DNA of 64,000 nucleotides from Sulfurovum sp. NBC37-1. GTDB lineage: Bacteria > Campylobacterota > Campylobacteria > Campylobacterales > Sulfurovaceae. The translations under genes and the position numbers were made by a program. Under the pieces are notes generated by a model. The model did no database searches, was not told where the DNA came from, and saw only the letters and a program-made list of their open reading frames with translations. This document shows positions 1 through 64,000 of the stretch, one piece after another (the first letter of the stretch is position 1; each line of letters starts with the position of its first letter). The stretch spans positions 2,418,001 through 2,482,000 of the forward strand of contig NC_009663.1 in the NCBI RefSeq assembly GCF_000010345.1, in the 5' to 3' direction.

Positions 1-2
1 GC

Positions 3-590
3 ATACTAAGACAAAATACTATATTTGGAAAATTTCTACTTGATGGTCAATGTCTCGGAGTACTTGAAAAGACATACTTAGATGAGACAACAAAAAACAT
101 AATAAAGAAATTTCTGAAGGGAAGAGAACCCTTTGCACGTTCCTTGACTGCACCATGGACAAATAATCAGCCTCAATGGGAAATAGAAGACGGTAAATTA
201 TACTTGACAGATATTGACTTGTCCGTTGACATGTCAAAAAGTTATTCGGTTGGCTATGAAGGACAAAAAAGAATTGAGATGATAGGGGATATGAATGGAG
301 AGACCAGAGAACTAAAAGTAGGAAGAACAAAATGCATATCTTCCGTAGACCATAGAAGCAATATGCAAAAGATATTTGGGAAAGACAAGATCTTTGCAAA
401 ATGGGTTAATGAACCCATGAGGCTATTGGTGAAAGAATCCAAACAGAAATCAATCTTCATAAATGAGAAAACTCGATATGAAACTACGATGGAGCTTGTA
501 GTTTTAGAATTTGAGCATGGTATTTTAAAGGGCAGAAAAACCAAACAAGAAACTTTCCTTACAGTAAAAAACCATATAGAAGACCTGTAA
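3..590 (+). CDS. Hypothetical protein, 5' end cut off by the window edge
   Basis: I do not recognise this protein. The frame is open from the first bases of the window, 47 codons before the first possible start (a TTG at 144), so the gene most likely begins outside the window. The product is charged and hydrophilic, with no membrane segment, and carries a short aromatic stretch PWTNNQPQWEI followed by DGKLYLTDI. Twenty-one bases separate it from the next gene, so the two are probably co-transcribed. Codon use is AT-rich like the rest of the left-hand island. Confidence 0.6.
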   Translation: MLRQNTIFGKFLLDGQCLGVLEKTYLDETTKNIIKKFLKGREPFARSLTAPWTNNQPQWEIEDGKLYLTDIDLSVDMSKSYSVGYEGQKRIEMIGDMNGETRELKVGRTKCISSVDHRSNMQKIFGKDKIFAKWVNEPMRLLVKESKQKSIFINEKTRYETTMELVVLEFEHGILKGRKTKQETFLTVKNHIEDL

Positions 591-611
591 ACAAAATACA
601 AAGGGATACCA

Positions 612-920
612 ATGGCAAAAATAGCATACAAAGAATACCCAATAGAAACAGTGGCACCGGATGGAACCGTTTTAAAAGGCAAGATTCACTATTGGTCAAA
701 AGATTATTACGTCCACCTAATTGAGCCGATATCAGTGAAAACGTCCAGTACGCATTTAATGTATATGATACCGGCAAAATTTATTGTTGATGAAACTAAG
801 GCAGATGGCATCACAATAGAAGAAAAAGGCATCAGTCATATAAATATCTATCATATAGCCATTAAAACAATGCAAGAAATCTATACTGATTATTCTTCGG
901 ATACATTAGAGATGAAATAG
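612..920 (+). CDS. Small hypothetical protein of the island
   Basis: A 102-residue protein that I cannot assign to a family. It starts MAKIAYKEYPIE, has no signal peptide or membrane helix, and is of mixed strand/helix character. It lies 21 bases after the preceding unknown gene and just before the PcfJ-like gene, in the same direction, which suggests a three-gene transcript. No clear Shine-Dalgarno sequence is visible beyond AAAGGGATACC before the ATG. The reading frame and spacing support a real gene. Confidence 0.55.
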   Translation: MAKIAYKEYPIETVAPDGTVLKGKIHYWSKDYYVHLIEPISVKTSSTHLMYMIPAKFIVDETKADGITIEEKGISHINIYHIAIKTMQEIYTDYSSDTLEMK

Positions 921-928
921 ATATTGTG

Positions 929-2455
929 ATGCAAAGAATGATAAATGGTTTAACAAAAAACAGCTGGTACCTAAACAAGCCTCTTTGTGAGTGTAGAAAC
1001 CTTTTCCAAAAAGAAGATCGGGGATATTTAGCACATTTCTATCATTGTCAGTGCGGTTGGAGTGAGGTTATTATTACCGCCCAGAGTGATATCCCAGTAT
1101 ATGCATGTGAAGCCTGTGACAATAAAGAGTTTGCCAACAGATACTATGTCGATAAAAGCGACTTCTCCCTGTATGGAAAAGAGCTGGAAGTAACTTATGA
1201 ATGCAAAAAAATTGAAAATGGTTTCAGGGCTGCGGCATTTATTGATATACCGGAAGATACAGATTTTATGCGTAAAAAGATGGTGTTTGCAAAATATCCG
1301 GTCGTATATTACACTATATATCTAAACGGGAAAACTGAACAACATACAAAAATTTATTTAGAAAATACAAATATTGAAAATACTTTAGTGACAATGTTGC
1401 ATGAATATATTATAAGTCAGTATCAAGGATTTCCAAAGATACTATTTAAGAGCAAGAAAGAAAAAGTAGAGGCGATCTTATTCTTCTTATCCAATCCAAA
1501 ATTATTGAACTTTGCGTTTTATTATTGGGATATAGATCAAAGTTTACCAAAACTCTACAAGCCTGAAAAACCTGTCAATACAGAAGAGATGCTCCAGTAT
1601 GTCCTAAACGGAAGAAAAGAGCGTACCGTAAAGCGTGCTCTTTTCCAAAAGCATCAAAAACTGCAAGACAATATCAAAAGTTCCGACAAGCTCTGCCCAT
1701 TTACTCCGGATGACTACACTTTCGATCCTAAAACCGCATTTGTTATTTGTAGATGCATTGATGATCCGAATATTGCATCAAATTTGCTGGCAGAAGATTT
1801 CGTTATTTTTGATACCAGATATGGACATGGTGATTTACGCTTTGGTTCGGATATTTCATATAAAAAAACCAAATCATCTATGAAAGATGAACATCAATTG
1901 TATCTGCATGATCTTATTTGGTTTATATTGTTTCTAAAAAACTACTATACGGAAAAACAGATTGCAAAACTGTTGTTAAAAGCTGAAAGAGATCTGGATA
2001 AATGGATGGACACGCTGCTGCTTGCAAAACATTTTAAAAATGTCATCAAAAAGGTATTTAGAAAAGTAAAGCCTACAATCAGAAATCTACATAGTGAAAT
2101 AATACGATGCAGTGAGTATAAAGAGAATAAAAAGATTCAAGCTATTACATTTTCATACAAACCCAAATACCGTTCAGCCTGTTCCAAAATAAACGATTTG
2201 GAATTTAAACTGCCTTACACTGGTGCGGAACTCTCAAGTTGGGCTCGAACTCTTCATAATTGCATGACAGGATATGCTTATGATATTTTATCGGGCACAA
2301 CTGCAATCTACGGAATATTCAGAGGTAATGAAATTGTTTATGCTGTAGAAATTTATAGGGAGGTCACAGAACAGTCTTCCGGAAAATACAATAAGGAGGT
2401 GCCAAATAAAGATAAATTACTGATTGATGCTTGGTTTAGAGAGTGGTTCCAATAA
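929..2455 (+). CDS. PcfJ-like domain protein
   Basis: About 508 residues. The C-terminal ~90 residues carry the PcfJ-like signature: ELSSWARTLHNCMTGY, then an ISGxTxIYGIF-like strand and a VEIY strand, close to the L..E...LHHCV..Y...I pattern of PcfJ proteins from Enterococcus pCF10 and many integrative elements. Residues ~18-70 contain spaced Cys-x-Cys and Cys-x2-Cys pairs that could form a zinc ribbon. The molecular function of PcfJ is not established; its usual home is mobile elements, consistent with this island. A GTG three bases upstream (926) is an alternative start; neither has a good ribosome site. Confidence 0.7.
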   Translation: MQRMINGLTKNSWYLNKPLCECRNLFQKEDRGYLAHFYHCQCGWSEVIITAQSDIPVYACEACDNKEFANRYYVDKSDFSLYGKELEVTYECKKIENGFRAAAFIDIPEDTDFMRKKMVFAKYPVVYYTIYLNGKTEQHTKIYLENTNIENTLVTMLHEYIISQYQGFPKILFKSKKEKVEAILFFLSNPKLLNFAFYYWDIDQSLPKLYKPEKPVNTEEMLQYVLNGRKERTVKRALFQKHQKLQDNIKSSDKLCPFTPDDYTFDPKTAFVICRCIDDPNIASNLLAEDFVIFDTRYGHGDLRFGSDISYKKTKSSMKDEHQLYLHDLIWFILFLKNYYTEKQIAKLLLKAERDLDKWMDTLLLAKHFKNVIKKVFRKVKPTIRNLHSEIIRCSEYKENKKIQAITFSYKPKYRSACSKINDLEFKLPYTGAELSSWARTLHNCMTGYAYDILSGTTAIYGIFRGNEIVYAVEIYREVTEQSSGKYNKEVPNKDKLLIDAWFREWFQ

Positions 2456-2504
2456 CAGATGAAATGTGGATGATGGAGACTCGGTATACTTTTGTCTGGC
2501 TTTA

Positions 2505-2533
2505 TTAGATATTTAGCCTAATCTATGTATAAT
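2505..2533 (+). promoter_or_regulatory. Promoter of the island tRNA-Ser gene
   Basis: A perfect TATAAT lies at 2528-2533, 17 bases before the tRNA. The -35 region is a weak ATTAGA-like stretch. This shows that the tRNA has its own promoter, not just read-through from the PcfJ-like gene that ends at 2455. Confidence 0.55.
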
Positions 2534-2550
2534 GCCATTCTTCAAAATGT

Positions 2551-2638
2551 TGAGAGGTGTCCGAGTGGTCGAAGGTGCAGACCTGGAACGTCTGTGTGGG
2601 GCAACCCACCGAGGGTTCGAATCCCTTCCTCTCAGCCA
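2551..2638 (+). tRNA. tRNA-Ser (anticodon GGA), complete, inside the island
   Basis: Cloverleaf is complete: acceptor TGAGAGG pairs with CCTCTCA at the 3' end, anticodon loop CTGGAAC between CAGAC and GTCTG, a long variable arm (GTGTGGGGCAACCCAC region) typical of serine tRNAs, T-arm GGGTTCGAATCCC, and an encoded CCA end. It reads UCC/UCU codons. A truncated tRNA-Ser(GGA) lies on the other strand at 7277-7316 with about five differences over the shared 39 bases, so this copy is probably an imported replacement. Confidence 0.95.
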
Positions 2639-2810
2639 TAAAAACACAAACTTCATTACATCCATAAATACATCAACTCAGAACTTTTCCAAAGCTTGAA
2701 AAATTTTCCAAGTACATAAACCATAGCATATTAAGAAAGCTATTGGATGAACTATTAGAATTTGCTATCAACCAATAGGTGAACCATTAAAAAAATACGA
2801 AAGGTTAAAA

Positions 2811-3368
2811 ATGGGTTACAAGATCACTGTTAAACAGGGTAATCTTCTGGAAGAAGAGAATGCCACTTTTATTGTCAATGCTTCCAATACACGCTTGATC
2901 CTTGGTTCCGGTGTATCAATGTCATTTAAAAGGCATTGTGGACACGAATTGCAAGAAGAGATGGGTTTTAAACTTGATGCTATCGGAGAGGAACTACGCA
3001 AAGGTGATATAGTTGCGACCTCATCAGCCAATGCCAAAAATTTCAGATATGCTCTTCATGTAGCCATTATGGATTACAATAAAGGCACCAAGGAGTGTAA
3101 CAAGTACCCTGCACTTAACGATATTGAAATAGCCCTTGAAAATATTGAGCCCTATCTGGAATGGTATGCAAAAGAGCATACCGAACCAATGAAATTAGTA
3201 CTTCCCTTGCTTGGCTGTGGTACCGGCGGTTTAGATGTTTGTAAGGTAAGCAATCTTTATAAATCTTTCCTTTCAAGGGATGTATCTTTTGACTGTAATG
3301 TAGTAATCTATGGATACAGTGAAAAAGATTATGAGCTTATAAAATCATTCATGATCCCCTCTTCTTAA
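2811..3368 (+). CDS. Macro-domain protein
   Basis: A 185-residue stand-alone macro domain, the fold that binds ADP-ribose and its derivatives. Diagnostic stretches are the strand-loop IVNASNTRLILGSGVS (adenosine-binding Asn and the glycine loop), KGDIVATSSANA, and the phosphate-binding loop LPLLGCGTGGLD. It could remove ADP-ribose from proteins or nucleic acids, or process ADP-ribose metabolites; the sequence cannot decide. In mobile elements such proteins often accompany toxin or defence systems, but no ADP-ribosyltransferase is seen nearby. The start at 2811 follows GAAAGG with suitable spacing. Confidence 0.8.
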   Translation: MGYKITVKQGNLLEEENATFIVNASNTRLILGSGVSMSFKRHCGHELQEEMGFKLDAIGEELRKGDIVATSSANAKNFRYALHVAIMDYNKGTKECNKYPALNDIEIALENIEPYLEWYAKEHTEPMKLVLPLLGCGTGGLDVCKVSNLYKSFLSRDVSFDCNVVIYGYSEKDYELIKSFMIPSS

Positions 3369-3448
3369 TATTTGGAACAAATTATTCATTTATGACTAAT
3401 TTAAGTTTAGATCAGGAAAAATATATATAGATAAAGAGAAGGAGCCAC

Positions 3449-3673
3449 ATGAAGTTAACTCAAAAAGAATCTGCAGTTATCCGTTTACGTTATGGGTTAG
3501 ACGTTGATGAACCTTTGACTTATCAGGAAATAGCCGAAATAGTTGGTCTTGGCAAAACCATGGTGAAGCAACTCGAACAGAGAGCACTTAGAAAACTTCG
3601 GCATCCAAACAATAGAGAAGCAATGAGGGAAATTCAGGAAACCATCGACCTGATTAACACTCCCGACAATTAA
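3449..3673 (+). CDS. Small sigma-70 region 4-like DNA-binding protein (first copy)
   Basis: Seventy-four residues that consist almost entirely of a sigma-70 region 4 helix-turn-helix: VIRLRYGLDVDEPLTYQEIA, then IVGLGKTMVKQLEQRALRKL, ending RHP, matching the RpoD pattern that recognises the -35 element. Regions 2 and 3 are missing, so it cannot act as a normal sigma factor; it may be an anti-/co-sigma-type regulator or a repressor. A strong AGAAGGAG ribosome site precedes the ATG. A second, related gene follows 58 bases later. Confidence 0.75.
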   Translation: MKLTQKESAVIRLRYGLDVDEPLTYQEIAEIVGLGKTMVKQLEQRALRKLRHPNNREAMREIQETIDLINTPDN

Positions 3674-3731
3674 ATATAATTTGCATCACCAAATAATTTC
3701 TAACAAATCCAAATAAATGGAGGATATACCC

Positions 3732-3995
3732 ATGTCAAAAATTGAACAAGAAATTGCACTAAAGTACAGGTTTGCATCAGACAGAATAATGAGCAGGCTT
3801 TTGGAATGTCAGCATGATATCAAATGCATCAATCATGCCTTAAAATATTGCGGATCCACCGATTTAACTCTTGAAGAGATCGGTTTGGTTCTCGGAGTGA
3901 CAAGAGAAAGAGTAAGGCAAATAGAGTCCTCCGCATTGAAGAAGTTAAGGAACCCTAAAATCGGAAGAATCTTGAGAGATTATATGACAATGTAA
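3732..3995 (+). CDS. Small sigma-70 region 4-like DNA-binding protein (second copy)
   Basis: Eighty-seven residues from the ATG at 3732, chosen because GGAGGA sits seven bases before it; an upstream in-frame ATG at 3717 overlaps that ribosome site. The C-terminal half is a sigma region 4 helix-turn-helix ([20 protein letters not shown], then [11 protein letters not shown]), nearer to canonical RpoD/RpoS than the preceding gene. The N-terminal ~45 residues are helical and not recognised. Its closeness to its neighbour suggests duplication or a two-protein regulator. Confidence 0.7.
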
Positions 3996-4107
3996 TGTTT
4001 CAACAGCCTATAAGTACCCGAAGAAGCTTATAGAACCTATTAAGAGTCATGGCTGCAAAATAGATACAGAACGGATATACAATATTAATGCTACACAAAG
4101 GAACAAA

Positions 4108-4434
4108 ATGGATTTTGATGAATACTTACGCGTTATACAAATTGAAGATTTTGTAAGTATATTGGGTATTGATGGGGAAATATTTGGTGAAACAAAGCAA
4201 AATATATCTCTTCATACACTATTGAAAAACTTACAAAGGCATAAAGACAAATTCGATCAAGCAAAAGGGGCTTGCCTGTGTCTTTCTCAGGATTTAACAG
4301 ACTTTGAAGATGGTCCAATGTGGCAAATTTATGGACTAGTAAAAAATTTAGATACTTATTTCATAAAAGAAAACCCTGCATTTAAAATACAGAAAAATTT
4401 GTACTCTTATAGTTTGCTGCTTGCTGGATTATAA
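4108..4434 (+). CDS. Hypothetical protein of the island
   Basis: A 108-residue acidic protein without a recognisable domain, signal peptide or membrane helix; it starts MDFDEYLRVIQIEDF. An AAAGGA ribosome site precedes the ATG. The frame stays open upstream to about 3997 without a good start codon, so an older, longer form may have existed. It follows the two sigma-4-like genes in the same direction and may belong with them. Confidence 0.5.
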   Translation: MDFDEYLRVIQIEDFVSILGIDGEIFGETKQNISLHTLLKNLQRHKDKFDQAKGACLCLSQDLTDFEDGPMWQIYGLVKNLDTYFIKENPAFKIQKNLYSYSLLLAGL

Positions 4435-4449
4435 TAATATTTCAGTTCA

Positions 4450-4613
4450 ACTGATTTATGCTTGGAGGAATTGGTTTGATTTTTGATATTACAAGAGGAA
4501 AAATTAGACAAATTGAAACATCTGCTTTTATACGTTTTTTAAACCACATTTCCTTTGATGGTTTTCCTTATAAAATATCCCAATATAGAACATTTTATAA
4601 GTTTTTCTATTGA
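4450..4613 (+). pseudogene. Broken third copy of the sigma-70 region 4-like gene
   Basis: In one frame 4455-4474 reads DLCLEEL, and after a one-base shift the sequence continues GGIGLIFDITRGKIRQIETS and AFIRFLNH, which lines up with [20 protein letters not shown] of the gene at 3732-3995. The frameshift at about 4465-4475 and the lack of a proper start make this a remnant. A 51-codon frame from the ATG at 4458 to the TGA at 4611 is still open. Confidence 0.65.
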
Positions 4614-4654
4614 AGTGTACAAAATTATGACTCGCAAACGTCGCTACAGCGAAT

Positions 4655-4690
4655 AACCTTATAAAATATATTAGATTATAAGGTTTTAAT
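4655..4690 (+). terminator. Terminator-like AT-rich hairpin
   Basis: AACCTTATAA and TTATAAGGTT form a 10-bp stem around an AT-rich loop, followed by T-rich sequence. A near copy (29 of 33 bases) is found at 6591-6623, on the other side of the cassette genes. Both could end transcription in either direction. Confidence 0.45.
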
Positions 4691-4697
4691 TTATAGC

Positions 4698-4758
4698 GTC
4701 TAAAATGACCAATAAATTGCCTGCAGGGTAATTTATTGGCTCCACTGATTTGTTAGGC
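4698..4758 (-). other. Degenerate attC-like integron recombination site
   Basis: Read on the minus strand it begins GCCTAACAAATCAGTGG, a good R''/L'' arm (RYYYAAC core), then a strong palindrome (CCAATAAATT ... AATTTATTGG, 4709-4739), and ends TCATTTTAGAC, where a GTTTAGAC-type R' core would be expected. It lies at the 3' end of the PLD-like gene, where a cassette's attC should be. The R' core has lost its G, and its R'' does not match the start of the same cassette, so it may be a hybrid or decayed site. Confidence 0.45.
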
Positions 4759-4799
4759 TCATTTTATTCGCAGAAATGGAAAACAAAAAAGCCAATATG

Positions 4800-5501
4800 T
4801 TACGGATACTTTACAACCCCTTTTTCCCATCGAGTTTCGTACATATCTAAAATTGGCTCAAATGCATCAGTAATTCCTGTAATGATTGTGTCCGCTTTCT
4901 TTGCCCCATCTTTGAACGAAGCACCAGATTGATAGCAGTTGGTTTTATCAACCATTACGAATCTGTCATGTAACTCTCCACTATCTCGTATTTCAACAGA
5001 GACTCCATGTTGTTTACAATACATATCAACTGCTGGAACTAGAGTCTTGAATTTACCTCCCAAAAGGCGTACAGATACATCTGAGTGAACATGAGGTAGA
5101 TACCGAGAAACAAATTCTGCATCTAAGTAAGGATCAATAAAGAGAATATCTTTTGTTGCAGTTTCAATGATCTTGCGAACAGAGTCAAAATAATCGAACA
5201 TTTGCCCTGAGCTGATGGCAGAGCTAATTGGTCCAAACATTTTAAGTCTAAGTTCTGATATAAGTTGTTGTATTATGACAAGAATTTGAGGTAGTGCGTC
5301 GTATCGAAATGTACTGCTTTTCAATCTTGGCTCAAGTGTCAAAAACTCGCTTTTAAGATCTATACGATTTGCAATGGTAAATAATGCTCTAATATCTGCT
5401 CGCCAAGCAAGGCCCTCTTCGTTATCAATATCGTCAATTTTCGGTCGGTTTCTGAGCAAGTATTCAGCCTGTGCAAGTAACTGCTGTTCTGTTAGAGCCA
5501 A
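4800..5501 (-). CDS. PLD-like (HDRF-type) protein in an integron cassette
   Basis: A 233-residue protein. Residues ~117-230 look like a small phospholipase-D-like domain: a strand ending DILFIDPYLD, then ELHDRFVMVD with His178, followed by a YQSGASFKDGAKK stretch, a pattern seen in short single-motif PLD-like proteins of accessory regions. The usual HxK is HDR here, so catalysis is uncertain. The N-terminal ~110 residues are helical and unassigned. It sits between two attC-like sites in the orientation expected of a gene cassette. A role in defence is possible but is only inference. Confidence 0.6.
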   Translation of the reverse strand: MALTEQQLLAQAEYLLRNRPKIDDIDNEEGLAWRADIRALFTIANRIDLKSEFLTLEPRLKSSTFRYDALPQILVIIQQLISELRLKMFGPISSAISSGQMFDYFDSVRKIIETATKDILFIDPYLDAEFVSRYLPHVHSDVSVRLLGGKFKTLVPAVDMYCKQHGVSVEIRDSGELHDRFVMVDKTNCYQSGASFKDGAKKADTIITGITDAFEPILDMYETRWEKGVVKYP

Positions 5502-5529
5502 TTTTTCTTCTTCTTTATGCTGAAACGTC

Positions 5530-5598
5530 GCACAACCAAGCTGTGCGGCACAAACGAAGCCCAGCGTTGTTTGTATCCGAACGAGTGCCTTGTTAGGT
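5530..5598 (-). other. attC site between two gene cassettes
   Basis: On the minus strand the site runs from ACCTAAC (5598-5592) to GTTGTGC (5536-5530), 69 bases, with partly complementary arms: CCTAACAAGGCAC...CGG pairs with the complement of GCACAACCAAGC...CGG with the usual unpaired extra base. The decisive point is that its R'' end ATCACCTAAC (5601-5592) is the exact complement of GTTAGGTGAT at the start of the same cassette (6357-6348), as integron theory requires for a cassette that was once circular. Confidence 0.75.
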
Positions 5599-5613
5599 GA
5601 TGTATTAATACCA

Positions 5614-6318
5614 TTACTGCGTCCCTTTCAATTTCTTGACCAACCTTATTTTTCTTTTCTCAATTGCTTTCTTTTCTGATTTTGTTGGCTGTACTGGATC
5701 GAATGATTTTTCATACCGTTCAATTACATTTAGTGCTCCGACATAATCTTTTTGCTTCTCAAGACACATGCTAAGCCTGTTAATGGGAGAAGGCTTGTAA
5801 CGATGGGCTGAGGCGTATTTGTCTTGTTCTGTTAGTTTGTAAATTTCCTCAGTTATTGATTTGTAATCCGATACAGCTTGTTCAATATTTCCGTTTTTCT
5901 CAGTTTTTTCGGCTTTTTCTATTCGTTTATCAAACTGCTCAGCGATTTCCCGTAACTTATTAAATCTAGACCAATCTGGTTCTGGTTTTGATAGTTTTAG
6001 AACAACGCCAATATTCTTTTTTCCTAATATAGAGCGAGCAAACCAATTAGTTCCGCCTGTAAGTTTGTGAATAGTCGCCTTAATTGGCTCGCCCCTCAGA
6101 ATTGAACTTGAATCTCTTGCATCAGAAGGGAGAAAACCTATCTGTTTTCCAGCCACCGTTAATACAGCAACAGCATTTCTATCGTGTTTATTCATTGGAT
6201 CTGCAACAAGATTAACCGGCTGGCCAACTTTTAATTCTTTTATTATCTCTTGTCTGTCAGTTCCATCACCGTTTTGATGCGATTCTCCACGGATGCCAAC
6301 AAGAAAAGTATTAGCCAT
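5614..6318 (-). CDS. HIRAN-domain protein in an integron cassette
   Basis: A 234-residue protein. Residues ~5-95 form a HIRAN domain, a DNA-end-binding module known from HLTF/Rad5-type proteins and from many bacterial stand-alone proteins: VGIRGESHQNGDGTDRQEII, a KVGQPVNL strand, DPMNKHDRNAVAV and GKQIGFLPSDA. The rest is helical and charged, with a TPR-like look. A possible role is recognition of damaged or foreign DNA ends. The gene starts 30 bases inside the cassette boundary at 6348-6357 and ends just before an attC site, so it has the layout of a mobile gene cassette. Confidence 0.75.
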   Translation of the reverse strand: MANTFLVGIRGESHQNGDGTDRQEIIKELKVGQPVNLVADPMNKHDRNAVAVLTVAGKQIGFLPSDARDSSSILRGEPIKATIHKLTGGTNWFARSILGKKNIGVVLKLSKPEPDWSRFNKLREIAEQFDKRIEKAEKTEKNGNIEQAVSDYKSITEEIYKLTEQDKYASAHRYKPSPINRLSMCLEKQKDYVGALNVIERYEKSFDPVQPTKSEKKAIEKRKIRLVKKLKGTQ

Positions 6319-6347
6319 GTTTTTCTCCAGTTTTTGGATGCACGATA

Positions 6348-6357
6348 ATCACCTAAC
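6348..6357 (-). other. Cassette boundary (integron core site)
   Basis: On the minus strand it reads GTTAGGTGAT, a GTTRRRY core that marks the start of the HIRAN cassette. It matches the complement of the R'' arm of that cassette's attC at 5592-5601 over all ten bases. No integron integrase gene and no further cassette are visible to the right of it. Confidence 0.6.
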
Positions 6358-6590
6358 TATTTATTTAAGGAACACAATGTCCTTCTATTAAAATATTCAA
6401 GTATTAAAAGTATATATCCAATATGTCTTGTTATTTGAGAAAATAGATCAAATTTGTACATTTTAACAATATTCCATCTTTTTATAACAATTTCTAATGT
6501 CCTTTCAGCCTAAAAATAGCCATTATTTGGACACAGTATTCCATTAATTGTCAATTTTTGGTAATAAAAGACAAAATATCCTCTTTGTAA

Positions 6591-6627
6591 AACCTTATAA
6601 AATATATAATTTTATGAGGTTTTCAAT
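6591..6627 (+). terminator. Terminator-like AT-rich hairpin (second copy)
   Basis: AACCTTATAA pairs with TTATGAGGTT (one G-T pair) and is followed by TTTC. It resembles the hairpin at 4655-4690. The surrounding 6360-6780 stretch is very AT-rich and shows no gene; besides this hairpin I see nothing functional in it. Confidence 0.4.
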
Positions 6628-6786
6628 TGGCAGCCAAATGAAGTGTATAAGCTCTATTTCGACTACCGTATCCAATAGATAACTACATCTCTAAATAATC
6701 ATCAAGCCTTCCCACTCCAAAAAAGATAGATAATTGTGATATTGTCAGACTCCGGTTTCTCATCAGCAGTGGCCATTTCTTTTGAG

Positions 6787-7062
6787 TATTCTTGATTAAT
6801 TGTGGTTCAAATGAGCCGTTACGACCTCCGGGCATATCAAGCTCAAACTCTTCAACACTACTTTCATCGTCTTGGAGGATTCCCCGTTTTTACGGTTTCG
6901 TATTTCAGTTGAGAGATGGGATTCAAGCTCTGCTTCGAGAACTGCTTGGATGAGTTGTTTGATAAGCGGAGCAAGTACTCCATCTTTACTTTCTGTTTTT
7001 GCACCTGCCCTGATCTGTTCAAGTACTTTATTTAGATCGAACTGACACAAAACTTCTAACAC
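6787..7062 (-). pseudogene. IS256-family transposase remnant, frameshifted
   Basis: The first ~70 residues match the N-terminus of IS256/Mutator-type transposases: FDLNKVLEQIRAGAKTESKD, then GVLAPLIKQLIQAVLEAELE, a SHLSTE motif and RNRKNGESSKTMK. After that the frame is lost; a neighbouring frame (6789-6851) carries the expected continuation EFELDMPGGRNGSFEPQLIK. The catalytic DDE part is absent. This is therefore a dead fragment left by an insertion near the right end of the island. Confidence 0.8.
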
Positions 7063-7106
7063 TCCCTATCCAGATATAGCTATGTATTCTTTTCCGTTGG
7101 AGTATA

Positions 7107-7162
7107 AAGAGGTTCGTGCTAACATTAGCACAGCTTGCAAATTTTACTTGTGATAACCTCTT
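7107..7162. repeat. Nested inverted repeats beside the transposase remnant
   Basis: AAGAGGTT (7107-7114) and AACCTCTT (7155-7162) are complementary, and between them GTGCTAA/TTAGCAC (7116-7131) forms a second palindrome. They lie just upstream of the IS256-like remnant and may be an insertion-sequence end or recombinase arm sites. No gene is seen in 7063-7276. Confidence 0.4.
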
Positions 7163-7276
7163 GATAGCATAGAAATATTGAACTGTATAGTAGTGTGAAT
7201 AGTGGAATTCTATTTGAGATACGGTTTATAGGTTATTGTGAAGAATTATGATGAAATATATAGAAGTTTATTTCCG

Positions 7277-7316
7277 CGTTCCAGTCGTGCGCCTTCGACC
7301 ACTCGGCCACCTCTCT
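7277..7316 (-). pseudogene. Truncated tRNA-Ser (GGA), 5' half only
   Basis: The minus strand reads AGAGAGG TG GCCGAGTGG, GTCGAAGGC and GCACGACTGGAAC: acceptor 5' strand, D-arm, anticodon 5' stem and loop with GGA. The matching 3' anticodon stem (TCGTG), variable arm, T-arm and CCA are missing, and AT-rich island sequence follows. The break falls in the anticodon loop, a favoured attachment site for tyrosine integrases. It begins 10 bases after the 4.5S RNA gene, so this is presumably the native locus. Confidence 0.85.
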
Positions 7317-7326
7317 ACGGTCTGTA

Positions 7327-7423
7327 AGACCTCTCCCCAGATGGCTGCGGCACACGAGAAAGAGGGGTGGGCTGCTACGTTCCCGTCCTGACCCGTTGTC
7401 CCTCAGTCCCGTTGCACAGGTCT
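7327..7423 (-). ncRNA. ffs: 4.5S RNA of the signal recognition particle
   Basis: The minus strand holds the conserved SRP helix-8 element GGTCAGGACGGGAACG followed by TAGCAGCC, which binds Ffh. The ends AGACCT (7423-7418) and AGGTCT (7332-7327) close the hairpin, giving a ~97-base bacterial small SRP RNA. It guides ribosomes making membrane proteins to FtsY and SecY. The cut tRNA-Ser directly follows, as expected for a shared transcript. Confidence 0.93.
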
Positions 7424-7439
7424 GAAAAGAGGCACGCGA

Positions 7440-7445
7440 ATTATA
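7440..7445 (-). promoter_or_regulatory. -10 box of the 4.5S RNA gene
   Basis: TATAAT on the minus strand, in GCTATAATTCGCG, lies about 17 bases before the first paired base of the SRP RNA. No good -35 box is seen, which is common for Campylobacterota promoters. Confidence 0.6.
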
Positions 7446-7532
7446 GCAAAAGAACCATTAATCGAGGTTAATGCAGGGTAGATTTATCCACCAAAAAGTT
7501 TAATGTGTCCATGAGAAAATGAATTTATTCAT

Positions 7533-7552
7533 GGTGGGTAAACCCACCCTAC
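7533..7552. repeat. Intergenic palindrome of the GTAGGGTG family
   Basis: GGTGGGT AA ACCCACC followed by CTAC; in the other direction it reads GTAGGGTGGGTTTACCCACC. It overlaps the stop of the ATPase gene and could end its transcription. Members of the family also lie at 19437, 33569, 43676, 45333, 47708 and 50334. Confidence 0.6.
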
Positions 7553-8628
7553 GCGTCTTTTTCTGTATGAGCAATACTCCACTCATTGAACGGCAACGCT
7601 TCAAAATGGAGCTTTTCAATGTCAAAGGCATAGCTGTTGGCTACCGTGACAATGGTGATCTTCCGGATACCATGTTTTTTATAAATGGAAAACTTGTTCT
7701 GCGATTTTACCCAGAGACTTTCTTCACTCTCAAAAGGAGCAGGGATAATAAGTTCATGTTCTTCAGTGACATACCCGTGTACGCCCAGTGTTTTAAATTG
7801 GATGCCGTGCTTTATAAGTGTAAGGGCGATCATGCTATCAAACTGGTTACCAAAAGACTGCTGGGCGGTGAGGTACTTAACAAAAGCGAAGTCGTACATG
7901 ATCATCTTCTTTCCGCTTCGCTTGATGGCATTGTCAATGAAATAGAGCAGTCCCTCTTCCTGAAAGCGCTTTATGGTACTGTAGACAAAATCTTTGGAGA
8001 TTCTGAAGTGCTCTTTGGTAAAACTGTATATCTGATGCGTGGTCATGGGCTGTGTGTTGTAGCGTGCGAGAATGAGGATAAGGGACTGTTCGTTGGGGCT
8101 GAACTGCTGCTGGAAGAACTGTTTCATAAAGAGCGTAGTGTTTTTGGTATGTTTTGCCATAGCAGGGAGGGTACCGGCCTTGAGAAAATGGTTGAATGCC
8201 ACAGTATCCGAACTCGCATTCTCAAAGGCGAAGAACTCCTCATAATCCAAAGGGAGAAGCTGGACCGGTACAAAACATGCATCATGCAGGGGAATACGGC
8301 TGATAACGATGAGTCGCTCCACAACAGGAAAATCGTCAATCATCCCCTCCTCGTAGTGGTCGAGTATCAGCTCTTTGATGTGGTATTCGTCCATATACGC
8401 CTGCAGGGGGAGTGTATCGAGTGTATTGAGGATAAGATTGGGATCTTCCAGGTCGATATAGAGTGTCACATCATCCCTCTCTTTGAGATAATCAAGTGCC
8501 AGAGCTGTTTTACCGCTTCCCCTAGCCCCGTAAAGATTGACATTGCCTTCAGCGGGGATGACTGTTTTTCGTAATATGAAATGGTCATTTTGGGGTGGAT
8601 GTTCATGATAATGTTCCAGTAGATCCAT
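7549..8628 (-). CDS. AAA ATPase of the AAA_14/DUF4143-like type
   Basis: A 359-residue P-loop ATPase. Residues ~29-45 hold the Walker A loop NLYGARGSGKTALAL; a DVTLYIDLEDP strand follows, and IKELILDHYEEG is a possible Walker B. The C-terminal half contains a winged-helix-like stretch (TTHQIYSFTKEHF) and a DUF4143-like nuclease-fold tail ending with WVKSQNKFSIYKKHGIRK. Such proteins are common and mostly uncharacterised. The start follows a GGAGA ribosome site. It lies between the ffs gene and the ribosomal operon and is transcribed away from the latter. Confidence 0.65.
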   Translation of the reverse strand: MDLLEHYHEHPPQNDHFILRKTVIPAEGNVNLYGARGSGKTALALDYLKERDDVTLYIDLEDPNLILNTLDTLPLQAYMDEYHIKELILDHYEEGMIDDFPVVERLIVISRIPLHDACFVPVQLLPLDYEEFFAFENASSDTVAFNHFLKAGTLPAMAKHTKNTTLFMKQFFQQQFSPNEQSLILILARYNTQPMTTHQIYSFTKEHFRISKDFVYSTIKRFQEEGLLYFIDNAIKRSGKKMIMYDFAFVKYLTAQQSFGNQFDSMIALTLIKHGIQFKTLGVHGYVTEEHELIIPAPFESEESLWVKSQNKFSIYKKHGIRKITIVTVANSYAFDIEKLHFEALPFNEWSIAHTEKDA

Positions 8629-8724
8629 TAAAAAATCTCCTATCCTTCCTTTTTATAAGGAAATAAATTTTCATATTGTAGCGTTTTTGCTGTTAAAACC
8701 ATTGCACCTTTCAAAAAGTTTGGA

Positions 8725-8820
8725 TATAATTCGCGTTCCTAAATTTATGTTAGAGGGTCCAAACCCTGTGTTTTAGGCACCTTGGCTTTGCCATGCTGAC
8801 GAGTTCTTTAAAGGGTAAAT
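8725..8820 (+). promoter_or_regulatory. Promoter and leader of the S10 operon
   Basis: TATAAT (8725-8730) in TTTGGATATAATTCGCG, the usual Campylobacterota form, is followed by an ~80-base untranslated leader. The leader holds a small hairpin AGGGT CCAA ACCCT (8754-8767) and then GGCACCTTGGCTTTGCC. In E. coli the S10 leader is bound by L4 for autoregulation; whether this one works similarly is unknown. Confidence 0.6.
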
Positions 8821-9132
8821 ATGGAAAAAATTAGATTAAAGCTTAAAGCTTACGATCACAGAGTGTTAGACAGGTCAGTTGCTGCTATCGTTGATGCAGT
8901 TAAACGTACAGGTGCTGAGATTAGAGGGCCGATTCCAATGCCAACTAAGATGAAGCGTTATACTGTTCTTAAATCACCTCACGTCAATAAAGATGCGCGT
9001 GAGCAGTTTGAGATCAGAATTCATGGAAGAATGATCGATATCGTTTCGGCAACTTCAGATACAATTGATTCACTTATGAAGTTGGATCTTGCGCCTGAAA
9101 TCGAAGTTGAAATCAGATCAATGGACAAGTAG
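8821..9132 (+). CDS. rpsJ: Ribosomal protein S10
   Basis: 103 residues starting [19 protein letters not shown], a standard S10. It belongs to the 30S head and in other bacteria also pairs with NusB in antitermination. It is the first gene of an unbroken plus-strand run that joins the S10, spc and alpha operons. AAAGGG lies six bases before the ATG. L3 follows after nine bases. Confidence 0.97.
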
Positions 9133-9141
9133 GAGTAGAGA

Positions 9142-9723
9142 ATGGAATTTATTGTAGAAAAAATTGGTATGAGCAGAACTGTTGACGTACCAAGTGTTCC
9201 AGTTACACTTCTTAAAGTCGTTGATACGAAAGTTTGTGAAGTGAAAGAAGACGGAAAAGCACTTGTAGCGTACAACTCGAGCAAGAAACTCAACAAGAGC
9301 ATCGAAGGTCAGCAGACCAAATTCGGTGTCTCCAAAGAGTTCAACAAATTCATGACAATCGAAGTGGCTGAAGGTACTGAAGCGGGTGATCTCAACCCAG
9401 CGGCATTGGCTGAAGCAGCAGCAGTGAAAACTTCCCTTAACACCAAAGGTAGAGGTTTCTCCGGTGGTATGAAGCGTCACAACTTTGGTGGTGGACCAGG
9501 TTCGCACGGACACAGATTCGGTAGAAGAATCGGTTCGATCGGTAACGCTGAATGGCCTGGACGTGTACAGAAAGGCAAGAAAATGCCTGGACAGTACGGT
9601 AACACTAAAGTTACAGTTAAAAATGACGTTGTGTCATTCGATGCTGAGAACGGCATCTTAGTATTAAAAGGTTCAATTCCTGGTCACAACGGTGCCAGAG
9701 GATTGGTAAGGATAGTTAAATAA
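9142..9723 (+). CDS. rplC: Ribosomal protein L3
   Basis: 193 residues. The central [19 protein letters not shown] and the KMPGQYGN stretch form the extension that reaches toward the peptidyl-transferase centre. It starts [16 protein letters not shown] and is slightly shorter than the E. coli protein. An early 50S assembly protein. Its stop overlaps the L4 start (TAATG), implying translational coupling. Confidence 0.97.
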
Positions 9724-10313
9724 TGAAAACAACAGTAATTAAAACAACAGACCTGCCAAAAGCATTTTTGGAAGTTCACCCTCATAACCTTTACCTTTAC
9801 TGTAAAGCGTATGCATCTGGTCTTAGAGCAAACACTGCTCAAACCAAGAACAGATCTGCAGTCAGCGGTGGTGGTAAAAAGCCATGGGCACAGAAAGGTG
9901 GCGGACGTGCACGTGCCGGCTCACTTAGATCTCCGATCTTCGTTGGCGGTGGTGTGGCATTCGGACCAAGCACGAACAAGAACTATGATCAGAAAGTGAA
10001 CAAGAAGCAGAAGAAACTTGCACTGTATCACGCATTGGCTGAATTGGCTGCAAACGAAAGACTTTTCGTTGTAGACAATGTCGCTATCGAATCCGGCAAG
10101 ACGAAAGATGCTTTGGCATTCGTAAACGGTCTTGAGCAGAGAGATGTGCTTGTAGTAAAAGAGATGATCGATGACAAAACATTCTTGGCATTCAGAAATC
10201 TTCAAAATGCATATCTTGTTGAAGCAAATGAGCTTAACGCTTATCTTGCAGCTGCATATCACTCGGTAGTGATCGAAAAAGCAGTATTTGATAAATTGAC
10301 AGAAGAGGCTTAA
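9723..10313 (+). CDS. rplD: Ribosomal protein L4
   Basis: 196 residues. The tunnel-lining loop [20 protein letters not shown] is intact, followed by the VFGP-like strand [11 protein letters not shown]4 lines the exit tunnel opposite L22; in enterobacteria it also represses the S10 operon through the leader RNA. Starts within the L3 stop codon. Confidence 0.97.
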
Positions 10314-10314
10314 G

Positions 10315-10596
10315 ATGGCAGATATTACAGATATTAAATCAATTATGTATACAGAGAAGAGCTTGGCTCTTCAAGAAGAAGGTGTCATCGTAGTTCAAAC
10401 AACTCCAAGAATGACTAAAAATGGTCTTAAAGAAGTTTTCAAAGAGTTCTTCGGGATCACTCCACTTAGAGTTAACTCCATGAGAGTCAACGGTAAAGTG
10501 AAAAGATTTAAAGGTATCGAAGGGAAAAGACCGGACTTGAAAAAGTTCTATGTCAAGCTTCCAGAAGATGCAAAAATCGAAAGCTTAGCGGTATAA
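10315..10596 (+). CDS. rplW: Ribosomal protein L23
   Basis: 93 residues, starting [19 protein letters not shown]. The loop [14 protein letters not shown] is the L23 RNA-binding hairpin. Located at the tunnel exit, it is the docking point for trigger factor and SRP, whose RNA gene lies 3 kb upstream. One base separates it from L4. Confidence 0.96.
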
Positions 10597-10605
10597 GGAT
10601 AGAAG

Positions 10606-11433
10606 ATGGCAATTAAAACATATAAACCAACCACACCTTCCCGTCGTTATATGACTAACCTTGACAGTGGTGACATCACTGCCAAAGCAAGTGTTAGAGC
10701 TCTACTGAAGAATCTTCCAAGATCTGCAGGTAGAAACAGTAACGGTAGAATCACTTCTCGTCACAGAGAAGCAGGTGCGAAGAAACTTTACAGAATCATC
10801 GACTTCAAAAGAAATAAATTTGGTATCGAAGGTACTGTAGCAACGATCGAATACGATCCGTACAGAAACTGTAGAATCTGTCTTGTCAATTATGTTGACG
10901 GTGACAGAAGATACATTCTTCAACCAAAAGGTCTAAACGTCGGCGACAAGATCATGTCAGCTGAGTCTGGTCTTGATATCAAGACCGGTAACACAATGAA
11001 ATTGAAGAACATCCCTGTTGGTACCCTGGTACACAATATCGAGCTTAGCCCGGGACATGGCGGTCAGATCGCACGTTCTGCAGGTGGTTACGCACAGATC
11101 ATGGGTAGAGACGGCAAATACGTTTCCCTTAGACTTCCATCTGGTGAAATGAGATACGTTCTTGGTGAATGTCTGGCAACGATCGGTACTGTTGGGAACG
11201 AAGACTTCTCAAACATCGTGATCGGTAAAGCCGGTAGAAGCAGACACCTTGGTATCAGACCTCAGACACGTGGTTCTGCAATGAACCCGATAGATCACCC
11301 ACACGGTGGTGGTGAAGGTAAGACAAACTCAGGTCGTCATCCGGTATCTCCTTGGGGTATGCCAACTAAGGGTTACAAGACTCGTAAGAAAAAAGCTAGT
11401 GATAAATTAATTATCTCTAAGAGAAAAAAGTAA
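10606..11433 (+). CDS. rplB: Ribosomal protein L2
   Basis: 275 residues. The C-terminal signature [20 protein letters not shown], carrying the histidine important near the peptidyl-transferase centre, and the basic tail are intact. One of the most conserved 50S proteins, needed for subunit joining. The start follows GGATAGAAG. Confidence 0.98.
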
Positions 11434-11444
11434 GGGGCTAAGAT

Positions 11445-11723
11445 ATGGCAAGATCGACAAAAAAAGGTCCATTCATCGATGGTCACCTAATGAAAAAAGT
11501 GTTAGCAGCTAAAGAAGCTGGAGATAAAAAACCGATCAAAACATGGTCAAGAAGATCTGTGATCTTCCCTGAGTTCATCGGTTTGACAATCAATGTTCAC
11601 AACGGTAGACAATTCATCCCTGTGTTCATTACCGAGAACCACGTAGGTTACAAACTGGGTGAATTCGCACCAACAAGAACGTTCAAGGGCCACAAAGGTT
11701 CTGTTCAGAAGAAGGTAGGTTAA
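11445..11723 (+). CDS. rpsS: Ribosomal protein S19
   Basis: 92 residues with the S19 signature [13 protein letters not shown] and the [19 protein letters not shown] stretch. It pairs with S13 in the 30S head near the A-site tRNA. Twelve bases after L2 and two bases before L22, within the same transcript. Confidence 0.97.
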
Positions 11724-11725
11724 TT

Positions 11726-12064
11726 ATGAGTAGAGCATTATTGAAATTTGTAAGAGTCTCTCCTACTAAAGCTAGACTTATCGCCAGAGAAGTTCAGGGA
11801 ATGAATGCAGAGCTTGCATTGGCATCTCTTGAATTCATGCCTAACAAAGCGGCGGGTATCATCTCTAAAGTGATCGCATCAGCGGTTGCGAACGGTGATT
11901 TCGAACCTGAAGAGGTAGAGATCACATCCTGTAGAGTGGATAAAGCAGCCGTAATGAAAAGATGGAGACCAAGAGCAAGAGGTACTGCATCAAGAATCAT
12001 TAAACCAACAGCACACATCCTGGTAGAAGTTGGTCCAGCTAAAAAAGATGGGGAGGACGCATAA
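11726..12064 (+). CDS. rplV: Ribosomal protein L22
   Basis: 112 residues. The tunnel hairpin [20 protein letters not shown] is present; together with L4 it lines the exit tunnel and contacts macrolides. Starts [20 protein letters not shown]. It ends one base before the S3 start codon. Confidence 0.97.
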
Positions 12065-12065
12065 T

Positions 12066-12764
12066 ATGGGTCAAAAAGTCAATCCGATAGGTCTTAGACT
12101 TGGAATCAACAGAAACTGGGAATCAAGATGGTTCCCGGCAAAAGAGAGAACAGCTGATTTTATTGCAGAAGATTACAAGATCAGAAAATTCTTGAAAAAA
12201 GAGCTTTTCTATGCAGGTGTTTCCAACATCATCATTGAAAGAACTGCAAAAAAACTGAGAATCAACATCATTACTGCACGTCCTGGTATCATCATCGGGA
12301 AAAAAGGTGCTGATATTGAAAAATTGAAAACAACGCTTGTCAAGATGCTTGGCAAAGATGTTGCGATCAACATCAAAGAAGAAAAACGTCCTCAAGCTTC
12401 AGGCCAGTTGGCAGCTGAGAACGTTGCGACACAGCTTGAAAGACGTGTTGCCTTCAGACGTGCAATGAAAAAAGTGATCCAGGGCGCCCTGAAATCAGGT
12501 GCAAAAGGGATCAAAATTTCTGTATCCGGTAGACTCGGTGGTGCTGAAATGGCAAGAACTGAGTGGTATCTCGAGGGAAGAGTTCCTTTGCATACACTCA
12601 GAGCAAAGATCGATTATGGTTTTGCCGAAGCACAAACAACGTACGGAATCATTGGTATCAAAGTGTGGATCTTCAAAGGTGAAGTCCTCGCTAAAGGTAT
12701 TCAACCTGAGCCGGCAGAAGAGAAAAAAGGTGGTCGCAGACCATCAAGAAAAAGAGGTGAATAA
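12066..12764 (+). CDS. rpsC: Ribosomal protein S3
   Basis: 232 residues from the ATG at 12066 ([16 protein letters not shown]), the conserved S3 start; an upstream in-frame ATG at 12030 lies inside rplV and is rejected. The KH domain carries [15 protein letters not shown] (GxxG loop). With S4 and S5, S3 lines the mRNA entry channel and helps unwind mRNA. The C-terminal tail is lysine- and arginine-rich. Confidence 0.97.
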
Positions 12765-12766
12765 TC

Positions 12767-13192
12767 ATGTTAATGCCTAAAAGAACCAAATGGAGAAAGC
12801 AACAAAAAGGCCGTAACCGCGGCAAGTCTTTCAGAGGTAACAAGATTGAGTTCGGCGATATCGCGATCAAAGCGGTTGAAGCGGGTAGAATCGATTCCCG
12901 CCAGATCGAAGCGGCACGTATTACGATGACAAGAAAGATCAACAGAACAGGTAAGACCTGGATCAGGGTTTTCCCTGACAAGCCTTTGACTGCCAAACCA
13001 CTCGAAACAAGAATGGGTAAAGGTAAAGGTGCCGTTGACAGATGGGTTATGAATATCAAGCCGGGAAGAATCATCTTCGAAATGGCAGGTGTTGAAGAAG
13101 AGCTTGCAAGAGCGGCACTCACACTGGCGATCCATAAAATGCCATTTAAGTGTAAAATCATCACTGCAAAGGATAGTCATGAACTATATTGA
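12767..13192 (+). CDS. rplP: Ribosomal protein L16
   Basis: 141 residues, starting [20 protein letters not shown]16 helps place the aminoacyl end of A-site tRNA. Its last 14 bases overlap the start of rpmC, a tight coupling seen in many bacteria. The antisense frames over this gene are shadows. Confidence 0.97.
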
Positions 13193-13370
13193 TTTGAAAG
13201 ATAAAAGCGAAGCAGAATTGCTTGCGATGCTTAAAGAGAAAAAACTTGAATTGTTTACATTGAATGCAAAGCAGAAGACTATGCAGCTTACAAACACTTC
13301 AGAGTTGAGAGTAGCGAAAAAAGATATCGCTAGAATCCAGACAGCATTGACTGCTGCTAGAGCGAAGTAA
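13179..13370 (+). CDS. rpmC: Ribosomal protein L29
   Basis: 63 residues from the ATG at 13179 ([20 protein letters not shown]), the usual L29 helical hairpin; the longer upstream frame would lie inside rplP. It sits at the tunnel exit next to L23. A GGATAG ribosome site precedes the start. Confidence 0.95.
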
Positions 13371-13380
13371 GGGGTCATTT

Positions 13381-13629
13381 ATGCCAAAAAGACAAATAAC
13401 AGGTACTGTGATTAAAAAGGCCGGAGACAAAACTGCAACCGTATTGGTTGAGAGAAGAGTACTTCACCCAAGATATCACAAAACAGTAAAAAGATTTAAG
13501 AAATATCTTATCCATGATGAGAAGAACGAGATCAATGTTGGAGATACAGTGACTGCCATCGAGTGTAGACCACTTTCAAAAACAAAGAGCTTCAGACTTC
13601 TTGAAATCGTGAAGAGAGGAGAAGTGTAA
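13381..13629 (+). CDS. rpsQ: Ribosomal protein S17
   Basis: 82 residues: [20 protein letters not shown], then [19 protein letters not shown], the OB-fold of S17. A primary 16S-binding protein. Its stop shares a base with the L14 start (TAATG). Confidence 0.97.
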
Positions 13630-13997
13630 TGATCCAAGGTTTTACAAGACTAAATGTAGCAGACAACTCTGGTGCGAAAGAGATCATGTGTATCAAGGTT
13701 CTTGGCGGATCCAAAAGAAGATACGCATCTGTAGGTGACGTGATCGTTGCTTCAGTCAAAAAAGCGCTTCCAACCGGAAAAGTGAAAAAAGGTAAGGTTG
13801 TTAAAGCCGTTGTTGTCAGAACAAAAAAAGAGATCCAGAGAGAAAATGGTTCACTTATCAGATTTGACGACAACGCTGCAGTAATCATCGATGACAAAAA
13901 AGAGCCAATAGGTACACGTATCTTTGGCCCTGTAAGTCGTGAAACAAGATATGCAGGATTCATGAAAATTGTATCCCTTGCACCGGAGGTATGGTAA
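13629..13997 (+). CDS. rplN: Ribosomal protein L14
   Basis: 122 residues, the full L14 length, starting [20 protein letters not shown]. It is part of the bridge between 50S and 30S and the docking site of the silencing factor RsfS. Ends ...PEVW and shares one base with the next start. Confidence 0.97.
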
Positions 13998-14230
13998 TGG
14001 CAACTAAGTTCAAAATCAAAAAAGGTGACCAGGTAATGGTTATCGCTGGTGATGACAAAGGTAAGACAGGAGAGGTTCTCCAGGTTCTTCCTAAAAAAGA
14101 AGCAGTAATCGTTGCAGGTTGCAAAATGGCTAAAAAAGCTATTAAACCAAGCGAACAGAACAAAGAGGGTGGATTTGCAAACGCTGAAATGCCTATCCAC
14201 ATCTCGAACGTAAAAAAAGTAGAGGCATAA
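13997..14230 (+). CDS. rplX: Ribosomal protein L24
   Basis: 77 residues from the ATG at 13997; GGAGGT lies six bases before it, whereas the in-frame ATG at 13991 would touch that site. KOW motif [20 protein letters not shown]. An assembly-initiating 23S-binding protein. Shorter than the ~100 residues of E. coli L24, as common in this class. Confidence 0.95.
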
Positions 14231-14234
14231 TCTT

Positions 14235-14780
14235 ATGAGTAGAATGAAGCAAAAGTACAATGACATCGTTCCTGCACTTAGAGAAGAGTGCGGTGTACAG
14301 AACACGATGCAGACTCCGAAGCTTGAGAAGATCGTTATCTCTGTCGGTGCAGGTGAAGAAGGTAGAGACTCCAAACTCATCGCCAACATGGCAGATACCA
14401 TCTCACTGATCGCCGGTCAAAAAGCGGTCATCGTAAACGCTAAGAAATCTGTTGCAGGTTTTAAAGCAAGAGAAGGTGCCCCGTCAGGTATCAGAGTGAC
14501 ACTTAGAGGTGACAACATGTATAACTTCTTTGACAAACTCGTATCTATCGCTCTTCCGAGAGTAAAAGACTTCAGAGGTACACCAAGAAAAGGTTTTGAC
14601 GGACGCGGTAACTACAACTTCGGTCTTCAGGAGCAGTTGATGTTCCCGGAAGTCGAGTTTGACAATATCATCAAAACCCACGGTATGAACATCACTATTG
14701 TGACAAGTACCGAAGACGACAAACAGGCATTCACGCTTTTGGAAAAGCTCGGTATGCCTTTCGCTAAAGGGAGAAACTAA
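14235..14780 (+). CDS. rplE: Ribosomal protein L5
   Basis: 181 residues; binds 5S rRNA and forms the central-protuberance bridge to S13. Conserved parts visible: [13 protein letters not shown], and [17 protein letters not shown], then [18 protein letters not shown]. Its stop overlaps the S14 start (TAATG). Confidence 0.97.
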
Positions 14781-14965
14781 TGGCTAAGAAATCAATGATC
14801 GCAAAACAGCAGAGAAAAGCAAAGTTCTCTACTCAGGCGTATACAAGATGTAACATTTGTGGTAGACCTCACTCAGTATACAGAGACTTCGGTCTTTGCC
14901 GTGTGTGTTTAAGAAAAATGGCCAATGAAGGTCTAATTCCTGGTATGCGTAAAGCAAGCTGGTAA
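14780..14965 (+). CDS. rpsZ: Ribosomal protein S14, zinc-binding short form
   Basis: 61 residues. Two Cys-x2-Cys pairs (CNIC and CRVC) build the zinc ribbon of the C+ short type, so this ribosome does not use the zinc-free long form. Part of the 30S head. Some annotations call it rpsN type Z. Confidence 0.96.
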
Positions 14966-14978
14966 GGAGAAGAAAAAG

Positions 14979-15374
14979 ATGATGACAGATATAATTGCAG
15001 ACTCTCTTACTCGTATAAGAAACGCTGCGCAGAGAAGACTGGACGTTACAACACTTCTTCACTCAAATACAATCGAGGCGACCGTTGCGATTTTCGTAGA
15101 CAAAGGGTACCTTGAGAGCTATAAAGTGAAAGAAGACGGAAACAAGAAAACTATCAAAGTGGTTCTTAAATATGACGACAATGAAAAAAGCGTTATCAAT
15201 GAGATAAAGAAGATCTCCAAGCCCGGACGTCGTGTTCACCAGGGTAAAGACGAGATCAGAACATTTAAAAACGGTTACGGTACGCTGGTTGTTTCGACAA
15301 GCCAGGGTGTACTCGCAAACGATGAAGCGTATAAACGTGGAATCGGCGGCGAAGTAATCTGTAGTATTTGGTAA
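14979..15374 (+). CDS. rpsH: Ribosomal protein S8
   Basis: 131 residues (130 if the second ATG at 14982 is used); GGAGAAG precedes. Opens [15 protein letters not shown] and ends with [20 protein letters not shown], the C-terminal S8 signature. It binds central-domain 16S rRNA and in E. coli represses the spc operon. Confidence 0.97.
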
Positions 15375-15383
15375 GGAGACAAG

Positions 15384-15920
15384 ATGTCAAGAATAGGAAA
15401 AAGACCAGTAACTGTTCCAAGTGGTATTGAAGTATCACTCGACGGTACGACTCTCGTGGCTAAAAAAGGCAATCTTGAAAAAAGACTTGAGACGCACGGA
15501 AGAGTAGGCATCAACATTGATGGTTCGGAAGTGACATTTACAAGAGTAGGTGACGAGAAGCAGGATGCAGCGTTCTGGGGAACATACAGAGCATTGTTCA
15601 ACAACATTATGGTCGGACTTGACAAAGGTTACAGCAAATCTTTGGAGATCAACGGTGTTGGTTACAGAGCGGCAGTTGAAGGCAAAACACTTAAATTGCA
15701 ACTTGGTTTCTCTCACGATGTGAACTTCGAGATCCCAGAGGGACTCGATATCAAAGTAGACAAGAACATCATCACTGTAAGTGGTACGGACAAGCAGGCA
15801 GTCGGTCAGGCTGCAGCTGAGATCAGAGCATACAGACCACCTGAACCATACAAAGGTAAAGGCGTGAAGTACACAGATGAAGTTATCATCAGAAAAGCTG
15901 GTAAAGCAGCTGGTAAGTAA
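15384..15920 (+). CDS. rplF: Ribosomal protein L6
   Basis: 178 residues with the L6 C-terminal signature [20 protein letters not shown]. It opens [19 protein letters not shown] and has two related alpha-beta domains. Near the factor-binding stalk. GGAGAC ribosome site upstream. Confidence 0.97.
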
Positions 15921-15931
15921 GGAGCGGATAA

Positions 15932-16288
15932 ATGTTAAAAAGTATTCAAAAAAGAAAAAATAAACTCCGCGCTCAGAGAAAAGCCAGAGTCAAAGGGAAG
16001 ATCTTCGGAACTGCCGAACTTCCAAGACTGACTGTTTACAAGTCAAACAAGCATTTCTATGCTCAGGCTATCGATGACAATGCCGGTGCGACACTCGCAT
16101 CGGCAGACGGTAGAAAACTCGGCCTTGGTGCAAACCGGGAAGATGTTAAAAAAGTAGCTGCCGAGATGGCTAAAAACCTTGCTTCTGCAAACATTGAAAC
16201 TGTTGTTTTCGACAGAAATGGTTACTTATACCACGGTGTTGTCGCATCATTTGCTGATGCGCTTAGAGAAGCCGGAATCAAGTTTTAA
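15932..16288 (+). CDS. rplR: Ribosomal protein L18
   Basis: 118 residues, a 5S rRNA-binding protein; RLTVYKSNKHFYAQAIDD is the conserved strand, GYLYHGVVASFADALREAGI the C-terminal signature. It has the basic N-terminus (KRKNKLRAQRKAR). Eleven bases after L6. Confidence 0.96.
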   Translation: MLKSIQKRKNKLRAQRKARVKGKIFGTAELPRLTVYKSNKHFYAQAIDDNAGATLASADGRKLGLGANREDVKKVAAEMAKNLASANIETVVFDRNGYLYHGVVASFADALREAGIKF

Positions 16289-16294
16289 GGAAGC

Positions 16295-16756
16295 ATGATG
16301 CAAAAGAACAATCATAACGAAGAAATCGAAAAAGAATTTGAAGAAGTGATCGTAAATATCGGTCGTGTTACCAAGGTTGTAAAGGGTGGTAGAAGATTCA
16401 GATTTACTGCACTTGTTGTCATTGGTGACAGGAAAGGTACAGTAGGATACGGATTTGGTAAAGCCAAAGAGGTTCCTGATGCGATCAAAAAAGCGGTTGA
16501 TGATGCACACAAAAACCTTGTGAAAGTCAACATCAAAGGTACAACTATCGCTCACGACATCGAGCACAAATTCAACGCAAGTAGAATCGTGCTCAGACCG
16601 GCGAGTGAAGGTACAGGTGTTATTGCCGGTGGTGCTGCCAGACCAGTACTCGAACTTGCAGGTATTCAAGATGTACTGAGCAAGTCTATCGGTTCTAACA
16701 ACCCAAATAATCTGGTAAGAGCAACGATTCAAGCACTTACCAGAATCAAAGCGTAA
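16295..16756 (+). CDS. rpsE: Ribosomal protein S5
   Basis: 153 residues; a second ATG follows the first directly. [19 protein letters not shown] is the N-terminal dsRBD-like S5 motif. It works in decoding accuracy together with S4. The next gene is L15 after ten bases: rpmD (L30), which sits here in many bacteria, is absent. Confidence 0.97.
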
Positions 16757-16766
16757 GGGGTAAAAT

Positions 16767-17165
16767 ATGGGTTTACATAATTTACAACCTGCTCCAGGGT
16801 CAACTCGTAACAGAAAAAGAGTAGGTCGTGGTCAGGGTTCAGGAACAGGTAAAACAGCTGGACGCGGTAACAAAGGTCAGAAAGCAAGATCCGGTTACAG
16901 TAAAAAAAGAGGTTTCGAGGGTGGTCAAATGCCACTTTACAAAAGATTGCCTAAAGTCGGTTTCACTTCCAAAGTTGAGAAACCGTATGTGATCAATGTC
17001 GAAAAGATCAAAGCGATCGCTGAATTGGACGAGATCACTCTTGAGAGTATTGCATCTGTTCATAAATTGCAAAAAACAGTGAAAAGAGTTAAATTGATCG
17101 GTGCGTCTGCCAAAGACCTTGCACCTAAGATCAAAGACGACGCTGTTACTACAAGCGGAAAATAA
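16767..17165 (+). CDS. rplO: Ribosomal protein L15
   Basis: 132 residues with the glycine-rich basic L15 start ([20 protein letters not shown]) and [19 protein letters not shown] late 50S assembly protein. One base separates its stop from the secY start. Confidence 0.96.
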
Positions 17166-17166
17166 G

Positions 17167-18429
17167 ATGGGTAACGCTTTAACTCAAAAAATCCTCATTA
17201 CGTTAGGATTCCTTTTTGCGTACAGAGTTTTAGCCTATATCCCAACTCCAGGTGTTGACCTGGGCGTTATCAAAGATTTCTTTGACAGCAACTCAGGCAA
17301 CGCTTTGGGGATGGCAAATATGTTCTCTGGCGGCGCCGTTCAGCGTTTAAGTATTATCTCCCTAGGTATTATGCCTTACATTACTGCTTCCATCGTTATG
17401 GAACTTCTTGCAGCAACCTTCCCAGCACTTGGCCAAATGAAAAAAGAACGTGACGGTATGCAGAAATATATGCAGATCATCCGTTATTTCACTATTTTTA
17501 TCACTGTAGTTCAGGCTATCGGTGTATCGATGGGGCTTCAGAGTATGACAGGTACTGCAGGACAGAGTGCAGTAATGATCGATCCTATGACATTTACCAT
17601 TTTGGCAACTTTCTCCATGTTGACAGGTACAATGCTCCTTATGTGGATCGGTGAGCAGATCACACAGAAAGGTATCGGTAACGGTATCTCACTGATCATC
17701 TTCGCAGGTATCGTATCCGGGCTTCCCGCAGCGATCTCCAATACGATTAGAGCAGTGAACGCCGGTGAAATGAACTTCCTGTTGATCATAGCTATTTTGG
17801 CGGTAATGCTACTTACGGTATTTGTCATTATCTATGTTGAGCTTGGCGAGAGAAGGGTTCCTATCTCTTATTCAAGAAAGACAATCATGCAGAACCAGTC
17901 AAAGAGAGTGATGAACTACATCCCTGTCAAAGTGAACCTTTCAGGTGTTATTCCTCCTATCTTTGCTTCTGCTGTACTAATGTTCCCGCTTACGGTACTT
18001 CAGGCGAGTACAACAAAATGGGTCACTGCCATCGCAGATATTTTGGCACCGGGAGGTATTGTCTTTAATGTGGCAACCTTCTTCCTGGTTATCTTCTTTG
18101 CCTTTTTCTATGCATCGATCGCATTCAATGCCAAGGATATTGCGGACAATCTCAAGAGACAGGGTGGTTTTATTCCCGGTGTCAGACCGGGTGAGCACAC
18201 TAAAGAATTCCTGAACGAAGTTGCAAGCAGACTGACGGGATCAGGTGCTATCTATCTTGCGATTATTTCTACTGTTCCTTTTGCGGTCATTTCGGGTATG
18301 GGTGCGAGCTTCTACTTTGGTGGGGTTTCCGTACTTATTATCGTTCAGGTCGCACTTGACACGATGAGAAAGATCGAAGCGCAAAGAACCATGAACCAAT
18401 ATGATACATTAGGTAATGTAGGTCTATAA
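17167..18429 (+). CDS. secY: SecY, channel subunit of the Sec translocase
   Basis: 420 residues from the ATG at 17167 (MGNALTQKILITLGFLFAYR); an upstream in-frame start at 17101 lies inside rplO. Ten hydrophobic segments are recognisable. The plug-side GGAVQRLSIISLGIMPYITA and the cytosolic GVRPGEHTKEFL loop are SecY hallmarks. With SecE and SecG it forms the inner-membrane protein channel. Its stop overlaps the start of map. Confidence 0.97.
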   Translation: MGNALTQKILITLGFLFAYRVLAYIPTPGVDLGVIKDFFDSNSGNALGMANMFSGGAVQRLSIISLGIMPYITASIVMELLAATFPALGQMKKERDGMQKYMQIIRYFTIFITVVQAIGVSMGLQSMTGTAGQSAVMIDPMTFTILATFSMLTGTMLLMWIGEQITQKGIGNGISLIIFAGIVSGLPAAISNTIRAVNAGEMNFLLIIAILAVMLLTVFVIIYVELGERRVPISYSRKTIMQNQSKRVMNYIPVKVNLSGVIPPIFASAVLMFPLTVLQASTTKWVTAIADILAPGGIVFNVATFFLVIFFAFFYASIAFNAKDIADNLKRQGGFIPGVRPGEHTKEFLNEVASRLTGSGAIYLAIISTVPFAVISGMGASFYFGGVSVLIIVQVALDTMRKIEAQRTMNQYDTLGNVGL

Positions 18430-19187
18430 TGGCGATTGCACTACGAAAACCAGACGAGATCGCTAAGCTTCAAAAAGCTGGCGAGATCGTTGGCAAAACA
18501 CTCCAATATCTCCAAAGCATTATCAAACCAGGTATGACACTCAAAGAGATCGATACTTTGGGTGAAACCTTTATCCGTGAACACGGTGCGATCCCCTCAT
18601 TCAAAGGCCTCTACGGTTTTACCGGTTCTGTCTGTACTTCTTTGAATGAAGTATGTATCCATGGTGTACCCGATGATACCGTTATACAGGAAGGAGATAT
18701 CCTCGGACTTGACATCGGTACGAAACTCGATGGATATTTTGGCGATGCTGCCATCACGATGGCAATAGGCAAAATCTCCGCAGAAGATGAAGCACTTATC
18801 GAGTGTTCCAAAGGTGCACTCTACCATGCGATCAAATCGATAAAACCCGGCATGCGTTTTAAAGAGCTGACCAAGATCCTTGAGGATTATATCACCGAAG
18901 CGGGCTTTGTACCGTTACGTGATTATTGTGGTCATGGTATCGGGACCAAACCTCATGACGAACCCAATATTCCAAACTATCTAGAGGGTAAACCCAATCA
19001 GGGGCCCAAGATTAAGAATGGAATGGTCTTCTGTCTTGAACCCATGGTATGTCAGAAGAGCGGTACACCCGTACTGCTTGAAGACCAGTGGTCAGTCGTG
19101 AGCGAAGATGGTCTTCGAACCAGTCACTATGAACATCAGGTAGCGGTGGTTGACGGCAAAGCTGTCATACTGACAGAAGCGAAATAA
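18429..19187 (+). CDS. map: Methionine aminopeptidase, type I
   Basis: 252 residues; removes the start methionine of new proteins. The metal ligands are visible: LDIGTKLDGYFGDAAIT (two Asp), YCGHGIGTKPHDEP (His), VFCLEPM (Glu) and the final EHQVAVV (Glu). It directly follows secY, in the place where adk often lies in other bacteria. TAATG overlap with secY. Confidence 0.96.
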   Translation: MAIALRKPDEIAKLQKAGEIVGKTLQYLQSIIKPGMTLKEIDTLGETFIREHGAIPSFKGLYGFTGSVCTSLNEVCIHGVPDDTVIQEGDILGLDIGTKLDGYFGDAAITMAIGKISAEDEALIECSKGALYHAIKSIKPGMRFKELTKILEDYITEAGFVPLRDYCGHGIGTKPHDEPNIPNYLEGKPNQGPKIKNGMVFCLEPMVCQKSGTPVLLEDQWSVVSEDGLRTSHYEHQVAVVDGKAVILTEAK

Positions 19188-19210
19188 CGTAGAAAAACAA
19201 GGAATTCAAA

Positions 19211-19429
19211 ATGGCAAAAGATGACGTAATAGAGATTGACGGGAAAGTGGTTGAAGCATTGCCAAATGCAACCTTCAGAGTAGAGTTGGACAACGGGCAT
19301 ATCGTTCTTTGTCACATTGCTGGCAAAATGAGAATGCACTATATCAAGATCCTTCCAGGAGATAAGGTAAAAGTCGAGCTGACACCTTACAGTCTTGACA
19401 AAGGGCGAATCACTTTCAGATACAAATAA
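19211..19429 (+). CDS. infA: Translation initiation factor IF-1
   Basis: 72 residues, a single OB-fold: [43 protein letters not shown]. It blocks the ribosomal A site during initiation. An ACAAGGAATT ribosome site precedes it; a hairpin of the GTAGGGTG family follows. Confidence 0.97.
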
Positions 19430-19436
19430 TAAAATT

Positions 19437-19462
19437 GGTGCTGTGGGGACACAGTACCCTAC
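19437..19462. terminator. Hairpin of the GTAGGGTG family after infA
   Basis: GGTGCTGT GGGGAC ACAGTACC followed by CTAC; on the minus strand it reads GTAGGGTACTGTGTCCCCACAG, close to the hairpin at 50334. It separates infA from the rpmJ promoter and may reduce read-through. Confidence 0.5.
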
Positions 19463-19524
19463 ACCTTCCCCCCCTATTTTTCATACACTCTTTCAATATA
19501 AGAAAACATCAAGAAACATTTCGG

Positions 19525-19703
19525 TATAATCCTCCTCCCTATTACTATGGGTAGTAGGAAACTGCGCGAAGAATCTTTGATTAATTCGCACCGATTACTC
19601 AAGGGTTGGACCATGATAGACTCAATGATCCACGCAAAACAAAGGTGCACAACCATCACGAATATGGACCCTGGTCCTGTTCGTAACTATTTAGGAGCAA
19701 ACC
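19525..19703 (+). promoter_or_regulatory. Promoter and long leader of rpmJ-rpsM-rpsK-rpsD-rpoA-rplQ
   Basis: TATAAT at 19525-19530 (TTTCGGTATAATCC) is followed by a ~165-base leader without a gene. It can fold: GCGAA-GAATC with GATTA-ATTCGC (around 19565-19592), and GGAC-CCTG-GTCC near 19670. Alpha operons are often controlled by S4 through the leader; here a ribosomal-protein binding site is only an inference. Confidence 0.55.
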
Positions 19704-19817
19704 ATGAAGGTTAGACCATCAGTAAAGAAGATGTGCGACGATTGTAAAGTGATCAAGCGCAAGGGTATCGTACGCGTGATTTGTAAAAATCCAAAACATA
19801 AACAGAGACAAGGATAA
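19704..19817 (+). CDS. rpmJ: Ribosomal protein L36
   Basis: 37 residues: [20 protein letters not shown], then [17 protein letters not shown]. The zinc ligands of the classic form (Cys11, Cys14, Cys27, His32) are all present. AGGAGC precedes the ATG. Too small for most gene lists but clearly real. The S13 gene starts two bases later. Confidence 0.97.
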
Positions 19818-19819
19818 AC

Positions 19820-20182
19820 ATGGCACGTATTGCAGGTGTTGATTTACCACAAAAGAAAAGAATAGAGTATGCATTGACATACATCTATGGTATCGGTTTG
19901 ACAACGTCAAGAAAAATCCTTGACAGAACAGGTATTGACTACAATACAAGAGTGCATGAGCTTACAGATGCTCAGGCGGCAACGATCCGTAATGACATCC
20001 AAGAAAATGTTATGGTGGAAGGTGACCTTAGAAAAAAAGTGACACTTGACATCAAAGCACTTATGGATCTTGGATCATACAGAGGTCTCAGACACAGAAG
20101 AGGTTTACCTTGTCGTGGTCAGAAAACAAAGACAAATGCGCGTACCAGAAAAGGTAAGCGTAAAACTGTCGGCGCAGCATAA
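19820..20182 (+). CDS. rpsM: Ribosomal protein S13
   Basis: 120 residues, [20 protein letters not shown] start and the C-terminal basic tail [17 protein letters not shown] that reaches P-site tRNA. Forms the head bridge with L5. Follows L36 by two bases. Confidence 0.97.
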
Positions 20183-20195
20183 GGAGTAGCGAAGT

Positions 20196-20570
20196 ATGGC
20201 TAAGAAAAAAGCAAAAAAAAGTATTGCTAAAGGTGTAGTTTATGTAGCTGCAACTTTCAATAACACTGTGATCACAGTGACTGACGAAATGGGAAATGTT
20301 ATCTCTTGGAGTTCTGCAGGAGCACTTGGTTTCAAGGGTTCAAAGAAATCAACTCCTTTTGCAGCAACTGAAGCGGTTGCGGATGCAATGGCTAAAGCAA
20401 AAGAGAACGGTATTAAAGAAGTAGGGATCAAAGTTCAGGGTCCTGGTTCTGGTAGAGATACAGCAGTTAAAGCGATCGGTGCAACAGAAGGAATCCGTGT
20501 AACATTCCTTAAAGACATCACTCCGCTTCCACACAATGGTTGTAGACCACCTAAGAAGAGAAGGGTATAA
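20196..20570 (+). CDS. rpsK: Ribosomal protein S11
   Basis: 124 residues. [20 protein letters not shown], and the final [17 protein letters not shown] with the Asn-Gly pair that is often isomerised in S11. It lies on the 30S platform near the Shine-Dalgarno helix. Confidence 0.97.
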
Positions 20571-20572
20571 GC

Positions 20573-21199
20573 ATGGCAAGATATAGAGGTCCAGTTGAAA
20601 GACTTGAAAGAAGACTTGGTGTTGATCTTGGTTTGAAAGGCGAGAGAAGACTCGCTGGCAAATCTGCATTGGAAAAAAGACCATATGCTCCGGGACAACA
20701 TGGGCAGAGAAGAACGAAGATCAGCGAATATGGTCTTCAGCTTCAGGAAAAGCAAAAAGCAAAGTTCATGTATGGAACAAGCGAAAAGCAGTTTAGAGCA
20801 CTTTACAAAGAAGCAAACAGAAAAGAAGGGAACACAGGTTCTATCCTTATCCAACTTCTTGAGCAGAGACTTGACAACGTCGTTTACAGAATGGGTTTTG
20901 CAACGACAAGAGCGTCTGCAAGACAATTTGTAAACCACGGGCATGTACTTGTTGACGGGAAAAGAGTTGACATCCCATCTTACAGAGTAAAAGCAGGCCA
21001 GAAGATCGAGATCAGAGAGAAAAGTAAAACAAACTCTCAGATCCTTAGAGCAATCGAATTGACCAACCAAACAGGTATGGTTGAGTGGGTTGATGTTGAT
21101 AAAGAGAAACTTTTCGGAATCTTCAGCAGAGTTCCAGAGAGAGAAGAGATAGCAATCCCAGTTGAAGAGCGTCTAATCGTCGAGCTTTATTCTAAATAA
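20573..21199 (+). CDS. rpsD: Ribosomal protein S4, zinc-free form
   Basis: 208 residues. The N-terminus [20 protein letters not shown] lacks the cysteines of the zinc form. An S4 RNA-binding domain ([20 protein letters not shown], then [16 protein letters not shown]) lies at ~95-150. Primary 16S binder and, in many bacteria, repressor of this operon. Confidence 0.97.
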
Positions 21200-21218
21200 T
21201 CTTAGTAAAGGCCTGTTA

Positions 21219-22220
21219 ATGAGAAAAATTAAAGTTGCACCATTTATGCCAACAGAGGTAGAAGTCAACGAGATCAGCGCAAACCGTGCTGAGATTGTAG
21301 CCTATCCTTTCGAGAGTGGCTATGCTGTTACACTCGCTCACCCGCTCAGAAGACTCATTCTTGGATCTTCCATCGGGTATGCACCGATCTCTGTAAAGAT
21401 TGAAGGTGCTGCACACGAGTTTGACAACATCAGAGGTATGCACGAAGATGTCGCTGTATTTATCATCAACCTCAAGAACATTCGTTTCAAAATCAAAGAC
21501 GGAAGTGACAGGGTAGAGCTTAAATATAGTTTTTCCGGCTATAAAGAAGTTACGGCACAGGATCTGAACAATGATCAGATCGAAGTAGTGAACGGTGACC
21601 TTCCGTTGGCGACTTTAAATGAAGATGCGGAACTGAACTTCACTATGGTCATCGCCAAAGGTATCGGTTATGTACCAAGTGAAGACCTCAGAGATGAAGT
21701 TGCGCCAGACAGCATTGCACTGGATGCATTCTTTACGCCGGTAAGAAAAGCAAACTATAAGATCGAGCCTGTACTAGTAGAAGACAATCCAAACTTCGAG
21801 AAGATCACTTTTGACATCGAAACAGATGCACAGATAGGTCCAGTTGAAGCATTTACCAATGCATTGGAAGTTATGAATAAACAACTCTCTGTATTTAATG
21901 GTGTATTGGATGTGGATATCAGCACAACTTTACCAAAGAGAACGAATGATGACAATGAACTTAAACCATTCCTTGCAGCGGTAGATGCCCTTGGGCTCAG
22001 TGCAAGATCATTCAACTCACTTGACAGAGCTGGTATCAAGTTCCTTGGCGAACTGGTATTGATGAGTGAAAATGAGATCAAGAATATCAAGAATCTCGGC
22101 AAGAAATCTCTTGACGAGACCAATGAGTGTCTTGTAGAGCACGGATTTGGTCCTGAATTTGAACTCAAAGAGAACACAAGAGCGAATCTTGTCAAAAAAT
22201 TAGAACAACTTAAAGCATAG
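21219..22220 (+). CDS. rpoA: RNA polymerase alpha subunit
   Basis: 333 residues. The N-terminal assembly domain has GYAVTLAHPLRRLILGSSIG and the C-terminal domain, which touches UP elements and activators, has LGLSARSFNSLDRAGIKFLG, then NLGKKSLDE. The full two-domain length is kept. The neighbouring rplQ follows after 31 bases. Confidence 0.97.
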   Translation: MRKIKVAPFMPTEVEVNEISANRAEIVAYPFESGYAVTLAHPLRRLILGSSIGYAPISVKIEGAAHEFDNIRGMHEDVAVFIINLKNIRFKIKDGSDRVELKYSFSGYKEVTAQDLNNDQIEVVNGDLPLATLNEDAELNFTMVIAKGIGYVPSEDLRDEVAPDSIALDAFFTPVRKANYKIEPVLVEDNPNFEKITFDIETDAQIGPVEAFTNALEVMNKQLSVFNGVLDVDISTTLPKRTNDDNELKPFLAAVDALGLSARSFNSLDRAGIKFLGELVLMSENEIKNIKNLGKKSLDETNECLVEHGFGPEFELKENTRANLVKKLEQLKA

Positions 22221-22251
22221 TTGTTCACGTAACAGTAAATAAAGGACAGAC

Positions 22252-22602
22252 ATGAGACATAAGCATGGTTACCGTAAGTTAAACAGAACGTCTGCTCACA
22301 GAGCGGCACTTCTCAAGAACCTTTCTATTGCTTTGACAAAAGAAGGTAAAATCGAAACCACTTTGCCAAAAGCAAAAGAACTGAGAAGTTATTATGAGAA
22401 GCTGATCACAAAAGCAGCATCTGGTGACTTCAACGCACACAGAGCGATCTTCGCAATGTTGCAGCACAAAGAGTCTACGAACACTATCGTAAATGAAATT
22501 GCACCCAAGTATGCAGACCGAAACGGTGGATATACAAGAATCATCAAAACTCGTATGAGAAAAGGCGACTCTGCACCAATGGCGATTATCGAACTCGTAT
22601 AA
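22252..22602 (+). CDS. rplQ: Ribosomal protein L17
   Basis: 116 residues, starting [20 protein letters not shown], the conserved L17 opening; [20 protein letters not shown] is the C-terminal signature. It is the last gene of the ribosomal run and is followed by a hairpin and convergent genes. Confidence 0.97.
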
Positions 22603-22616
22603 TCCCACTTCAGTAT

Positions 22617-22635
22617 TTCAAGGCACCGCCTTGAA
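22617..22635 (+). terminator. Hairpin after rplQ
   Basis: TTCAAGGC ACC GCCTTGAA makes a perfect 8-bp stem 15 bases after the rplQ stop. No T-run follows, so it could also be a 3'-end stabiliser. Confidence 0.5.
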
Positions 22636-22681
22636 TACGACCTTCACTATTTAATCACATCTCTTTACATTTCAACGATCA

Positions 22682-22815
22682 TATAATTCAGACATTGCCT
22701 GAACGTTTGGCATGGCCAAACCTACCAAGGTGCCATAATATGTCGGTAATTCCCTCTCTCCACACCGTAACGTTATGTACGTTAAACATGTTGTTCCTTG
22801 GGCACAGAGACGTTG
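22682..22815 (+). other. Structured intergenic stretch with a TATAAT box, possible small RNA
   Basis: A TATAAT (22682-22687) without a following gene is seen on the plus strand. Downstream are GTTTGGC/GCCAAAC, AACGT/ACGTT and CCAAGG/CCTTGG complementary pairs. The genes on both sides point toward it. This may be a short RNA gene, or simply terminators for both neighbours; I cannot match it to a known RNA family. Confidence 0.25.
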
Positions 22816-22819
22816 GGTA

Positions 22820-23563
22820 TTATCCTTTTTGGATCTCTCCGGTGTAGCCGATGATACCAGGTCTGAGATTGCTGACGTGTTCGAAGCCTAGCGATTTCAT
22901 GGCATGCTGAACCTGGAAACTTCTACTGCCGGTATGGCAATAGACAATAATAGGCTGTTTTTTCTTGTCAACGTGTTCTTCGATCTTGGCGTAGAACTGC
23001 GAAGTGGGGACCAATACATCCGTTCCGACGATGTGCCCCATCTGGAACTCCATGAATTCGCGAACGTCCATCAATGTAAAGTCTACCATACCCAGCGAGC
23101 GTGCCTCAATAAGGGCCTCCAGTTCATCACCGTCAAGCTGCTCTTCCTTCAGGAGTTGCTCTGCCTGTTCTTTGGTGAGACCTTTGGAGTGCTGGTGAAC
23201 GATCTCTTCTATTTCATGCTTCTTCTTTTCTGCTTCTGCATATTCAGGTGTGCAGAATATCCCGCAGTGGCAGAGGCCGTCTTCGGGGATCTCCTTTTCC
23301 AAAGCGGGTTTGCAGGGGCAGATGCGGTTGTCTGCTGCTTTTTGCTCCTCTTTCGTCTCGCCTATGACCATAAAACAGGGACAGTAGCGTTTCCCATAGA
23401 TAAGTCTGTTGCGGGCAAGGCCCATGGCAACTCCCTCATTAACTTCCTCATTGGGGTTCTGCACAAAATCGAACTGTTTGTTCACTTTCTCTACGAAATT
23501 CCATGTTTTTTCAAGTTCTGCCTGAAATTCATCAGAATTCATATCTATCTGTACCATATACAA
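22820..23563 (-). CDS. Fusion of ferredoxin-thioredoxin-reductase catalytic domain and rhodanese
   Basis: 247 residues. Residues ~55-110 carry the iron-sulfur/disulfide pattern of the FTR catalytic chain: YCPCF, ICPCK and GLCHCGIFC. Residues ~150-245 form a rhodanese domain with a VDFTLMDVREFMEFQMGHI strand and the active-site loop VYCHTGSRS. FTR reduces disulfides with electrons from ferredoxin; rhodaneses move sulfane sulfur. The fusion suggests reduction of a persulfide held on the rhodanese cysteine, fitting a sulfur-oxidising host, but that is inference. An in-frame ATG two codons later is an alternative start. Confidence 0.8.
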   Translation of the reverse strand: MYMVQIDMNSDEFQAELEKTWNFVEKVNKQFDFVQNPNEEVNEGVAMGLARNRLIYGKRYCPCFMVIGETKEEQKAADNRICPCKPALEKEIPEDGLCHCGIFCTPEYAEAEKKKHEIEEIVHQHSKGLTKEQAEQLLKEEQLDGDELEALIEARSLGMVDFTLMDVREFMEFQMGHIVGTDVLVPTSQFYAKIEEHVDKKKQPIIVYCHTGSRSFQVQHAMKSLGFEHVSNLRPGIIGYTGEIQKG

Positions 23564-23576
23564 TGTCCTTTGTGTA

Positions 23577-24071
23577 TTATTTGGATTTTACGGATGTGTC
23601 ATTCAATTCCTGAACAACACTTTCAAATTCTTTTACATATCCTTGCATTTTTTTACCCATAATGTCAAGAAAACTTTTGGTTTTGTTCAGGTCTATATTG
23701 ATGTGTGTCTGATTGACTTCAATGCCCGCCTCTTTCTCATCGATATTCCCACTCTCGAGTTCTTTGTTCATCTCCTCGACCTTTGCCTTCATTTGTTTTG
23801 CGAGCCCTTGAAAATAGCTTTTGGTCTTGTTCGTATCGATGATGATCTTTCCGTCGGATGTCTTTCTGAACCCAATCTGTGAGAGTTTGCTCTTTTTTTC
23901 AAGCTTAGCCTCTTTTTTTTGCCGGGCTTCTTCTTTGGCTTTCAATTCTTTGAGCAACTCTTCCCTTGCCTGCTGTGCCACTTTGGCATCATGTTCTTTC
24001 TGGCTCTCCTGACAACCGCTAAAGAGAAGCAGTCCTCCAGCAAGTATGATGGTGATAAATGTATGTTTCAT
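23577..24071 (-). CDS. Lipoprotein, unknown function
   Basis: 164 residues. The signal peptide MKHTFITIILAGGLLLFSGC ends in a lipobox with Cys20, so it should be lipid-anchored. It continues with a Lys/Glu-rich coiled-coil-like stretch (~25-65) and then two similar segments, KIIIDTNKTKSYFQGLAKQM and HINIDLNKTKSFLDIMGKKM, a visible internal duplication. No known family is recognised. Thirteen bases upstream of the FTR-rhodanese gene, probably one transcript. Confidence 0.65.
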   Translation of the reverse strand: MKHTFITIILAGGLLLFSGCQESQKEHDAKVAQQAREELLKELKAKEEARQKKEAKLEKKSKLSQIGFRKTSDGKIIIDTNKTKSYFQGLAKQMKAKVEEMNKELESGNIDEKEAGIEVNQTHINIDLNKTKSFLDIMGKKMQGYVKEFESVVQELNDTSVKSK

Positions 24072-24197
24072 AAGTATATCCTTTGACTGTGAGGTTATGG
24101 AAGAATATTATACTGTTATTTGTGTAGGATATGTGGAGTAGAGTATCTTCTCGTTCAAGAAGATACTGTATGTGGAAGGAAGTTTTAGACGGAGAAG

Positions 24198-24449
24198 CTA
24201 TTTTCCTGCGCCGCATTTGCCCTGACCGCATTTGCCGGCTGCTTTTGTGCTTGCCGATTTATTCTCATCCGCTTTCTTTTTCATACCGGTTTTACCTGAA
24301 TCGCATTTGCCGCTCTGACATTTGCCTGCCTGACATTTCATTGTTTTGGGAGCCTCTTTTTTCTCACCCCCGCATTTAGCATTTGCCACAGTCATGGAAA
24401 GTGCCGTGGCTGCTGTAATAATAAGTCCTGCTTTAAGTAGTTGTTTCAT
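24198..24449 (-). CDS. Cys-rich GKCG-repeat peptide, HvfA-like metallophore precursor candidate
   Basis: 83 residues: a signal peptide (MKQLLKAGLIITAATALSMT, cut after VANA), then a Lys/Gly/Cys-rich tail with AKCGGEKK, AGKCQSGKCDSGK and AGKCGQGKCGAGK. This resembles HvfA-family precursors, exported peptides whose EGKCG-type cysteines are modified by HvfB/HvfC to chelate copper. A DoxX gene (HvfD-type partner) lies directly upstream. The modifying enzymes are not in the window, so the peptide may stay unmodified, or be modified by enzymes encoded elsewhere. Confidence 0.65.
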   Translation of the reverse strand: MKQLLKAGLIITAATALSMTVANAKCGGEKKEAPKTMKCQAGKCQSGKCDSGKTGMKKKADENKSASTKAAGKCGQGKCGAGK

Positions 24450-24466
24450 TGTATTTCCTTTATTGT

Positions 24467-24904
24467 TTATTGTTCGTCACCAAATATAAGGTGATCCAAA
24501 CTGAATTTTCCGGCTCCAAATGAAGCAAATATCGAGAGGAACAGCATATAATACAATGGTATTTCAAAGCCGTTGTCTCCTGCCGAGAATCCGTGTGCCA
24601 AATGTACGGTCGTTATCGCAACGATCATGACAACCATAAGAGGGAGTGAGATAAGACGGGTAAAAAGACCCAGTGTTAACAATACGACTCCCGTGATCTC
24701 TGTCGTTGCTGCCATATAGGCGTTCAGCGTAGGAAAAGGAATGCCCATGGAACCGAACCATGTTGCGATCGCTCCTATATCCGACCATTTCTGCATGGCC
24801 GGTTCATAGAATCCGTACGCCACTGCCAGTCTAGCCAGTAATAGAGAAAGACTTTGGCCATAACTCAAAATATTTTTTGCGACGGGATAAATGTTTTTTA
24901 ACAT
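24467..24904 (-). CDS. DoxX-family membrane protein
   Basis: 145 residues with four hydrophobic helices. It starts MLKNIYPVAKNILSYGQSLS; the segment LLLARLAVAYGFYEPAMQKW is the typical DoxX first helix, and LNAYMAATTEITGVVLLTLG the second. DoxX proteins are often membrane partners of redox systems and of HvfA/DUF2282-type peptides. AGGAGGTG precedes the start. It lies between two Cys-rich exported peptides, probably in one operon. Confidence 0.85.
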   Translation of the reverse strand: MLKNIYPVAKNILSYGQSLSLLLARLAVAYGFYEPAMQKWSDIGAIATWFGSMGIPFPTLNAYMAATTEITGVVLLTLGLFTRLISLPLMVVMIVAITTVHLAHGFSAGDNGFEIPLYYMLFLSIFASFGAGKFSLDHLIFGDEQ

Positions 24905-24929
24905 AATTCACCTCCTTGGGATGTCTCTT

Positions 24930-25109
24930 TTAACTACCGCATTTTTTGGATGCTGCTTTGGCATCACCGCATTTTTTAGCCATGGTCTTGTCACCCTGGC
25001 ATTTCCCGGATTGGGCACTGCTGGCCATTTCTGCATCTTTTGCATCTGTACATCCGCTCAAGGCGATCAGTGACAAGCCGATCAATGAACCAAATAGAAT
25101 CTTTTTCAT
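24930..25109 (-). CDS. Small Cys-rich lipoprotein
   Basis: 59 residues. The signal peptide MKKILFGSLIGLSLIALSGC has a lipobox with Cys20; the rest carries SGKCQGDK, AKKCGDAK and SKKCGS. The Lys-Cys-Gly repeats are like those of the larger peptide at 24198-24449, so the two may share a metal-binding role. AAGGAGAC stands seven bases before the ATG, supporting a real gene despite the small size. First gene of the minus-strand DoxX group. Confidence 0.7.
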   Translation of the reverse strand: MKKILFGSLIGLSLIALSGCTDAKDAEMASSAQSGKCQGDKTMAKKCGDAKAASKKCGS

Positions 25110-25155
25110 AGTGTCTCCTTTAGATTTGGATTGATATCCTTTAGACAGTTCGAAG

Positions 25156-25258
25156 TATAATCTATTCTACGTGGAGGGTCTGTGTACTCTCCACTGCACT
25201 TTGTGTACACAGAGATCCATTAGAATGGCACACATTATAGTTAGAAAGTGATATAAAA
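25156..25258 (+). promoter_or_regulatory. Divergent promoter region and leader with alternative hairpins
   Basis: TATAAT at 25156-25161 (plus) overlaps a TATACT on the minus strand, so both operons may start here. The plus leader contains two mutually exclusive stems: GTGGAG/CTCCAC (25171-25194) and TCTGTGTAC/GTACACAGA (25179-25213). Such a layout could work as a switch, but no ligand family is recognised. Confidence 0.4.
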
Positions 25259-25759
25259 ATGCAACGAAGAAATTTTTTGATACTGGGTTCGGTACTTGGC
25301 CTCTCTTCCGCACTGAACGCAAAAAGGCCCGACCGGTTCACACAGGAATTCAACAAGGTGGAAGCGACTATAGCGTCCGTGCAGGAACACATGTTCCCCG
25401 AAGGCAGTGAACTCCCTTCTGCCAGGGAAATGAATGCAACACAGTTTCTTTTTGAAACCGTTTCACACAGGACCTATGACAGGGATATCAGGGCCTTTGT
25501 CATCGAAGGGGCCAAAGAACTGCAAATAAGGGAAAAAGGGAAGTTCGCCTCAATGAATACAAAAGAAAAAGAGAAAGCACTGCGCGATTATGAGGAGAGC
25601 AGTTATGGAAGCAACTGGCTTTCGCGTATCATGACGCTCACAATGGAAGGTATATTCGGCGATCCTATCTACGGATCCAATATAAAAGAATCCGGATGGA
25701 AGGCACTACATGCATTTGGCGGACAGCCGAGGCCCAAAAGCAGGTATATAGAACTATGA
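25259..25759 (+). CDS. Gluconate 2-dehydrogenase subunit 3-like, Tat-exported
   Basis: 166 residues. It starts with a twin-arginine-type signal (MQRRNFLILGSVLGLSSALN), so it should cross the membrane folded. The body, with ASVQEHMFPEGSELPSA and the C-terminal YGSNIKESGWKALHAFGG, matches the small subunit of membrane gluconate/sorbitol-type dehydrogenases, which helps export the flavoprotein. The stop overlaps the start of the GMC gene (ATGA), indicating that the two work as a complex. Confidence 0.8.
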   Translation: MQRRNFLILGSVLGLSSALNAKRPDRFTQEFNKVEATIASVQEHMFPEGSELPSAREMNATQFLFETVSHRTYDRDIRAFVIEGAKELQIREKGKFASMNTKEKEKALRDYEESSYGSNWLSRIMTLTMEGIFGDPIYGSNIKESGWKALHAFGGQPRPKSRYIEL

Positions 25760-27441
25760 AAGAACAGACATTCGATGTCGTCATCGTAGGTTCAGGTGCC
25801 AGCGGCGGAGCAGTGGCCTATACGCTTTGCAAAGCCGGGTACAAGGTCGCTGTACTGGAAAAAGGAAGACTTATCAACAGGGATGAGTTCTCCAAAGATG
25901 AGATCGCCTATGTACGCAGAGATATCGTCACGCCAAATCTCTTTGACGAATACCATACCATAGAAGAGAAAGTGGATGAGGAATGGGTGGCTACCCCTAC
26001 CTACGAGTCGGGATGGAGCTTTTGGAACGGGAACATCGTAGGCGGATCATCCAATCTGATGAGCGGCATGCTGCACCGTATGCATCCTGATGATTTCCGT
26101 CTCAAAAGCAAATACGGAGCTATAGAAGGTGCCAATGTCGTTGACTGGCCCATCTCCTATGAGGAACTTGAGCCCTATTATGCCAAAGCCGAAGAGATCA
26201 TCGGTATTTCGGGACACTTTACGCCCCACCCTTTTGAACCGCCGCGCAGCACAAAAAACTTCACCCAGCCTCCCACCAAGGAGAATGCTGTGGTAAAACT
26301 GCTGGACAAAAGCTGTGATAAACTGAATATCAAGTCACTGGTAACACCCCGTGCGGTTCTTTCTAAAGACAAAGAGGATAGAAACGCCTGCTACTACTCC
26401 AACTTCTGCGGCAGCTACGGATGCTCTTCTGGTGCGAAGGGAAGCTCCCGTGAAGCCCTGCTGAAACCGGCACTGGCCACAGGAAACCTCACTTTGATGA
26501 GCAATACCTATGTCAAGAGACTGCATGCAGGTAAAAAAGACGAAGTGGAGTATGCCATCGTCATCGATACGATCACAGGCAAAGAGCGCAGAATAGCGGC
26601 TAGAATCTTTGTGGTCGCGGCACAAGCACACGAGAGTGCTCGCCTTCTTCTCAACTCTGCCAACGAGCATCACCCTAACGGCCTGGCTAACAGCAGTGGA
26701 GAACTTGGAAAGAACCTGATCTTTTCAGCCGGCGGGTCAGGCCAGGGAGAACTGCACAAGGATTCACTCAAAGAGATAGGTTTTGATGAGCTGATGCAGA
26801 CAGGATACTTTGTCAATCGATCCATACTCGACTGGTATTTTGTGGACCACTGGTGGGACGGAAAATTCAAAGGAGGCTCCGTGGAATTCATGTTCGAACA
26901 CCAGAATATCATCTCACGTGCCAGAAAGAACAATGAAGAGGACGGTAAAATGGTCTGGGGGAAGGCACTAGGAGAGAAGCTGGTCAAACGCTTCACCCAG
27001 AGCAAAAGCATCCGTTTTGAGGTATTTAACGACTGGCTACCCAACGACAACTGTTTCGTTTCACTGGATCCGACCCATAAAGACAAATATGGCATGCCGG
27101 TAGGAAAACTACGTATAGAGGGACATCCTCAGGATCTGAAAGTAGGCAGATACATTGCCAAGAAATGTGAAAAGGTCCTCGAAGAGATGGGAGCGAAGAA
27201 TATCTATTCCTCCGTTTCGGCAGCACCGCCACAAAATCTGGTTGCAGGTGGCTGCCGGTTCGGGAAGGACCCGAAAACATCCGTCCTGAACCTGGAATGC
27301 CGGGCCCATGACATCACGAATCTGTATGTTGCGGATGCCTCCTTTATGCCGACAGGAGGCTCCGTTCCATACACCTGGACCATCTATGCCAATGCTTTTA
27401 GGGTGGCTGATTATATTATTCGTTCATTAAAAACAGTATAA
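25756..27441 (+). CDS. GMC-family flavin oxidoreductase
   Basis: 561 residues from the ATG at 25756. FAD Rossmann motif FDVVIVGSGASGGAVAYTL at ~6-24; the GMC stretch WNGNIVGGSSNLMSGML near ~95; C-terminal NLYVADASFMPTGGSVPYTW with the region of the catalytic His/Asn. It oxidises an alcohol or sugar in the periplasm, carried out by the Tat signal of its partner. The substrate cannot be read from the sequence. No cytochrome subunit is seen next to it. An in-frame start at 25696 lies inside the partner gene and is rejected. Confidence 0.85.
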   Translation: MKEQTFDVVIVGSGASGGAVAYTLCKAGYKVAVLEKGRLINRDEFSKDEIAYVRRDIVTPNLFDEYHTIEEKVDEEWVATPTYESGWSFWNGNIVGGSSNLMSGMLHRMHPDDFRLKSKYGAIEGANVVDWPISYEELEPYYAKAEEIIGISGHFTPHPFEPPRSTKNFTQPPTKENAVVKLLDKSCDKLNIKSLVTPRAVLSKDKEDRNACYYSNFCGSYGCSSGAKGSSREALLKPALATGNLTLMSNTYVKRLHAGKKDEVEYAIVIDTITGKERRIAARIFVVAAQAHESARLLLNSANEHHPNGLANSSGELGKNLIFSAGGSGQGELHKDSLKEIGFDELMQTGYFVNRSILDWYFVDHWWDGKFKGGSVEFMFEHQNIISRARKNNEEDGKMVWGKALGEKLVKRFTQSKSIRFEVFNDWLPNDNCFVSLDPTHKDKYGMPVGKLRIEGHPQDLKVGRYIAKKCEKVLEEMGAKNIYSSVSAAPPQNLVAGGCRFGKDPKTSVLNLECRAHDITNLYVADASFMPTGGSVPYTWTIYANAFRVADYIIRSLKTV

Positions 27442-27522
27442 TTTTATTTTATTTTGAAAGTTGATTCTGTAGACTTTTTTCGAGAAGTTGAAACGCTAAA
27501 CCAGACTGTGAAGCGAGAACAA

Positions 27523-27583
27523 AAAGCATCGGCCTTGTCTGATTAAGGTTGCCAATATAACGTATTATATTATGCGATGCTTT
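27523..27583 (+). repeat. Inverted repeat in the gap after the GMC gene
   Basis: AAAGCATCG (27523-27531) and CGATGCTTT (27575-27583) are exactly complementary around a 43-base loop. In the gap 27442-27734 I see no gene; this may be a terminator or a regulatory structure. Confidence 0.35.
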
Positions 27584-27734
27584 CAATCTCAAGCATTTTT
27601 GTTTAAGATCATTTTTATTCTGGATTTATTATTCATTAATTAAAAGCAGTTACAATTTGGTAACAGTTTGAGAAATATTTTTTAGTATTAAAAAATGATT
27701 GATCAATACTACATTGATAAATGAGGAGGATTTA

Positions 27735-28535
27735 TTGAAAAGAGTTTCTACACTATTGTTAATGTTGACTTTAGGTACAGCGTCGTTAAGCGCTACAACA
27801 AAAACGCTGACACATAAGATCAAAAAGGGTGACACCCTTTATTCGATCGCACATAAAAATCATATTACGGTCACAAAGCTCAGGAAGGTCAACCATCTCA
27901 AAAAAAGTGTTGTTCTCAAAGTAGGTAAAACAATTAAAGTACCGACAATTTCCAAATCAAAGAAAAAACCTGTTACGCTTGCCAAGAAGAGCAAAAAACA
28001 CTCCATAAAGACCAGCAAAGCGAAAAAACGGCATACTGAAAAAAAATTGGCTCAGGCACTCAAAGGTATCAAGTCCCAAAAAATATCTAAAGTTAAAAAA
28101 TCCAATAAATTCGCACTTTCCGATATACTTTTCAGCACGCATGGCTCAAGCATCAAAGGCAAAAAACTTATCTCAATCGCCAAAAAGAAACTGGGAAGAA
28201 GGTATGTGTGGGGTGCAACAGGACAGAAAAACACCTTCGACTGTTCCGGACTTACCTCTTATGTCTGCAAGAAAAACGGCATCAAGATACCGCGTAGGGC
28301 CATTGAACAGTCTAAGTATGGTAAATACGTAAGCAGAAAGAACCTCAAGCCGGGTGATCTCATCTTCTTCGATACTTCCAAGCACAGAAAAGGATATGTG
28401 AACCATGTGGGTATCTACATTGGCAATAACAAATTCATCCATGCAAGCTCTGCGAAGAAAAAAGTCATTATCACCAGCCTTAACAAGCCGTTCTACAGCC
28501 AACGCTTCAAGCTGGCACGAAGAGTAGCATCTTAA
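27735..28535 (+). CDS. Secreted LysM - NlpC/P60 peptidoglycan endopeptidase
   Basis: 266 residues from a TTG start at 27735, chosen because AGGAGGA lies four bases before it and it yields a proper signal peptide (KRVSTLLLMLTLGTASLSA). Then a LysM domain (HKIKKGDTLYSIAHKNHITV), a long Lys-rich linker (~75-155), and the NlpC/P60 domain with catalytic Cys in NTFDCSGLTSYV and His in VNHVGIYIG. It should cut peptide cross-links of the cell wall during growth or division. Confidence 0.88.
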   Translation: MKRVSTLLLMLTLGTASLSATTKTLTHKIKKGDTLYSIAHKNHITVTKLRKVNHLKKSVVLKVGKTIKVPTISKSKKKPVTLAKKSKKHSIKTSKAKKRHTEKKLAQALKGIKSQKISKVKKSNKFALSDILFSTHGSSIKGKKLISIAKKKLGRRYVWGATGQKNTFDCSGLTSYVCKKNGIKIPRRAIEQSKYGKYVSRKNLKPGDLIFFDTSKHRKGYVNHVGIYIGNNKFIHASSAKKKVIITSLNKPFYSQRFKLARRVAS

Positions 28536-28681
28536 GCTAATTGGGATTCTTCCCTTCAGAGGTGTTCAGGCACCCTCGCTATCTCTTATAAAAATCATTT
28601 TTTCTATATTCTTTTGTCTCTTCGATACTTTTATCTTTTTCCCAATTTCGATACAAAATCTGCACTATAGTAATTTTTGGA

Positions 28682-28687
28682 TATAAT
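28682..28687 (+). promoter_or_regulatory. -10 box of typA
   Basis: TATAAT in TTTGGATATAATGCGCG, the same form as the rpsJ promoter, 46 bases before the typA start. Confidence 0.55.
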
Positions 28688-28732
28688 GCGCGAAATATAT
28701 ATAGGGCACTGCCCATTTTTAGGATACTTTAT

Positions 28733-30550
28733 ATGCAAAAAATCAAGAACATTGCGGTTATCGCACACGTTGACCACGGGAAAACAACTCTTGTCGATGA
28801 ACTGCTCCAGCAGTCAGGTACATTCGAAGCACACCAGCAGGTCGAAGAGAGAGCCATGGACTCCAACGATATTGAAAAAGAGAGAGGGATCACAATCCTT
28901 TCCAAGAATACAGCCATTACCTATGGTGATCATAAGATCAACATCATCGACACCCCGGGCCACGCAGACTTCGGTGGTGAGGTCGAGCGTGTACTCAAAA
29001 TGGTCGATGGTGTTCTGATGCTTGTAGATGCACAGGAAGGTGTTATGCCTCAGACCAAATTCGTACTCAAGAAAGCGATCGAGCTCGGCCTAATCCCTGT
29101 CGTCGTCATCAACAAGATCGACAAGGATGGTGCAGAGCCGGACAGAGTTCTCGATGAAATGTTCGATCTTCTCGTCGCACTCGACGCCAATGAAGAGCAA
29201 CTCGAATTCCCCGTGCTCTATGCTGCGGCAAGAGACGGGTATGCGAAATGGGACCTTGAAGATGAGAACAAGGATATGACACCGCTTTTTGAAGCAATCC
29301 TTGAAAAAGTCCCCTACCCACAGGGTTCACCGGATGCAGATACGCAGGCACAGGTCTTTACACTTGACAACGACAACTTTGTAGGGCGTATCGGTATTAC
29401 ACGTATCTTCAACGGGAAAATCAAAAAGGGAGACGAATATTTCCTGGTTAAGGCATCAGGGGAGAAGACAAAGTCACGTGTTAGCAAACTGATCGGATTC
29501 AAAGGCCTCGAGAGAATGGAGATCCAGGAAGCCGAGGCAGGCGATATCGTGGCGATCGCTGGTTTTAACGATATCGATGTCGGTGACTCCATCTGTGACC
29601 CTGTCAATCCTGTTGCCCTGGATCCTATGCATGTGGAAGAACCTACACTGTCAGTCATCATGTCGGTCAATGACGGTCCTTTGGCTGGTACGGAAGGAAA
29701 GCACGTCACATCCAACAAGATTCAGGAAAGACTGGAAAAAGAGATGGAAACGAACATCGCAATGCGTATGGAGCCAATGGGAGACGCCTCTTTCAAGGTA
29801 TCAGGACGGGGTGAACTTCAGATCGGTATTTTGGCGGAGAACATGAGAAGAGAAGGTTTCGAGTTCCTGCTTGCCCGTCCGGAAGTCGTGGTCAAAGAAG
29901 AGAACGGAGTCAAAATGGAGCCGTTCGAGCACCTTGTCGTTGACGTTCCTGAAGAATTCCAGGGTGTAGCCATTGAAAAGCTCGGTAAAAGAAAAGCGGA
30001 GATGACATCATTGACGCCTATGCCTGATGGTACGGTAAGGATCGAGTTTGAGATCCCTGCACGTGGCCTCATCGGTTTCCGTTCGGAATTCCTGACAGAC
30101 ACGAAGGGTGAAGGGATCATGAACCACTCCTTCATCGAGTACAGACCGTACAGCGGTACAGTGGTCAGCCGTACGCCGGGTGCGCTTGTCTCCATGGATA
30201 ACGGTGAGGCTGTTGCCTTCTCCATCTTCAACCTTCAGGCACGTGGTACCCTCTTTATCAAACCGCAGGACAAAGTCTACTCCGGTATGGTCATCGGGGA
30301 AAGTGCGAGACCGGGAGACCTCGACGTGAACCCGCTCAAAGGAAAACAGCTGACAAACATGAGAACCTCCGGTGCTGATGATGCCATTAAACTGGTCCCG
30401 CCAAGACAGATCACACTTGAGAATGCCATGGAGTGGATCGAAGATGATGAGTTGATCGAGATCACACCTGAGAGCATCAGGATCCGTAAGAAATCACTTG
30501 ATCCGGTGGTAAGAAAAAGACAGGCGAGAGACAAAAAGAACGCAAAATAG
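28733..30550 (+). CDS. typA: Ribosome-associated GTPase TypA/BipA
   Basis: 605 residues, the normal length. GTPase motifs: [15 protein letters not shown] (G1), [10 protein letters not shown] (G2), [15 protein letters not shown] (G3), [15 protein letters not shown] (G4). The domains II to V and the BipA C-terminal domain follow. It binds the ribosome like EF-G and helps assembly and growth under stress. Confidence 0.96.
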
Positions 30551-30578
30551 TTCTTCTATTTCCCTATATCTTTGATCG

Positions 30579-30648
30579 GATGGAGCCTGCTCCTTTCGGT
30601 CACTTACTTACATGTAAGCTCCCTCTCTACGTATACTCCATCAGACCA
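30579..30648. repeat. Inverted repeat between convergent typA and the flavoprotein gene
   Basis: GATGGAG near 30579 and CTCCATC near 30637-30643 are complementary, and CTTACATGTAAG between them is a perfect palindrome. Placed between two converging genes, it may end both transcripts. Confidence 0.35.
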
Positions 30649-30700
30649 AATCTACAGCCAACTAAAAGACTATTCCTTTTATAAAAAACTCTTTTAACTT

Positions 30701-31924
30701 TTAATTTTTAATTGCTTTTCCCGCTCTCATGCCGCTTACCCACGCCCAGTGAAAGTTGAACCCTCCCCTGTCTCCGTCCACATCGAGTACTTCTCCGGCA
30801 AAATAGAGACTGGGAACGATTTTCGATTCCATGGTCTGCAAATCCACTTCGGAGGTATCGATACCTCCGGTTGAGACCTCGGCACCTTTGAAACCTTTGG
30901 TATCATTGATGCTAAGTTTAAGGTTCTTGATGCTGTGTACGATCTTGTTGATCTCTTTTCTGTTAAGATCCGACTCCACCCTGCTTCTGCATTTGGACTG
31001 CTCCAAAACGATCCTGATGAGTTTTTTGTGAAGTATACCCTGCAGCCAGAGCCCTATGGGCTTTTCGCTCCCCTTCCCTATTCGGGAAAGCAGGAGGTTC
31101 GTCAGCTTCTCTTTGCTGAGCTTGGGCATCAGATCAAGGCTGAGTTCACAGTAATCGTATGCTGCCAACCGCACACTGACCTCTCGGCTCAGGTCAAGAA
31201 TGGCCAATCCGCTGATGCCGTAATTGGTAAAGAGCAGGTCACCTTCTTTCTCCGTGATATATTCTCCGTTGGCATAGAGTTTGGCTACGCCGGCAATCTT
31301 TACACCTGCACATTCTTTGACCCAGCTCTCTTCCGAACAAAGCTGTACCAGTGAGGGGTGTCTAGGTATCAGCGTATGTCCCATCGTCGTAGCAAAGATG
31401 TATCCTGAGTCGTTCCCTCCAAGCTGCGGCGCGGCAGGAGAACCCGAAGTGATCAGAAGTTGCGAAGAACGTTTCTTGCCCTGAGTCGTATCGAGTACAA
31501 AACCGTCAGCCTCTTTCTCAATGCGTTTCACTTTACAGTCGCAAAGAATCTCCGCCCCTGCCCTCTTCGCTTCATACTCCAGCAGGTCGACCACTGAAGA
31601 GGCCTGAAGGGACATCGGGAACATTTTCCCTTCCTTCTCTTCAACGAGTTCAAGTCCTATGTATCTGAAAAAATCTTCAACCCTATCGTACCCGTACCCA
31701 TCCAGTACATTTTCGATGAAGGCCGGTTTTTCCGAATGGAAACGGTATGCAGAGATGTGCCGGTTGGTAATATTGCACTTCCCGTTACCCGATACCAGTA
31801 TCTTTCTACCCACTTTACTGTTCTGTTCCAACAGCAGAACCTGCCGCCCTACCCTTGCCGACGTAATGGCAGCACATAGCCCTGCCGCCCCTGCCCCGAT
31901 GATTATCAACTCTTCATTATTCAT
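30701..31924 (-). CDS. NAD(P)/FAD-dependent oxidoreductase, HI0933/YhiN family
   Basis: 407 residues. FAD-binding N-terminus (IIGAGAAGLCAAITSARVGR), the family stretch KVGRKILVSGNGKCNITNRH, and the C-terminal STGGIDTSEVDLQTMESKIV, then YFAGEVLDVDGDRGGFNFHW. This is a large family of flavoproteins of mostly unknown substrate, distantly like BaiN. No operon partner: the next gene, divergent, is a thiamine-binding protein 38 bases away. Confidence 0.88.
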   Translation of the reverse strand: MNNEELIIIGAGAAGLCAAITSARVGRQVLLLEQNSKVGRKILVSGNGKCNITNRHISAYRFHSEKPAFIENVLDGYGYDRVEDFFRYIGLELVEEKEGKMFPMSLQASSVVDLLEYEAKRAGAEILCDCKVKRIEKEADGFVLDTTQGKKRSSQLLITSGSPAAPQLGGNDSGYIFATTMGHTLIPRHPSLVQLCSEESWVKECAGVKIAGVAKLYANGEYITEKEGDLLFTNYGISGLAILDLSREVSVRLAAYDYCELSLDLMPKLSKEKLTNLLLSRIGKGSEKPIGLWLQGILHKKLIRIVLEQSKCRSRVESDLNRKEINKIVHSIKNLKLSINDTKGFKGAEVSTGGIDTSEVDLQTMESKIVPSLYFAGEVLDVDGDRGGFNFHWAWVSGMRAGKAIKN

Positions 31925-31962
31925 ACGATATTATATCCCAAATCATACTATCAAGGATTAAC

Positions 31963-32277
31963 ATGTCAGCACTGGTTGAATTTTCAATGTTCCCAACAGA
32001 ACAGACCCAAAGCAAAAGCGCCTTCGTCGCAAGAGTTCTGAACATCGTGGACAAAAGCGGGCTGGAATATCAGCTCACCCCTATGGGAACCATCATCGAG
32101 GGAGAAACGGTCGAAGAGGTCCTTGCCGTGATCAACACCGCCTATGAAGAGCTTCAGAAGGATTGCGGGCGTATCTATTCCTCCATAAAGATCGACTGGA
32201 GAGAGGGACCGATCGGCAGACTGAACAAAAAAGTCGGTTCGGTGGAAGCCAAACTCGAACGTAAGTTAAACAGCTAA
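31963..32277 (+). CDS. MTH1187-family thiamine-binding protein
   Basis: 104 residues: VEFSMFPTEQTQSKSAFVAR, YQLTPMGTIIEGETVEEVL and the final KIDWREGPIGRLNKKVGSVE match the MTH1187/YkoF-like single-domain family (DUF77), for which thiamine binding has been proposed. Usually a tetramer in the cytosol. AAGGATT precedes the ATG. Confidence 0.85.
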   Translation: MSALVEFSMFPTEQTQSKSAFVARVLNIVDKSGLEYQLTPMGTIIEGETVEEVLAVINTAYEELQKDCGRIYSSIKIDWREGPIGRLNKKVGSVEAKLERKLNS

Positions 32278-32317
32278 GATTAGATATAATACGCGTAATT
32301 TTTCACAAGGATATCAG

Positions 32318-32557
32318 ATGTTATGTGCTGAAAGGTTACAACGTTTAATTCAAGCGAGCATATTGGGTTTTGTACTATTGTTTGCTGCACTGGGTATACA
32401 AGGTGGAGAAAGAAGCATGCTTCAAATCGCTTTTTTACTTCAAGTAGCAATGATGGTGATGTTGGTTATAGCTGGACTGACTGGCTTTTGTCCAGGGCTT
32501 AAAATTTTAAAAAAGATCTTTCCTCCTTGTGAGTCAGAAGAAAGAAAGGAACAATAA
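32318..32557 (+). CDS. DUF2892 membrane protein
   Basis: 79 residues with two hydrophobic helices (LIQASILGFVLLFAALGI; FLLQVAMMVMLVIAGLTGF) and the tail CPGLKILKKIFPPC, as in the YgaP-type inner-membrane domain of unknown function (DUF2892), often linked to rhodanese proteins. A TATAAT box lies at 32285-32290. The final base overlaps the purM start (TAATG), so the two genes share a transcript. Confidence 0.8.
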   Translation: MLCAERLQRLIQASILGFVLLFAALGIQGGERSMLQIAFLLQVAMMVMLVIAGLTGFCPGLKILKKIFPPCESEERKEQ

Positions 32558-33552
32558 TGTCAAATATATCCTATAAAGATGCCGGTGTCGATATCGATGC
32601 GGGGAACGAGTTCGTAGAGGCGATTAAAGCCGATGTCAAATCGACTTTTGACAGCAATGTCATTGGCGGGATCGGTTCGTTCGCCGGTGCCTATACCCTG
32701 CCCTCCGGCTACAAAGAGCCGGTGATTCTCTCAGCAACAGATGGCGTGGGTACCAAACTGAAGATCGCTATAGAGAGCGGTAAGCTTGATACGGTGGGGA
32801 TCGATCTGGTCGCCATGTGTGTTAACGACCTCATCTGCAACAACGGTGTGCCGATGTTCTTCCTTGACTACTATGCCACAGGCAAACTGCTTCCCGAAAA
32901 TGCCAAAGATGTCGTAGCAGGTATCGCCGAAGGGTGCCGCAGAAGCGAATGCGCCCTCGTAGGCGGGGAAACGGCTGAAATGCCCGGAATGTACTCCGAT
33001 GACGACTTTGACCTTGCCGGATTTGCCGTAGGGATCGCAGAACGTTCCGAAATGGATACGGTCGCCAATGTCAAAGAGGGACAGATACTCATTGCCATGC
33101 CAAGCTCAGGAGTACATTCCAACGGATATTCACTGGTGAGAAAACTCTTTTTCGACAAACTTGGAATGAGTCTTGAGACAGAGTTCGAAGGCAAACCATT
33201 GCTTGAGACACTGTTGGAGCCGACACGCATCTATGTCAAAGAGTACAAAGCCAACAAAGCACATATCAAAGCGCTGGCACACATTACGGGCGGAGGGATC
33301 GTCGAGAACCTTCCCCGAGTCCTTCCAGAAGGCATTAGAGCGGTCGTAGACAAAGATTCCATCCGCATACTTCCGATCTTTGAGTTCATGAGCCAGTATA
33401 TCGATGAAGAGGAGATGTTCAGAGCCTTCAATATGGGAGTGGGCATGGTATGGGTCGTAGAGCCCGAAGAGGTAGATGCCGTACTTGCCAACACAGACGG
33501 ATATGTTATCGGGGCGCTAGCCACCGGTGAGAAGGGTGTAGATTTAGTTTAA
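32557..33552 (+). CDS. purM: Phosphoribosylformylglycinamidine cyclo-ligase (AIR synthetase)
   Basis: 331 residues. It makes aminoimidazole ribotide from FGAM and ATP, step five of purine synthesis. Visible: SYKDAGVDIDAGNEFVEAIK, the ATP/substrate loops LSATDGVGTKLKIAIESG and LVGGETAEMPGMY, and AHITGGGIVENLPRVLP. PurB (46.4 kb) is another purine gene in the window but not in the operon. Confidence 0.96.
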   Translation: MSNISYKDAGVDIDAGNEFVEAIKADVKSTFDSNVIGGIGSFAGAYTLPSGYKEPVILSATDGVGTKLKIAIESGKLDTVGIDLVAMCVNDLICNNGVPMFFLDYYATGKLLPENAKDVVAGIAEGCRRSECALVGGETAEMPGMYSDDDFDLAGFAVGIAERSEMDTVANVKEGQILIAMPSSGVHSNGYSLVRKLFFDKLGMSLETEFEGKPLLETLLEPTRIYVKEYKANKAHIKALAHITGGGIVENLPRVLPEGIRAVVDKDSIRILPIFEFMSQYIDEEEMFRAFNMGVGMVWVVEPEEVDAVLANTDGYVIGALATGEKGVDLV

Positions 33553-33568
33553 AATCACGCTTTCTCGC

Positions 33569-33594
33569 GTAGGGTGCGTGTTTACGCACCCTAC
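33569..33594. terminator. Perfect palindrome between purM and the AGCS symporter gene
   Basis: GTAGGGTGCGT GTTT ACGCACCCTAC, an 11-bp perfect stem, reaching into the stop codon of the minus-strand symporter gene. It fits a two-way terminator and is the best example of the family repeated through the window. Confidence 0.7.
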
Positions 33595-35039
33595 TTTCGT
33601 ATCGCTTCCCTGTCCAGTTCCCCATTTTTCCATTTCGCCAGATAGGCATTCAGGTTCGCCTTGACCTCTCCCTGCAGTATATAGAGCCCGATGATGTTCG
33701 GCAGGGACATCGTCAAGATAAGCAGGTCGGAGAACTCCAGCATCGCTGAAGCACTGGTGACTGATGCCATGACAGTAAAGGCAATAAAGATCAGTTTGTA
33801 GACCAGTGTGTATTTTTCTCCAAACAAATAGGTCCATGAACGTTCACCGTAGTAGGACCAGGAGATCATCGTAGAGAAAGCAAAAAGGATGATGGAGAAA
33901 GAGAGGATCACCGGGAACCATGAGATCACAGTACCGTAGGCTGCCGCCGTCAGCGCAGCACCCTGCTTCGCAGCTACCAGGTTGGCAAATTCTCCGGAAG
34001 GGTCATACACACCTGTGGTCACGATGACCAGTGCTGTCATAGTACAGATAACGATCGTATCGATAAAAGGTTCATACAGTGCGACCATCCCCTGTCTTAC
34101 GGGATACTTTACCGACGCTGTAGAGTGGACGATGGCAGCTGAACCGATACCTGCCTCACTTGAGAAGGCGGCACGTTTGAAGCCTTGGACCAGTACACCT
34201 ATCATACCGCCGACAGCGGCAGTAGGAGTAAAGGCTTCATGAAAAATGGTCACAATGGCCGCAGGCACGGCTGAAGCATTCGCCACCAGGATCCACAGTG
34301 ATGCTGCCAGATAGATCAACACCATGAGCGGAACGATCTTTTCAGCCGTACTCGCGATACGTTTGATCCCCCCGATAATGACAAAACCGACAATGGCTGC
34401 CATAATGAGACCAAACACAATGGGATAGGAAGCGAAGAACGGCACACGGTCCGTCAATACACCCATAGCCTGGGAAGTCTGGAAAGCATTCCCCGCCCCC
34501 AGGCTTCCCCCTATGGCAAGAATGGCGAACAGGACTGCCAGGACTTTCCCCAATTTTGCATGCCCCTTGGAGGCCAGGCCTTTGGAAAGGTACTGCATCG
34601 CACCTCCCATGATTCGACCATCCGGTCTTTTTTCCCGGTAAATCTGGGCCAATGTGACTTCCGTAAACTTCAGGGTCATACCGAAAAACCCTGCCAGGAT
34701 CATCCAGAATGTTGCTCCCGGCCCTCCCACGGCAATTGCAATGGCAACACCGGCGATGTTACCAAGCCCTACGGTCGCGGAGAGTGCCGTTGTGAGAGAC
34801 TGGAAAGGAGTGATCTCTCCCACATCATCCGCCGTACGGTACTGCCCGGTAATGATCTTGAAAGCATGGGAGAACATTCGGACATTGATGAAACCGAAGC
34901 GGAAGGTGAGAAATACCCCTCCTACTACCAGCCAGGCAACGATAAAGGGCATAGTCGCCCCCTTGACCTGTCCGAAAAATATATCAAAAAAGAAGACGGA
35001 TGCCAGAATACTATTGATCTGATCAAAGATACTGTCCAT
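33591..35039 (-). CDS. Alanine or glycine:cation symporter (AGCS family)
   Basis: 482 residues with about ten to eleven membrane helices. Family signatures are GLGNIAGVAIAIAVGGPGA, FKRAAFSSEAGIGSAAIVHS and PVRQGMVALYEPFIDTIVIC. It imports alanine, glycine or a similar amino acid with sodium. The antisense frames across it are shadows. It stands alone between purM and the tRNA array. Confidence 0.92.
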   Translation of the reverse strand: MDSIFDQINSILASVFFFDIFFGQVKGATMPFIVAWLVVGGVFLTFRFGFINVRMFSHAFKIITGQYRTADDVGEITPFQSLTTALSATVGLGNIAGVAIAIAVGGPGATFWMILAGFFGMTLKFTEVTLAQIYREKRPDGRIMGGAMQYLSKGLASKGHAKLGKVLAVLFAILAIGGSLGAGNAFQTSQAMGVLTDRVPFFASYPIVFGLIMAAIVGFVIIGGIKRIASTAEKIVPLMVLIYLAASLWILVANASAVPAAIVTIFHEAFTPTAAVGGMIGVLVQGFKRAAFSSEAGIGSAAIVHSTASVKYPVRQGMVALYEPFIDTIVICTMTALVIVTTGVYDPSGEFANLVAAKQGAALTAAAYGTVISWFPVILSFSIILFAFSTMISWSYYGERSWTYLFGEKYTLVYKLIFIAFTVMASVTSASAMLEFSDLLILTMSLPNIIGLYILQGEVKANLNAYLAKWKNGELDREAIRK

Positions 35040-35133
35040 AAATAATTCTCCCCAAACTGTAATGGATTATTATACACTTTCCGGCATAAAGTAGCCTATA
35101 TTTTGATTTTTTTACATTTTTTTGCAAAATCTA

Positions 35134-35162
35134 TTGACAAATCGAAACCTTTTGACTATAAT
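35134..35162 (+). promoter_or_regulatory. Consensus promoter of the tRNA array
   Basis: TTGACA (35134-35139), 17 bases, TATAAT (35157-35162): a perfect sigma-70 promoter, unusual among the mostly -35-poor promoters here. It drives five tRNA genes. Confidence 0.85.
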
Positions 35163-35203
35163 TGCAGTCCTTTTTAAATCTGATCTTCTTAGATTTGAGG
35201 TAA

Positions 35204-35280
35204 CGGAGTGTAGCGCAGTCTGGTAGCGCACCTGGTTTGGGACCAGGGGGTCGAAGGTTCGAGTCCTTTCACTCCGACCA
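35204..35280 (+). tRNA. tRNA-Pro (anticodon TGG)
   Basis: 77 bases. CGGAGTG pairs with CACTCCG; loop TTTGGGA gives TGG; T-arm GGTTCGAGTCC; CCA encoded. First of a five-tRNA run. Confidence 0.97.
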
Positions 35281-35321
35281 TTTAGATATTTAAAATCGAT
35301 AGTATAATAAAACAATTGTAT

Positions 35322-35398
35322 GGTGGACGTAGTTCAGTTGGTAGAGCACCTGTTTGTGGCACAGGTTGTCGCGGGTTCGAGCCCCGTCGTCCACCCCA
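35322..35398 (+). tRNA. tRNA-His (anticodon GTG)
   Basis: GTGGACG pairs with CGTCCAC and an extra G at 35322 faces C73, as needed by histidyl-tRNA synthetase. Loop TTGTGGC gives GTG. CCA encoded. Confidence 0.97.
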
Positions 35399-35434
35399 TA
35401 TTGGTAATGAAGAGAAAACCTTTCTACCAGTGAA

Positions 35435-35511
35435 GCGCTAGTGGCTCAATTGGATAGAGCATCAGACTTCGGATCTGAGGGTTAGGGGTTCGAGTCCTCT
35501 CTGGCGTACCA
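35435..35511 (+). tRNA. tRNA-Arg (anticodon TCG)
   Basis: GCGCTAG pairs with CTGGCGT (two G-T pairs); loop CTTCGGA gives TCG, reading CGA-type codons; T-arm GGGTTCGAGTCC; encoded CCA. Confidence 0.95.
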
Positions 35512-35540
35512 CTTTTTTTAATTTTATTATACTTATACAT

Positions 35541-35617
35541 GCACTCGTAGCTCAGCTGGATAGAGCACCCGCCTTCTAAGCGGGCGGTCTCAGGTTCGAA
35601 TCCTGACGGGTGTACCA
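35541..35617 (+). tRNA. tRNA-Arg (anticodon TCT)
   Basis: GCACTCG pairs with CGGGTGT (wobble pairs); loop CTTCTAA between CCCGC and GCGGG gives TCT, reading AGA, the most used Arg codon of the ribosomal genes here. CCA encoded. Confidence 0.96.
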
Positions 35618-35641
35618 CCTTATTTTTGTTAGGTTATTTGT

Positions 35642-35726
35642 GCGGATGTGGTGAAATTGGTATACACGCCAGACTTAGGATCTGGTGCTTTACGGCGTGG
35701 AGGTTCGAGTCCTCTCATCCGCACCA
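35642..35726 (+). tRNA. tRNA-Leu (anticodon TAG)
   Basis: 85 bases with a long variable arm. GCGGATG pairs with CATCCGC; loop CTTAGGA between CCAGA and TCTGG gives TAG; CCA encoded. Last of the run. Confidence 0.97.
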
Positions 35727-35842
35727 TCTACAAAAATCTAAAAAACACATTTAACCAGAATCTTCTAAAACCTTTTCAGCCTACCTAATTTCTAAAAATC
35801 ATTGTATAATAATATCATAGAGATCATCAATAGGATAATAGA

Positions 35843-36256
35843 ATGGATAAGAGTTTTTTAGTATTTCTTGCAATTGGGTTGGCCTTTCTTTACTTTATCA
35901 CCCACTTTGTCGGGGGTATTCAGGAAGAGGATGAGCGTTTTAGGAACAATACCTATGAGCAGAAACACAAATATGATACCTATAAAGGCATGGACAGCGT
36001 GGGACGTGCCGTACTTAATGTGGAAGGAGTGGATACCGCTACACAGATTGGTGCCTGGAACGAAGGCTCACTGAAAGAGGAGTTCCTTGATCTTTACCCG
36101 GATTTCTCACTGATGAAAGATTTCATCAAGAATCGTGTCCATGGTGAACCCATTAAAAGCAGACTCCTGAAACATGTGGATGATGTCGAGACCAAATTCT
36201 TTGCAGGGGAACTAACCACTGAGCAGGCTAAAGCCGCTCTTGCATCATTCAAATAA
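35843..36256 (+). CDS. Conserved-looking hypothetical protein with N-terminal membrane anchor
   Basis: 137 residues. An N-terminal helix (SFLVFLAIGLAFLYFITHFV) anchors it, followed by a soluble domain rich in Asp/Glu/Lys that ends with a helix (TTEQAKAALASFK). I do not recognise the family. AGGATAATAGA precedes the ATG and a TATAAT-like box lies about 35 bases upstream. Next gene is convergent. Confidence 0.7.
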   Translation: MDKSFLVFLAIGLAFLYFITHFVGGIQEEDERFRNNTYEQKHKYDTYKGMDSVGRAVLNVEGVDTATQIGAWNEGSLKEEFLDLYPDFSLMKDFIKNRVHGEPIKSRLLKHVDDVETKFFAGELTTEQAKAALASFK

Positions 36257-36283
36257 TCTTTTTTATCTAAAACAAGAAGGGCA

Positions 36284-37465
36284 TCAGCCCTTGACAATCT
36301 TCTCATGCCATTCAAAAAGTGTCTTTTCAAACCCGATCTGTTCCGTTTCATAGAAATACATCGGGACAGACAGGTACTTCTGCGCAACCCACCCCCCAAA
36401 ATTATGCGGATAGAGATAACTTTTTGCATGGGTCTTGATGTGATCCGGAATAGGGTGTATCTCCCCATTCTTTATAACTTTCTGCGCATTGTTGATGGCT
36501 TTATAGGCACTGTTCGACTTGGGCGAGGAGGCCAGGTAGATCACCAGTTGTGATAGCGAGATACGCGCTTCAGGATATCCAATGTGTTTCACGATATTCA
36601 AGGCGGATGAGGCGAGATTCAGGGCAGGGGGGTTGGCATTGCCTATATCTTCACTTGCCAGTATTGCCAGCCGTCTGGCAATGAACTCTGCGGGCTCCCC
36701 TCCCTCTATCAAGCGAGCAAGGTAATAGAGTGCCGCATCGATATCGGAGCCTCTGATACTTTTGATCATGGCCGAAGTGAGTTCATAATGACTTTCACTC
36801 TCACTGCTTCCTGCCTGCATGGCGTGGGGGCGTATTTGTTTGAGTGTTTCCAATGTAACGGGGGTAGCAACCATTTGTGCACTTTCAAGCAGATTCAGCA
36901 TCGCTCTGACATCCCCACCGCTTGAAAAGACCAGGTATTCCACAGCATCTTCTTCTACATCCATTGCTTGAAGTGCTATGATCTTGGCCAAGTAATCCTG
37001 CATCTCTTTCTGCTTAAGGGCTTCAAGTTCGAAAAGATGTGAACGGGAACGCATAGCCGCCGTCAGGGAATAGTAGGGATTCTCCGTAGAAGCACCGATA
37101 ACTAGGGCAGCATTATTCTCCATGAAAGGAAGCAATACCTCCTGCTGATTCTTGCTCAAACGGTGCACCTCATCGATGAAGATAAGAGGTTTCTGCAGAG
37201 CATTGGCATACTCTTTGAATATCTTGCGCAAATCATCAATCTTGAGGGTGGTGGCATTCATTTCGTAAAAAGGTCTACCAAGCTGTGTCGCGATGATACG
37301 TGCGAGGGTAGTCTTCCCACAGCCTGGAGGGCCATAGAGAAAAATATGGGGCAGGGCATCCGCTTCTATGAGCTTTCTCAGCGGTGCTTCTTCGCCGAGA
37401 AGGTGTCTTTGCCCCACCATCTCATCAAGTGTTTTGGGGCGGTATTTCAGTGCAAGATTGACCAC
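36284..37465 (-). CDS. rarA: Replication-associated recombination ATPase RarA (MgsA)
   Basis: 393 residues, AAA+ clamp-loader-like. Walker A FLYGPPGCGKTTLARIIATQ, Walker B PLIFIDEVHRLSKNQQE, then the C-terminal tetramer domain with RGSDIDAALYYLARLIEGGE and ASEDIGNANPPALNLA. It acts at stalled forks with RecA and SSB. The pseudouridine synthase gene upstream ends three bases before its start, so they are co-transcribed. Confidence 0.94.
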   Translation of the reverse strand: MVNLALKYRPKTLDEMVGQRHLLGEEAPLRKLIEADALPHIFLYGPPGCGKTTLARIIATQLGRPFYEMNATTLKIDDLRKIFKEYANALQKPLIFIDEVHRLSKNQQEVLLPFMENNAALVIGASTENPYYSLTAAMRSRSHLFELEALKQKEMQDYLAKIIALQAMDVEEDAVEYLVFSSGGDVRAMLNLLESAQMVATPVTLETLKQIRPHAMQAGSSESESHYELTSAMIKSIRGSDIDAALYYLARLIEGGEPAEFIARRLAILASEDIGNANPPALNLASSALNIVKHIGYPEARISLSQLVIYLASSPKSNSAYKAINNAQKVIKNGEIHPIPDHIKTHAKSYLYPHNFGGWVAQKYLSVPMYFYETEQIGFEKTLFEWHEKIVKG

Positions 37466-37468
37466 GAT

Positions 37469-38314
37469 CTAATCTCTTCTGTCGGACTTTTTGGCTTTTT
37501 TGTTCGCCTCTTCCTGCTTGAGGGCATTGGCTCGGTTTTTCACTTCGACTTTCTTTTCCGCTTTGAGCTGCTTCATAAACTTGTGCAGGTCATCGTACTC
37601 CTTACGTGAAAAGAATCGTGTTTTGTTCGTAGGAAGGTTGTTGAGCTCTATCCCGCCGTATGCTACGCGCTTTAGGTCAAGGACTTTGGCATCAAAGTGT
37701 CCGAAGAATCGTCTCAGTTCCCGGTTTTTCCCTTCCGTAATTGTTACACGGAGCTTGGTATAGCTCTTTCCTTCGGAGCGGATCTCGAAGTGCGCAAAAG
37801 GGGCGAACTCCATACCATATATTTTACTTTTTTCATGGCCTCCGGCTCTTGCATCGTCCAGGACCAGCCCCTCGTTCATCGCCGCAACCATCTCCTGTGT
37901 GACAGGTTTATCGATCTTGAGGTTGTAGGTACGCTCCAGATCGCTCCCCATAAGCGCCGTAACAACTTCTACAGAGTCCGTGAGGATCAAAAGTCCCTCT
38001 GAGGCATAGTCCAGCCTTCCTACAGGCACAAAATGCCTGAATTTACCCGGAAGCTTGTGGTAGATGGTTGCACGTCCCCGGTCGTCCTTTTTAGTGACCA
38101 GCACCCCTTTGGGTTTATTATAGACAATGACGGTTATCTCGTTGCTTGGCTTAATCGGTCTGCTTTTGACATAGATATGGTCACCCTCCTGCACATCATA
38201 GGCAAAATCCCGAAGCACTTTTTTGTTCAGAGTGACTTCTCCCTCTTCGATCAGCCTGTCGGCCTCACGTCGTGAGTATTTTGTGTGGTGTGCAATGTAT
38301 TTGTTCAGTCTCAT
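37469..38314 (-). CDS. 23S/16S rRNA pseudouridine synthase, RluB/RsuA family
   Basis: 281 residues. An S4 RNA-binding domain at the N-terminus (MRLNKYIAHHTKYSRREADR) and the catalytic motif GRLDYASEGLLILTD with the nucleophilic Asp; LKRVAYGGIELNNLPTNKTR near the end. A Lys-rich tail of ~45 residues follows. RluB modifies U2605-type sites in 23S rRNA; RsuA is the close alternative. The kpsF-type gene upstream ends 17 bases before. Confidence 0.88.
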   Translation of the reverse strand: MRLNKYIAHHTKYSRREADRLIEEGEVTLNKKVLRDFAYDVQEGDHIYVKSRPIKPSNEITVIVYNKPKGVLVTKKDDRGRATIYHKLPGKFRHFVPVGRLDYASEGLLILTDSVEVVTALMGSDLERTYNLKIDKPVTQEMVAAMNEGLVLDDARAGGHEKSKIYGMEFAPFAHFEIRSEGKSYTKLRVTITEGKNRELRRFFGHFDAKVLDLKRVAYGGIELNNLPTNKTRFFSRKEYDDLHKFMKQLKAEKKVEVKNRANALKQEEANKKAKKSDRRD

Positions 38315-38331
38315 GTGTGTTCCTGTCTTGT

Positions 38332-39300
38332 TTATCTGCTTTTGATCCCCGCATTGACAAGGTCATGGATATGCAGTACTCCGATGATCTTTCCGGCTTC
38401 ATCCGTGATCGGAAGAAGCTGTATACGTTCATTCTCTATAATTTCCAATGCTTCACTCGCAAGCAGCTCGGTATTGCTGTAACTCTTCGGGTGTTGCGTT
38501 GCATAGTCAATGGCAGGCTGCTCCATACTGAAATCCTCACGCATCAAGGCACGCCTGAGGTCACCATCACTTAGCAAAGCGGTGAAAGCATCATTTTCAT
38601 CTACAACGAGTACGGTACCGAGCTTCCCTTCGCTCATAGCTACTACGGCTTCTTTGAGTGGTGTATTCTCTTTGATAACAGGAAGGTTTTCCGTGCGCAT
38701 CAGGTCTTTGATCTTGACAAACAGCCTTTTGCCCAGGGAACCTCCCGGATGGAATGAGGCAAAATCCTCTTTTCTGAATCCTCTTTTGTGCATCAGTGCG
38801 ACCGCAAGAGCATCTCCCAGAGCCATCGTAAGGGTTGTAGAGGTCGTTGGAGCCACATTGAGCGGACAGGCCTCCTTCTCCACAGAGATATCGATCCAGA
38901 CATCCGCATAACGTGCCAGTGTCGAATCGGCATTGCCTGTCAGGCCGATCAGTTGTATCTCAAAGCGTTTGATATGTGGCAGTATCTTGGTCAATTCTTC
39001 ACTTTCCCCACTGCTGCTGATCGCAAGCAGCGTGTCATCCTTTCCTATCATCCCGAGGTCACCGTGTAAGGCTTCGGTAGGGTGCAGAAAGAAACTCGAA
39101 GTGCCCGTAGAGGCAAACGTCGCCGCCATTTTGGCACCGACAAGACCTGATTTTCCTACCCCGGTAACGATCAGCTTGCCTTTGGTGGAAAAGATCGTCT
39201 CTATCGCATCCAAAAAATTCTGGTCAAGACGCTCTGTCATGGTCAGCAGGGCTTCTGCTTCCGTCTGAAATGTTTCCTGTGCGATTTGAATAAGATCCAT
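38332..39300 (-). CDS. kdsD: Arabinose-5-phosphate isomerase, KdsD/KpsF family
   Basis: 322 residues. A SIS sugar-isomerase domain (LIVTGVGKSGLVGAKMAATF, then STGTSSFFLHPTEALHGDLG) and two C-terminal CBS repeats (from ~205). It turns ribulose-5-phosphate into arabinose-5-phosphate, the first step to Kdo of lipopolysaccharide. FASFHPGGSLGKRL is the family signature between the two parts. Confidence 0.93.
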   Translation of the reverse strand: MDLIQIAQETFQTEAEALLTMTERLDQNFLDAIETIFSTKGKLIVTGVGKSGLVGAKMAATFASTGTSSFFLHPTEALHGDLGMIGKDDTLLAISSSGESEELTKILPHIKRFEIQLIGLTGNADSTLARYADVWIDISVEKEACPLNVAPTTSTTLTMALGDALAVALMHKRGFRKEDFASFHPGGSLGKRLFVKIKDLMRTENLPVIKENTPLKEAVVAMSEGKLGTVLVVDENDAFTALLSDGDLRRALMREDFSMEQPAIDYATQHPKSYSNTELLASEALEIIENERIQLLPITDEAGKIIGVLHIHDLVNAGIKSR

Positions 39301-39351
39301 GCTTCTGCTTTAAAATAAGATATGTATTTGTGATTATAACATAGATGTAAA

Positions 39352-39372
39352 CCGGGGTACCCCTTACCCCGG
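39352..39372. terminator. GC-rich palindrome after rnj
   Basis: CCGGGGTA CCCCT TACCCCGG: an 8-bp stem between the rnj stop and the kdsD start, likely a terminator. It resembles the other intergenic hairpins only in its general design. Confidence 0.5.
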
Positions 39373-39382
39373 CAAATGGGAA

Positions 39383-41488
39383 TTATACGATAAAGACCGT
39401 AGGGATGATAAGCGGATAGCGCTTTTTGCTGCGGATCACATGCTTGCGCACTGCATTACGGATCTCGTTCTCGACATGGATATGGTCTTTCAGGCCTTCT
39501 CCTTTCATATTGAGAAGCATCGTTTCAAGCAGTACTTCGATCTCTTTGGCGAATTTCTTGTCTTCTTTGTCAGGAACAAGGCCATGGGTATAAACCACCG
39601 GTTTACCGACCATTTTTCCGTTACTCTGTGCGATCTGTGCCACGATGGTCACGATACCGTCTTCTGCCAGCTTCTGTCTGTCGAGTACTACATCGTTCTC
39701 GATCGTCATATTGTTCTGGTTGTCGATATAAGTCTTGCCTGATTTGACCGTTTTGACCTTCTTGAGGTACTTCGGTGTGATCTCGACCTGGTCACCATCG
39801 CTCATGAGAAGGATATTTCTCTCATCCACACCACAGCTTACCGCAGTTTTCGCATGCTTTGCAATGTGATTGTACTCACCGTGTACCGGGAGGAAGAACT
39901 TTGGCTGTACCAGTCTGAGGATAAGTTTCTGCTCCTCCTGTGCTGCGTGTCCGGAGACATGGATATCGGAAAATTCTCTGTAACGTACCGTCACACCTGC
40001 TTTGACCAGCAGGTTCATCAGTTTGGAAACGGAAGCTTCGTTCCCCGGGATTGCTGAAGCGGAGATAATGACCGTATCAGACGGCTTGAGCTTGATATGT
40101 CTGTGTTCATCGGTCGCCATACGATTCAATGCCGCCATAGTCTCCCCCTGAGAACCTGTAGTAACGATGAGGACTTCATGGTCTGCATATTTTGGTACTT
40201 CATGTACCTCGATGAAATGTTTATCCTCAATATCTACAAAGCCGAGTGCACGGTTGGTTTCGACATTTCGCTCCATGGATCGCCCGATCACACAGATCTT
40301 TCTTCCGTGCTTCACCCCACGTTCCATCGCCTGGAAGATACGGTGGACATTCGAGGAGAAAGTCGACATTATGACCCGCCCTTTGGCCATTTCGAAGAGG
40401 GAATCGAAGGTTTTACCGACCACTGTCTCACTCTTGGTAAATCCCGGGTTATGCGAGTTCGTGGAATCGGAAAAGAGACACAATACCCCTTTGGAACCAT
40501 AATAGGCATAACGCTGAAGATCCATTGTATAGCCATCCACAGGCGTATGGTCCACTTTGAAGTCAGCCGTGTGTATCAAAGTGCCTGCCGGTGTTTCGAT
40601 TGCAAGAGAACAGGCATCGATAATTGAGTGGGTGTTATGCATCCATTCGATCTTCATGTCGCCGATAGTGTACTGCTTTCTTTTGGTCACAAAATTGAAG
40701 TATTTCGCATCTGCTTTGAGCCCATGTTCATTGAACTTGTTCTCGATCATCGCCAAAGCCAGCGGTGTACCGTACACTGGGAACTTTAGCTCTTTAAAGA
40801 GGTAGGGCATTGCGCCGATGTGGTCTTCGTGCCCGTGTGTGATCACGATCCCTTTGATTTTGTCCTTGATCGCATGCAGATAAGAGAAATCCGGTACCAG
40901 GATGTCTACACCGTGCATCGTTTCATCCGGGAAACTCATGCCCACATCAATGACGATCGCAGTACTTTCCGTTTCGAGTACTGCCATATTCCCGCCGATC
41001 TCGCCAAGTCCTCCAAGCGGTGTAAAACGTACCTTGCCCTTGGAATTGATGTCGATCTGCTTCCATGGTGCCATTCTGGCTTCCTGGACACGTTTATTCT
41101 CTTCCATAGAAGCGCGCATCGCATCATTCACTGTCGTGACATTCTTGCGTTTGCTCCTGTTCTTGTTCTGGTTGCTATTTCTATTCTGACTGTTATTAGA
41201 TTTTCTGTTTTGATTATTCTTTTGGTTAGGGTTTGGTCTTCTGTTCTGGTTGTTTCCCTGGCCTTCAGAAGCGTTCTGCTGTCTATTCGGGTTTGGTTTA
41301 CGGTTTTGGTTGGGCTTTCTGTTGGGATTGTTACCTTGTCTATTTTCGCCCTGGCTGCTCTCTGTTCTGTTCTGTCTGTGGGGGTTAGGTCTTCTATTAC
41401 GCTGAGATTTGTTTTCCTGCGCTTTATTATCCCCGGTTTTTGGCCCTTGATTTTGAGAGTTTTCGCTGTTTGGTTTGTTGTTTTCCAT
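39383..41488 (-). CDS. rnj: Ribonuclease J
   Basis: 701 residues. The first ~130 residues are a low-complexity Asn/Gln/Arg/Lys extension (repeats such as NPNRKPNQNRKPNPNRQ), as known for Helicobacter pylori RNase J, where the extension matters for activity and partner binding. Then the metallo-beta-lactamase core with the zinc motif VITHGHEDHIGAMPYLFKEL, the beta-CASP part (SGHAAQEEQKLILRLVQPKF) and the C-terminal domain. It degrades and matures RNA. Its first 62 bases overlap the end of rsmA, so they are co-translated. Confidence 0.95.
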   Translation of the reverse strand: MENNKPNSENSQNQGPKTGDNKAQENKSQRNRRPNPHRQNRTESSQGENRQGNNPNRKPNQNRKPNPNRQQNASEGQGNNQNRRPNPNQKNNQNRKSNNSQNRNSNQNKNRSKRKNVTTVNDAMRASMEENKRVQEARMAPWKQIDINSKGKVRFTPLGGLGEIGGNMAVLETESTAIVIDVGMSFPDETMHGVDILVPDFSYLHAIKDKIKGIVITHGHEDHIGAMPYLFKELKFPVYGTPLALAMIENKFNEHGLKADAKYFNFVTKRKQYTIGDMKIEWMHNTHSIIDACSLAIETPAGTLIHTADFKVDHTPVDGYTMDLQRYAYYGSKGVLCLFSDSTNSHNPGFTKSETVVGKTFDSLFEMAKGRVIMSTFSSNVHRIFQAMERGVKHGRKICVIGRSMERNVETNRALGFVDIEDKHFIEVHEVPKYADHEVLIVTTGSQGETMAALNRMATDEHRHIKLKPSDTVIISASAIPGNEASVSKLMNLLVKAGVTVRYREFSDIHVSGHAAQEEQKLILRLVQPKFFLPVHGEYNHIAKHAKTAVSCGVDERNILLMSDGDQVEITPKYLKKVKTVKSGKTYIDNQNNMTIENDVVLDRQKLAEDGIVTIVAQIAQSNGKMVGKPVVYTHGLVPDKEDKKFAKEIEVLLETMLLNMKGEGLKDHIHVENEIRNAVRKHVIRSKKRYPLIIPTVFIV

Positions 41489-42281
41489 CTAAATTATCCT
41501 TTAATTCATTGTATAAGTGATGATAAATAGATGTCCCAGCTTCATGAGGCCGCATCGTGGAAGGAAGTTCCAGTTCTGCGAAAGTCTTTTTTACCAAATC
41601 TTTGGGAAAAGCCGTCATAAGATTTTTGGAAAGTTTTTTTCGCGGCTGCGAAAAAGCGATCTTCAGGAACGCTTCAAACTTCTCATCATCGAATGACCGG
41701 TTCTTCTCAATTAAAAGCACGGCGGAAGTGACGTTCGGGGGAGGGACGAATGCTTCGCGCTCAACCTCGAAACAGAGCGTCGCCTTCCCTACGGTCGAGG
41801 CCAGTACAGAGAGAGCGGAAAACGCCTTCTCTCCTGCCTCTGCCGCAAATTTTACGGCAACTTCCTTCTGAACCATGACCAGTACGGACCGGCAGTGTTC
41901 ATCCTTCAATGCTTTTAAGATGATATTGGTCGCGATATAATAGGGCAGGTTGGCTACTAGATGATAAGGCTCATCCAGCAGGCTCCCCGACGCCCAACGC
42001 TCAAGCACATCTCCGCAGCGCAGTTCGAAGCTCCCGTTGTGGATAGGCTCCTCGAATTCCGATGTAAGATGCTCGCATAATCTTTTATCAACCTCAAATG
42101 CTGTGACATTTCGAGCTTTTACAAGCTCTTTGGTTAAATCACCTAAGCCAGGCCCGATCTCTGCGACCCGAAGGCCGTCATTGGGCATCGCTTGGATGAT
42201 TTGCTGAAGGTAATAATCACTTTTCAGAAAATTCTGGCCAAATTTCTTACTCGCAAATTCGGCTAAATTTTCAATAATCAT
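41427..42281 (-). CDS. rsmA: 16S rRNA dimethyladenosine transferase
   Basis: 284 residues. SAM motif VAEIGPGLGDLTKELVKA, catalytic NLPYYIATNIILKAL; KFGQNFLKSDYYLQQI near the start is typical. It methylates A1518 and A1519 near the 3' end of 16S rRNA. A basic tail (QQTKQRKLSKSRAKNRG) is encoded by bases that also code the start of RNase J in another frame. Confidence 0.93.
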   Translation of the reverse strand: MIIENLAEFASKKFGQNFLKSDYYLQQIIQAMPNDGLRVAEIGPGLGDLTKELVKARNVTAFEVDKRLCEHLTSEFEEPIHNGSFELRCGDVLERWASGSLLDEPYHLVANLPYYIATNIILKALKDEHCRSVLVMVQKEVAVKFAAEAGEKAFSALSVLASTVGKATLCFEVEREAFVPPPNVTSAVLLIEKNRSFDDEKFEAFLKIAFSQPRKKLSKNLMTAFPKDLVKKTFAELELPSTMRPHEAGTSIYHHLYNELKDNLDGKQQTKQRKLSKSRAKNRG

Positions 42282-42374
42282 ACTATAATCTACCTTTATA
42301 CCTGATGCTAATCCCCTATTTGGGATAATTTTTGTATAATTCTACCATAAAAATACAGTAATATTAGGTAATAG

Positions 42375-43139
42375 ATGGATTATTTCGCAAAAAGAATCAT
42401 CCCATGTCTCGATGTCAATGAAGGAAGAGTGGTCAAAGGTGTCAATTTTGTAGGCCTGCGCGATGCAGGCGACCCGGTGGAAGTGGCCAAACGCTATAAC
42501 GAAGAGGGCGCAGACGAGATCACCTTTCTCGATATCGGCGCCAGCCATGAAGGGCGTGACACCATTGTCGATGTCGTAAAGAAAGTGGCACAGGAAGTGT
42601 TCATCCCCTTGACCGTAGGCGGAGGGATACGTGAACTGCCCGATATCTACAACCTTCTCAATGTCGGCTGTGACAAGGTCAGCATCAATTCGGCTGCCAT
42701 CAAACGTCCCGAATTCATCGAGGAAGGTGCCAAGCGTTTCGGTTCACAATGTATCGTTGTGGCCATTGATGCAAAGAGAGTCGGAAATGGCAAATGGCAT
42801 ATTTTTACACATGGTGGAAGAAATGACACCGGCATCGATGCCTTGCAGTGGGCCAAAGAGGCGTACGAGAGAGGTGCCGGTGAATTGCTCGTCACTTCCA
42901 TGGATGCGGACGGCACCAAAGCAGGGTTCGACAACGAGCTCAACAGAAAGATCGGAGAACTGGTCAACATTCCTGTCATTGCGAGCGGTGGTGCGGGAAC
43001 CATGCAGCATATTGAGGAGGCATTTACCTTAGGGAATGCCGATGCAGCACTTGCCGCTTCGATCTTTCACTTCAGAGAGATAGACATCATGGAACTCAAA
43101 CACTATCTCAAAACAAAAAACATACCGGTAAGGATATAA
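42375..43139 (+). CDS. hisF: Imidazole glycerol phosphate synthase, cyclase subunit
   Basis: 254 residues, TIM barrel: [20 protein letters not shown] (catalytic Asp11 type), the second catalytic Asp in [14 protein letters not shown], then [15 protein letters not shown]. With HisH it makes IGP and AICAR in histidine synthesis. HisH is not nearby. The nucleoside-phosphorylase-like gene follows one base later. Confidence 0.96.
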
Positions 43140-43140
43140 G

Positions 43141-43671
43141 ATGATCATTTGTGCAGGAAAGAGCGAACAGTTCGATTTCGCTATGCCCGTAGGGGTGGGA
43201 ATGATGGAGGTTGCGATCAACCTCACCCGACTCTGCGAAGCCAAAAAACCGGACTATATCCTATTTGTAGGTACAGCGGGTTCCTACGGGGAGAAGAAGA
43301 TCTTCGACATCATCGAGTCCAAGACCGCAGCCAACATAGAGAACAGTTTCTTTACAGGTGGTTCATACAGCCCGCTTGACAATGTTGTTACAAGTGTTAT
43401 GGATGTTTCACGTGAAACAATCGTGAACTCCTCGAATTATATCACCACAGACAAGAAGATGGGTCCCTATTATACAGCACAGAATGTGCATATCGAGAAT
43501 ATGGAGTTCTTTGCCGTGATGAAAGTCGCCCAGTTTTACAAGATCTCCGCCGGAGGTATCTTCTGTGTGACGAATTACTGTGATGAAAATGCGCATGAGG
43601 ATTTTGAAAAGAATCAGAAAGAGGCGATGAAGCGTCTGGATGCTTACGTAAAAGAGCGGGCAAAGAAGTAA
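43141..43671 (+). CDS. Nucleoside phosphorylase-like protein (PNP/UDP family)
   Basis: 176 residues, shorter than the usual ~230. FDFAMPVGVGMMEVAINLTR, ILFVGTAGSYGEKKI and VHIENMEFFAVMKVAQFYKI, a close match to the nucleoside-binding ...EMEG/A.. segment, show a PNP_UDP fold. It may act on purine nucleosides or methylthioadenosine-type substrates; the shortened N-terminus makes the substrate unclear. A perfect parS site is embedded at 43404-43419 (codons for VSRET). Confidence 0.75.
   Translation: MIICAGKSEQFDFAMPVGVGMMEVAINLTRLCEAKKPDYILFVGTAGSYGEKKIFDIIESKTAANIENSFFTGGSYSPLDNVVTSVMDVSRETIVNSSNYITTDKKMGPYYTAQNVHIENMEFFAVMKVAQFYKISAGGIFCVTNYCDENAHEDFEKNQKEAMKRLDAYVKERAKK
43404..43419. promoter_or_regulatory. 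parS site (perfect consensus)
   Basis: TGTTTCACGTGAAACA, the 16-base palindrome bound by ParB in most bacterial chromosomes. It lies inside the nucleoside-phosphorylase-like gene. Part of a cluster of four within 2.9 kb. Confidence 0.8.
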
Positions 43672-43675
43672 AAGT

Positions 43676-43705
43676 GTAGGTCGGGGTGTCCTCATCCCGA
43701 CCTAC
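43676..43705 (+). terminator. Palindrome after the nucleoside phosphorylase-like gene
   Basis: GTAGGTCGGGGTG TCCT CATCCCGACCTAC, a long near-perfect stem just after the stop codon. Same family design as the one at 33569. Probable terminator. Confidence 0.6.
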
Positions 43706-43757
43706 GAAAGAATTGAAATGAAATCAAGAATTAAAATACAGTATATGGAGGCAAGCA

Positions 43758-44837
43758 ATGCCGACGCATAAAAAAATCATACAGGACCTCACCAAAGAAG
43801 AACTTGCAGAAAAGATCAAGCCTGCTTTCCGCTCCAAACAGATCTATGACTGGATCTACCACAAATACGCTGCCTCCTTTGAGGAGATGAAAAATCTTCC
43901 AAAAGCAATGCGGGAAGAACTAGACGCAGAATACACGCTTGCACCCCTTAAAACAGTTACGGTACAGGACAGTATGGACGGCAGTCGGAAGTATCTCTTT
44001 GAACTCCATGACGGACATACAGTCGAAGCCGTGCTTCTCCTGATGCGTGACAAAGAATATCATGAAGATGGCTCTGTAAAGCATCAGGAGCGCTATACAG
44101 TGTGTATCTCCTCCCAGGTAGGGTGCAAGGTAGGGTGTGCCTTCTGTTTGACCGCAAAGGGCGGTTTTATGCGAAATCTGACTGCCGGTGAAATCGTTGA
44201 ACAGCTCCGTATGATCAAAAAGGACAATGACATCGCTGCCAACCGTCGTGTCAACATCGTCTTTATGGGAATGGGTGAGCCTCTTGACAATCTCGAAGCC
44301 GTAGCAAAGTCTGTCAAGATATTCGCAGAAGAGGAAGGTATGGCTATTGCCCCACATCGCCAGACCATCTCAACCTCCGGCCTCTCGTCAAAGATCGAGA
44401 AGCTTGGCAAAATGGAGCTTGGCGTCAACCTGGCCATCTCCCTGCATGCTGTTGATGATGAACTACGTCAACAGCTTATGCCTATCAACAAAGCCTACAA
44501 TATCGAGTCGATCATTACCGCAGTAAAGAATTTCCCTGTCAACGACAGAAAGCGTGTGATGTTCGAGTATCTTGTCATCAAGGATGTCAATGACGATATC
44601 TCAGCGGCAAAGAAACTGCTCTCCCTGCTTGACGGCATCAAAGCCAAGGTCAACCTGATCTACTTCAATCCTTACGGGGGTACGGAATTCAAACGGCCTT
44701 CCGAAGCAGATATGAAAAAGTTTCAGGAGTATTTAACCAAAAGAGGACTACATTGCACCATCCGTGAGTCCAAGGGGCTTGATATTTCAGCCGCCTGCGG
44801 ACAACTGCGGGAACAAGAACTTGAGGGAGAGATATAA
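43758..44837 (+). CDS. rlmN: 23S rRNA/tRNA adenine-C2 methyltransferase RlmN
   Basis: 359 residues, radical-SAM enzyme. The iron-sulfur motif CxxxCxxC is in [36 protein letters not shown] is conserved; the catalytic cysteine lies in the C-terminal SAACGQL. It methylates A2503 of 23S rRNA. A GGAGGCA ribosome site precedes the ATG. A 31-codon gene follows directly. Confidence 0.96.
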
Positions 44838-44933
44838 ATGCCTGATGTGCAGATAGCGTTATTGGTTTTTATCGTTTTGGTTGTGGGTGTCGGCGGCGGC
44901 TGGTTTATTTATGAAGCGAACAGGGATGAGTAG
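44838..44933 (+). CDS. Possible 31-residue single-span membrane protein
   Basis: MPDVQIALLVFIVLVVGVGG, then GWFIYEANRDE: one transmembrane helix with a short polar tail. The ATG adjoins the rlmN stop codon (TAAATG), and GAGGGAGA gives a ribosome site. Coupling and composition suggest a real small membrane protein; no family is recognised, and chance cannot be ruled out. Confidence 0.45.
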   Translation: MPDVQIALLVFIVLVVGVGGGWFIYEANRDE

Positions 44934-44938
44934 GTTAT

Positions 44939-44954
44939 TGTTTCCTGTGAAACA
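44939..44954. promoter_or_regulatory. parS-like site, two mismatches
   Basis: TGTTTCCTGTGAAACA differs from the parS consensus only at the two central positions (CT for AC). It sits in the gap after rlmN, between two perfect sites. Confidence 0.5.
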
Positions 44955-45330
44955 AAAGCATAACATCTGAAATCACCTCCACAAAAGTTATCTTGACTTT
45001 TACTTTATTCAAATTTCTTCTCCCTACTCTTTTTTAAAAAAGTAGGGAAAAAAACGTCACATCGGTACACTGCTGCTCAGTGACAAAAGAAGCATATTTA
45101 CTCAACAATTTCATATTCGGCGATAGCCTATCTATTAATACAATACATTGTCGTGTCGAACGACCTTGAAAGCGAAGCGATTCGAGAGACACGACGCTTT
45201 TTTGCTTCGTTTTTTCTAAAAAAATGAAGAGAGTAGCACGCCTCGAGAATAACTTGGAGGCAACTTTACAAACAAACACAAATTAGCTTTACCTTTTAGA
45301 AAATTTTGATCGTATGAAAATTGTTTTAGC
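44955..45330. other. Gene-free stretch with hairpins
   Basis: I see no convincing gene here; an 81-codon minus-strand frame (45034-45279) has no ribosome site and an odd composition. Visible structures: CCCTAC...GTAGGG with an inner T6/A6 run (45022-45047), and TCGTGTC...GACACGA (45151-45194) followed by CGCTTTTTT, a plausible terminator. It may be a decayed gene or a structured RNA. Confidence 0.4.
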
Positions 45331-45332
45331 AG

Positions 45333-45352
45333 TGCGTGTTTACGCACCCTAC
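45333..45352. repeat. Intergenic palindrome of the GTAGGGTG family
   Basis: GTGCGT GTTT ACGCAC followed by CCTAC; same core as 33569-33594 with the outer left arm lost. It lies just after the stop of the minus-strand pseudouridine synthase gene. Confidence 0.5.
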
Positions 45353-45364
45353 AGAGAAAATGAT

Positions 45365-46294
45365 TTACTTCTTGTTGAAGGTACGTTCATCTTTCGGACA
45401 GATAAGGTCATACATCTGTCCAAAATCACTCTTACTTTTTATATGAAACCTATTCCCATAAGTGAAAGAGAGTGTATGCGCATGCAGCATCAGACGTCGT
45501 GCTCCCGTCTCCAGGAAACGTTCTTCTTCACTGATCTCATCTTCGAGATATCGGTTGGCAGTATCAAATGTCGTACCATAGATCGGATCACCAAGAATAG
45601 GATGTTTCACGTGAAACAAATGTACTCTTATCTGGTGTGTTCGTCCTGTCTGTGGGTAGCAGGCTACCAGTGTGGCATCAAGTCTTTCATTGTATCGAAG
45701 AGGTATAAAATCTGTGTGTGATGCCTTGCCCGCATCAGAGATAAAAACTTTGTGCTTGACCCGACTGTAGTCATTGTTTATCTTGATCTTTTCCGAGACC
45801 GAAAAAGGTTCGTTTAGCCTGCCATCCACCCAGGCGAGATAGCTCTTTTTGATCGTTTTGGCCTCAAAGGAATTCTTCAGATGCGTTTCTGCTTTTTTAT
45901 GCTTGCTAGCGAGCAGCAATCCCGATGTTTCCATATCTATGCGGTGTGTCGCATTGGCATTGTCGCCACTGATATGACGTATCTCGTCAAGCATTGAATA
46001 GGGGGTTGACATGGTATTGGGATGCACCAGTACGCCGGAGGGTTTTTCAAAGATCATAAAGTCCCTGTTAGAGAAGAGTGGACATCTTCCCTGTGAAGCC
46101 GCTTTGAAATATACTACTTCCACTTCACCTTCTACGGAGGCACCGGTATTGAAGATGGACTCACCGTCTATCAGTAAGCGTCCTTTTGCCAATACCCGCT
46201 GTGCCTGTCCCTGTGTAAAGTTGAATTGTCTCATAATGAACAGAAAGGCAGGCATCTTATGTTTCACGTGAAACTTCTCTTTGACAAATGGCAT
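45365..46294 (-). CDS. RluA-family pseudouridine synthase
   Basis: 309 residues. Catalytic motif NATHRIDMETSGLLLASKHK with the Asp; CYPQTGRTHQIRVHLFHVKH and PILGDPIYG are the family C-terminal signatures. It modifies uridines in rRNA or tRNA. Two FHVKH segments are encoded by parS sequences, one at the N-terminus, one in the catalytic domain. ATGs at 46252 and 46233 are possible later starts; the N-terminal ~20 residues may not be needed. Confidence 0.88.
   Translation of the reverse strand: MPFVKEKFHVKHKMPAFLFIMRQFNFTQGQAQRVLAKGRLLIDGESIFNTGASVEGEVEVVYFKAASQGRCPLFSNRDFMIFEKPSGVLVHPNTMSTPYSMLDEIRHISGDNANATHRIDMETSGLLLASKHKKAETHLKNSFEAKTIKKSYLAWVDGRLNEPFSVSEKIKINNDYSRVKHKVFISDAGKASHTDFIPLRYNERLDATLVACYPQTGRTHQIRVHLFHVKHPILGDPIYGTTFDTANRYLEDEISEEERFLETGARRLMLHAHTLSFTYGNRFHIKSKSDFGQMYDLICPKDERTFNKK
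45603..45618. promoter_or_regulatory. parS site (perfect consensus)
   Basis: TGTTTCACGTGAAACA inside the RluA-type gene, coding for part of LFHVKHP. Second perfect copy of the cluster. Confidence 0.8.
46260..46275. promoter_or_regulatory. parS site, one mismatch
   Basis: TGTTTCACGTGAAACT matches 15 of 16 bases. It lies at the 5' end of the RluA-type gene and encodes the FHVKH of the possible N-terminal extension. Confidence 0.7.
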
Positions 46295-46365
46295 ATGTTC
46301 TAACCCTTATGTAACTGCTATTTTGGTAGAATAATACCAAAATTTTACAGACATAAAGGTATGGC

Positions 46366-47697
46366 ATGGTAGAAAGATATTCACGAGAAGAGATGGCGAA
46401 GAACTGGACGATGCAAGCAAAGTATCAGGCATGGCTCGATGTAGAGCTTGCCGTGGTCAAAGCATGGAACAGGATAGGGCTTATCCCTGATGAGGATGCA
46501 GAGAAGATCGTAAAGAATGCGGGTTTTTCCGTAGAGCGTATCGATGAGATCGAAGCGGTCACCAAGCATGACCTTATTGCATTTACCACATCCGTTTCCG
46601 AAACACTGGGGGAAGAAAGCCGCTGGTTCCACTACGGCATGACAAGTTCCGATACTGTCGATACTGCCGTAGCGCTTCAAATGGTACGTTCCCTCAAGAT
46701 CATCATCGAAGATGTGAAGATGATGATGGAGTCCATCAAGAAAAGAGCGATTGAGCACAAAATGACGCTGATGGTGGGAAGAAGCCACGGGATCCATGGT
46801 GAGCCCATCACATTCGGCCTAGTTCTGGCCGTCTGGTATGACGAAATGGCAAGACATCTCGAGAACCTCGAACAGACCATGGAAGTGATCAGGGTAGGTC
46901 AGATCTCAGGCGCTATGGGTAACTTCGCACACGCCCCGCTCGAGCTTGAAGAGTACGCCATGGAAGAGCTTGGACTCAAACCTGCTCCGGTATCCAACCA
47001 GGTGATCCAGAGAGACCGTTATGCACGTCTGGCATCTGCATTGGCGCTTCTGGCCTCTTCCATTGAAAAATTCGCGGTACAGGTACGTCACTGGCAGCGT
47101 ACAGAGGTTTATGAAGTGGAAGAATATTTTGCCAAAGGACAGAAGGGGTCTTCGGCTATGCCCCATAAAAGAAACCCGATCCTTACGGAGAACATCACAG
47201 GACTGGCACGTATCATCCGAGCCTATGCTGTGCCGGCTATGGAAAATGTGGCGCTTTGGCATGAGAGAGATATCTCCCACTCTTCTACGGAGCGTTTCTG
47301 GCTTCCGGATTCATTCATCACTTCAGACTTCATGCTCCACCGTATGAATGGTGTGATCGCCAACATGACCGTGATGCCGGAAAATATGATGAAGAACCTG
47401 AACCAGACCGGCGGACTTGTATTTTCCCAGCGTGTGTTGCTTGAACTGCCTAAAGCAGGTGTAAGCCGTGAAGATGCTTACAAGATCGTGCAGCGCAATG
47501 CCATGAAAGTATGGGAAGAGATCCAGCAGGGAAAACCTACCGTCAATGAAAAAGGAGAATCTCTCTACCTTCAGTACCTTCTTGCAGATGACGAGTTACG
47601 CAAATCTCTCAGCGAAGAGCAAATCCGTGACTGTTTCAACTACGACTACTATACGAAGAACGTTGACAGGATCTTCGACAGAGTGTTCAACAAGTAA
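46366..47697 (+). CDS. purB: Adenylosuccinate lyase
   Basis: 443 residues. Fumarase-superfamily signature GSSAMPHKRNPILTENITG; catalytic His regions GRSHGIHGEPITFG and MTSSDTVDTAVAL. It splits succinyl-AICAR and adenylosuccinate in purine synthesis. Starts MVERYSREEMAKNWTMQAKY. It stands alone, preceded by a TAGAATAAT-type -10 box. Confidence 0.97.
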   Translation: MVERYSREEMAKNWTMQAKYQAWLDVELAVVKAWNRIGLIPDEDAEKIVKNAGFSVERIDEIEAVTKHDLIAFTTSVSETLGEESRWFHYGMTSSDTVDTAVALQMVRSLKIIIEDVKMMMESIKKRAIEHKMTLMVGRSHGIHGEPITFGLVLAVWYDEMARHLENLEQTMEVIRVGQISGAMGNFAHAPLELEEYAMEELGLKPAPVSNQVIQRDRYARLASALALLASSIEKFAVQVRHWQRTEVYEVEEYFAKGQKGSSAMPHKRNPILTENITGLARIIRAYAVPAMENVALWHERDISHSSTERFWLPDSFITSDFMLHRMNGVIANMTVMPENMMKNLNQTGGLVFSQRVLLELPKAGVSREDAYKIVQRNAMKVWEEIQQGKPTVNEKGESLYLQYLLADDELRKSLSEEQIRDCFNYDYYTKNVDRIFDRVFNK

Positions 47698-47707
47698 CAC
47701 GATACGC

Positions 47708-47730
47708 GAAGGGTGGGGAATCCCGCCCTG
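47708..47730. repeat. Intergenic palindrome of the GTAGGGTG family
   Basis: GGGTGGG GAAT CCCGCCC, with one G-T pair, soon after the purB stop. Likely terminator. The remaining gap to nrdA is AT-rich and holds no gene. Confidence 0.5.
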
Positions 47731-47948
47731 CAAAATTACCTTTTTAATCATAATATTTCTTCAAAAAAATTTCTTATATTTTCACCAGTGCCCACCCAGA
47801 CAAGCTTTCAGAAAGTATCATCTTTCCTTATAACAATATTGGCTAAAAATGATACAGAAATTAACAAATCTACAAGTATATTTTCTGTAAAATCGTTTCA
47901 AGTTTTCGCTCGAAAATGAGCGTATTTTTTAACTACCTGGGAGTAACA

Positions 47949-50318
47949 ATGGTCAGAGTTGTAAAGCGTAACGGAAGAGTAGAGACACTGGATGTATCCA
48001 AGATCCAGAAATATACATCGGCAGCTGTCGAAGGGCTTGACGACGTAAGTCAAAGTGAACTGGAAGTTGATGCCAAACTGCAGTTCCGTGACATGATCAC
48101 TTCCGAAGAGATACAGACAACGCTCATCAAAACAGCTGTTGACAAGATCGATATTGACAGACCGAACTGGACCTTCGTTGCCGCCCGACTTTTCCTCTAT
48201 GACATTTATCATAAAGCAACAGGCTTTACCGGGTATAACCATCTGCGTGAGTACTTTGAACGTGGCGAGAAAGAAGGGCGTATCGTCCTTGGGCTTAAAG
48301 ACAAGTATGACCTTGATGATCTCAATGACTACATCAAGCCCGAGCGTGATCTGCAGTTCAACTATCTTGGCCTTCGTACACTGTATGACCGATACCTTCT
48401 CAAAGACAGGAACGGTGTACCCATCGAACTGCCGCAGCAGCTTTTCATGGGTGTTGCGATGTTCCTTGCACAGAATGAATTCGACTGTCAGACCTGGGCG
48501 AAGAAATTCTATGACATTTTGAGTAAATTCGAGGTCATGGCGGCAACCCCGACACTCTCCAATGCCAGAACACCACGACACCAGCTCAGCTCATGCTACA
48601 TTGGGTCCACGCCTGATAACATCGAGGGTATTTTTGACGGATACAAAGAGATGGCGCTGCTTTCCAAATTCGGTGGCGGTATCGGTTGGGACTGGACGCT
48701 TGTTCGCGGTATGGGCTCCTATATCGACGGTCACAAACATGCTGCAGGCGGTATCGTACCTTTCCTCAAGATCGCCAATGACGTTGCCATTGCGGTGGAT
48801 CAGCTGGGGACACGTAAAGGTGCCATAGCCGTCTACCTGGAACCATGGCATGTGGATGTCCGGGATTTCCTTGATCTCAAGAAGAACTCCGGTGAAGAGC
48901 GCCGACGAGCACATGATCTCTTCCCTGCACTCTGGCTGAACGACCTCTTTATGAAAAGAGTTGAAGAAGATGCAACGTGGACACTTTTCGATCCGTTCGA
49001 AGTGACAGAGTTGACAGAACTTTACGGTGAGGAGTTCGAAAAAAGATATGTGGAGCTTGAACACTCCGATGCAGACATCACCAGGGAAGTCATCTCTGCA
49101 AAAGGTCTATGGAAAGAGATCCTCCGGTCCTATTTTGAAACGGGGAACCCTTTCCTGACCTTTAAGGATGCTGCCAACAGAGCCAACCCGAACAAACATG
49201 TCGGTATCATCAGGTCTTCAAACCTCTGTACGGAAATCTTCCAGAATACAGCACCCAACACCTACAAGACACGTTTTACCTTTACAGACGGCAGCATAGA
49301 GTCCTATGACGAGAACGAAATGTTGACAGTTGACAACGGTACGACCAAGCCTGCCAAGAAGGTCACGGCACTTGACAGTCTGGGCGGCAAACAGATCTGG
49401 ATCGTTGACAAAGAGAAGATCGACGGGGATACGGCTGTATGTAACCTCGCTTCCATCAATCTCTCCAAGATCCATACCAAAGAGGACATCGCACGCGTTG
49501 TGCCTACCGCTGTACGTATGCTTGACAACGTCATCGACCTCAACTTCTACCCATTGGCCAAAGTGAAGAGGACCAATGAGAAGTCAAGGTCTATCGGACT
49601 CGGTGTTATGGGTGAAGCACAGATGCTTGCGGAAAATCAGATCGCCTGGGGAAGCCATGACCATTTTACCAAGATCGATGAAGTAATGGAGTCCGTCTCC
49701 TACTACGCTATAGAGGCATCCAGCAACCTTGCACTTGAAAAAGGAAAGTACCCTACCTTTGACGGTTCCGACTGGTCCAAAGGGATCTTTCCTATTGACA
49801 AGGCCAATGAAAATGCCTGTAAACTCGTTGACAGAGGTGGCCTTTTCGGATACAGCCATGACTGGACGGCACTGAGAGAAAAGGTCAAGACAGACGGTAT
49901 GAGAAACGGTTACCTGATGGCAGTCGCACCCACCTCTTCCATCTCCATTCTTACCGGAACCACCCAGGCAATTGAACCGGTCTACAAAAGAAAATGGTTC
50001 GAAGAGAATCTCTCAGGACTCATTCCTGTAACTGCACCAAAGCTTTCTCCGGATACCTGGCAGTACTATACACCGGCGTATGACCTTGACCAGAACGTAC
50101 TCATTAAAGCCGGTGCGATCAGGCAGAAGTGGATCGACCAGGGTCAGAGTCTGAACATCTTCATCACTCTGGACAAAGCCAGCGGTAAATACCTCAACGA
50201 GATCTATATGAACGCCTGGAAGTTCGGTTTGAAATCAACGTACTATCTGAGAAGCCAGTCGCCTGAAAGTTCCAACGACGTGGAAGACAGAAGCCAGGAA
50301 TGCGTCGGATGCCAATAG
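47949..50318 (+). CDS. nrdA: Ribonucleoside-diphosphate reductase, alpha subunit (class I)
   Basis: 789 residues from the ATG at 47949, chosen because GGGAGTAAC precedes it and MVRVVKRNGRVETLDVSKIQ is the start of the ATP cone; an upstream in-frame start lacks a ribosome site. Conserved: SSCYIGSTPDNIEGIF, SNLCTEI with an active cysteine, and the C-terminal redox pair in ECVGCQ. It reduces ribonucleotides for DNA synthesis with an NrdB radical subunit, which is not in the window. Confidence 0.95.
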   Translation: MVRVVKRNGRVETLDVSKIQKYTSAAVEGLDDVSQSELEVDAKLQFRDMITSEEIQTTLIKTAVDKIDIDRPNWTFVAARLFLYDIYHKATGFTGYNHLREYFERGEKEGRIVLGLKDKYDLDDLNDYIKPERDLQFNYLGLRTLYDRYLLKDRNGVPIELPQQLFMGVAMFLAQNEFDCQTWAKKFYDILSKFEVMAATPTLSNARTPRHQLSSCYIGSTPDNIEGIFDGYKEMALLSKFGGGIGWDWTLVRGMGSYIDGHKHAAGGIVPFLKIANDVAIAVDQLGTRKGAIAVYLEPWHVDVRDFLDLKKNSGEERRRAHDLFPALWLNDLFMKRVEEDATWTLFDPFEVTELTELYGEEFEKRYVELEHSDADITREVISAKGLWKEILRSYFETGNPFLTFKDAANRANPNKHVGIIRSSNLCTEIFQNTAPNTYKTRFTFTDGSIESYDENEMLTVDNGTTKPAKKVTALDSLGGKQIWIVDKEKIDGDTAVCNLASINLSKIHTKEDIARVVPTAVRMLDNVIDLNFYPLAKVKRTNEKSRSIGLGVMGEAQMLAENQIAWGSHDHFTKIDEVMESVSYYAIEASSNLALEKGKYPTFDGSDWSKGIFPIDKANENACKLVDRGGLFGYSHDWTALREKVKTDGMRNGYLMAVAPTSSISILTGTTQAIEPVYKRKWFEENLSGLIPVTAPKLSPDTWQYYTPAYDLDQNVLIKAGAIRQKWIDQGQSLNIFITLDKASGKYLNEIYMNAWKFGLKSTYYLRSQSPESSNDVEDRSQECVGCQ

Positions 50319-50333
50319 TTTTCGTTTGATACT

Positions 50334-50360
50334 GTAGGGTGCTGTATCCTCACAGCACCC
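50334..50360. terminator. Hairpin after nrdA
   Basis: GTAGGGTGCTGT ATCCTC ACAGCACCC, 9-bp perfect stem in GGGTGCTGT/ACAGCACCC. A related GGTGC...GCACC hairpin follows at 50389-50414. The rest of the gap to 50612 is AT-rich without a gene. Confidence 0.6.
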
Positions 50361-50612
50361 ATCAATATATTGGGCATTAAAAAGAAATGGTGCCAACAGG
50401 GGACAGCACCCTGCAAATACCCCTAAAATCCAAAATAACCCCTCTACCTCGCAAAATAACATCTTTTAAACATTTTCTCGACCTTTGGTATGGAAAAAAT
50501 AAAAAACAGGCTTATTTTTGCCCTTTTTTCAGCCCCATTTTTTAACGTAAATTAAGATATTATAAAAAAGAATACCGATCGAACAGATCTTTTTATAACA
50601 AAAGGAGGAAAG

Positions 50613-51029
50613 ATGTTACGATACATACTGATACCCCTGATCACTCTGACGATTTTTACATCAGCAGCCGAAAAAAAGGTAAGCACAATTTCATGTGAAC
50701 CTTCCATGGTATACAAATGTACCCTGCAGGGATGTGAAAAAATAAAAGTGGTAAATATTGATGAAGCAGATATCCAGTATTTTGAGATCGACCTTGCAAA
50801 GAAATCACTAGCAGGGAAGATCGGTAATGCTACGGTGGATGTAGAGAATATCATCAGCAGACACGGAAACGAAAAAAATTTCATTTTTTTCGGGACCCAT
50901 GCCGATTCGGAATATGACTGGGTCCTCCGGATCAACAAGAAAAGCAAAAAGATGGTTCTGCTCGCTACCAATACCGAAGAGGACGGGTTCACTGTTTACG
51001 GTACATGCAAATGGGAGGAAGGACAATGA
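50613..51029 (+). CDS. Secreted hypothetical protein
   Basis: 138 residues with a signal peptide (MLRYILIPLITLTIFTSAAE). The mature part has three early cysteines (ISCEPSMVYKCTLQGCEKIK) and one late (YGTCKWEEGQ), possibly two disulfides. No family recognised. AAGGAGGAAAG is an excellent ribosome site. The stop overlaps the next start (ATGA), so the two secreted proteins are coupled. Confidence 0.75.
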   Translation: MLRYILIPLITLTIFTSAAEKKVSTISCEPSMVYKCTLQGCEKIKVVNIDEADIQYFEIDLAKKSLAGKIGNATVDVENIISRHGNEKNFIFFGTHADSEYDWVLRINKKSKKMVLLATNTEEDGFTVYGTCKWEEGQ

Positions 51030-51706
51030 AAAAGATACTTATTTTCCTGCTCATCACAAGTACTTTCTCGTTTGCAGGAGGGAACGTACTCTACTCTCTC
51101 GATTTCACGAAACAGAAAGACGGTGACGCCAAAGCGTGGCTGCGCTCCAAAGGTTTCAAGTTTATGCTCGAGGCTTCCAAGCTTTCTATGAAATTCAAAG
51201 GCGGGAAACTGGTCATCTCAACTTCGGGCGAATATGCAGGCATGATCGGTGTAAAATTGCCCTCGAGTAGGTATCTTAAAAATATAGGGTCCGTCAAGAT
51301 CGTCTGGGGCGTGGACAAATTCCCCAAAGGCGCGGACTGGGCCGGCGGGAACAACCGGCTTGCCATCGGAGCACTAATCGCCCTGGGAACGGAAAAACTC
51401 AGTTCCGGCCTTCCGCTGGGCATCAACGCCGCTCCTCCTTTTTTCGGTCCCTTTATAGGAGAGAAAGAACGTGTGGGGGGACGCTACCTCGGTAAGCTTT
51501 ACAAAAAGGGTGGCCGCTACTACTGTGTTTCCAACAAAAATAGCGGAGCAACGGTCACAACCCATTTCGGCATCAGCCAAAAGTACCAGCAGGAGTTCAA
51601 AAAACCTGCCCCGCCGGTCACAGCTTTTGCCTTCCAGATGAATACAGAAGACACCAGCGGCGGTGCGCAAGCATTTATTAAAAGTATCACGTTTTATAGC
51701 AAGTAA
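51026..51706 (+). CDS. Secreted hypothetical protein
   Basis: 226 residues from the ATG at 51026 (MKKILIFLLITSTFSFAGGN), the start that gives a signal peptide and the coupling with the upstream gene; an ATG at 51005 is less likely. The mature part looks beta-rich, with VLYSLDFTKQKDGDAKAWL, and KIVWGVDKFPKGADWAGGNN. Resembles carbohydrate-binding or DUF3047-like folds in general look, but I cannot assign it. Confidence 0.7.
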   Translation: MKKILIFLLITSTFSFAGGNVLYSLDFTKQKDGDAKAWLRSKGFKFMLEASKLSMKFKGGKLVISTSGEYAGMIGVKLPSSRYLKNIGSVKIVWGVDKFPKGADWAGGNNRLAIGALIALGTEKLSSGLPLGINAAPPFFGPFIGEKERVGGRYLGKLYKKGGRYYCVSNKNSGATVTTHFGISQKYQQEFKKPAPPVTAFAFQMNTEDTSGGAQAFIKSITFYSK

Positions 51707-51719
51707 AAAGATCTGAAAG

Positions 51720-53261
51720 ATGAGACTGTCCCATGTCATACCTATCACCGTTGCACTCTTTCTTGCAGGATGCACCCCCGCGCCTGAACTCTACTCCCGG
51801 ACCTCCTCCCATGCCCTGAAAAACTACAGATCTACGGATCTGGGAAAGCGCATTGAGCAGGAAGTATCAAAACACCCAGGAAGATCGGGTTTCAATATGA
51901 TCCCCTACGGACGCGACGCTTTTACGGCACGTATCGCCATGACCGATTTGACAGATAAAACCCTGGATCTGCAGTACTACCTCTGGGACCAGGATGAAAC
52001 AGGCCGTCTGCTTGCCCTTCATACACTTCGTGTCGCAGACAGAGGAGTCAAGGTGCGCGTACTTCTTGATGATATCGGCCTGCAGGGTCGTGACGATATG
52101 ATCGCGGCCATGGATGCCCACCCGAATATAGAGATACGTATCTTCAACCCTTTTTCAAGCCGCGGAATGCATCTGGTTGATTTCATGACCGACATGGAGA
52201 GGGTGAACCACCGTATGCACAACAAGACCGTTATCATGGATAATACCTTTGCTATTGTCGGTGGACGGAATATAGGGAACCACTATTTCGGCGTTTCCGA
52301 CGACATCAACTTCAGGGACCTCGATATCGCTACGGTAGGGCTTGTCGTACGCGACGTCTCAAAGATGTACGACTATTACTGGAACGGGAAATGGTCCGTA
52401 CCTATTTCTGCTTTGGTGAAAAAACACTATACTATGGAAGACCTCGAAAAAGAGCGGCAAAGACTCGAAACACAGGTAAAGAAAGACCGATATCCGTATC
52501 CTCTGTCAGAGGACAATAAGCGTCTGAAACACGACATGAGAAAGATTCTGCAGCAGGCAGTATGGGCCAAAGGGAAAATTATATGGAACGATCCTGTACA
52601 GATGCAGCGGGACAGGGAGAAGCAGATCAACACGATGATAACCAAGCTTCAGAACCGTCTCGAACATCTCAAGAAGAGCTTTTTGATAGAGAACCCCTAC
52701 TTCGTTCCTCAGGAGAACGGAGTAAAACGTTTGGCCGCCATGAGAGAACGCGGTGTACGCATACGCATTTTGACCAATTCACTGAGGGCCAACGATGTAC
52801 TCGCCACCTATGCTGGGTATGAAAAGTACCGGAAAGAGCTCCTGCAGCAGGGTATAGAGATCTATGAGCTGCGGGACGACGCAGGATCAAGCAGGATCAT
52901 CAACCATCATGCGGTCAAGACTGATGTCCGTACGGGGCTGCACTCCAAAGTAATGATCTTTGATGAAAAAGATGTTTTTGTAGGCAGTTTCAATCTTGAT
53001 CCGCGATCATCCGTCATCAACACCGAAGGCGGACTCTATGTCAACAGCCCTGCCCTGACAAAAAAGATAGAGAGCTACATGAATGAAGGGATCGACCTGA
53101 GAAATGCATACCGGCTCGGGCTCGATGCGAAGGGACATATTACATGGACCACGATCGAGAACGGCAGGAAGGTGATCTATACCTCTGAACCAGATGTAAG
53201 CGCCTGGGACAAAGTGAAAGTGAATCTTTTACAGCTGCTCCCCCTGGAAGGGCAGCTGTAA
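51720..53261 (+). CDS. Phospholipase D-family lipoprotein, cardiolipin-synthase-like
   Basis: 513 residues. Lipobox FLAGC at the end of a signal peptide, so membrane-anchored outside the cytosol. Two HxK motifs: NHRMHNKTVIMDNTFAIVGG with RNIGNHYF (~160-190), and GLHSKVMIFDEKDVFVGSFN with LDPRSSVINTE (~405-440). The layout matches YmdC/ClsC-like proteins that make or remodel cardiolipin or cut phospholipids. Likely in the same transcript as the two secreted proteins before it (13 bases gap). Confidence 0.85.
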   Translation: MRLSHVIPITVALFLAGCTPAPELYSRTSSHALKNYRSTDLGKRIEQEVSKHPGRSGFNMIPYGRDAFTARIAMTDLTDKTLDLQYYLWDQDETGRLLALHTLRVADRGVKVRVLLDDIGLQGRDDMIAAMDAHPNIEIRIFNPFSSRGMHLVDFMTDMERVNHRMHNKTVIMDNTFAIVGGRNIGNHYFGVSDDINFRDLDIATVGLVVRDVSKMYDYYWNGKWSVPISALVKKHYTMEDLEKERQRLETQVKKDRYPYPLSEDNKRLKHDMRKILQQAVWAKGKIIWNDPVQMQRDREKQINTMITKLQNRLEHLKKSFLIENPYFVPQENGVKRLAAMRERGVRIRILTNSLRANDVLATYAGYEKYRKELLQQGIEIYELRDDAGSSRIINHHAVKTDVRTGLHSKVMIFDEKDVFVGSFNLDPRSSVINTEGGLYVNSPALTKKIESYMNEGIDLRNAYRLGLDAKGHITWTTIENGRKVIYTSEPDVSAWDKVKVNLLQLLPLEGQL

Positions 53262-53287
53262 CAGGGAATAAATGAGTCTTGCTCCAA

Positions 53288-53896
53288 TCAATACGGAGAG
53301 GCAACGGCCCTGTAAACCAGTGTATCGCCCTCATAGAACGGCTGATAGTATGAACTTCCACATCTTCTGTAACTGACGCCGCCGACATGAACTGTCGTAC
53401 AGGTAGAAGGCATCGTGGAAGCGGCAACAACAGAACCGATGGCCATACCTGTTGCAAAGGCGAGGATCGGCGCACCACGGTAATATCCGTAATGTCCATG
53501 CCCGTGATAATGCCCACCTCCGCCATAGTAACGGTGATTGACATTCACGTTCCTGTTGACGTTCCGGTTCACGTTTCTGTTGACATTTCTGTTCCGGTTC
53601 ACGTTCCTGTTCCTGTTTCTGGTGTTGGCGCGGTTGGCTGTTCTGTTCCGTGTATGCGCACGGTTTCCGCCTCTGTGGACGTTGCCTATTCTGGCACCAC
53701 CGCCCCTTCTGGCACCACCGCCGCCCCTTCTCGCTTCTGCCGTATTGAACAGTGAGACATCGAGGGCTGTAGGGAATGCGGTGAACCCATTATGGGCTGT
53801 CCGAATATCGGGTTTGACGCTTACCGAAGGAGAAAAGACACCTATGGCTACAGCGATAACTGCAAATTTGACTAAAAATCTATTATACTTTTTCAT
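53288..53896 (-). CDS. Exported Asn/Arg-repeat and Gly/His-rich protein
   Basis: 202 residues. An N-terminal hydrophobic segment (FLVKFAVIAVAIGVFSPSVS), then an Arg/Gly stretch, a run of NRNVNRNVNRN repeats (~90-120), a GGGGHYHGHGHYGYY segment that could bind metal, a short hydrophobic helix (APILAFATGMAIGSVVAAST) and a C-terminal domain with two Cys. This design is common in exported envelope proteins of unknown function. The 3' end overlaps nothing; the DUF2092-like gene lies 13 bases upstream on the same strand. Confidence 0.7.
   Translation of the reverse strand: MKKYNRFLVKFAVIAVAIGVFSPSVSVKPDIRTAHNGFTAFPTALDVSLFNTAEARRGGGGARRGGGARIGNVHRGGNRAHTRNRTANRANTRNRNRNVNRNRNVNRNVNRNVNRNVNVNHRYYGGGGHYHGHGHYGYYRGAPILAFATGMAIGSVVAASTMPSTCTTVHVGGVSYRRCGSSYYQPFYEGDTLVYRAVASPY
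53540..53625 (-). repeat. Short tandem repeats in the Asn/Arg-repeat gene
   Basis: Repeats of AACAGGAACGTGAACCGG-like units encode the NRNVNRN run. Repeat number may vary between strains by slippage. Confidence 0.6.
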
Positions 53897-53909
53897 GATC
53901 TTCCCCTCC

Positions 53910-54623
53910 TTAACTTGCCGGTTCTATCGAGATTTTGAAAGCACCTTTTGGTGCACTGAAGATGAAGTCGCTTTCCGGGAACTTCGGATCCAGCGTCCAT
54001 CTTATCGATGTGTTCTTTCTCGGTTTACCCTCCACATGGGTGTCTATGATGCTGTAGGCTTTGACCAGAGGCTTGTCGCCGGTAGCGATCCAGATATGCA
54101 CCTCTCCAGCCCTGTTTCGGAAAGCCACGTAGTCACACTCGGTCCCTGCGACATCGACCGTACCGAAATACTTGCCTTTGCTGAACTTCGCACGTTTGTG
54201 CATGTCGCTGTAGATCAGCGATGCCAGCGGCGGCGTGATACCGTAGCGTTCGAAGATATAATCCAGTGCCCCGTCTATGGTCTTAGGCACTTTGAGCTGT
54301 CCGTAATAGTTGAACTTGTGGTCCATCAGGGTGAAGATGCCGTCATTGACATAGACGCTTCTATCCTTGATGTCCCCTTTGGTATCAACACGCAGTTTGT
54401 CAGGTCTGTCAACCTTGACGGAGACATTTTGCTTATAGCTTTTTCCGTCTTTGGGATCCGTATCCGATACGACAGCACTGAAAGCATACCTGTCCATCCC
54501 ACCGATGTATTGGCTGGCATTGTCCAAGATCGACCGGGCTGACTTTTCCGCACCCATCAGTGCCGTACTTCCTAACAGAAGTCCCGCTCCTGCAAGAAAA
54601 AGAAGTTGTTTATGTATCTTCAT
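53910..54623 (-). CDS. DUF2092-like periplasmic protein
   Basis: 237 residues with a signal peptide (LLFLAGAGLLLGSTALMGAE). KSYKQNVSVKVDRPDKLRVD, and the segments DYVAFRNRAGEVHIWIATGD, KPLVKAYSI and the final SDFIFSAPKGAFKI resemble DUF2092, a LolA-like half-barrel. It probably binds lipid or a hydrophobic ligand in the periplasm. Its promoter (TATAAT at 54655-54660) is preceded by one of two identical operator-like repeats. Confidence 0.7.
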   Translation of the reverse strand: MKIHKQLLFLAGAGLLLGSTALMGAEKSARSILDNASQYIGGMDRYAFSAVVSDTDPKDGKSYKQNVSVKVDRPDKLRVDTKGDIKDRSVYVNDGIFTLMDHKFNYYGQLKVPKTIDGALDYIFERYGITPPLASLIYSDMHKRAKFSKGKYFGTVDVAGTECDYVAFRNRAGEVHIWIATGDKPLVKAYSIIDTHVEGKPRKNTSIRWTLDPKFPESDFIFSAPKGAFKISIEPAS

Positions 54624-54671
54624 ATTTCATCCTTTTGTTTGATATCTCATTTATATTATAGCCTAAAATGC

Positions 54672-54690
54672 TGTCACAAAATTGTCATTT
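54672..54690 (-). promoter_or_regulatory. Operator-like repeat upstream of the DUF2092-like gene
   Basis: On the minus strand AAATGACAATTTTGTGACA, holding two TGACA units 11 bases apart, as OmpR-family regulators like. It ends 11 bases before TATAAT. An exact copy at 54770-54788 serves the divergent gene. Confidence 0.65.
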
Positions 54691-54769
54691 CAAATAATGG
54701 CAAAAAATTTGGGGATAAAGTATTTAACTTTTCAGCGGCTCTTTCAGATAGACCGTTTTCCCTTCTTCT

Positions 54770-54788
54770 AAATGACAATTTTGTGACA
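54770..54788 (+). promoter_or_regulatory. Operator-like repeat upstream of the small repeat-protein gene
   Basis: AAATGACAATTTTGTGACA on the plus strand, identical over 19 bases to the site at 54672-54690 in reverse, and again exactly 11 bases before a -10 box (TACAAT, 54800-54805). Confidence 0.65.
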
Positions 54789-54839
54789 CTATTTTTAGTT
54801 ACAATACACATTGTAAAATACATTATACAAAGGAAAAAT

Positions 54840-55112
54840 ATGACAAGAATCATACTTATTACGGCGATCGCGGCAACAGGACTTTTTGCAAACTCTTTGA
54901 CAGATATGGCGACCAAGTCAATGACGGACAATGCAACCAAGTCAGTGACAGACAAAGCTAAGTCATCTGTAACAGATAAACTAAAAGATGATGCCATGAG
55001 TCAGGCTAAAGACAAAGCGGCAGATGTGGCTGCAGGTGAAGCTGAGAAAGCTGTTGGGAAAGAGACGCTCAAAAAAGAGACAGCCAAGTCAGCGATCAAA
55101 TCGGTGATCTAA
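54840..55112 (+). CDS. Small exported repeat protein
   Basis: 90 residues from the ATG at 54840, supported by AAAGGA before it; earlier in-frame starts run through the promoter. A signal peptide (MTRIILITAIAATGLFANS) precedes Lys/Asp/Ser repeats such as DMATKSMTDNATKSVTDKAK, predicted as a long amphipathic helix. It looks like small stress-induced periplasmic proteins, but no family is certain. Divergent from the DUF2092-like gene and 54 bases before the sensor-kinase gene region. Confidence 0.7.
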   Translation: MTRIILITAIAATGLFANSLTDMATKSMTDNATKSVTDKAKSSVTDKLKDDAMSQAKDKAADVAAGEAEKAVGKETLKKETAKSAIKSVI

Positions 55113-55204
55113 CTTTATAACAGAGATGGAAGAATCTTTTTGCATCTCTGGGGCTTACTAACTATGTGAACACCTCTAATCATTATTCTGATAAACTCTT
55201 ATTT

Positions 55205-56884
55205 ATGATAATCCTAAAACTATTTTTATTCTCTGCTTTTATTCTCTTCTCCTATGCACATGCAAATCTCGACCTCAGCCAAGATGAAAAAAACTATCTT
55301 AAAGAAAAAAAAGAGATCAAGGTATGTTTGAGCCCAAAGGGGCTGCCGCTTTATGGTTCCAAAGATCACAGGAAGATCGGTATTCTTCCCGAAGTGATGC
55401 ATCTGATAGAAGACAAAATGCCTGTGCCCCTGCGTTATGTTCCAGTCAAGGACTGGAAAGAGTGTATTGCTTTGAGCAAAAAGGGAACGGTAGACATTGC
55501 CGCTTTGATACTTGCTTCTCCCAACAGACATACACACCTTGTTCCCAGCAAAAAAGTCATAGAAGCCTCTCTCGGACTTGCAACAAAGATAACGGCACCG
55601 TTGACTGAGGATATATCAAAACTTGACATCAAAAGTATTGCATCCCTGAAAGGGCAGAAGAGTATTGCCGCCTTCGTAAAACAGAGGTTCCCTGAAGTAA
55701 AGGTCATCACTGTCAACAGTATCGATGAAGGACTCGACCTTGTCGCAAAAGGGAAAGCGGACGGGTATATAGATGAGACGTATACGCTGGCATACCATAT
55801 TCTCAATCTGTACAGTAATGAGCTGAAGATCATAGACCGGGTCAGTGAGAAACCTATGGCCGGTGCGTTGGGTGTTCGCAAGGATGAACCCCTTCTTTTG
55901 TCTGTCATGAATAAAGCGATCGATCAAATTGACCCGCAGAAAGTACGTGATATCGTCCATCGCTGGATATCGGTAAAGGTGGAAAAAGGGTTTAACTATG
56001 TACTTCTTGTACAGGTAACCGCTGTTTTTTTCCTGCTTATGCTGGTAAGTATTTACTGGATCAGAAAACTTGCCAAAGAGGTCGAAAAACGTAAATTTAT
56101 TGAAAATGAACTCAAAGAGCTGAATGAAAACCTTGAAGAGGAGATCTCTAAAAAAGTGGCGCTCCTGCACTACAAAGATGCCATACTGATGGAAAAAACA
56201 AAACTGGCGGCCATGGGTGAGATGATGGGCTCCATTGCCCATCAGTGGAGAAAGCCACTGAGTACGCTGCATATCAATATTGAGATGCTTGAGGCTGATT
56301 ATAGGGAAAATAGGGTTGATGAAAACTTCTTATCGACTTTTATCGAGAAAAACAGCCGTATCATCCAGTATATGTCTCGAACTATTGATGATTTTCAACA
56401 TTTTTACAGAATAGATAAAGAGAAAAAAATATTTGATGTAAGAAAAAAGATAGACGCTGTACTTGACCTGAAAATGTATCAGTTAGAGGAAAATGACATT
56501 ACTGTCACTATCAGTGGAGAGAGTTTTTCTACCTTGGGGTATGCCAGTGAGTTTCAGCAGGTCATACTCAACATCATTGGGAATGCAAAAGATGCACTGG
56601 TTGAAAAAGGTGTTGCCCATCCTACTATAGAAATAAAGATCTTTTACGAAGGGAACAGAGGGATCATACGCATTTCCGACAATGCAGGCGGCATAGATAT
56701 TGATATGATAAATAAGGTATTTGAACCTTATGTTACGAGTAAAGATTCATCCAATGGTACGGGACTCGGACTCTATATGTCTAAAATGATCATTGAAAAA
56801 AATATGCAGGGGAAACTGTCAATTGGAAATGTTGATGATGGTACAGAAGTAACAATAGAGCTGAGGAGGGAAAAAGATGAGTAA
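55205..56884 (+). CDS. Sensor histidine kinase with periplasmic solute-binding domain
   Basis: 559 residues from the ATG at 55205, which starts just before the signal peptide (MIILKLFLFSAFILFSYAHA); a GTG at 55166 is the alternative, neither with a ribosome site. Residues ~35-245 are an SBP_bac_3-type ligand domain (KVCLSPKGLPLYG), then one membrane helix (LLVQVTAVFFLLMLVSIYWI), a coiled coil, HisKA with the phospho-His in MGSIAHQWRKPLSTLHINIE, and the ATPase with NIIGNAKDAL and NGTGLGLYMSK. BvgS-like in sensing. It overlaps its response regulator by eight bases. Confidence 0.88.
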   Translation: MIILKLFLFSAFILFSYAHANLDLSQDEKNYLKEKKEIKVCLSPKGLPLYGSKDHRKIGILPEVMHLIEDKMPVPLRYVPVKDWKECIALSKKGTVDIAALILASPNRHTHLVPSKKVIEASLGLATKITAPLTEDISKLDIKSIASLKGQKSIAAFVKQRFPEVKVITVNSIDEGLDLVAKGKADGYIDETYTLAYHILNLYSNELKIIDRVSEKPMAGALGVRKDEPLLLSVMNKAIDQIDPQKVRDIVHRWISVKVEKGFNYVLLVQVTAVFFLLMLVSIYWIRKLAKEVEKRKFIENELKELNENLEEEISKKVALLHYKDAILMEKTKLAAMGEMMGSIAHQWRKPLSTLHINIEMLEADYRENRVDENFLSTFIEKNSRIIQYMSRTIDDFQHFYRIDKEKKIFDVRKKIDAVLDLKMYQLEENDITVTISGESFSTLGYASEFQQVILNIIGNAKDALVEKGVAHPTIEIKIFYEGNRGIIRISDNAGGIDIDMINKVFEPYVTSKDSSNGTGLGLYMSKMIIEKNMQGKLSIGNVDDGTEVTIELRREKDE

Positions 56885-57566
56885 AACAAAAGTGTTGAAC
56901 TTACTGTATGTTGAAGATGACGAAGCGCTCAGAGAGCAGTTTCTTCGTGTGCTCAAACCTGCATTTAATGAAGTCTATGAAGCTGCTGACGGTGTTGAGG
57001 CTTACGAGATGTACCAAACCTGTAAACCTGATCTGATGGTGGTCGATATCAATATACCAAAAATGAGTGGGCTTGAGTTGATAGAGAAGATAAGAAAAGA
57101 AGATGAAAACACACCGATCATGATCCTGAGTGCCTATTCTGACCGGGAAAAACTACTCAAAGCAGTGACTTTGGGGCTCTCACAGTATATGATCAAACCG
57201 GTTCCCTACAAAGAACTTCTTACATCACTTGAAAAAATGGCAGCCGGCTATGAGAAAAAGAAAAGTGCTGAGAATAATCTTCAGCTTCAAGGGCCTTATG
57301 TTTGGAGACAAGAGAGTCAAACACTTTTTTATGGAAATGATATGATCACTTTGACCAAACGTGAGCGTCAATTTTTAACACTGCTGACAGATAATCTCAA
57401 CCATATTGTAAACAAGGATGAGATCATACACTCTTTATGGGATTATGAGGTATGTGAAGATCCTTATAATGCCTTTGGACATTTTCTTAAAAGACTAAGA
57501 AAGAAACTCCCTGAAGCACTCATAGAAAATCTTTACGGTGAGGGATACCGCATCTCTTCTTCATAG
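56877..57566 (+). CDS. Response regulator, OmpR family
   Basis: 229 residues. Receiver domain: LLYVEDDEALREQFLRVLKP with the acidic pair, phospho-acceptor Asp in LMVVDINIPKMSGLEL, Lys in YMIKPVP. A winged-helix DNA-binding domain follows (ITLTKRERQFLTLLTDNLNH, and NAFGHFLKRLRKKL). GGAGGG ribosome site. Probably phosphorylated by the kinase encoded just before. Its target may include the paired repeats at 54672 and 54770; that is inference. Confidence 0.9.
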   Translation: MSKTKVLNLLYVEDDEALREQFLRVLKPAFNEVYEAADGVEAYEMYQTCKPDLMVVDINIPKMSGLELIEKIRKEDENTPIMILSAYSDREKLLKAVTLGLSQYMIKPVPYKELLTSLEKMAAGYEKKKSAENNLQLQGPYVWRQESQTLFYGNDMITLTKRERQFLTLLTDNLNHIVNKDEIIHSLWDYEVCEDPYNAFGHFLKRLRKKLPEALIENLYGEGYRISSS

Positions 57567-57592
57567 ATAGCTAGCTATTTTTTGTTCATTTT

Positions 57593-57754
57593 CCCAAATC
57601 TCGAAATAGAATTCTTGTAATCTTTACCATGCTCGTGTCCATGGGGTTTGTTTTCATGTTTGAGGCGCACCCGTAGGTGCGGTGATGAATATGAAGCAAA
57701 GTCCATGGATACGATGATGGTGAAAAGTGCTGAATTTCTATTTCGAGATTTGGG
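57593..57754. mobile_element. MITE-like palindromic element with target duplication
   Basis: 162 bases. The ends CCCAAATCTCGAAATAGAA and TTCTATTTCGAGATTTGGG are perfect inverted repeats of 19 bases, and the arms stay similar for ~80 bases each to a central GCGCACC CGTA GGTGCG. ATTTT stands directly on both sides (57588-57592, 57755-57759), as a 5-bp target duplication. No transposase is coded. The whole element can fold to one long hairpin. It lies in the gap before the arylsulfatase gene. Confidence 0.65.
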
Positions 57755-57827
57755 ATTTTATAAAATGACATTTTTCTGCCATTATGTTCTGTTATACTTT
57801 AGGATCTTAAAATCTAAAGGAAAATCT

Positions 57828-59405
57828 ATGAAAAAAACAACTTCAAAGTTACTGCTGGCTTTGAGTTTGGGTGTGGCTGCTGTAGCAATGCCAACTCAAG
57901 TTCTGGCTAAAAAACCAAACATTCTAGTCATGTGGGGGGATGATATAGGTATCTGGAATACAAGTGCCTACAACCGCGGAAGTATGGGGTACAAAACACC
58001 CAATATTGACTCTATTGCAAACGATGGTGCACTCTTTACAGATATGTATGCACAGCAGTCCTGTACTGCAGGACGTGCATCATTCATTTTGGGTGAACAA
58101 CCATTTAGAACAGGACTGCTTACTATTGGTATGCCTGGATCTGATCATGGTATTCCTGACTGGGCACCTACCATTGCTGATCTGCTTAAAGATCAGGGAT
58201 ATGCGACAGGTCAGTTTGGTAAAAATCACTTAGGTGACCAGGACAAACACTTGCCAACAGCACACGGTTTTGATGAGTTCTTTGGAAATCTTTACCACCT
58301 GAACGCAGAAGAAGAACCGGAAACATACTACTATCCAAAAGATCCAGAGTTTAAAAAGAAGTTTGGACCACGTGGTGTACTGCATTCTTTTGCAGACGGT
58401 AAGATAGAAGACACAGGACCATTGACTAAAAAAAGAATGGAAACGGTAGATGGTGAGTTTGGTGCAGCGGCAAAAGACTTCATGACACGTGCAGTTAAAG
58501 CTGACAAACCTTTCTTTGTATGGATGAACTTCACACGTACACATGTATGGACTCACTTAAAGAGTAAATACCAAGGTATTACAGGTATTGGTCTTTACCC
58601 TGATGCAATGGCAGAGCTTGATGACATGGTGGGTGGGTTCCTTGACCATATCAAAAAACTTGGTGTTGAAGATAACACTATCGTTATCTTCTCTACAGAT
58701 AACGGTGCAGAGAAATTTACGTGGCCTGATGGTGGTGCTTCACCATATAGAGGAGAAAAAGGTACGACTTGGGAAGGCGGTATGAGAATTCCACAAATGG
58801 TTAAATGGCCAGGCACGATCAAACCGGGAACCATCTACAATGACATCATGTCTCAGGAAGACTGGATGCCTACACTTCTTGCAGCTGCAGGTGTACCTGA
58901 TGTAAAAGAGAAACTTGCTTCTAAAGAGGGTATGAAAGCCAATGGTAAGAAATTTAGAGTTCACCTGGATGGATATAACTTCTTGCCATACTTTGAAGGT
59001 AAAGAGAAAAAAGGTCCTCGTAGAGAGATCTACTATTTCGCAGCAAGCGGTATGCTTAATGCTATTCGTATAGATGACTTTAAAGTGGCATTTGCTATTG
59101 AAGAGGGTGCTATCAACGAAGCCTATAGAAAAGTTCCGGCTTGGCCTTTGATTACCAACTTAAGAGCTGATCCATTTGAACATGCAAGTGATGGTTCAGG
59201 AATGTACCTCAAATGGTATGCAGACAATATGTGGATGATGGTTCCGGCTCAATCATTTGTTAAAAAATTCTTTGACACGATTCCTGATTATCCATTCCAG
59301 TCAGGATCTTCACTTTCTGCTGGTAACATCGGATATGGCACGATTGAGATGCAAAAAGCTAAAGGTGGTTTGAAAAAACTAATGGACGCTACTACACTTA
59401 ACTAA
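57828..59405 (+). CDS. Arylsulfatase, exported
   Basis: 525 residues from the ATG at 57828 (AAAGGAAA before it, signal peptide LALSLGVAAVAMPTQVLAK). PNILVMWGDDIG holds the metal-binding Asp pair; QQSCTAGRASFILGEQPFRT carries the formylglycine Cys in the C-x-A-x-R motif; FSTDNGAEKFTWPDGG gives further metal ligands. It cuts sulfate esters in the periplasm. A maturation enzyme is not seen nearby. Longer upstream frames run through the MITE-like element and are rejected. Confidence 0.92.
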   Translation: MKKTTSKLLLALSLGVAAVAMPTQVLAKKPNILVMWGDDIGIWNTSAYNRGSMGYKTPNIDSIANDGALFTDMYAQQSCTAGRASFILGEQPFRTGLLTIGMPGSDHGIPDWAPTIADLLKDQGYATGQFGKNHLGDQDKHLPTAHGFDEFFGNLYHLNAEEEPETYYYPKDPEFKKKFGPRGVLHSFADGKIEDTGPLTKKRMETVDGEFGAAAKDFMTRAVKADKPFFVWMNFTRTHVWTHLKSKYQGITGIGLYPDAMAELDDMVGGFLDHIKKLGVEDNTIVIFSTDNGAEKFTWPDGGASPYRGEKGTTWEGGMRIPQMVKWPGTIKPGTIYNDIMSQEDWMPTLLAAAGVPDVKEKLASKEGMKANGKKFRVHLDGYNFLPYFEGKEKKGPRREIYYFAASGMLNAIRIDDFKVAFAIEEGAINEAYRKVPAWPLITNLRADPFEHASDGSGMYLKWYADNMWMMVPAQSFVKKFFDTIPDYPFQSGSSLSAGNIGYGTIEMQKAKGGLKKLMDATTLN

Positions 59406-59413
59406 TGTATAGA

Positions 59414-59439
59414 CCATTTCCGTCTTCTGACGGGAATGG
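59414..59439 (+). terminator. Terminator-like hairpin after the arylsulfatase gene
   Basis: CCATTTCCGTC TTCT GACGGGAATGG, an 11-bp stem with one G-T pair and a stable tetraloop, followed by TTACTTCG. It lies 8 bases after the stop codon. Confidence 0.6.
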
Positions 59440-59521
59440 TTACTTCGTCTAAAATCATAAAGAGTATTACGATACTTTTTATCATCTTAGAAATCGTTCA
59501 AAACAACAAAGGAATAAGCAT

Positions 59522-60301
59522 ATGAAAAAAAAGATTGTGAGACTACTACTTGCGTCACTTGTATTGGGTACAGCATCAATGAATTTAGCACAGGCTGATG
59601 AAAGTAATGAATTGCAGCAGAGTTTATCAATTTATGGTTGGCTGCCAAGTTTAGATGGGAATTTGAAATATACCATACCTGGAAGTGGCAGTGAACCTGA
59701 CCGAGAGGGAGAATCCGGCATTGCAGATGCACTTGATATGGTTTTAATGGGAAATTATGAGTTGAGAAAAGATAAATTTTCATTCCTTGCCGACATGGTT
59801 TACTTGAAAATGTCTGCCTCACAGGAAACAACGATCAGTACACCGAATTTTCCTGCTATACCTGATGTGAATGTTAGAGCAGAACAGGAATTGACTGCCT
59901 GGTTACTTGGATTCTACGGTGGATACAATGTACTGGATAATGGTACATTTAAAATGGACGCTATAGGTGGTCTTCGTTACTTCTCTTTAGGGTTGGATGC
60001 TTCATTCTCTTTAAATGGCAGAAGTATTGGTGTATCACCTTCTATAGAAAACTATGACGGTGTTGTGGGTATTCGAGGGACATATACTATCGATGAAAAT
60101 TGGTATTTACCTTATCATTTTGATATTGGGGCAGGTGATTCCGACTTGACATGGCAGGCAAGTGCCAGTGTCGGATATATGTTCAACTGGGGTGATGTAT
60201 TGCTGACCTACCGTTATATGCATTATAGCTTTGGTGAAGAGAACTTCGTCAATGACTTTGACCTCTATGGCCCTAAAATCGGTCTTGTATTTCATTTTTA
60301 A
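59522..60301 (+). CDS. Outer-membrane beta-barrel protein
   Basis: 259 residues. Signal peptide (LLLASLVLGTASMNLAQADE), then alternating strands such as QQSLSIYGWLPSLDGNLKYT, LTAWLLGFYGGYNVLDNGTF and a final GPKIGLVFHF ending in Phe, typical of barrels. Function unknown. It opens a group of four genes (OMP, HAD phosphatase, OMP, OMP) behind the arylsulfatase. Confidence 0.78.
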   Translation: MKKKIVRLLLASLVLGTASMNLAQADESNELQQSLSIYGWLPSLDGNLKYTIPGSGSEPDREGESGIADALDMVLMGNYELRKDKFSFLADMVYLKMSASQETTISTPNFPAIPDVNVRAEQELTAWLLGFYGGYNVLDNGTFKMDAIGGLRYFSLGLDASFSLNGRSIGVSPSIENYDGVVGIRGTYTIDENWYLPYHFDIGAGDSDLTWQASASVGYMFNWGDVLLTYRYMHYSFGEENFVNDFDLYGPKIGLVFHF

Positions 60302-60310
60302 GGAGTTAGT

Positions 60311-61285
60311 ATGAAAAAAGTATTGTTTACGTTATGTGTGTTAAGTGTGTCTGTGTTCGCTACAAATGTGAGTGTGTTACCGTCATGGAACGAGGGGGCG
60401 GCCAAAAATAGTATTGTCGAGTATGTAAAAAGCACTACAGATAAGAACAGCCCTGATTTTATTCCCAAAGAAGATCGTATTGCAGTATTTGACAATGATG
60501 GTACATTGTGGTCTGAACAACCTGCCTATTTCCAGCTCTTCTTTGCTATGGATAGAGTCAAAGCTTTAGCCTCCCAACACCCGGAGTGGAAAACAACACA
60601 ACCTTTCCAAGCTGTGCTTGAAAATGACATGAAAGCATTGATGGCAGGAGGCACAAAAGGTCTTCTTGAATTGGTAGTAGCTACTCACAGCGGCATGACG
60701 GATGAAGCATTTGACAAAGAAGTCAAAGAGTGGATAAACAGTGCGAAACACCCACGTTTTAACCGTCTCTATAAAGATTTGGTCTTTCAACCCATGTTAG
60801 AACTTTTAACGTATCTGCGTGCCAACGGTTTTAAAACATTCATCGTCTCAGGTGGTGGTATAGACTTTATGCGTCCGTTTGCATCTGAAGTGTATGGCAT
60901 ACCGTCTTATCAGATTGTAGGGTCTTCCATGAAGGTAACATATAAAGATAAACATATTTATAGAGAAGCAAAACTGGGTGCCATTGATGACAAAGAAGGC
61001 AAGCCCGTCCATATACATTACCATATAGGTCAACGCCCGGTAGCAGCATTTGGAAACTCTGATGGTGACTTTGCGATGATGGAATATACAGAAGCCAATA
61101 AACAGTACAAAACCTTTGAACTGTATGTACATCATACCGATGAAAAAAGAGAGTGGGCGTATGACAGAAAATCACACGTAGGAAAGCTTGACAAAGGCCT
61201 GGACTATGCAAAAGAGCATAACTGGACGATTGTCGATATGAAAAATGACTGGAAAGTGGTCTATCCGTTCGAGTTGAAAAAGTAG
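60311..61285 (+). CDS. Periplasmic HAD-superfamily phosphatase
   Basis: 324 residues. Signal peptide MKKVLFTLCVLSVSVFATNV. HAD motifs: IAVFDNDGTLWSEQ (motif I, two Asp), FIVSGGGIDFMRP (motif II Ser), the Lys in the linker, and AAFGNSDGDFAMM (motif III). Related to phosphoserine-phosphatase-like enzymes; as an exported form it may release phosphate from small organic phosphates. Nine bases after the barrel gene. Confidence 0.85.
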   Translation: MKKVLFTLCVLSVSVFATNVSVLPSWNEGAAKNSIVEYVKSTTDKNSPDFIPKEDRIAVFDNDGTLWSEQPAYFQLFFAMDRVKALASQHPEWKTTQPFQAVLENDMKALMAGGTKGLLELVVATHSGMTDEAFDKEVKEWINSAKHPRFNRLYKDLVFQPMLELLTYLRANGFKTFIVSGGGIDFMRPFASEVYGIPSYQIVGSSMKVTYKDKHIYREAKLGAIDDKEGKPVHIHYHIGQRPVAAFGNSDGDFAMMEYTEANKQYKTFELYVHHTDEKREWAYDRKSHVGKLDKGLDYAKEHNWTIVDMKNDWKVVYPFELKK

Positions 61286-61292
61286 CGTATCT

Positions 61293-62246
61293 ATGCGTCT
61301 TGGTGTAGTATCTGGTGTATTGGTTTTCATCTTGTCATCATATGCCTCAGGTCAATTTCCTCTGATGCTCGATGATGCTAAAGTAAAAGAACGCAAAGAC
61401 GGCATACTTACCCTCATGGGTTTTACGGTACTCCCTGATGTCACTACCAGTTCACTTTCCATCAATGATGCTGCATCGGGTAATACAGATTTTAAACAAA
61501 CAACACTGGGTGGCGGATTTACGATCAGTCAGGATTTCCCGCTTTATCTTGAAGGTACTGTCGGCTATTCACGTTATGATCCTAAATTTGCTGCTTCCAA
61601 CGGTGATGAAAAAATATCTATCCCGGTGAAATGGAACAGCTTGTCCATTACCGGAGGAATCGGATGGGATTTTCCGCTGACCGAGAACAAAGAACTCAAA
61701 TTGCGGCCTATCTTCAACTTTACCTTTGGGCATGTAGAGAGTGATATCTCTCTTGTCGGACGTTATCTTAGAGAACACTTCAATCTCGACTCTGACAGTC
61801 TTGCATTCTTAAATAATGGACGAATGAATACGTATGGGTATGGCGGAGCAATCATGCTCGACTGGGAGCATTACCGTGAAGACTATGAAGTGGATGTGGA
61901 ATTACGGTATACCAACATACAACTCAGAAGTTTTGGATCTGACTATGGTGCAATTGAAGGATCATCGGACGCAAATATTATAAGCCTTTGGACACGGTGG
62001 CGGGCACCTACAGGTTTGACGATGCTCAATAATCCTCTTCGCTATGTCCTGGAAGGAAGTAATACCACTTTTTTGGGAGCACAGCGCGATGCACTGGGAT
62101 TCAATTATCTTACCACTGTAGGTGTTGGCCTTGAACTGGATTCCAGTGACTACCCGGTTTTCATCACACGTACAAGAGTACTTCTTCGATACACATTCGG
62201 TGAAAATGTCTCAGGATATGCTATTGGACTGGCTATGAGTTTTTAA
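61293..62246 (+). CDS. Outer-membrane beta-barrel, autotransporter-barrel-like
   Basis: 317 residues. Signal peptide VVSGVLVFILSSYASG. Many amphipathic strands, e.g. FTISQDFPLYLEGTVGYSRY, GGIGWDFPLTENKELKLRPI, ending VSGYAIGLAMSF. Resembles solitary autotransporter-type barrels. No passenger domain. It follows the phosphatase by seven bases, so they are in one operon. Confidence 0.75.
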   Translation: MRLGVVSGVLVFILSSYASGQFPLMLDDAKVKERKDGILTLMGFTVLPDVTTSSLSINDAASGNTDFKQTTLGGGFTISQDFPLYLEGTVGYSRYDPKFAASNGDEKISIPVKWNSLSITGGIGWDFPLTENKELKLRPIFNFTFGHVESDISLVGRYLREHFNLDSDSLAFLNNGRMNTYGYGGAIMLDWEHYREDYEVDVELRYTNIQLRSFGSDYGAIEGSSDANIISLWTRWRAPTGLTMLNNPLRYVLEGSNTTFLGAQRDALGFNYLTTVGVGLELDSSDYPVFITRTRVLLRYTFGENVSGYAIGLAMSF

Positions 62247-62286
62247 TATAAGTATAAGTCTGAATGAAAAATTTTAGGAGAAATAA

Positions 62287-62880
62287 ATGCAAAAACTATT
62301 AAAAGTAACTATGACATCATTGGTTCTACTTACTATGACCTATGCTGAAGAGATGAATGAAAATAATATGATAGAAGTAGAGACGGAAAGTGAATCTCCA
62401 TTCTATATTGTTACCAAAGGGATGGTAACACCGGGCGGAGATATGAGAGAAGAAGAAGCCTTACTGGAGGGGGATAACGCTTATGGCGTGGGTCTTGATA
62501 TCGGATATATGTTCCATGAACATTTTGGTATAGAGTTTTCAACAGTCTATGGGAAAAACGATATTACCCGTACAGAAGAGATGCACGGAGAGATCGAAGT
62601 AGATAAAGCAAAAGCGACTTATGTCTCTTATGCAATAAACCTTATTTTTAAACATCCTATCAATGAAGAGTTTGGGTATTTTATAAAAGCAGGTTATGAA
62701 AAAGAGCATGAAACAATTGATGATTTTAATATTGATGAAAAAGAACATGGTGTTGATGCAGCAGCTGGACTTACTTATGAGATCAATGAAAAAATGGCAG
62801 CACTTGTAGAGTATGAATACTCGTCTATACGAGGTCTTAGAGGAGATGCATTTTTCTTGGGAATTGAATTTGAATTCTAA
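62287..62880 (+). CDS. OmpA-like/porin-family outer-membrane beta-barrel
   Basis: 197 residues. Signal peptide LKVTMTSLVLLTMTYAEEMN. Eight-strand barrel pattern: NAYGVGLDIGYMFHEHFGIE, KATYVSYAINLIFKHPI, GYFIKAGYEKEHETIDDFN, then MAALVEYEYSSIRGLRG and the C-terminal FFLGIEFEF with Phe at the end. Similar to Opa/OmpW-like small porins. AGGAGAAAT precedes the start. Confidence 0.78.
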   Translation: MQKLLKVTMTSLVLLTMTYAEEMNENNMIEVETESESPFYIVTKGMVTPGGDMREEEALLEGDNAYGVGLDIGYMFHEHFGIEFSTVYGKNDITRTEEMHGEIEVDKAKATYVSYAINLIFKHPINEEFGYFIKAGYEKEHETIDDFNIDEKEHGVDAAAGLTYEINEKMAALVEYEYSSIRGLRGDAFFLGIEFEF

Positions 62881-62935
62881 TTTGTTATTTTTTTATTTTA
62901 AGATTGATGGATAAAATACTTTCACGTTAATCTGA

Positions 62936-62941
62936 TATAAT
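62936..62941 (+). promoter_or_regulatory. -10 box of the MoxR gene
   Basis: TATAAT in CTGATATAATTTACAC, 31 bases before the MoxR start. Marks a new transcript after the envelope genes. Confidence 0.5.
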
Positions 62942-62971
62942 TTACACTATTGATATTTTAAGGAATACACT

Positions 62972-63943
62972 ATGACCCCTTTCGAATCCATCCAACTACT
63001 TCAGGAAAAAATGAATGCCTCTATCATTGGGCAGGAGAACATTGTAGAGAGGCTTATCATCGGGTTGCTCTCCAACGGGAATCTGCTGGTAGAAGGGCTT
63101 CCAGGACTGGCCAAGACCAGGGCGGTTCGTGCCATGGCAGATGCCATCGAGTCGGAGTTCTCGCGTATCCAGTTTACCCCGGACCTGCTGCCTTCGGATG
63201 TGACGGGTACTGAGAATATGTACGAAGAGAACGGGGAGTACACCTTCAAGTTCGAACCCGGTCCCATCTTCGGAAACATCATTCTTGCCGATGAGATCAA
63301 CAGGGCTCCCGCCAAAGTGCAGTCGGCCATGCTCGAAGCGATGGAGGAGCGTCAGATCACCGTAGCTGGCACGACACACAAGCTGCCAAAGCTCTTCATC
63401 GTCATGGCGACACAGAACCCCATAGAGCAGGAGGGGACCTATCCTCTGCCGGAAGCGCAGAAGGACAGGTTTCTGATGCATGTGAACATTGAGTACCCCG
63501 ACAAAGCCTCCGAAGCACAGGTCATCGAACTGGTACGGGCTGAAAAAAGCGCCAAAAAGCCCAAAGAAAAAGAGGATCTCATCACACAGGAGACCATCTT
63601 TGCAGCAAGAGACGAAGTCGCCAAGGTGCAGACTTCCAAAAGCATCATTGACTACATCGTCGACCTGGTCTTTGCAACGCGTTTCCCTGAGAAATACGAC
63701 GAGAAGCTTGCCTCATACATTGATGTCGGAGTGAGCCCGAGGGCTTCACTCTCGCTTGACCAGACTTCCCGGACCTACGCATGGATGCAGGGGCGTGACT
63801 ATGTTACTCCCGAAGATGTCAGGGCTGTTGTGCATGATGTCTTCCGTCACCGCATCACGCCAAGCTATGAGGCACAGTCTGACAGGGTGAGCAACGATGA
63901 GATCATCGATATCATTCTGGACCTAGTAGCACTGCCGGCGTAA
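62972..63943 (+). CDS. MoxR-family AAA+ ATPase
   Basis: 323 residues. Walker A-like LLVEGLPGLAKTRAVRAMAD, Walker B IILADEINRAPAKVQSAMLE, sensor TQNPIEQEGTYPLPEAQKDRF. MoxR ATPases act as chaperones for metal insertion into, or folding of, envelope/VWA-domain complexes. The next gene is the start of a DUF58 protein, the classical MoxR partner. GC-richer than the envelope genes before it. Confidence 0.93.
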   Translation: MTPFESIQLLQEKMNASIIGQENIVERLIIGLLSNGNLLVEGLPGLAKTRAVRAMADAIESEFSRIQFTPDLLPSDVTGTENMYEENGEYTFKFEPGPIFGNIILADEINRAPAKVQSAMLEAMEERQITVAGTTHKLPKLFIVMATQNPIEQEGTYPLPEAQKDRFLMHVNIEYPDKASEAQVIELVRAEKSAKKPKEKEDLITQETIFAARDEVAKVQTSKSIIDYIVDLVFATRFPEKYDEKLASYIDVGVSPRASLSLDQTSRTYAWMQGRDYVTPEDVRAVVHDVFRHRITPSYEAQSDRVSNDEIIDIILDLVALPA

Positions 63944-63947
63944 GACC

Positions 63948-64000
63948 ATGCAGCACACTACCGAGGAGACGACCGGTATCTATGTCAGTTTGAGCGAACT
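63948..64000 (+). CDS. DUF58-family protein, start only
   Basis: Eighteen codons before the window ends: MQHTTEETTGIYVSLSEL. The GIYVSLSEL element is typical of the N-terminus of DUF58 proteins, which stand directly after moxR in many genomes. The gene lies four bases after the moxR stop codon. Confidence 0.65.
   Translation, partial: MQHTTEETTGIYVSLSE

Follow-up and report, generated by a model that had tools for sequence, protein, structure and literature searches.

The window analysed here is a stretch of 64,000 nucleotides (2418001–2482000) in the single-contig chromosome (2,562,277 bases) of Sulfurovum sp. NBC37-1, a strain from the Iheya North vent field (PMC2040194). An earlier note, made from the sequence alone, had described positions 4698–6357 of the window as two integron gene cassettes in a Campylobacterota-like genome, with no integrase gene in the window. 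The question is whether these are true cassettes and, if so, how they came to stand there without an integrase. The description was borne out by an attI site, both attC sites and the ends of the first cassette, and the limits of the proposed range nearly coincide with two crossovers, that of attI and that of the second attC.

Two Gene Cassettes and Their attC Sites

The following features were found in the array:

5536–6356, minus strand: gene cassette 1 (HIRAN), 821 bp, G|TT at each end
5614–6318, minus strand: HIRAN-domain protein, 234 aa (PF08797, E 2.8e-10)
5530–5599, minus strand: attC of cassette 1 (site 1), 70 nt, gammaproteobacterial pTBH13 type
4697–5535, minus strand: gene cassette 2 (PLD-like), 839 bp, imperfect (start against R″, 5/7)
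4800–5501, minus strand: PLD-like protein, 233 aa (PADLOC PDC-S05, E 6e-19)
4691–4761, minus strand: attC of cassette 2 (site 2), Campylobacterota type by the R1 model, crossover GTT changed to GCT

Both genes lie on the minus strand and each has an attC in the same orientation at its 3′ end, in agreement with the cassette direction proposed beforehand. The HIRAN unit opens with G|TTAGGTGAT at the 6357/6356 crossover; its start GTTAGGTGAT, of the GTTRRRY form, is complementary at 10/10 positions to the R″ end of its own attC, ATCACCTAAC, as had already been noticed; the length of 69 bases given for this attC was also nearly exact. These are the only two occurrences of the 10-mer in the whole 64 kb, where chance alone would give about 0.001 in 1 kb. 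When this start/end rule was checked on 30 neighbouring cassette pairs of related integrons, 7/7 positions agreed in 21 of them.

The attC sites were searched by homology to relatives' arrays in place of a strict R″/R′ regular-expression scan combined with RNA folding, which missed almost all true attCs, the window sites included. The arrays beside relatives' integrases (L021–L033) contain 44 attC sites of one recognisable family, from which a covariance model (R1) was built with the window sequence left out. Site 2 matches R1 at 4692–4761, gaplessly over its full length, with 64.3 bits (E 8e-9 genome-wide), and it shares 96% identity over 47 nt with an attC of the complete integron L033. It had been called a degenerate attC-like site; the flaw is real, since the crossover triplet is GCT and not GTT, but the match is better than that wording implies. 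A 7-nt deletion as the nature of this flaw was ruled out by the gapless covariance alignment, which shows one T-to-C change at the crossover. The R″ of cassette 2 (GCCTAAC) agrees with its own start (GTTGTGC) at only 5/7 positions and, given also the GCT crossover, the second unit is an imperfect or rearranged cassette.

Site 1 was not found by R1 because it is an attC of another type. Its best match, the best of three places, is an attC of plasmid pTBH13 of Thiolapillus brandeum (85% identity over 68 nt, E 9e-13), the one record matched when 72,556 plasmids were searched with site 1 by a sensitive nucleotide method. Four pTBH13 attCs align with site 1, and an HMM of these five sequences had site 1 as its sole match in the own-genome loci searched. 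In an Rfam search, only SRP RNA and tRNA exceeded their gathering scores in this region, and no attC was matched.

The host of pTBH13, a gammaproteobacterium, was isolated from a vent chimney in the Okinawa Trough (PMC4136832). Genes resembling cassettes stand in a row on the plasmid (NZ_AP012275), among them HicAB, RelE-HigA, FRG, TIR and caspase-like genes. Its cassettes are defence- and toxin–antitoxin-like and share the attC type of the HIRAN cassette; it differs from the present locus in being a gammaproteobacterial plasmid with no HIRAN gene annotated. Judging by the type of its attC, the HIRAN cassette probably came from another, unrelated vent bacterium.

The HIRAN protein has one relative in genome contigs (84% identity, Epsilonproteobacteria MAG SpSt-1228, L034) and none in viral contigs, and its HIRAN part weakly matches PADLOC PDC-M03B. 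The relative stands in a different context without a PLD neighbour. By eye, it is flanked by a near-identical direct repeat of about 85 bp (about 1606–1690 and 2764–2850 of L034), and no attC sites are recognisable there. The PLD-like protein has no Pfam hit; PDC-S05 is a PADLOC candidate-defence model. A 41% relative was found in the viral contig IMGVR_UViG_3300018868_000061 (L060 1996–2709), where it stands among apparent phage genes, and relatives in plasmids are partial and mostly RhuM-type proteins. A PDB search by sequence found no homologues.

The attI Landing Site

The first cassette adjoins one further site:

6357–6586, minus strand: attI region, that is, the landing site of the resident integron with its upstream boxes (G|TT crossover at 6357/6356)

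An HMM of the attI region built from relatives alone matched the window at 6350–6586 with E 1.9e-17. A 119-nt attI model made from 11 sequences (R2) matched at 6355–6454 with E 1e-6, its sole significant match in the 64 kb. At the junction, the integron L023 of the same genus reads GGACATTATGTTCCTCTAATAAATAG|TT and the window locus GGACATTGTGTTCCTTAAATAAATAG|TT, and the intI–attI spacer of L023 matches the window across the spacer. All 12 alignable intI–attI spacers of complete integrons end in AATAAATAG|TT, and the common context at several cassette left boundaries in NBC37-1 is the attI of these complete integrons. The attI model is sound: among the best 100 R2 hits, all 24 beside an intI are divergent from it and, by the attC matches listed, an attC lies downstream on the same strand at no fewer than 31 and on the wrong side at none.

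The left boundary of the HIRAN cassette is therefore an attI, homologous over about 230 nt to an intI–attI spacer, and this bears on two other explanations. One is a CALIN that arose by off-target insertion at a secondary attG-like site and at no time belonged to an integron. PMC8618304 names this route among those to CALINs, and the small cluster, the scattered attCs of the genome and the lack of a nearby intI would suit it, but attG insertion would bring no spacer homology with it, and this explanation is very improbable. The other, that chance palindromes lie between two ordinary genes with no integron history, might appeal to the AT-rich sequence with its many hairpins and to the modest fold z-scores of single sites. 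With a 64-bit covariance match, the 85% match to a gammaproteobacterial cassette array, an attI and exact 10-nt cassette ends against it, it has practically no weight.

The cassette stands at a native attI homologous to the attI beside intI in the same genus. The locus is therefore very probably what remains of a chromosomal integron resident in this Campylobacterota lineage, rather than a product of off-target insertion or of capture entirely from outside. The earlier suggestion of a foreign integrase finds no support, given the native landing site and another relic that keeps a native IntI end (below); what is foreign in type at the locus is the attC of the first cassette. The alternative suggestion of a CALIN-type cluster is right in that two attCs, about 840 bp apart, stand without intI, but an attI is retained, and since CALINs are defined by attCs only, a decayed integron is the better description. 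The cassette genes still point away from attI. Their expression may start in the attI (Pc) region, in which a simple promoter scan found no convincing site.

Probable Loss of the Integrase

The absence of intI from the window, as reported earlier, extends to the whole chromosome, where the genome search then proposed found no IntI (TIGR02249) match above generic tyrosine recombinases; the intI gene of a functional integron is thus lacking. The NF011946 and TIGR02249 hits in this genome were rejected as generic Xer/phage integrases. Protein and profile searches of the genome showed no intI pseudogene.

A relic at about 1051470–1051690 (minus strand; L050, about 8970–9190) carries EMNKGRVASPLD, the 12 C-terminal residues of IntI, joined directly to an attI region that is truncated. 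This junction is a deletion scar and shows that the chromosome once had an integrase. The window locus has no intI fragment left, and we infer its loss there from attI and the other relics.

In the most probable course of events, attC × attI recombination by IntI would have brought a circular HIRAN cassette into attI (G|TT, 6357/6356); the PLD-like unit with its native-type attC lies behind it. The integrase gene would later have been lost and its place taken by a palindromic repeat and transposon debris. The terminal attC would have lost its GTT, and with no intI in the genome the array would now be frozen.

attI Relics and Integrons Across the Order

In the NBC37-1 genome, R1 detected 12 Campylobacterota-type attCs at E 2.5e-4 or better; the next match (E 2.2) is merely the opposite strand of one of them. 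About ten attI relics were found in all, the window included. Within the stretches of this genome that were examined, the relatives-only attI HMM gave up to nine further relics, near 690k, 1051k, 1151k, 1191k, 1214k, 1252k, 1461k, 1492k and 1550k; they were checked with R2, and the 1151k copy is not among the R2 matches listed. Cassettes at other relics include genes for a PD-T7-4 family protein (258 bits), a protein with an AbiJ N-terminal domain and an HNH-repeat nuclease.

Two relics showed further details. L049 2560–2735 (genome 690.6–690.8k) is a minimal attI–attC unit without an ORF, with the palindrome CTCGTTCCCACGCTGAGCGTGGGAA on both sides. L098 3560–4560 (genome about 1461.6–1462.6k) holds an attI relic with a PD-T7-4 (DUF4145) cassette, whose ends are complementary over 9 nt and whose attC, by eye, is likewise not of the Campylobacterota type.

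Integron cassettes had been thought rarely reported in this phylum. This does not hold: among 299 genomes of the order, 43 have the integron integrase TIGR02249 above cut-off (four in the same genus), 101 have R1 attCs and 102 have an R2 attI, and the phylum and this strain are already listed in PMC8618304 and PMC10295459, respectively. No clear intI was found in 61 of the attI-bearing genomes, some of the genomes counted being incomplete, and none was detected within 600 bp of 76 of the best 100 attI hits.

Hairpin Repeats and Chromosomal Flanks

The array is bounded by repeats, and a transposase remnant adjoins the relic:

6589–6623, no strand assigned: left palindromic repeat (LE), in the place expected for the intI start
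4567–4689, no strand assigned: right repeat (RE) of about 125 nt, after site 2; it includes three AACCTTATAA palindromes
6796–7062, minus strand: Mutator-family transposase remnant, weak match (PF00872, E 0.0033, below cut-off)

The junction of the LE hairpin with attI is the same at two other loci of the genome, and RE is multi-copy in the genome and the genus. Elsewhere in Sulfurovum-like genomes (L085–L095), LE and RE bound units of 0.65–4.7 kb with unrelated genes; three LE units of NBC37-1 hold attI and cassettes. Two orthologous units in this genome (G000) and in genome G141 (231k versus 2003k; 483k versus 1800k) have flanks 84–96% identical, and their cargo shares nothing beyond short palindrome matches. 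The 483k slot is probably empty in G361 and G420. No transposase was identified in the LE–RE units and no target duplication was established; the ends are conserved and the cargo is swapped. These units resemble a hotspot of cargo swapping, or a mobile element, of a kind not yet described; LE/RE may be either a moving element or a preferred exchange point for homologous recombination.

The attI–cassette unit could have been copied here as a block by an LE/RE-ended mobile or recombining element, with intI never present at this place. This account is compatible with a decayed integron as to the parts and competes only on the route of arrival. Three attI units share the LE–attI junction, two of them with RE after the last attC, and the unrelated cargo elsewhere, with different cargo at the orthologous G141 sites, points the same way. 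Against this, no LE–RE unit has a transposase or an established target duplication, the relics at 690k, 1150k, 1190k and 1050k have no LE/RE, and RE is partial at 1492k. Copying as a block is a real possibility, with somewhat less than an even chance. A wider and rather unlikely reading is that the integron of the order would consist mainly of dispersed attI–cassette modules without their own intI, which would be carried about the chromosome in hairpin-bounded exchangeable slots and depend on an IntI acting in trans, either shared or present only at times; if true, this would mean a multi-attI architecture and not one decaying platform.

Farther out, sequence from window position 7275 onward directly adjoins a tRNA-Ser gene in four same-genus genomes. 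The counterpart of this gene here, tRNA-Ser(GGA), lies at 2551–2638 and is inverted relative to those genomes, and the stretch 2640–7275 is absent from the corresponding place in them, indicating an insertion or rearrangement and no ordinary conserved neighbourhood. A 43-nt fragment of tRNA-Ser(GGA) remains at 7275–7318; with the inversion, it marks a rearrangement or island breakpoint. The same HIRAN–PLD neighbours with the same flanks, as ordinary adjacent genes would show, were sought and not found in the flanks of the four relatives or at the sole HIRAN relative. By eye, 4455–4545 repeats, in degenerate form, the end of the sigma-70 region-4 gene (3717–3995).

Relation to Known Systems

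Complete integrons of the order (for example L023 of the same genus; L028–L033) share with the locus the AATAAATAG|TT attI, the attC family and the cassette direction, but have a full intI and usually longer native-type attC arrays, which the window locus lacks. Campylobacterota are among the published integron-bearing phyla (PMC8618304), and NBC37-1 itself is listed with two CALINs, likewise attC-bounded cassettes without intI (PMC10295459, Table 1, which does not state whether one of them is the present locus). Because of these reported CALINs, the kind is already known; what sets this genome apart is the number of attI copies without intI dispersed in it. No earlier report of about ten such copies in one chromosome was found in the literature outside subscription.

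The available portion of PMC12444791 describes for the decayed integrons of Xanthomonas a lineage-wide loss of intI with fixed cassettes and CALINs at several chromosomal loci. Loss of intI, fixed cassettes and several loci are thus shared with NBC37-1, but that portion describes CALINs and not attI copies, whereas NBC37-1 has about ten dispersed intI-less attI.

Biological Meaning

The picture of Campylobacterota is corrected, as intI, attC and attI are common in the order in this sample. The conserved attI is directly searchable, and attI copies without intI record a history that is under-reported by scans based on IntI and attC. Through the HIRAN cassette, a campylobacterotan and a gammaproteobacterium, both from vents, are connected in a likely case of cassette exchange across phyla. 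At the other relics the cassettes resemble phage defence (PD-T7-4, AbiJ N-terminal domain, HNH). The HIRAN and PLD-like proteins show partial matches to PADLOC candidate-defence profiles, and a defence role for the cassette cargo is a fair guess. The relic cassettes make testable the idea that vent chemoautotrophs may hold frozen defence reserves.

Follow-up and report, generated by a model that had tools for sequence, protein, structure and literature searches.

Two identical predicted operators face opposite ways in a divergent promoter

The window analysed here is a 64,000-nucleotide stretch (positions 2418001-2482000) of the single-contig genome of Sulfurovum sp. NBC37-1 (2,562,277 bases; labelled G000). 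In one divergent promoter region the same 19-mer stands once in each direction beside the genes of a two-component system, raising the question of which regulator recognises these sites and which genes it serves. The two exact copies of AAATGACAATTTTGTGACA lie on opposite strands, at 54672-54690 (minus strand; operator 1) and 54770-54788 (plus strand; operator 2), 98 bp apart centre to centre; the original prediction had located both correctly to the base. It had also described TGACA repeated at 11-base spacing (TGACA-N6-TGACA) within both copies, and a distance of 11 bases from each copy to a -10 box. Both features are present in the sequence, the -10 boxes being TATAAT (54655-54660, minus strand) for operator 1 and TACAAT (54800-54805, plus strand) for operator 2.

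Operator 1 lies upstream of a gene encoding a 237-aa periplasmic DUF2092 protein (53910-54623, minus strand; Pfam PF09865, 7.3e-46), a family described as related to the lipoprotein carrier LolA in the available text of PMC4520260. Downstream of this gene, an ORF encodes an exported Gly/Asn/Arg-rich protein of 202 aa (53288-53896, minus strand), found beside DUF2092 in genome G015 too (63% identity). Operator 2 lies upstream of an ORF for a small exported repeat protein of 90 aa (54840-55112, plus strand), and possibly serves the kinase and regulator genes that follow. A Pfam search gave no match for the small protein; in G012 a protein 42% identical to it is encoded next to the kinase. In the window, a hairpin at 55121-55150 (z-score of the region -3.3), lacking a T-run, separates the small-protein gene from the kinase gene and may determine how much small protein is made relative to kinase.

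Allowing up to 3 mismatches, the 19-mer had 3 copies in the window, and none of 100 shuffled sequences contained 3. Beyond the operators, the two divergent promoters agreed at 13 of 45 upstream bases (null mean 13.1) and are thus not plain copies of each other; a long inverted duplication of the promoter was rejected, as the regions upstream of the operators showed no similarity. Downstream of the operators, 29 of 56 bases agreed (null mean 18.7, P 0.0008), and this matching part included the -10 and ribosome-site region. That the two copies are identical, and those of relatives are not, would fit a chance match or a recent short inverted duplication devoid of regulatory meaning. We regard this as highly improbable, since only 0.04 matches were expected against the 3 copies found, the upstream similarity ends at the operator, and both the third copy and the sites of six other genomes keep their position.

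A third predicted operator precedes a sulfatase gene

The third copy, AAATGACATTTTTCTGCCA (57763-57781, plus strand; operator 3), carries 3 mismatches to the 19-mer and is new with respect to the first reading of this DNA, which named neither the site nor a sulfatase target. It stands 11 bases ahead of a -10 box, TATACT (57793-57798, plus strand), and 46 bases ahead of the ATG (57828) of a gene encoding a 525-aa sulfatase (57828-59405, plus strand; Pfam PF00884, 1.5e-45). Two further genes follow on the same strand: an ORF for an outer-membrane beta-barrel-like protein (59522-60301, plus strand), without a match in a Pfam search of the window copy, and a gene for an exported HAD-family phosphatase (60311-61285, plus strand; Pfam PF12710). 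Judging from spacing and strand, the barrel-like protein and the phosphatase are probably both encoded on the sulfatase transcript. When sigma-70-type -35/-10 pairs were searched at all three -10 boxes, none was found to use any of them. Residues 79-83 of the sulfatase (window 58062-58076) read CTAGR, which resembles the formylglycine motif in an alanine-type form.

The adjacent genes encode a sensor kinase and an OmpR-type regulator

The sensor histidine kinase gene (55166-56884, plus strand), with a periplasmic SBP_bac_3 domain identified by Pfam, may have its true start at an ATG at 55205. It overlaps the gene for a 229-aa response regulator (56877-57566, plus strand), as in OmpR/PhoB-family two-component systems with the kinase in the same operon. 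The pair had been described as starting within 0.4 kb; the kinase gene begins 0.38-0.42 kb from operator 2 (55166 or 55205 as the start), and the regulator gene itself 2.1 kb away. The assignment of this regulator to the OmpR type was borne out by Pfam matches to Response_reg (88.8 bits) and Trans_reg_C (45.8 bits), both above cut-off; the protein combines a receiver with a Trans_reg_C winged helix, and the phospho-acceptor D57 and K107 were invariant in all 8 aligned regulators. Its relatives in the PDB include DrrD (1kgs), PrrA, KdpE and BasR. In the kinase, the HATPase domain matched at 1e-18, HisKA scored 25.8 bits, slightly below its cut-off of 26.9, and His345 (numbering of the first row of the alignment) was invariant in 4 of 4 aligned kinases.

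BvgA and EvgA, the partners of the sensor kinases BvgS and EvgS, are NarL-type regulators. The sensor domain of the window kinase resembles those of BvgS (4q0c, 9.4e-27) and EvgS (6.1e-17), but a Pfam search reported neither a receiver nor an Hpt domain in this kinase, and its partner has an OmpR-type winged helix.

The operator accompanies orthologous kinase and regulator pairs in other genomes

Among 60 genomes (G000 included), a full-length regulator more than 50% identical to that of the window was present only in G005, G010 and G012 besides G000; G019 has a 117-residue receiver with 51% identity. A kinase-profile scan of named genomes added BB14, BB41 and GLR145 among the matches listed, GLR145 being the same as G064 according to its site and regulator. 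The genomes with close kinase relatives, among the matches listed, were Sulfurovum, Sulfurovaceae and Campylobacterota metagenome genomes. Kinases of four further loci (L137, L138, L140 and L197; 26-35% identity) were left out of the orthologue count.

The operator was found before the gene that follows the regulator in 7 of 7 genomes with an orthologous pair (there being at least seven such genomes), in agreement with the prediction that the sites serve the adjacent OmpR-type regulator. This gene encodes the sulfatase in six genomes. The order kinase, regulator, operator, sulfatase was seen in G005, G010, G012, BB14 and BB41; in GLR145 the order was kinase, regulator, operator, HAD gene. The operator thus precedes the sulfatase at 6 of 6 junctions including that of the window, and 5 of 5 other genomes with this junction have it at the corresponding position; their kinases are 56-61%, their regulators 46-55% and their sulfatases 77-87% identical to those of the window. 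Across the six sulfatase promoters the operator was 78% identical between genomes, against 36% for the 40 bases upstream, 55% for the spacer and 39% for the 30 bases after the -10 box. These data suggest that the sulfatase is the core, best-conserved target of the regulator. Phylogenetic analysis placed the seven pair regulators in one clade (support 99/99) that excluded the 22 other Trans_reg_C proteins of G000. A near-invariant stretch shared by the seven, H[LF]LKRL[RK]KK[LF]P, differs from that of a sister regulator in G007 and presumably lies at the recognition helix.

Additional sites were found around some of these pairs. G012 has the operator ahead of its small-repeat-protein gene as well, and two oppositely oriented operators between two sulfatase genes (11059, minus; 11156, plus), indicating that the two-faced layout recurs. 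In G010 an operator is followed by a barrel-like gene (54% identical to that of the window) and then by the kinase. Ahead of the kinase gene in BB14 and BB41 no site reached the threshold, indicating that self-regulation is not conserved.

The proposal that DUF2092 and the small exported protein are joint targets was supported, within limits: the small protein has an operator in G012 too, but DUF2092 has a clear operator in G000 only. At 22 further places with a DUF2092 homologue (one in G000, 21 in 12 other genomes), no exact repeat was present within the preceding 260 bases, and the DUF2092 orthologue of G015 (79% identity) lacks the repeat. In G007 a degenerate repeat (1 mismatch, N12, AATTAT; locus L060) lies directly before one DUF2092 homologue. 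One-mismatch repeats in L057, L060 and L065 were not counted as DUF2092 operators, only that of L060 being directly before the gene. In a G007 locus (L128), the gene immediately following the site at 7834 was considered as a possible DUF2092 N-terminus, for which Pfam and two pairwise comparisons gave no support. Among the genomes examined, no relative was found to carry the DUF2092, small-protein, kinase and regulator genes together.

Spacing, flanking bases and control promoters

Seven of the 8 sites from other genomes came from scans fixing both N6 and N11, and that of G005 was identified by visual inspection, so that the N6/N11 geometry of all 11 sites is largely by construction. To offset this circularity, a rescan allowed repeat gaps of 2-10 and -10 distances of 6-16 (99 combinations). 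In the seven pair loci (84 kb), N6/N11 accounted for 10 of 20 matches and any other combination for at most 2; the ten loci lacking the pair (150 kb) gave 12 matches, 1 of them with N6/N11. This preference places two half-sites one helical turn apart in the position of a -35 element and at a fixed distance from the -10 box, as in class II activation. Bases outside the search pattern used to find the relatives' sites were also kept: counting the three sites of the window, AAA before the first repeat was retained in 11, 10 and 10 of 11 sites, and TTTT between the repeats in 11, 9, 11 and 10.

A matrix built from the 8 other-genome sites ranked operators 2, 1 and 3 first, second and third in the window, a ranking that is partly circular because the 8 had themselves been picked for their similarity to the window sites, 7 of them with N6/N11 fixed. 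For operator plus -10 box, the scores were 34.5, 31.7 and 24.8, followed by 6.4 for the next place and 5.8 for the best of 12 simulated windows. For the operator alone they were 27.7, 24.3 and 19.0, followed by 16.2 (best simulated, 16.3), which leaves a narrow gap for the third site. Loci with distant regulators or none contained no operator plus -10 site scoring 9 or more, except L138 (10.0, weak) and L128 (two TGATAG-type sites).

Sulfatase promoters away from the pair lacked the operator in 11 of 11 cases (best score 8.6). The genes concerned include two with 83-84% identity, one in G032 and the other a broken additional copy in G005, and two 59% copies in G012 with a half-operator only. 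Seven of these 11 promoters are in genomes that have the regulator (five in G012, one in G005, one in G000) and four in genomes without it; the absence of the operator thus indicates that those copies are not targets, rather than that the motif was lost with the regulator. Runs of C were observed in promoters of sulfatase copies at L214, L218 and L222 (G032, G012), and at L218 and L222 the run occupies the place of the operator's upstream half.

Position and conservation, more than rarity, define the set of sites

The bare TGACA-N6-TGACA motif is not rare in G000, with 10 occurrences in 2.56 Mb against 5 for a reversed-pattern control. The genome scan for this motif before a -10 box, recommended with the original prediction, returned 3 places against 0 in the control when N11-TANNNT was required exactly; allowing 2 mismatches gave 101 against 90, no real excess. 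We conclude from these counts that rarity alone does not define the regulon, and that position and conservation do. Searching G000 with a longer pattern and a tolerance of 3 mismatches gave 5 places, against 2 in the control: the two divergent operators, the sulfatase site, a site before an AI-2E permease gene and one at G000:C1:2536764, which lies inside an ORF and was taken as chance.

Across the genus, a degenerate form of the operator pattern, allowing 2 mismatches at most, matched 28 places, distributed over 20 of 78 genomes; the reversed control gave 3. With up to 1 mismatch, a match occurred in 5 of 5 genomes of the regulator clade and in 7 of 73 others. Eight matches among the 78 genomes were exact, six of them in regulator-clade genomes, one before an AI-2E permease gene (G068) and one before a gene for a 118-aa exported protein (G072). 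The exact core pattern gave 42 places over 60 genomes, some within genes, against 6 in the reversed control.

Proposed activation by the local regulator

Based on the sequences of the sites, their geometry, their co-occurrence with the pair and their conservation, we consider it highly likely that the 19-mers are sites of the local OmpR/PhoB-type regulator, predicted to activate the divergent genes and the sulfatase operon by a class II mechanism. The kinase (55166-56884) would sense a periplasmic signal through its BvgS/EvgS-like domain and phosphorylate the regulator (56877-57566), each 19-mer being one site for a head-to-tail dimer of this protein. Bound to TGACA-N6-TGACA, the phosphorylated dimer would cover the -35 region, 11 bases before the -10 box, a position from which it is expected to recruit RNA polymerase. 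At the divergent promoter one dimer would face each way, and a third would stand before the sulfatase. The signal would turn on DUF2092 together with its partner protein, as well as the small exported protein, the sulfatase-barrel-HAD operon and possibly also the kinase/regulator operon itself.

The same occupancy could have the opposite effect, the local regulator binding over the -35 position and blocking RNA polymerase until phosphorylation, or the two facing operators being bridged. In the available text of PMC10294691, PhoB is described as an activator or a repressor according to position, and the overlap with the -35 position and the 98 bp between the two operators would both be compatible with such repression. 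We nevertheless find it unlikely: the preference for 11 bases between operator and -10 box and the lack of a usable -35 fit recruitment, 98 bp amounts to 9.3 turns at 10.5 bp and not a whole number, and at five of the six sulfatase junctions a single operator was found (G012 has the facing pair).

If the local regulator is the activator, a kinase/regulator pair of Sulfurovum-type Campylobacterota that appears to be uncharacterised gains a likely regulon and a predicted operator. A single periplasmic signal would then link the highly conserved sulfatase with a group of envelope proteins whose role is unknown. The conserved promoter unit of 37 bp lends itself to direct testing. A literature search of limited coverage found no earlier description of this Sulfurovum regulon or operator; the mechanism would be ordinary for the OmpR/PhoB family, and the regulon (the set of target genes) is apparently undescribed.

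Comparison with PhoB and HP1043

The E. coli phoA promoter reads TGTCA-N6-TGTCA-N11-TATAGT, the same geometry as that of the window operators and their -10 boxes. The half-site differs, being TGACA in the direction of transcription in the window and TGTCA in the Pho box. PhoB-type regulators bind 11-nucleotide direct-repeat units head to tail (PMC4415409, available text), and PhoB requires strict spacing to core promoter elements (PMC10294691, available text), features that the OmpR/PhoB-family regulator of the window would share. Assignment to PhoB and the Pho regulon proper was rejected on the half-site and on a score of 86.5 bits against a PhoB equivalog cut-off of 296.2, and the neighbours scanned with Pfam included no phosphate-uptake gene. 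Within the same phylum, Helicobacter pylori HP1043, also of the OmpR/PhoB family, binds two hemi-sites with 11-bp periodicity that overlap the promoter in an activator-type placement (PMC8345958, available text). The HP1043 consensus is TTTAAG-N5-TTTAAG, and HP1043 has a degenerate receiver and functions independently of phosphorylation, whereas the window regulator keeps D57 and an adjacent kinase.

Other promoters share the layout

The AI-2E permease promoter of G000 (G000:C1:1380845-1380880; L011 1501-1536), TGACAGATTTTTGACAG, has a TGACAG-type repeat, N11 and the -10 box TATAAT. TGAYA repeats at the same spacing precede the AI-2E permease gene in G000, G007, G012, G015, G022, G030, G032 and G068, and the repeat was counted in 6 of 14 promoters compared. 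The sites of G015 and G022, both without the local regulator, score 24.9 and 29.2, so the operator matrix is not specific to this regulator. In two genomes with the local regulator, G005 and G010, no repeat of this kind was found upstream of the AI-2E permease gene. The permease was rejected as a fourth target, since some genomes retain its site without having the regulator and two that have the regulator lack the site. The repeats in genomes without the local pair indicate that other regulators use the layout, one of them likely at the AI-2E permease, and the layout is probably common to several regulators.

One of these others, for example the one serving the AI-2E promoter, might then bind the window operators as well, leaving the neighbouring pair to act elsewhere. 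G000 has 23 Trans_reg_C matches (22 above cut-off), and the products of the 22 other places could each be candidates; the occurrence of the same layout at AI-2E promoters in genomes that lack the local regulator points the same way. We judge this improbable, as the sulfatase operator is present at 6 of 6 promoters beside the local pair and 0 of 11 away from it, most AI-2E sites differ from the sulfatase set in having TGAYAGA half-sites, and the repeat is missing before the AI-2E permease in G005 and G010 although both have the local regulator. Recognition by the local regulator remains our preferred reading.

Similar arrangements were observed elsewhere. The sister system of G007 (L128 4950-8121) comprises a 7TMR-DISM kinase and a regulator 44% identical to that of the window, with TGATAG-type repeats on both sides of the pair, before an OmpA-like barrel gene and an exported protein. 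Several Sulfurovum-type genomes have TGACAC-type repeats, spaced 11 bases from TATAAT, upstream of genes for LemA-like proteins and 92-aa glycine-zipper lipoproteins (L101, L115, L104, L284 and L291; gene names from our reading of the sequences), and the LemA-like gene of G000 (about 1031518) has a degenerate TGACAC-type form. We tentatively suggest that several paralogous Sulfurovum OmpR-family regulators may share a rigid grammar, TGAYA-N6-TGAYA-N11-TATAAT, with only a small number of flanking bases to tell them apart: TGACAnTTTTnNGACA in the sulfatase system, TGAYAGannTTTGAYAGa for AI-2E and beside the G007 sister pair, and TGACAC for LemA and the glycine-zipper lipoproteins. If true, these promoters would form a natural series of duplicated regulators and sites diverging together. 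Pho-box-like promoters (TGTCA-N6-TGTCA-N11) were also seen in G000, at 2106722-2106754 (minus strand) and at G000:C1:2115985-2116017 (minus strand), the latter preceding a glycine-zipper lipoprotein-like gene.
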